Shown one piece after another: positions 1 through 13,775 of a stretch of DNA of 13,775 nt. Made by a program: the position numbers and the translations under genes. How positions within the stretch are numbered: position 1 is the first letter of the stretch; every line of letters starts with the position of its first letter. Origin of the DNA: Pseudomonas sp. PGPPP3 (lineage in GTDB: Bacteria > Pseudomonadota > Gammaproteobacteria > Pseudomonadales > Pseudomonadaceae); assembly GCA_002256055.1 (NCBI GenBank), contig NKIE01000028.1, forward strand, positions 1 to 13,775, written 5' to 3'. The notes under the pieces were generated by a model. That model was not told where the DNA came from, made no database searches, and worked only from the letters and a program-made list of their open reading frames with translations.

Positions 1-946
1 CATCCAGCGTGTTCTGGGTGTAGGGCATGGTGGGGTTGGTGGAGCTGGGCAAAAAGTTCGCTTGACCCACGACCTTCAAGATGTCCGGGGCATGACCGCC
101 GCCCGCACCTTCGGTGTGGAAGGCGCACAGGCCGCGACCCTTGGTGGCTTCAATCGTGTTCTCCACAAAGCCGGATTCATTGAGCGTGTCGGAGTGAATG
201 GCGACCTGCGTATCGGTGTCGTCGGCCACGTCCAGGCAATTGCTGATGGCGGCGGGCGTGGTGCCCCAGTCTTCGTGCAGCTTGAGGCCGATCACACCCG
301 CGTTGATCTGCTCGTGCAGCGCCGCAGGCAGCGAGGCATTGCCCTTGCCCAAAAAGCCCAGGTTCATGGGGAAAGCGTCGGCCGCTTGCAGCATGCGCTC
401 GATGTTCCAGGGGCCTGGGGTGCAGGTGGTGGCAAAAGTGCCGGTGGCCGGCCCCGTGCCGCCACCTAGCATGGTGGTCACGCCACTGGAGAGCGCTTCT
501 TCAATCTGCTGCGGGCAGATGAAGTGGATGTGGCTGTCGATGCCACCCGCCGTGACGATGTTGCCCTCGCAGCTGATGATTTCAGTACCCGGCCCGATGA
601 TGATGTCCACACCCGGCTGGGTGTCAGGGTTGCCCGCTTTGCCGATGGCCACAATGCGCCCGCCTTTGAGGCCGATGTCAGCCTTGACGATGCCCCAGTG
701 GTCGAGGATGAGGGCGTTGGTCAGCACGCAGTCCACGGCTCCTTCAGCGCGCGTTCTTTGCGACTGTGCCATGCCGTCACGTATGGTTTTGCCACCGCCG
801 AACTTCACCTCTTCGCCATAACTTCCGGCGGCCAGGGTGTAGTCTTTTTCGACCTCAATGATCAGGCCGGTATCGGCCAGGCGCACACGGTCACCGGTGG
901 TGGGGCCGAAGATTTCCGCGTAGGCGCGGCGGGCTATGGTGGCCAT
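1..946 (-). CDS. ureC: Urease alpha subunit UreC, N-terminal 315 residues (cut by window edge)
   Basis: UreC is the catalytic subunit of nickel urease, which hydrolyses urea to ammonia and carbamate in the cytoplasm. My translation from the ATG at 946 reads open to the window edge. Visible active-site residues are His139 and His141 (HIHFICPQQ), Lys222, the lysine carbamylated to bridge the nickels (KLHEDWG), His224, His251 (HSDTLNE) and His277 (HTEGAGGGH). Each lies five residues after its Klebsiella counterpart because of an insertion near residues 38-42 (LAAGS region), which I associate with Burkholderiales enzymes and not Pseudomonas ones. The catalytic His320-equivalent loop and the C-terminal half lie beyond the edge. 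A GAGG ribosome-binding site sits just upstream, and the gene begins 9 bp after the LysE-family gene, so it is the distal gene of the ureA operon here. The family and start are secure. Confidence 0.97.
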
Positions 947-955
947 GCAAGGTCC

Positions 956-1645
956 TCAACTCAAATAGGGGGCCGCACTGCCCAAGCGGGTGCTGGACTT
1001 CAGGGGCGCTGAAACAGAAGCCGGGTCGGCGGTGAACAAATCTCGCAAGGTGCCCAAGGCCAACGTGAGTAGGGCCACCGCACACAGCCGGTAGGTAAAA
1101 CGGGCCCAACGCGTGCCGGCACGGCGAAACAACTGGTCCACGAGCGCCGCGCACACAAAGCACCACACCACCGATGCCGCCATGAATCCGCTGAAGAAGA
1201 CGCCATAGTCGGTGGAAGTCGGTTGGGTCACCCCAATTGCGCCCAGCGCACTGCCCATGGCGGCCCAGTACGCAATGTTTTGAGGGTTGGACAGGGAAAG
1301 CGCCATGCCTTTGCGCAAGGCGTGGGTGGCGCTGCTGCGGATACTGCTGTCGACGGTGTGGGGCACTTTGGCCGCCTGCCAGCTGTCCCAGGACAGGTAG
1401 ACCAGATAGGCCGAGCCTGCCAGACCCAAGGGCCAGCGCAGGCCATCGAGTTGAAGTGCCAGGCCAATGGCGGCCAGGCCCAGAACGGCCCACGAGGCAT
1501 CCCCTACCAGAGAGCCCAACTGCACCGCAAATGCCGCCCGATAGCCGCCTCGCACGCCCTGGCGCAGCGTCTCGGCGAATACTGCGCCAGGCGCTGCGTT
1601 AAACACGAGGCCCAAGCCAAAGGCAGCGACGAATAGGGTCAGCAT
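956..1645 (-). CDS. LysE/RhtB-family transporter inside the urease operon
   Basis: This is a 229-residue, strongly hydrophobic protein with about six membrane segments. It carries LysE/RhtB family hallmarks: an N-terminal helix followed by a PGAVFAETLRQG-type motif (about residues 19-31), and a central SLSNPQNIAYW motif (about 117-127) equivalent to the family's NPK/N signature. Family members export amino acids such as lysine, homoserine or threonine across the inner membrane; the substrate here cannot be read from sequence. The gene lies 10 bp after ureB and 9 bp before ureC on the same strand, so it should be co-transcribed with the urease subunits. No strong Shine-Dalgarno precedes the ATG at 1645, so translation may be coupled to ureB. 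An amino-acid exporter has no established urease role; export of a nitrogenous product is only a guess. Confidence 0.85.
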   Translation of the reverse strand: MLTLFVAAFGLGLVFNAAPGAVFAETLRQGVRGGYRAAFAVQLGSLVGDASWAVLGLAAIGLALQLDGLRWPLGLAGSAYLVYLSWDSWQAAKVPHTVDSSIRSSATHALRKGMALSLSNPQNIAYWAAMGSALGAIGVTQPTSTDYGVFFSGFMAASVVWCFVCAALVDQLFRRAGTRWARFTYRLCAVALLTLALGTLRDLFTADPASVSAPLKSSTRLGSAAPYLS

Positions 1646-1655
1646 CGGGTCGGGG

Positions 1656-1973
1656 TCAGGATGTAGCGTCCAAGGGACCTTGGGTCAGGCCGCGAAAGCC
1701 AAACACGATGCGGGCACCGCCCAAGTCCACCAACTCGACGGTACGCTGTTGTCCAGGTTCAAAACGTACTGCAGAGCCCGAGGCAATATTCAGGCGCATG
1801 CCTTGCGCCGCTGCGCGGTCAAAGCCAAGCGCGCCATTGGTTTCTGCAAAGTGGTAGTGCGAGCCCACTTGAATGGGACGCTCGGACGTGTTTTGCACCA
1901 CCAGTGTCAGCGTGCGTCGACCCCTATTGAGGGTGTGTTCGCCTGCGTCAGTCAAACTGCAATAGCAAGGCAC
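1656..1973 (-). CDS. ureB: Urease beta subunit UreB with unusual GTG start
   Basis: This 105-residue urease beta subunit packs against UreC in the (UreABC)3 complex. The core is typical: [20 protein letters not shown], then the ALGFDR, RLNIASG and [13 protein letters not shown] blocks. The start is odd. Most UreB proteins begin MIPGE-, but here the reading frame begins at a GTG (complement of 1971-1973) coding for PCYCS before the conserved LTDAGEH. An in-frame TAG lies six bases upstream, so no earlier start exists in this frame. The first 26 bp overlap the 3' end of the preceding hupE gene in another frame, and no proper ribosome-binding site is visible, so translation probably depends on coupling with hupE. 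Overall length matches the family. Identity is secure; the N-terminus is less so. Confidence 0.93.
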
Positions 1974-2550
1974 TGCCTAGCGCCGCTACCGCGCCGCCTG
2001 CGATACGGGGAAGCCAGACGCTGGCACTGCGCAGTTTCCAGCCTACCGCCAGCCCCACGGCATGCAACAGGGCTGTGGCGGTAAACATGCCTGCCAATAC
2101 CTGAAATGCATGGGTGCTTTGCGCCAGTTCCAGGCCATGGGCTTGGCCATGAAACAGGGCGAAGCCGCCCAGCAGAAAGGCAGAGACCTGGGTGGGCAAC
2201 TGTGCGCGCGTGACTACCAGTAAACCGACCGCCAGTAACGAGGTGGCCACCATTGGCTCCATGGCGGGGAGTGTGATGCCTTGCAGGCCCAAGAGCGCGC
2301 CCAGCAGCAAAAAGTTGGCGAACGCCAAGGGCCCCCAAAGCAATTCTGGCCCTGCGCGGCGTGCGGTGAGGGCCGACCACAGACCCACGGCCAGCATGGC
2401 GGCGAGGTGGTCAACTCCCAAAAAGGGGTGCACCAGGCCCGCTAAAAAGCTAGAGTGCACATGGTTTTCAACCCCCGAATGTGCCATTGAGGCCGTGGAT
2501 AGTGCGGGAGCAGCTATCAAAACTAGAGCGTTGCGAAGTGCAGGGTGCAT
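1948..2550 (-). CDS. ureJ: HupE/UreJ-family nickel permease (urease-operon copy)
   Basis: HupE/UreJ proteins are small inner-membrane proteins thought to import nickel for hydrogenase or urease. From the ATG at 2550 the product is 200 residues. It starts with a cleavable-looking signal peptide (cut after about Ala23, STASMA|H), which would leave a histidine at the mature N-terminus as usual in the family. The signature [18 protein letters not shown] follows at about residues 41-58, then several hydrophobic helices and the conserved [10 protein letters not shown] segment. I chose 2550 because a GGAG ribosome-binding site stands six bases before it and the signal peptide then has normal length. 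An alternative ATG at 2595 overlaps the ureA stop codon as ATGA and would add 15 residues. The gene lies between ureA and ureB and is one of two hupE-type genes in the window. Confidence 0.9.
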
Positions 2551-2591
2551 AGAAGACTCCAACAAAGTGTCACGTAAAGCCGTACGGCTGT

Positions 2592-2894
2592 TCATACGAT
2601 CGGCTGGTGCACGGTCACCAGCTTGGTGCCATCTGGAAAGGTGGCTTCCACCTGAATGTCCGGGATCATTTCGGCGATGCCATCCATCACGTCGTCGCGG
2701 GTCAGTACGGCGCGGCCCTCACTCATGAGCTGGGCAACGGTCTTGCCGTCGCGGGCGCCTTCCATGACGGCGGCGCTGATCAGGGCCACCGACTCAGGGT
2801 AGTTCAACTTCAAGCCGCGGGCTTTGCGCCGCTCTGCCAGCAATGCTGCGGTAAAGATCAGCAACTTGTCTTTTTCACGGGGGGTGAGTTCCAT
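2592..2894 (-). CDS. ureA: Urease gamma subunit UreA
   Basis: This 100-residue urease gamma subunit is the smallest structural subunit of the (UreABC)3 enzyme. Beginning ([14 protein letters not shown]) and end ([18 protein letters not shown]) are the usual UreA termini, and the length is exactly typical. The middle ([41 protein letters not shown], in two conserved blocks) looks like Burkholderiales UreA; Pseudomonas proteins usually have LVAERRLARGVKLNYPEAM at this point. The ATG at 2894 has an AGGA element nine bases upstream; upstream in-frame codons extending the frame to 3056 lack UreA character and overlap the divergent gene. It is the first gene of the left-hand operon. UreD, often encoded directly upstream of ureA, is absent. 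Confidence 0.97.
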
Positions 2895-2950
2895 AGTGTC
2901 AATTCCTAAGCAAGGCCCGTGCCCTGTCCGCCGAGTCGGCTTTGCGCCAA

Positions 2951-2966
2951 TGGCATGAAAGCTGCA
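2951..2966 (+). promoter_or_regulatory. Candidate sigma-54 promoter for the permease-kinase gene
   Basis: The bases TGGCATGAAAGCTGCA fit the RpoN consensus TGGCACGNNNNTTGCA with two mismatches and the required GG-N10-GC spacing (GG at 2952-2953, GC at 2964-2965). The expected transcription start, about 12 bases after the GC, is near 2977. This coincides with the most upstream possible start codon (GTG 2977), implying either a leaderless message or true translation from a later GTG such as 3031. No convincing NtrC-type enhancer site was found nearby. Confidence 0.55.
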
Positions 2967-2976
2967 CCACGAGGGG

Positions 2977-5900
2977 GTGAACTCCCGTCCCCCCGATCTC
3001 TCAACCTCGACGGAGACCCCCCAGGTCCAAGTGCCACCCGTGCAGCGGGTGGTCAAAATTCGCCGTGACTACAACAATTGGGTGGCTTCCGAGACCATGG
3101 AAGACTACGCCCTGCGCTTCACGCCCAAGTCGTTTCGCAAGTGGTCGGAGCTGCGCATCGCCAACACCGCATTGGGCGCTGTGTCATTCCTGGCCTTGGA
3201 GGCCATCGGTGGCGCCCTGGCACTGAGCTATGGCTTCACCAATACCCTGTGGGCGATTCTGGCGGTGAGCCTGATCATCTTCCTCACCGGCCTGCCCATC
3301 AGTTACTACGCCGCGCGCTACGGCGTGGACATGGACCTGCTGACCCGCGGCGCCGGCTTTGGCTATATCGGCTCGACCATCACCTCGCTGATCTACGCCA
3401 GTTTCACCTTCCTGTTCTTTGCCCTCGAAGCGGCGATCATGGCCCTGGCCCTGGAGCTGTATTTCGAGATTCCGCTGGCGCTGGCCTATGTGCTTTGTTC
3501 GATCCTGATCATTCCCCTGGTGACCTATGGCATCACCCTGATCAATCGCCTGCAGGTCTGGAGCCAGCCGGTGTGGCTGCTGTTGCTGTTGCTGCCGTAT
3601 GTGTTTGTGATCATCAAGAACCCGCAGGCCCTGAGCGACCTGCCCAGCTTTGCCGGCCGGGAAGGCGAAGGTGGCAGCTTCGACCTGCTGTCGTTCGGCG
3701 CTGCCTGTACCGTGGCCCTGGCACTGGTGACGCAGATTGGCGAACAGGTCGACTACCTGCGCTTTCTGCCGGAAAAAACCCGCGCCAACCGCAAACGCTG
3801 GTGGGCGGCAATGCTGATGGCCGGCCCCGGCTGGATCATCCCTGGCGCGCTGAAAATGCTCGGCGGCGCCTTCCTGGCGTTTCTCGCCCTGCAGCACGAA
3901 ATCCCCATGGAGCGCGCCGCCGAGCCCACGCAGATGTACCTGGTGGCCTACAGCTATGTGTTCTCCTCGCCGGAATGGGCGCTGGGGGCGATGGTGCTGT
4001 TCGTCATCGTCTCGCAGGTCAAAATCAACCTGACCAACGCTTACGCCGGCTCCCTGGCCTGGTCGAACTTCTTTGCCCGCGTCACCCACAGCCATCCGGG
4101 CCGGGTGGTGTGGCTGGTGTTCAACGTCGCCATCGCCCTGATGCTGATGGAGCTGGGCGTATTCGATGTGATCGAACAGGTCCTCGGCCTGTACGCCAAC
4201 ATCGCCATCGCCTGGATCGGCGCATTGGTGGCCGACCTGGTGATCAACAAACCCCTGGGCCTGTCGCCCTCCTATATCGAGTTCAAGCGCGCGCACCTGT
4301 ACGACATCAACCCGGTGGGTGTTGGCGCCATGCTCAGCGCCTCGCTGCTGTCGGTGCTGGCCCACGGCGGGCTGTTCGGCGAACTGGCCCAGGCCGCCTC
4401 GCCGCTGGTCGCCCTCGGTTCGGCATTGCTGATTGCGCCGCTGTTGGCGGTGCTCACCCGCGGGCGTTTCTATATTGCCCGGCAGAGTCCGAGCGAGCTG
4501 CTCTACCCGCACATGCAGCAGAAGAAGATTGCCTGCGTGCTGTGCAGCAATGGTTTCGAGGTGGAAGACATGGCCTTCTGCCCCGCCTACGGCGCACCGA
4601 TCTGTTCGCTGTGTTGTTCGCTGGATGCGCGCTGCAACGACCTGTGTAAACCACGGGCGCGGCTGGCCGAGCAGTTCGACGACCTGGTTCGCTGGCTGCT
4701 ACCCAACGCCAGCATCCCGCGCCTGCACACCCGCCTGGCCCATTACCTGGGGGTGCTGACGGTCATCGTCAGCCTGTTGTTCTGCGCCTTCGCGTTGATC
4801 TACAGCCAGGTCGCCCAGGGCCTCGGCGAGAATGCCGGGGATGCAGTGCAAACCTTGTACCTGGCGTTTCTCAAAGCCTTTTTGACCCTCTCGATGTTTG
4901 CCGCCGTGCTCGCCTGGTGGATTGTCCTGACCCGCGAAAGCCGGCGCGTGGCGCAGGAGGAATCGAGCCGCCAGACCCATCTGCTGATGCAGGAAATCGA
5001 AGCGCACCAACGCACCGACGAGGAGCTGCAAAAAGCCAAGGAAGCCTCCGAAGCCGCCAACGCGGCCAAGAGTCGCTACGTCACTGGCCTGTCTCACGAG
5101 CTGCGCACGCCGCTCAACAGCATGCTCGGTTACACCCAGATTCTGCAGCGCGATGCCGCCACCCCACCGCAACAGCAGGACGCCCTGGCGACCATTCTGC
5201 GCAGCGGCTCACACCTGCTGTCGCTGATCGACGGCCTGCTCGACGTGGCCAAGATCGAGGTCGGCAAGCTCAATCTGGAGCCCAGCGAAATCCCCTTCCC
5301 GGAGTTCCTCCAGCAGTTGCAGCGGATGTTCAGCCCGCAGGCCGAAGAGAAGGGCCTGCGCTTTCACTTCGAGTTGCAAGGGCGAATGCCCGCAGTGGTG
5401 CGCGGCGACGAGAAACGCATCCGCCAGATCCTGATCAACCTGCTCGGCAATGCCGTGCGCTACACCGAGCAGGGCAGCGTCGGCCTGCGCGTCAGCTATG
5501 CCCGCGAGACGGCCACGTTCGAGATCAGCGACAGCGGCATCGGCATCCCCGAGGCGCAGCTGGAGCGCATCTTCCAGCCGTTCGAGCGCGGCGACCCGCT
5601 GCGCCAGGACAACGGCGTCGGCCTCGGCCTGACCATCACCAAGCTGCTGATCTCGCTGATGGGCGGCGAGCTTTCGGTGAAGAGCCAGCCCGGCCAGGGC
5701 ACCCAGTTTCAGGTGCGGTTGTTTCTCTCCGAGGTGCGGGTGCCGCAGGCGGTGGTGCATGTGGAGCACAACATCATCGGCTACCAGGGCCGCCGCCAGC
5801 TGATTCTGGTGGTCGACGACCATCAGCAGCACCGCCAAGTACTCGCCGGCATGCTCGAACCCCTGGGCTTTCAGGTGCTGCAAGCCGGCAATGGCCTGGA

Positions 5901-6426
5901 GGCCGTGCGCCTGGTGGCCGAACACCAGCCCGACCTGATCCTTATGGACCTGGCCATGCCGCAGATGGACGGCTGGCAAACCAGCCAGCTGATCCGCCGC
6001 AATGCGCTGTCGCAGGCGCCGATCATCGTCGTTTCAGCCAACGCCTTTGCCGACGACCGCGAGCGCAGCGTCGAAGCCGAGTGCAACGACTACCTGGCTA
6101 AGCCGGTGTATATCCCGGCACTGCTGGACAAGGTCAAAACCCACCTACAGCTGCAATGGCTCAAACGCGCCGAACCGCTGCCAGGCCCGCTAGCACCGCT
6201 AATTGCGCCGTCGGTGGCTGCCCTCAACGCCCTCTACGAGTTGGGCGAACTGGGTTACGTCAAAGGCATTCTGGAAAAACTCGACTGGCTGGAGCAGCAC
6301 GAACCGCAGAGCGCCAGCTACGTGCAGAGCCTGCGTGGCCAGGTCAAACGCTTCCAACTGAACGATTTCAACCGCCGCCTGAAGGACGCCCTGCACCACG
6401 CCGAGCGCCCCATCAGCACGGAATAA
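2977..6426 (+). CDS. NCS1-type permease fused to hybrid histidine kinase/receiver (transporter-sensor)
   Basis: This 1149-residue inner-membrane protein combines transport and signalling domains. Residues about 28-510 form an NCS1 (nucleobase:cation symporter-1) permease with about 12 membrane helices, opening [20 protein letters not shown]; relatives carry cytosine, uracil, allantoin or hydantoins. Next come an eight-cysteine cluster (Cys520-Cys557), two more hydrophobic helices (about 590-655) and a coiled-coil linker. The kinase has phospho-accepting His707 (SHELRTPLN), N box Asn821/Asn825, G1 DSGIGIP (852-858) and G2 GVGLGLT (880-886). The receiver has acidic Asp947/Asp948, phosphorylation site Asp991 and Lys1042. 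A roughly 90-residue tail has no domain I recognise. By analogy with CbrA-type permease-kinases, it may sense or transport a nitrogen compound; the ligand is unknown. The start is uncertain: GTG 2977 has poor ribosome-binding spacing, and GTG 3031 is the alternative. A LuxR-type regulator follows 15 bp downstream. Confidence 0.9.
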
Positions 6427-6441
6427 CCCAAGGACACCGCC

Positions 6442-7116
<675 letters not shown>

Positions 7117-7194
7117 GACTCTCCGATTATGCGAAAGACGACTAGCCCGTTAGCTGTTGCGTACCCGCCACTACCGGTTTCGCCTTTACGGCGA

Positions 7195-7242
7195 GTCACT
7201 TTCTCTTTGCTTGCGCGAAAGAGAAAGTAACCAAAGAGAAAG
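7195..7242. repeat. Long hairpin with a duplicated 3' arm
   Basis: ACTTTCTCTTT (7198-7208) and AAAGAGAAAGT (7218-7228) form a perfect 11-bp stem with a nine-base loop. Two further pairs beyond one mismatch extend it to 7195 and 7231. A second copy of the right arm, AAAGAGAAAG, lies at 7233-7242, so the left arm could pair with either. It may act as a transcription barrier for the upstream operon but lacks the GC-rich stem and U-tract of a classic terminator. Confidence 0.8.
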
Positions 7243-7257
7243 CGCACCCGGCATCCG

Positions 7258-7274
7258 GGTTTCGCTGCGCGAAA
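7258..7274. repeat. Small inverted repeat GTTTCGC-TGC-GCGAAAC
   Basis: Seven-base perfect arms around a three-base loop, in the same repeat block. Its function is unknown. Confidence 0.6.
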
Positions 7275-7312
7275 CTCCCCTCGCTCCGGCACTGCTCCGA
7301 GGGTCGTCACGG

Positions 7313-7330
7313 TGGGCCATCCCTGGCCCA
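7313..7330. repeat. Inverted repeat TGGGCCA-TCCC-TGGCCCA
   Basis: Seven-base perfect arms around a four-base loop, part of the repeat block between the convergent genes. Confidence 0.65.
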
Positions 7331-7339
7331 TCGTTCCTC

Positions 7340-7359
7340 GTTTGGCATCCATGCCAAAC
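7340..7359. repeat. Inverted repeat GTTTGGCAT-CC-ATGCCAAAC
   Basis: Nine-base perfect arms separated by two bases make a near-continuous 20-bp palindrome, ten bases after the preceding hairpin. It is probably part of the same composite repeat. Confidence 0.7.
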
Positions 7360-7424
7360 GCCTCTCTCCACAGCACCTCCACTCGGCCTCCTGACGGGAC
7401 CGGGGACCGAGGTGCCTGACAAAT

Positions 7425-7452
7425 TTGTGAGAGCGGTCTTGACCGCGAAGCC
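7425..7452. repeat. Pseudomonas-type REP element
   Basis: The stretch around GCGGTC-TT-GACCGC (7433-7446), flanked by TGTGAGA on the left and GAAG on the right, has the layout of the Pseudomonas REP palindrome (a TGTGGGAGCGGGCTTGCCCGCGAA-like motif). A palindromic ACAAATTTGT (7419-7428) adjoins it. REPs are mobilised by RAYT transposases and usually sit at gene 3' ends, as here, 26 bases downstream of the desB stop codon in the convergent gap. The hairpin may double as a terminator for either side. Confidence 0.7.
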
Positions 7453-7477
7453 CTAAATCATCACAGCCAGCGCCCAA

Positions 7478-8548
7478 TCAAACAGCATTCGGCAGGCGAT
7501 AGACCCAGATGCGCTTGAGCACCGAACCGAACTGCGCGGCAAAGCTGCCGCTGTTGTAGGTCTGGCCGTAGCGCTGGGCGATCTCGCGAACCTGTACGGC
7601 CAGCTCGGCATAGCGACGGGCCGGCAGGTCGGGAAACAGATGGTGCTCAATCTGGTGACTGAGGTTGCCGGTGAGGATATGAAACAGCCGGCCACCTTCC
7701 AGGTTGCTGGAGCCGCGCATCTGCCGCAGGTACCAGTGGCCACGGCTTTCGCCCTCCAGCACGCTGGCCGGGAACACCGCCGCCTGTTCGGTGAAGTGGC
7801 CGCAGAAGATGATCGCAAAGGTCCACAGGTTACGGATCAGATTGGCCATCACGTTACCGGCCAGCACCGCCAGGGCATTGGCCCCCAGCAGCAGCGCCAG
7901 CAACGGGAAGAACAGGTAATCCTTGGCCCACTGGCGGGCGATCTTGCCGTTGAACTGCTTGAGCAACGGCCGCAGTTCTTCACGGCTCATGCGCCCCTTG
8001 AAGTACTGATCAAGACGCAGGTGTTGCACCGCCACCGAGTACTGAAACAGCAGCGCCTGGATCGTCACCCACAGCGGCTGCCAGCGGTAATACGGCTTCC
8101 AGCGCTGCTCCGGGAACAGGCGCACCACGCCGTAGCCGATGTCATCGTCCATGCCCAGCACATTGGTGTAGGTGTGGTGGATATGGTTGTGGGTGTGCCG
8201 CCAGAAATCGCCGGGGCCGGCGATGTCCCACTCGAAGGTGCCCCCGCTCAGCTCGGGATCGTTCATCCAGTCGTACTGACCGTGCATGACGTTGTGGCCG
8301 AGCTCCATGTTGTCGAGGATCTTGGCCAGCCCAAGCAGCAGGCTGCCGAGCAGCCAGGTCGGCGGAAACCAGCCGGCCAGCAACAACAGTCGACCGGCTA
8401 AGGCACTTAGCCGAGTAGCACGGCGAATACGGCGAATATAGCGCGCATCGGCCGCGCCGAGATCGGCCAGGGTGCGGTTGCGCAGGGCATCCAGCTCGGC
8501 GCCGAAGGCATCCTGCTCAGCCGGGGATAATTGACGGTCTTCGCGCAT
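7478..8548 (-). CDS. desB: Acyl (delta-9 type) fatty acid desaturase DesB
   Basis: This 356-residue membrane di-iron desaturase introduces a cis double bond into saturated acyl chains, contributing to aerobic unsaturated fatty acid supply; P. aeruginosa DesB is reported to act on acyl-CoA. Three histidine clusters are present: HNVMH (His85/His89), HTHNHIHH (118-125) and HQIEHH (His298, His302, His303), plus His251 after a membrane helix (CGHFTEQ). Hydrophobic helices lie at about 48-75 and 210-250. I start it at 8548, where a GGAG ribosome-binding site is correctly spaced; the longer open frame reading into the preceding gene is spurious. It begins 11 bp after desC, which should supply electrons, and both should be controlled by DesT. 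The gene order matches the P. aeruginosa desCB-desT locus. Confidence 0.93.
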   Translation of the reverse strand: MREDRQLSPAEQDAFGAELDALRNRTLADLGAADARYIRRIRRATRLSALAGRLLLLAGWFPPTWLLGSLLLGLAKILDNMELGHNVMHGQYDWMNDPELSGGTFEWDIAGPGDFWRHTHNHIHHTYTNVLGMDDDIGYGVVRLFPEQRWKPYYRWQPLWVTIQALLFQYSVAVQHLRLDQYFKGRMSREELRPLLKQFNGKIARQWAKDYLFFPLLALLLGANALAVLAGNVMANLIRNLWTFAIIFCGHFTEQAAVFPASVLEGESRGHWYLRQMRGSSNLEGGRLFHILTGNLSHQIEHHLFPDLPARRYAELAVQVREIAQRYGQTYNSGSFAAQFGSVLKRIWVYRLPNAV

Positions 8549-8559
8549 GGCGGACTCCT

Positions 8560-9651
8560 TCACAGGTCGACCACGACATCGCCCTGGGGGACGCTGACGC
8601 AGATGCGGATGGGTTGGCCGGGCTCGTGCTGCAGTTGGCCGTTGCGCAGATCGCGCACCGTACCGCTGAGCAAGGTGCAGGTGCAGCGGGTGCAGATGCC
8701 CTGACGACAGCCGTGCACAGGCCGCAGGCCATGGGCCTCGGCTTGCTGCAACAGGCTGTTCGCGCTGTCGCCCGTGACCGCCAGCTGGCTGCGCGCGAAC
8801 TGCAGCTGCAGCGGCGCCGTACTGGCGCTCGCCTCGACCGGCGGCAGGCTGAAGGCCTCGGCCTGCACCTCGCCAACCCACTGCTCGCGCACGCTGGTGA
8901 CAAAGCCATGGGGGCCGCAGACCAGCAGGCTACTGCCCGGCAAAGCGTGCAGATGGGCGGGCTGAAAGCGCCCACTCAGCTCATCGGCCTGGGCCGCCTC
9001 GCCACTGATGGCCCAGCGCACCTGCAGGTTCGGGTACTGGCTCATGAGACGCTGCAACTCGCGGCTGAAGGCCCGCTGACTGCGCTGGCGCACGTAGTGC
9101 AGCAAGGTAATCGGCGCCGTGAACCCCTCACTCAGGGCTTGCCGTAACAAACCCAGCAACGGCGTGATGCCGCTACCGGCAGCCAGCAGTAGCACGCCGT
9201 CGCGGCTCGCCGGCCAATACAGGCTGCCGTCGGCTTGGCCCAGCTCCAGCACCTGGCCCACCGGCAGATGGTCGAGCAACTGATTAGACATGCGCCCGCC
9301 GGGCTGACGTTTGATCGCCAGCTCGATGCGGCCATCGCAGTGCACGGCCGTCAGGCTGTAGCTGCGGCTCAGGCGTGTGCCGTCATGCGGCATGTACAGC
9401 TGCACATGCTGGCCGGCCTGCCAGCCGCGGGCGTTGCCGTTGCAGCGCAAGGTCAGAGCCAGCATGTCTTCGGCCACCCACTCACGCGCCTCAACCCGGG
9501 CCATGACGCGGTTCAGGCGCCAGGCCGGATGCAAAGCCTGCAGAAGCAAATCGACATCTGCTTCACGCAGCCAGGCCGTGGCGCTCAGCCGCCGCAAGGG
9601 CTGCAACAGCGCCGCACTGGCGCGCATCCAGGCAAAGGGAATCAGGGCCAT
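8560..9651 (-). CDS. desC: Ferredoxin-type oxidoreductase DesC, electron donor to the desaturase
   Basis: This 363-residue flavin/iron-sulfur reductase most likely passes electrons from NAD(P)H to the adjacent desaturase. After about 45 N-terminal residues comes a ferredoxin-reductase fold: RSYSL (96-100) contacts the flavin, GSGITP (159-164) is the nucleotide-binding glycine motif, and CGP (245-247) closes the NAD domain. The C-terminal domain is a plant-type 2Fe-2S ferredoxin with Cys315, Cys320, Cys323 and Cys351. I chose ATG 9651 because the frame beyond it runs through the operator and promoter DNA and into divergent desT. The ribosome-binding site is weak (GAG). A DesT-like operator ends 12 bases upstream of the start codon, so repression would block initiation directly. 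Confidence 0.92.
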   Translation of the reverse strand: MALIPFAWMRASAALLQPLRRLSATAWLREADVDLLLQALHPAWRLNRVMARVEAREWVAEDMLALTLRCNGNARGWQAGQHVQLYMPHDGTRLSRSYSLTAVHCDGRIELAIKRQPGGRMSNQLLDHLPVGQVLELGQADGSLYWPASRDGVLLLAAGSGITPLLGLLRQALSEGFTAPITLLHYVRQRSQRAFSRELQRLMSQYPNLQVRWAISGEAAQADELSGRFQPAHLHALPGSSLLVCGPHGFVTSVREQWVGEVQAEAFSLPPVEASASTAPLQLQFARSQLAVTGDSANSLLQQAEAHGLRPVHGCRQGICTRCTCTLLSGTVRDLRNGQLQHEPGQPIRICVSVPQGDVVVDL

Positions 9652-9663
9652 GGGCTCTATCTC

Positions 9664-9681
9664 AGTGAACAATTGTTCACC
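9664..9681. promoter_or_regulatory. DesT-like operator 1 (start-proximal to desC)
   Basis: AGTGAACAATTGTTCACC contains the perfect 16-bp palindrome GTGAACAATTGTTCAC (9665-9680). It resembles the FabR/DesT operator pattern AGTGAAC-N4-GTTGACT known from Pseudomonas. It covers the region immediately after the proposed -10 element and so the expected desC transcription start. Confidence 0.8.
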
Positions 9682-9711
9682 AAGATGCCAGAAGCGCTGA
9701 GTTTCAGTCAA
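9682..9711 (-). promoter_or_regulatory. Candidate desC-desB promoter
   Basis: On the minus strand TTGACT (9711-9706) makes a strong -35, and CATCTT (9687-9682), 18 bases on, is a weak -10. The -35 lies inside operator 2 and the -10 abuts operator 1, the expected geometry for repression by DesT. This is inferred from motif spacing only. Confidence 0.45.
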
Positions 9712-9723
9712 CACTTGTTCACC
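9706..9723. promoter_or_regulatory. DesT-like operator 2 overlapping the desC -35
   Basis: Read on the minus strand this is GGTGAACAAGTGTTGACT, matching the DesT pattern GTGAAC-N4-GTTGACT. Its centre is 42 bp from operator 1, about four helical turns, so two dimers would sit on the same DNA face. The TTGACT part doubles as a plausible -35 for desC. Confidence 0.78.
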
Positions 9724-9810
9724 TGAATCGCCGAACGGTCGGTCATAGGTTCGACGCCGCCAGACTGCTTTTGCTAAAGTGCAGGCCGTTACCCAGGATG
9801 CTGTGTCGCT

Positions 9811-10479
9811 ATGTCTTCCCCCCGCGCCGCCCAAAAACAGCAAACCCGCCAGGCCTTGATGGCGGCTGCCCGCACCTTAATGGACGGCGGCCGTGGCTTT
9901 GGCAGCCTGAGCCTGCGCGAGGTGACCCGCACCGCCGGCATCGTACCCACCGCGTTCTACCGGCATTTCCATGACATGGATGAGCTGGGCCTGGCACTGG
10001 TGGCCGAGGTCGGCGAGACCTTTCGCGAAACCCTGCGCCAGGTGCGCCGCAATGAATTCGAGCTGGGCGGCATGATCGAGGCCAGCACGCGCATCTTTCT
10101 CGACTCGGTGGCCGCCAACCGCGCCCAGTTTCTGTTTTTGGCTCGCGAACAGTACGGTGGCTCACAGCCTGTAAGGCAGATCCTCACGAACCTGCGCCAG
10201 CGCATCACTGATGATCTGGCGGCCGACTTGAAGTTGATGAATCGCATGCCGCATCTGGATGCCGCAGCCATGGATGTGGTCGCCGACCTGGTGGTGAAAA
10301 CCGTGTTCGCCACCCTGCCGGAACTCATCGACCCACCGGCCGAGTCCCTGCCGGCCCACCTGACCGCGCAAGCCAAAATCACCCAGCAACTGCGCTTTAT
10401 CATGATCGGCGGCAAACACTGGCAAGGTCTGGGCAAACCCGACGCCGAGCCAGGCACTGCCGCAGTGCAACAACCTTAA
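9811..10479 (+). CDS. desT: TetR-family repressor DesT
   Basis: This 222-residue TetR-family regulator is divergent from desC-desB. The N-terminal helix-turn-helix (about residues 10-58) has the typical TRQALMAAARTLMDGG, LSLREVTRTAGIVPTAFYRHF blocks, the last being the recognition helix region. The C-terminal part (about 60-205) would be the ligand-binding and dimerisation domain. In P. aeruginosa, DesT binds acyl-CoA and tunes desaturase and fab gene expression to the ratio of unsaturated to saturated acyl-CoA. Here the two DesT-like palindromes in the shared 159-bp gap support the same role. The start ATG at 9811 has an AGGATG element about ten bases upstream. Immediate downstream genes are the unrelated ureEFG, which have their own promoter. 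Confidence 0.9.
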   Translation: MSSPRAAQKQQTRQALMAAARTLMDGGRGFGSLSLREVTRTAGIVPTAFYRHFHDMDELGLALVAEVGETFRETLRQVRRNEFELGGMIEASTRIFLDSVAANRAQFLFLAREQYGGSQPVRQILTNLRQRITDDLAADLKLMNRMPHLDAAAMDVVADLVVKTVFATLPELIDPPAESLPAHLTAQAKITQQLRFIMIGGKHWQGLGKPDAEPGTAAVQQP

Positions 10480-10562
10480 GCGCGCACCAAATAAACCCAG
10501 CCTATCTACCCAAGCTGATGCACGCCGCCGCCCAACGTGGCCTTGCACACTTATAGGGCGCT

Positions 10563-10578
10563 TGGCACCACCCTTGCT
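10563..10578 (+). promoter_or_regulatory. Sigma-54 promoter of ureE-ureF-ureG
   Basis: TTGGCACCACCCTTGCT matches the RpoN consensus TTGGCACG-N4-TTGCW almost perfectly, with GG at 10564-10565, GC at 10576-10577 and ten bases between. The predicted transcription start near 10589 leaves a leader of about 24 bases before the ureE ATG at 10613. A sigma-54 promoter implies an enhancer-binding activator, most likely NtrC under nitrogen limitation; no clear NtrC site was recognised in the 130-bp gap. Confidence 0.85.
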
Positions 10579-10612
10579 TTGCCAGTGACATTCACTTTGT
10601 CGGAATGTCGTC

Positions 10613-11113
10613 ATGCTGGTCATCCACCACCGCATTCAAGCCCAGGAGCACTGGGACACTGAGCTGCTGCTGAACTTCGAGGCCCGCAGCAAGAGTCGCC
10701 TGCGCTGCTTTACCACCACCGGCGAAGACGTCGGTCTGTTTCTCGAGCGCGGTCAGCCCGCGTTGCAACAGGGCGACTGCCTGCAAGCGCTGGATGGCCG
10801 CGTCGTGCGCGTCTGCGCCCGGCCCGAAGCGCTGCTGCACGTGACCTGCGCCAACGCCTTCGAACTGACCCGCGCCGCCTATCACTTGGGTAACCGTCAT
10901 GTGGCCCTGCAACTGGGCGATGGCTGGCTGCGGCTGCCCGATGACTACGTGCTCAAGGCCATGCTCGAACAACTGGGCGCCTGCGTGGAGCTGATCGAGG
11001 CGCCCTATCAACCCGAGCAAGGTGCCTACGGCGGCGGCCATCACCACTCCCATGCCGGCGATGCCGAGTTCAGTTATGCGCCGCGCCTGCATCAGTTCGG
11101 TGTGCGCACATGA
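10613..11113 (+). CDS. ureE: Urease nickel metallochaperone UreE
   Basis: This 166-residue UreE delivers nickel to the urease maturation complex in the cytoplasm. The peptide-binding N-terminal domain (about 1-72, with SRLRCFTTTGEDVGLFLERG) is followed by the metal-binding domain with the conserved GNRHV motif; its His96 is the nickel ligand at the dimer interface. The C-terminus carries a short histidine run HHHSH (143-147), much smaller than the His-rich tail of Klebsiella UreE. The stop codon overlaps the ureF start codon (ATGA), implying translational coupling. It is the first gene after a sigma-54 promoter. Sequence style is Pseudomonas-like, unlike the ureABC set on the other side of the window. 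Confidence 0.96.
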   Translation: MLVIHHRIQAQEHWDTELLLNFEARSKSRLRCFTTTGEDVGLFLERGQPALQQGDCLQALDGRVVRVCARPEALLHVTCANAFELTRAAYHLGNRHVALQLGDGWLRLPDDYVLKAMLEQLGACVELIEAPYQPEQGAYGGGHHHSHAGDAEFSYAPRLHQFGVRT

Positions 11114-11784
11114 ACCCCGCGTGGCAGCTTCTGCGGCTTGCCAGTCCGCAGTTGCCGATTGGTGGTTACAGCTATTCCCAGGGGCTGGAAATGGCCGTGG
11201 AACAGGGCCTGGTCACTAACGCAGAAAGCGCCCAACGCTGGATCAGCGACCAACTACTACTCAACCTGGCGCGCTTCGAGGCGCCGCTGCTGCTCGCCCA
11301 TTGCCAGGCTGCTGCGCTTGAGGACTGGGGGCAGCTGCACAGCCTAGCCGCGCAACAACGCGCCAGCCGCGAAACCCGCGAGCTACAGCAGGAAAGCCGG
11401 CAAATGGGCTACTCCCTGCAGCAACTGCTGCAAGGTCTGCCGGAACTGGATGACCAGGCGCGCAACTGTCTGAGCACGCTGGCTGAGCCCGGCCTGGCAG
11501 TGACCTGGGCCCTGGCCGCCCGTGCCTGGCAGATCAGCCCACAGGATGCCCTGGCCGCCTGGCTGTGGGGCTGGCTGGAAAACCAACTGGCGGTGTTGAT
11601 GAAGACCCTGCCGTTAGGCCAGCAAGCCGCCCAACGCCTCACCTCACAACTGTTACCTGCGCTGCAAAGCGCTCAGCAAGAGGCCAGTAGCCTGGACCCG
11701 CAGCAGTGGGGCAGCGCAGCCTTCGGCCTGGCCCTGACGAGCATGGCGCACGAGCGCCAGTACAGCCGTTTATTTCGTTCTTGA
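11110..11784 (+). CDS. ureF: Urease accessory protein UreF
   Basis: This 224-residue all-helical UreF, in complex with UreD and UreG, builds the apo-urease activation complex and helps gate GTP-dependent nickel insertion. The conserved N-terminal [16 protein letters not shown] (about 12-27) and the C-terminal [14 protein letters not shown] are characteristic, and the length is normal. The ATG overlaps the ureE stop codon by the ATGA arrangement. Its partner UreD is not encoded in this window, so it must come from elsewhere in the genome for the system to work. Confidence 0.96.
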
Positions 11785-11803
11785 TGATAAGGAAGACGCA
11801 ACC

Positions 11804-12418
11804 ATGAACAGCCAACCCCTGCGCATTGGCATCGGTGGCCCGGTCGGCTCCGGCAAGACCGCCCTGACCCTGGCACTGTGCCTGGCACTGCGCGAGCGCT
11901 ACAACCTGGCCGTGGTCACCAACGATATCTACACCCAGGAAGACGCGCAGTTTCTGGTGCGCAATGAAGCCCTGGCCCCGGAGCGGATCATCGGCGTGGA
12001 AACCGGCGGCTGCCCGCACACAGCAATCCGCGAGGACGCCTCGATCAATCTGGAAGCAGTCGACCAGCTCAATCGGCGTTTTCCAGGGCTCGATCTGATC
12101 ATCGTCGAATCCGGTGGCGACAACCTGTCGGCCACCTTCAGCCCTGAGCTGTCGGACCTGACCCTGTACGTGATCGATGTGTCGGCCGGCGACAAGCTGC
12201 CGCGCAAAGGTGGCCCCGGAATCTGCAAATCCGACCTGCTGGTGATCAACAAGATCGACCTGGCGCCACTGGTGGGTGCGTCCCTAGAGGTGATGGAGCG
12301 CGACACCCTGAAGATGCGTGGCGACAAGCCGTTCGTGTTCAGCAACCAGAAAACCGGCCAGGGGCTGGAACAGATCATCGCCTTTATCGAACGCCACGGC
12401 ATGCTCAACGCCGCCTGA
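11804..12418 (+). CDS. ureG: Urease accessory GTPase UreG
   Basis: This 204-residue SIMIBI-class GTPase couples GTP hydrolysis to nickel insertion into urease. It shows the Walker A motif GGPVGSGKT (11-19), the metal-binding Cys70-Pro-His72 motif of the nickel-linked dimer, ESGGDN (102-107) and the guanine-specificity motif NKID (149-152). There is no His-rich N-terminal extension, as usual for bacterial UreG of this type. It starts 19 bp after ureF with a GGAAG-like ribosome-binding site and belongs to the ureEFG operon. Confidence 0.98.
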
Positions 12419-12438
12419 AGCCGCCAAGGAGACTCACC

Positions 12439-13011
12439 ATGAAACTGCGCAACAGCTTGTCAGCCCTCACCCTGCTGTTAACTCCAACACTGGCATTTGC
12501 TCACACCGGTCATGGGACCAGCGGCCTGCTGGCCGGCCTCAGCCACCCACTCGGCGGCCTGGATCATCTGCTGGCCATGCTCGCCGTCGGTCTGTGGGCG
12601 GCGCAGCAGCAGGGTCAGGCCCGCTGGGCGCTACCGTTGACCTTCATCGCCAGCCTGTTACTGGGCGGCCTGCTGGGCTTCGCTGAGATTCAGGTGCCAC
12701 AGCTGGAAACCGGGATTTCCGGTTCAGTGCTGGCCCTCGGCCTGCTCGTAGCCGTGGCGGCGCGCTTGCCGATGGCCGCAGCCTTGGGCCTGACGACCTT
12801 GTTTGGCCTGAGCCACGGCATCGCTCATGGCCTGGAGCTCCCCGGCGCTAGCAGCCCGCTGGGTTACACCCTCGGCTTCGTGGCCGCCACCACGTTGCTG
12901 CATGCCTGTGGCTATGCCCTGGCCCGCTACCTGCCGCTGGCCACTGCCGGCCTGGTGCGCCTCGCTGGCGCCGGCACCGCAGGCGTCGGCCTGTGGCTGC
13001 TCGCCAGCTAA
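12439..13011 (+). CDS. ureJ: HupE/UreJ-family nickel permease (second copy)
   Basis: This 190-residue HupE/UreJ-type membrane protein is the presumed nickel importer for urease. A signal peptide ends at about Ala21 (TLAFA|HTGHG), leaving an N-terminal histidine as in characterised HupE proteins. The signature [18 protein letters not shown] (36-53) and later FGLSHGIAHGLEL are clear, with about six helices. AAGGAG lies eight bases before the ATG and the gap to ureG is 20 bp, so it completes the ureEFG operon. The same position is held by a hupE-type gene after ureG in P. aeruginosa. It is paralogous to the hupE gene between ureA and ureB; the two share the [15 protein letters not shown] pattern. 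Confidence 0.92.
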   Translation: MKLRNSLSALTLLLTPTLAFAHTGHGTSGLLAGLSHPLGGLDHLLAMLAVGLWAAQQQGQARWALPLTFIASLLLGGLLGFAEIQVPQLETGISGSVLALGLLVAVAARLPMAAALGLTTLFGLSHGIAHGLELPGASSPLGYTLGFVAATTLLHACGYALARYLPLATAGLVRLAGAGTAGVGLWLLAS

Positions 13012-13092
13012 AGCGCCAGGCGTTAACCTGCCACCTTCACAGGCTGCCGCCATGCCCATGGCGCGGCCTGTTCACGGCTCAAGGAGGTGAGC

Positions 13093-13680
13093 ATGGTTTT
13101 GCGTTCAATTTGTGTATTTTGCGGTGCCCGGCCGGGCCATGACCCTGCCTACGCCGAGGCCGCCGTGACACTCGGGCGCACCCTCGCCGAGCAGGGTATC
13201 CGTTTGGTTTATGGCGGCGGCGCCGTGGGCTTGATGGGCATTGTCGCCGATGCAGCGCTGGCAGCAGGCGGCGAAGTCATCGGCATCATTCCGCAAAGCC
13301 TGGAACACTCGGAAATCGGCCACAGCGGCCTGACCCGCCTGGAAGTGGTAGACGGCATGCACGCACGCAAGGCGCGCATGGCTGAACTCAGCGACGCGTT
13401 TATCGCCCTACCCGGTGGTCTCGGCACCCTGGAGGAACTCTTCGAGGTCTGGACCTGGGGCCAGCTTGGCTATCATCAAAAGCCCCTGGGCTTGCTGGAG
13501 GTCAACGACTTCTTCAGCAAGCTGTGTATTTTTCTCGATCATCTGGTGAACGAAGGCTTTGTTCGCAGCGAACACCGCGCCATGCTGCAAAGCAGCAACA
13601 ATGCCGAAGCGCTATTGCAGCAACTGCACGACTGGCAGCCAACCGCAGCGGCCAAATGGGCTGGGCAACGCCAGCCGTGA
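13093..13680 (+). CDS. LOG-family cytokinin riboside 5'-monophosphate phosphoribohydrolase
   Basis: This 195-residue protein belongs to the LOG family (TIGR00730-type Rossmann proteins, once annotated as lysine decarboxylases). Members hydrolyse nucleoside monophosphates to base plus ribose 5-phosphate. The LOG signature [10 protein letters not shown] (107-116) is intact, with GGGAVGLMG (41-49) at the phosphate-binding loop and the conserved Arg95 region (ARKARMAE). I chose ATG 13093 because an AAGGAGG ribosome-binding site (13081-13087) is well placed for it; a GTG at 13087 overlaps that site. It follows the second hupE gene by 81 bp and is probably a separate unit. Whether the role is cytokinin-like or nucleotide salvage cannot be told. 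Confidence 0.93.
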
Positions 13681-13727
13681 ACGACCTGTAGATCAACGCG
13701 GCACCCTGACCCGCCCTGGAGGCATAG

Positions 13728-13775
13728 ATGGCAAAGCACAAGAAAGCCGAGCAGGCACAACACGACGCCGAGCAG
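13728..13775 (+). CDS. Start of a Lys/Glu-rich protein (cut by window edge)
   Basis: An ATG at 13728 is preceded by a good GGAGG site seven bases away and opens a frame to the edge reading MAKHKKAEQAQHDAEQ. Only 16 residues are visible, highly charged, so the family cannot be named. Confidence 0.55.
   Translation, partial: MAKHKKAEQAQHDAEQ

Follow-up and report, generated by a model that had tools for sequence, protein, structure and literature searches.

NCS1-type transporter domains fused to hybrid histidine kinases as putative receptors for urea and short-chain amides

Histidine kinases that carry a transporter at their N-terminus are already known; the additions made by the protein described here are an NCS1 transporter and a Cys-rich linker. 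In CbrA of Pseudomonas (SLC5-STAC-PAS-kinase), a LeuT-fold transporter likewise lies N-terminal to a histidine kinase and functions in nutrient sensing; however, CbrA has an SLC5 transporter, a four-helix STAC linker, PAS, DHp and CA domains and histidine as its ligand (PMC13022988). CrbS/CrbR also pairs a hybrid kinase with a LuxR-type response regulator and has an imperfect inverted repeat before its targets (PMC5715377), but contains an SLC5 transporter and a STAC linker and controls an acetate regulon. In Ks-Amt5, a kinase is likewise attached to a nitrogen transporter (PMC5764959), which differs in its Amt fold and in its substrate, ammonium. CodB and Mhp1 share the fold and profile of the transporter half, whereas they lack the C-terminal linker and kinase and have different pocket side chains. 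The NCS1 metformin transporter MetT, likened here by description, has an acyclic nitrogen substrate and is a stand-alone protein (PMC13390362). The ammonia sensor GrtK was set aside as its domain design is unrelated (PMC12918730).

Control of amide and urea utilization has also been described. The fmdCABDEF genes of M. methylotrophus code for a formamidase and for short-chain-amide/urea uptake and are induced by formamide and urea (PMC10781810); the excerpt of that account does not mention the kinase pair. AmiC/AmiR provides amide-responsive control of amidase genes (PMC13209695), but consists of a binding protein and an antiterminator and has no membrane kinase. For Dechloromonas aromatica, a histidine kinase of 1131 amino acids and a receiver protein of 308 amino acids beside urtA, likened here by description, are listed without analysis (PMC2907700). 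Among the matches listed from the open-access literature, neither an NCS1-kinase nor the kinase-response regulator pair was described.

The window, which is the whole stretch of 13,775 nucleotides analysed here, is contig C311 of an assembly with 914 contigs and 81% completeness. An open reading frame on its plus strand (2977..6426; 1149 amino acids as read) encodes a hybrid histidine kinase with an N-terminal NCS1-type transporter, the true start of which is probably located downstream of 2977. It is followed after 15 bases by an open reading frame for a response regulator (6442..7116, plus strand), for which Pfam reports a receiver (Asp64) and a LuxR/GerE helix-turn-helix domain, and which is likely the partner of the kinase. 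Within the fused protein, the transporter domain (amino acids 24-505; 3046..4491), assigned by alignment, hhalign against NCS1 and the fold match to CodB/Mhp1, precedes a Cys-rich, zinc-ribbon-like linker (amino acids 520-557; 4534..4647) and two long helices (amino acids 586-689; 4732..5043), which come from the structure model and read as a transmembrane hairpin and a coiled coil. The C-terminal part comprises the Pfam domains HisKA with His707 (5065..5259), HATPase_c (5404..5727) and a receiver with Asp991 (5803..6135), all on the plus strand. Pfam and the alignment agree that the two-component features, namely the kinase His707, the receiver Asp991 and a partner regulator, are present. An earlier note on this DNA had described an NCS1-type permease joined to a hybrid kinase with His707 and a receiver, a fusion that Pfam (for the kinase part), hhalign and the fold match (for the transporter part) support.

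The assignment to NCS1 (PF02133, TC 2.A.39) depends on the sensitivity of the comparison used. The earlier note held that its reading would fall if the permease half matched no NCS1 profile: this is the case for the Pfam profile PF02133 alone, which has no match in the window protein, and not for the more sensitive profile-profile and fold comparisons. The cut-off of PF02133 is passed by the relatives L112 and L287 and missed by L116 and L286. When aligned with NCS1 members by hhalign, the transporter half reached 99.0% (E 2.6e-18, 398 columns), compared to 0.1-4.4% for the controls SSS, UrtB, UrtC and UreJ. The structure model adopts a LeuT fold and is nearest to CodB/Mhp1, with SSS structures ranking lower. 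Sequence searches of the PDB with the window half, profile A1 or L112 returned no NCS1 structure; profile A2 matched Mhp1 and CodB. A Pfam scan of amino acids 1-508 gave no SSF match at E<=10, hhalign against three SSF proteins reached 4.4%, and membership of SLC5 was ruled out on profile comparison. The linker holds eight Cys residues that are invariant across 25 aligned rows of fused proteins, and its profile was found at 59 places in 398 genomes, 57 of which are permease-kinases, the other two being a permease-less kinase (L113) and a fragment. It takes the same position between transporter and kinase as STAC in SLC5 kinases, and a Pfam scan of amino acids 509-690 named no STAC.

Two surveys were used to place this protein in a family. 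The first, a scan of genome contigs, retained 80 loci, 60 of which, plus the window, had a usable kinase match. The second was an even draw of 398 genomes from the phylum with matches in 56 genomes (62 rows); 56 rows scoring above 700 were counted, the window aside, and five weaker ones were omitted (G193:C40, G194, G236, G288, G070). At this threshold, the family is present in 52 of the 398 sampled genomes, including the source genome. Since the loci are related, the neighbour and box counts given here and below are not independent. urt, ure, fmdA or amiE genes lie in the fetched stretch of 54 of the 56 sampled rows (urt and fmd, 35; ure, 6; ure and urt, 6; urt, 5; fmd, 2; none, 2), and the stretches of the two misses, L141 and L161, stop at contig ends. 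The link of such homologs to nitrogen scavenging, which the earlier note had anticipated, is thereby upheld. In the first set, the window not counted, 56 of 60 loci have neighbour genes for urea or short-chain amides. Three of the misses (L012, L025, L027) start less than 4 kb from a contig end, and L007 from the Rhodocyclaceae is a real exception, with no such neighbours in 23.8 kb. The response regulator was scored in 51 of the 56 sampled loci, and representative neighbours exceed the NCBIfam curated cut-offs for FmdA formamidase, UrtA, UrtC and aliphatic amidase. The N-terminal half of the kinase also matches 520 of 72,556 plasmid records (E<=1e-50), 340 of them from Klebsiella and 303 conjugative; at least two of the 520 matches are stand-alone permeases. 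On a conjugative plasmid of Klebsiella, amiF-urtEDCBA faces the kinase and regulator genes; on a plasmid of Burkholderia vietnamiensis, these are faced by genes for a CN hydrolase (annotated as nitrilase), fmdB, formamidase and five ABC genes. The latter copy lies among transposase genes.

Many of these loci share a palindromic box, TACGTCA-N2-TGACGTA. It is present at 12 or more of 14 positions in 27 of 43 intergenic regions between kinase and urtA, against 1 of 860 shuffles, and 16 of the 43 have no box at this threshold. In 117 loci (2,246,009 bases), 62 sites were found at this level, of which 44 (in 43 loci) lie around the start of the kinase open reading frame, in the interval from 700 bp upstream to 200 bp inside. 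The other 18 all immediately precede urtA or fmdA; among them are sites at urtA operons located some 6-14 kb away from the kinase. Both annotated plasmid copies carry a 13/14 box between urtA and the kinase gene, and the kinase-less permease intergenic regions of Moraxella and Klebsiella score 8 and 9 of 14. In a trans test, regions upstream of urtA were compared between kinase-bearing and kinase-less genomes with a Y/R form of the box. Kinase-less genomes had it at 12/14 or better in none of 40 regions (shuffles, 4/400), whereas kinase-bearing genomes had it in 7 of 20 kinase-distant regions (shuffles, 2/200); among these seven, G246 is only about 4 kb from the kinase and L244 is a site already seen in L142. 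All seven box-positive genomes possess a urease-type kinase and the other 13 fmd-type kinases only. The urease-type box reads approximately TACGCCA-N2-TGGCGTA in six of the seven; that of G158 reads TACGTTA-N2-TGACGTA. Upstream of ureA, Y/R sites of at least 11/14 occur in 10 of 23 regions compared to 11 of 460 shuffles. As judged from this co-occurrence, the partner regulator might bind the box; CrbR, the LuxR-type regulator that is paired with the SLC5 kinase CrbS, acts through an inverted repeat (PMC5715377).

The kinase-regulator pair itself may be under nitrogen control. Sigma-54-like sites on the kinase strand are common in the family (74 of 107 cases versus 158 of 2140 shuffles), which fits such control and supports the sigma-54 promoter named in the earlier note. 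In the window, one site, TGGCATGAAAGCTGCA (2951..2966, plus strand), faces the kinase gene and another, GGGCACGGGCCTTGCT (2909..2924, minus strand), faces ureA; both are within the Comamonadaceae-like part discussed below. The second would leave ureA a leader of only a few bases. Regulators of the LuxR type would not be expected to act at sigma-54 promoters, and the ureA-facing site therefore does not fit in a simple way. NtrC-type sites (TGCACCA-N5-TGGTGCA) are not enriched in the urtA group, and the ureA group shows a slight excess (4/23 at 11 or more versus 6/460 shuffles).

Starting from the observed fusion, the NCS1 fold, the gene linkage and the co-occurrence of box and system, we consider it fairly probable that the protein acts as a membrane receptor, derived from an NCS1 branch for urea and short-chain amides, and regulates uptake and hydrolysis via its LuxR-type partner. 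The ligand, the direction of the response, the binding of the regulator to the box and every step of signal transfer are what we infer from these observations. The ligand, either urea or a small amide (formamide or acetamide, for example), would bind in, or pass through, the NCS1 pocket and change the conformation of the transporter, and the Cys-rich linker, together with the pair of long helices, would relay this change to HisKA (His707). Phosphate would then reach the LuxR-type regulator, a transfer that the built-in receiver may gate or buffer. The phosphorylated regulator would bind TACGTCA-N2-TGACGTA in amide-type or TACGCCA-N2-TGGCGTA in urease-type systems, and boxes before urtA and fmdA, with weaker copies before ureA, would serve to switch on uptake and hydrolysis. 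In many beta- and gammaproteobacteria, the sigma-54-like promoter could additionally place the pair under nitrogen control. If true, this would name the sensor behind the induction by urea and formamide, a known physiology in Methylophilus (PMC10781810), and place it in 52 of the 398 genomes sampled as well as on many of the 520 matching plasmid records; it would also add a new transporter family and linker type to the transporter-kinases.

Whether the domain still transports bears on the class of mechanism. A transceptor is likely, and the transceptor-like design envisaged in the earlier note is supported. A stand-alone permease of Moraxella (45% identical) faces fmdA, and one of Klebsiella (43% identical), annotated as cytosine permease, follows ureG in a urease operon. 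Both keep Glu151, Gln253, Glu256, Gln257, Lys349 and the first part of the Cys motif of the linker; a megablast search with the Klebsiella permease found nothing in E. coli genomes. That the domain is instead a receptor which does not transport is a realistic idea that we rate somewhat below even, as many of the loci have a UrtABCDE importer beside the kinase. The apparent stand-alone permeases at urease and fmdA loci speak against it, as does the SLC5 domain of CbrA, which is reported to mediate histidine uptake (PMC13022988).

The sensor might also read a signal other than the substrate, for instance ammonia, pH, cyanate, transport flux or nitrogen state, and an ammonium transporter-kinase, Ks-Amt5, is indeed known (PMC5764959). 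However, G225, G246, G379 and G158 each possess two paralogues that differ in gene set and box variant, a pattern more readily accounted for by a pair of substrates than by a single general signal, and we regard a non-substrate signal as unlikely. A wider version of the receptor reading has about even chances in our view: NCS1 would contain a branch for urea and short-chain amides, which includes stand-alone permeases and, as the missing urea/formamide receptors, zinc-ribbon-linked hybrid kinases, with duplicated systems discriminating via two operator variants (TACGCCA versus TACGTCA half-sites). That this branch was previously unrecognised is part of the same evenly weighted reading.

The urease genes of the window need separate consideration. 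To the left of the kinase gene, the minus strand carries ureA (urease gamma, 2592..2894), a HupE/UreJ family gene (1948..2595), ureB (urease beta, 1656..1973), a LysE-family gene and ureC (urease alpha, 2..946, truncated at the window edge); ureA, HupE/UreJ and ureB were assigned by Pfam, and the origin of these three and of ureC is doubtful. To the right of the pair, a block of fatty-acid desaturase, ferredoxin reductase and TetR genes is followed by ureE (10613..11113), ureF (11110..11784) and ureG (11804..12418), all on the plus strand, and a second UreJ. In 600-base bins, positions 1-3000 are 70-92% identical to same-family loci of Comamonadaceae/Burkholderiales where they match (84-92% in the ureC bins) and have no match in five compared Pseudomonadaceae loci. 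From 3100 on, the window is 86-98% identical to the Pseudomonadaceae assembly L055/L003, and the kinase-regulator part is only 65-81% identical to Comamonadaceae loci. L055, a near relative without a match to the left side, has urtA, urtB, urtC, urtD/E and fmdA facing the kinase start; L003 holds the rest of the kinase gene, the regulator gene, ureE, ureF and ureG. The fine bin 3040-3099 gives 80-88% for Comamonadaceae/Burkholderiales and 72% for L055, and the bin 3100-3159 gives 95% for L055 and 70-80% for other loci, which places a probable chimeric junction at 3040..3159 (plus strand) and makes the first roughly 40 residues of the kinase Comamonadaceae-like and the remainder Pseudomonadaceae-like. 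The simplest reading of this switch would be misassembly at a sequence common to two related systems. The urease genes left of the kinase would then probably be a false assembly join, and ureA, ureB, ureC and the HupE/UreJ gene probably come from a different genome than the kinase body, which itself is probably of the amide type with urtABCDE-fmdA as its natural divergent neighbours, as in L055. Of the earlier observation, the fusion stands and the urease setting probably does not.

A reading in which an amide-type kinase had been naturally re-paired with urease in the window was abandoned in view of this similarity switch. A related view, in which a Pseudomonas acquired the urease-side segment from Comamonadaceae by recombination in the kinase start, so that the pair would now control urease or be a captured relict, is improbable. 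The contig does read through without a frame break, and the Pseudomonas relatives L005/L006 have the pair between urt and ure, so that the context exists. However, the switch sits in a conserved coding start common to both parent types in an assembly of 914 contigs, the closest relative retains urtA at that position, contig C456 of the source genome carries a second set of ureC/ureB/ureA (71-77% identical), and the window promoter lacks the palindromic box. The best box score in the window is 10/14, outside the promoter, whose side is probably foreign; L055 has 14/14 and 12/14 palindromes before urtA and a 12/14 palindrome before fmdA. The source assembly contains no box at two or fewer mismatches (reversed control, 10), no UrtA over the cut-off and no fmdA, which its incompleteness (81%) and the foreign promoter side may explain. 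In a FastTree tree of 94 rows, the window protein clusters with four urt+fmd members in a group of five rows (local support 98), which agrees with L055, and parsimony gives six urease/amide context changes, one of which is the window's own doubtful label. The kinase family is independent of the junction question, as complete members occur in named isolates and on plasmids, and urease-linked members exist in many other loci.

The side chains of the substrate pocket differ from those of CodB and Mhp1. CodB holds cytosine via Gln105, Trp108 and Phe204, and in NCS1 a TM3 Trp and a TM6 Phe/Trp form an aromatic sandwich around the ring substrate (PMC9379551). In the sequence alignment of 106 family rows, the Gln105 position is Thr in all, the Trp108 (TM3) position is Phe in 89 and Leu in 17, and the Phe204 (TM6) position is Ile, Val or Met in 105 and Ser in one; the sandwich is absent at the aligned TM3/TM6 positions. 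Glu151 and Gln253 are invariant (106/106) and also present in L112. At the Na2 site, the alignments disagree, one register placing Lys349/Ile350 and another Leu352/Thr353 at Thr278/Thr279; loss of the sodium site via Lys349 is a lead only, and CbrA has Lys196 in its Na2 site (PMC13022988). Residues that split urease-linked from fmd-linked receptors mostly track a betaproteobacterial clade and give no specificity code.

The closer relatives favour urea and short-chain amides as candidate ligands, by a linkage that does not discriminate between urea, formamide and acetamide or between a substrate and its product. Downstream of L112 (27% identical) lie genes for a CN hydrolase, for a binding protein similar to AmiC and for an ANTAR protein similar to AmiR, and in L218 a PF02133 permease gene, which comes after urtBCDE, is flanked by the genes for an aliphatic amidase and for a formamidase of the amiF type. 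No urea/amide markers were seen near nine more weakly related, stand-alone permeases (L116, L210-L217), apart from one weak ABC match in L214. According to the SIMBAL authors, urt genes next to fmdA/amiE may serve for amide transport (PMC3098086). That the permease half is a sensor, and perhaps also an importer, of a nucleobase, ring ureide or hydantoin, an idea which the earlier note had taken from urease neighbours that are probably falsely joined, is highly improbable and was rejected on neighbourhoods and pocket: the NCS1 fold, the fact that CodB (cytosine) and Mhp1 (hydantoin) are the closest solved structures, and the database names "cytosine permease" and "allantoin permease" of stand-alone relatives are in its favour, but urea/amide neighbours at 54 of 56 sampled places, the lack of conservation of the cytosine-holding side chains and the doubtful urease context of the window stand against it. 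The receptor reading further predicts that urease operons contain a urea permease now labelled as cytosine permease. The Klebsiella permease record is labelled as a plasmid and is probably chromosomal DNA, as dnaG and rpoD are present.

By sequence similarity, positions 1-3100 of the window, the urease side, are Comamonadaceae-like and positions 3100-13775, the kinase side, are Pseudomonadaceae-like, and the two parts meet within the conserved start of the kinase gene. The contig is probably a chimera of these parts. In the doubtful left part, ureB and ureC flank a LysE-family gene (956-1645). A block of fatty-acid desaturase, ferredoxin reductase and TetR (FabR-like) genes at 7478-10479 has the regulator on one side and ureEFG on the other. 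In the tree, the family copy L018, from a contig titled Akkermansia muciniphila, groups within the Comamonadaceae, and probably represents binning contamination.

Urease-type and fmd-type kinases occur together in the sampled genomes G225 (loci L143/L119), G246 (L147/L117), G379 (L144/L118) and G158 (L139/L130), and their box variants, candidate operators of the partner LuxR-type regulators, are unlike each other. Shorter family variants (L114:6499-9156 and L115:6663-9347) lack the C-terminal receiver and are followed by a receiver-kinase protein gene, with fmdA nearby. A kinase without permease (L113:7857-9713), adjoined by a related LuxR-type regulator, carries no more of the Cys motif than its second half.

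Stand-alone relatives, and a PF02133 permease, were also found. In a Klebsiella ureDABCEFG operon, ureG is followed by one of these relatives, labeled cytosine permease in the database (L287:7941-9548, NZ_CP129771.1), whose product is likely a urea permease. Another, labeled allantoin permease, is divergent from fmdA-fmdB in Moraxella osloensis (L286:7914-9557). The PF02133 permease gene (L218:5155-6573) lies downstream of urtBCDE, flanked by aliphatic amidase and amiF-type formamidase genes.
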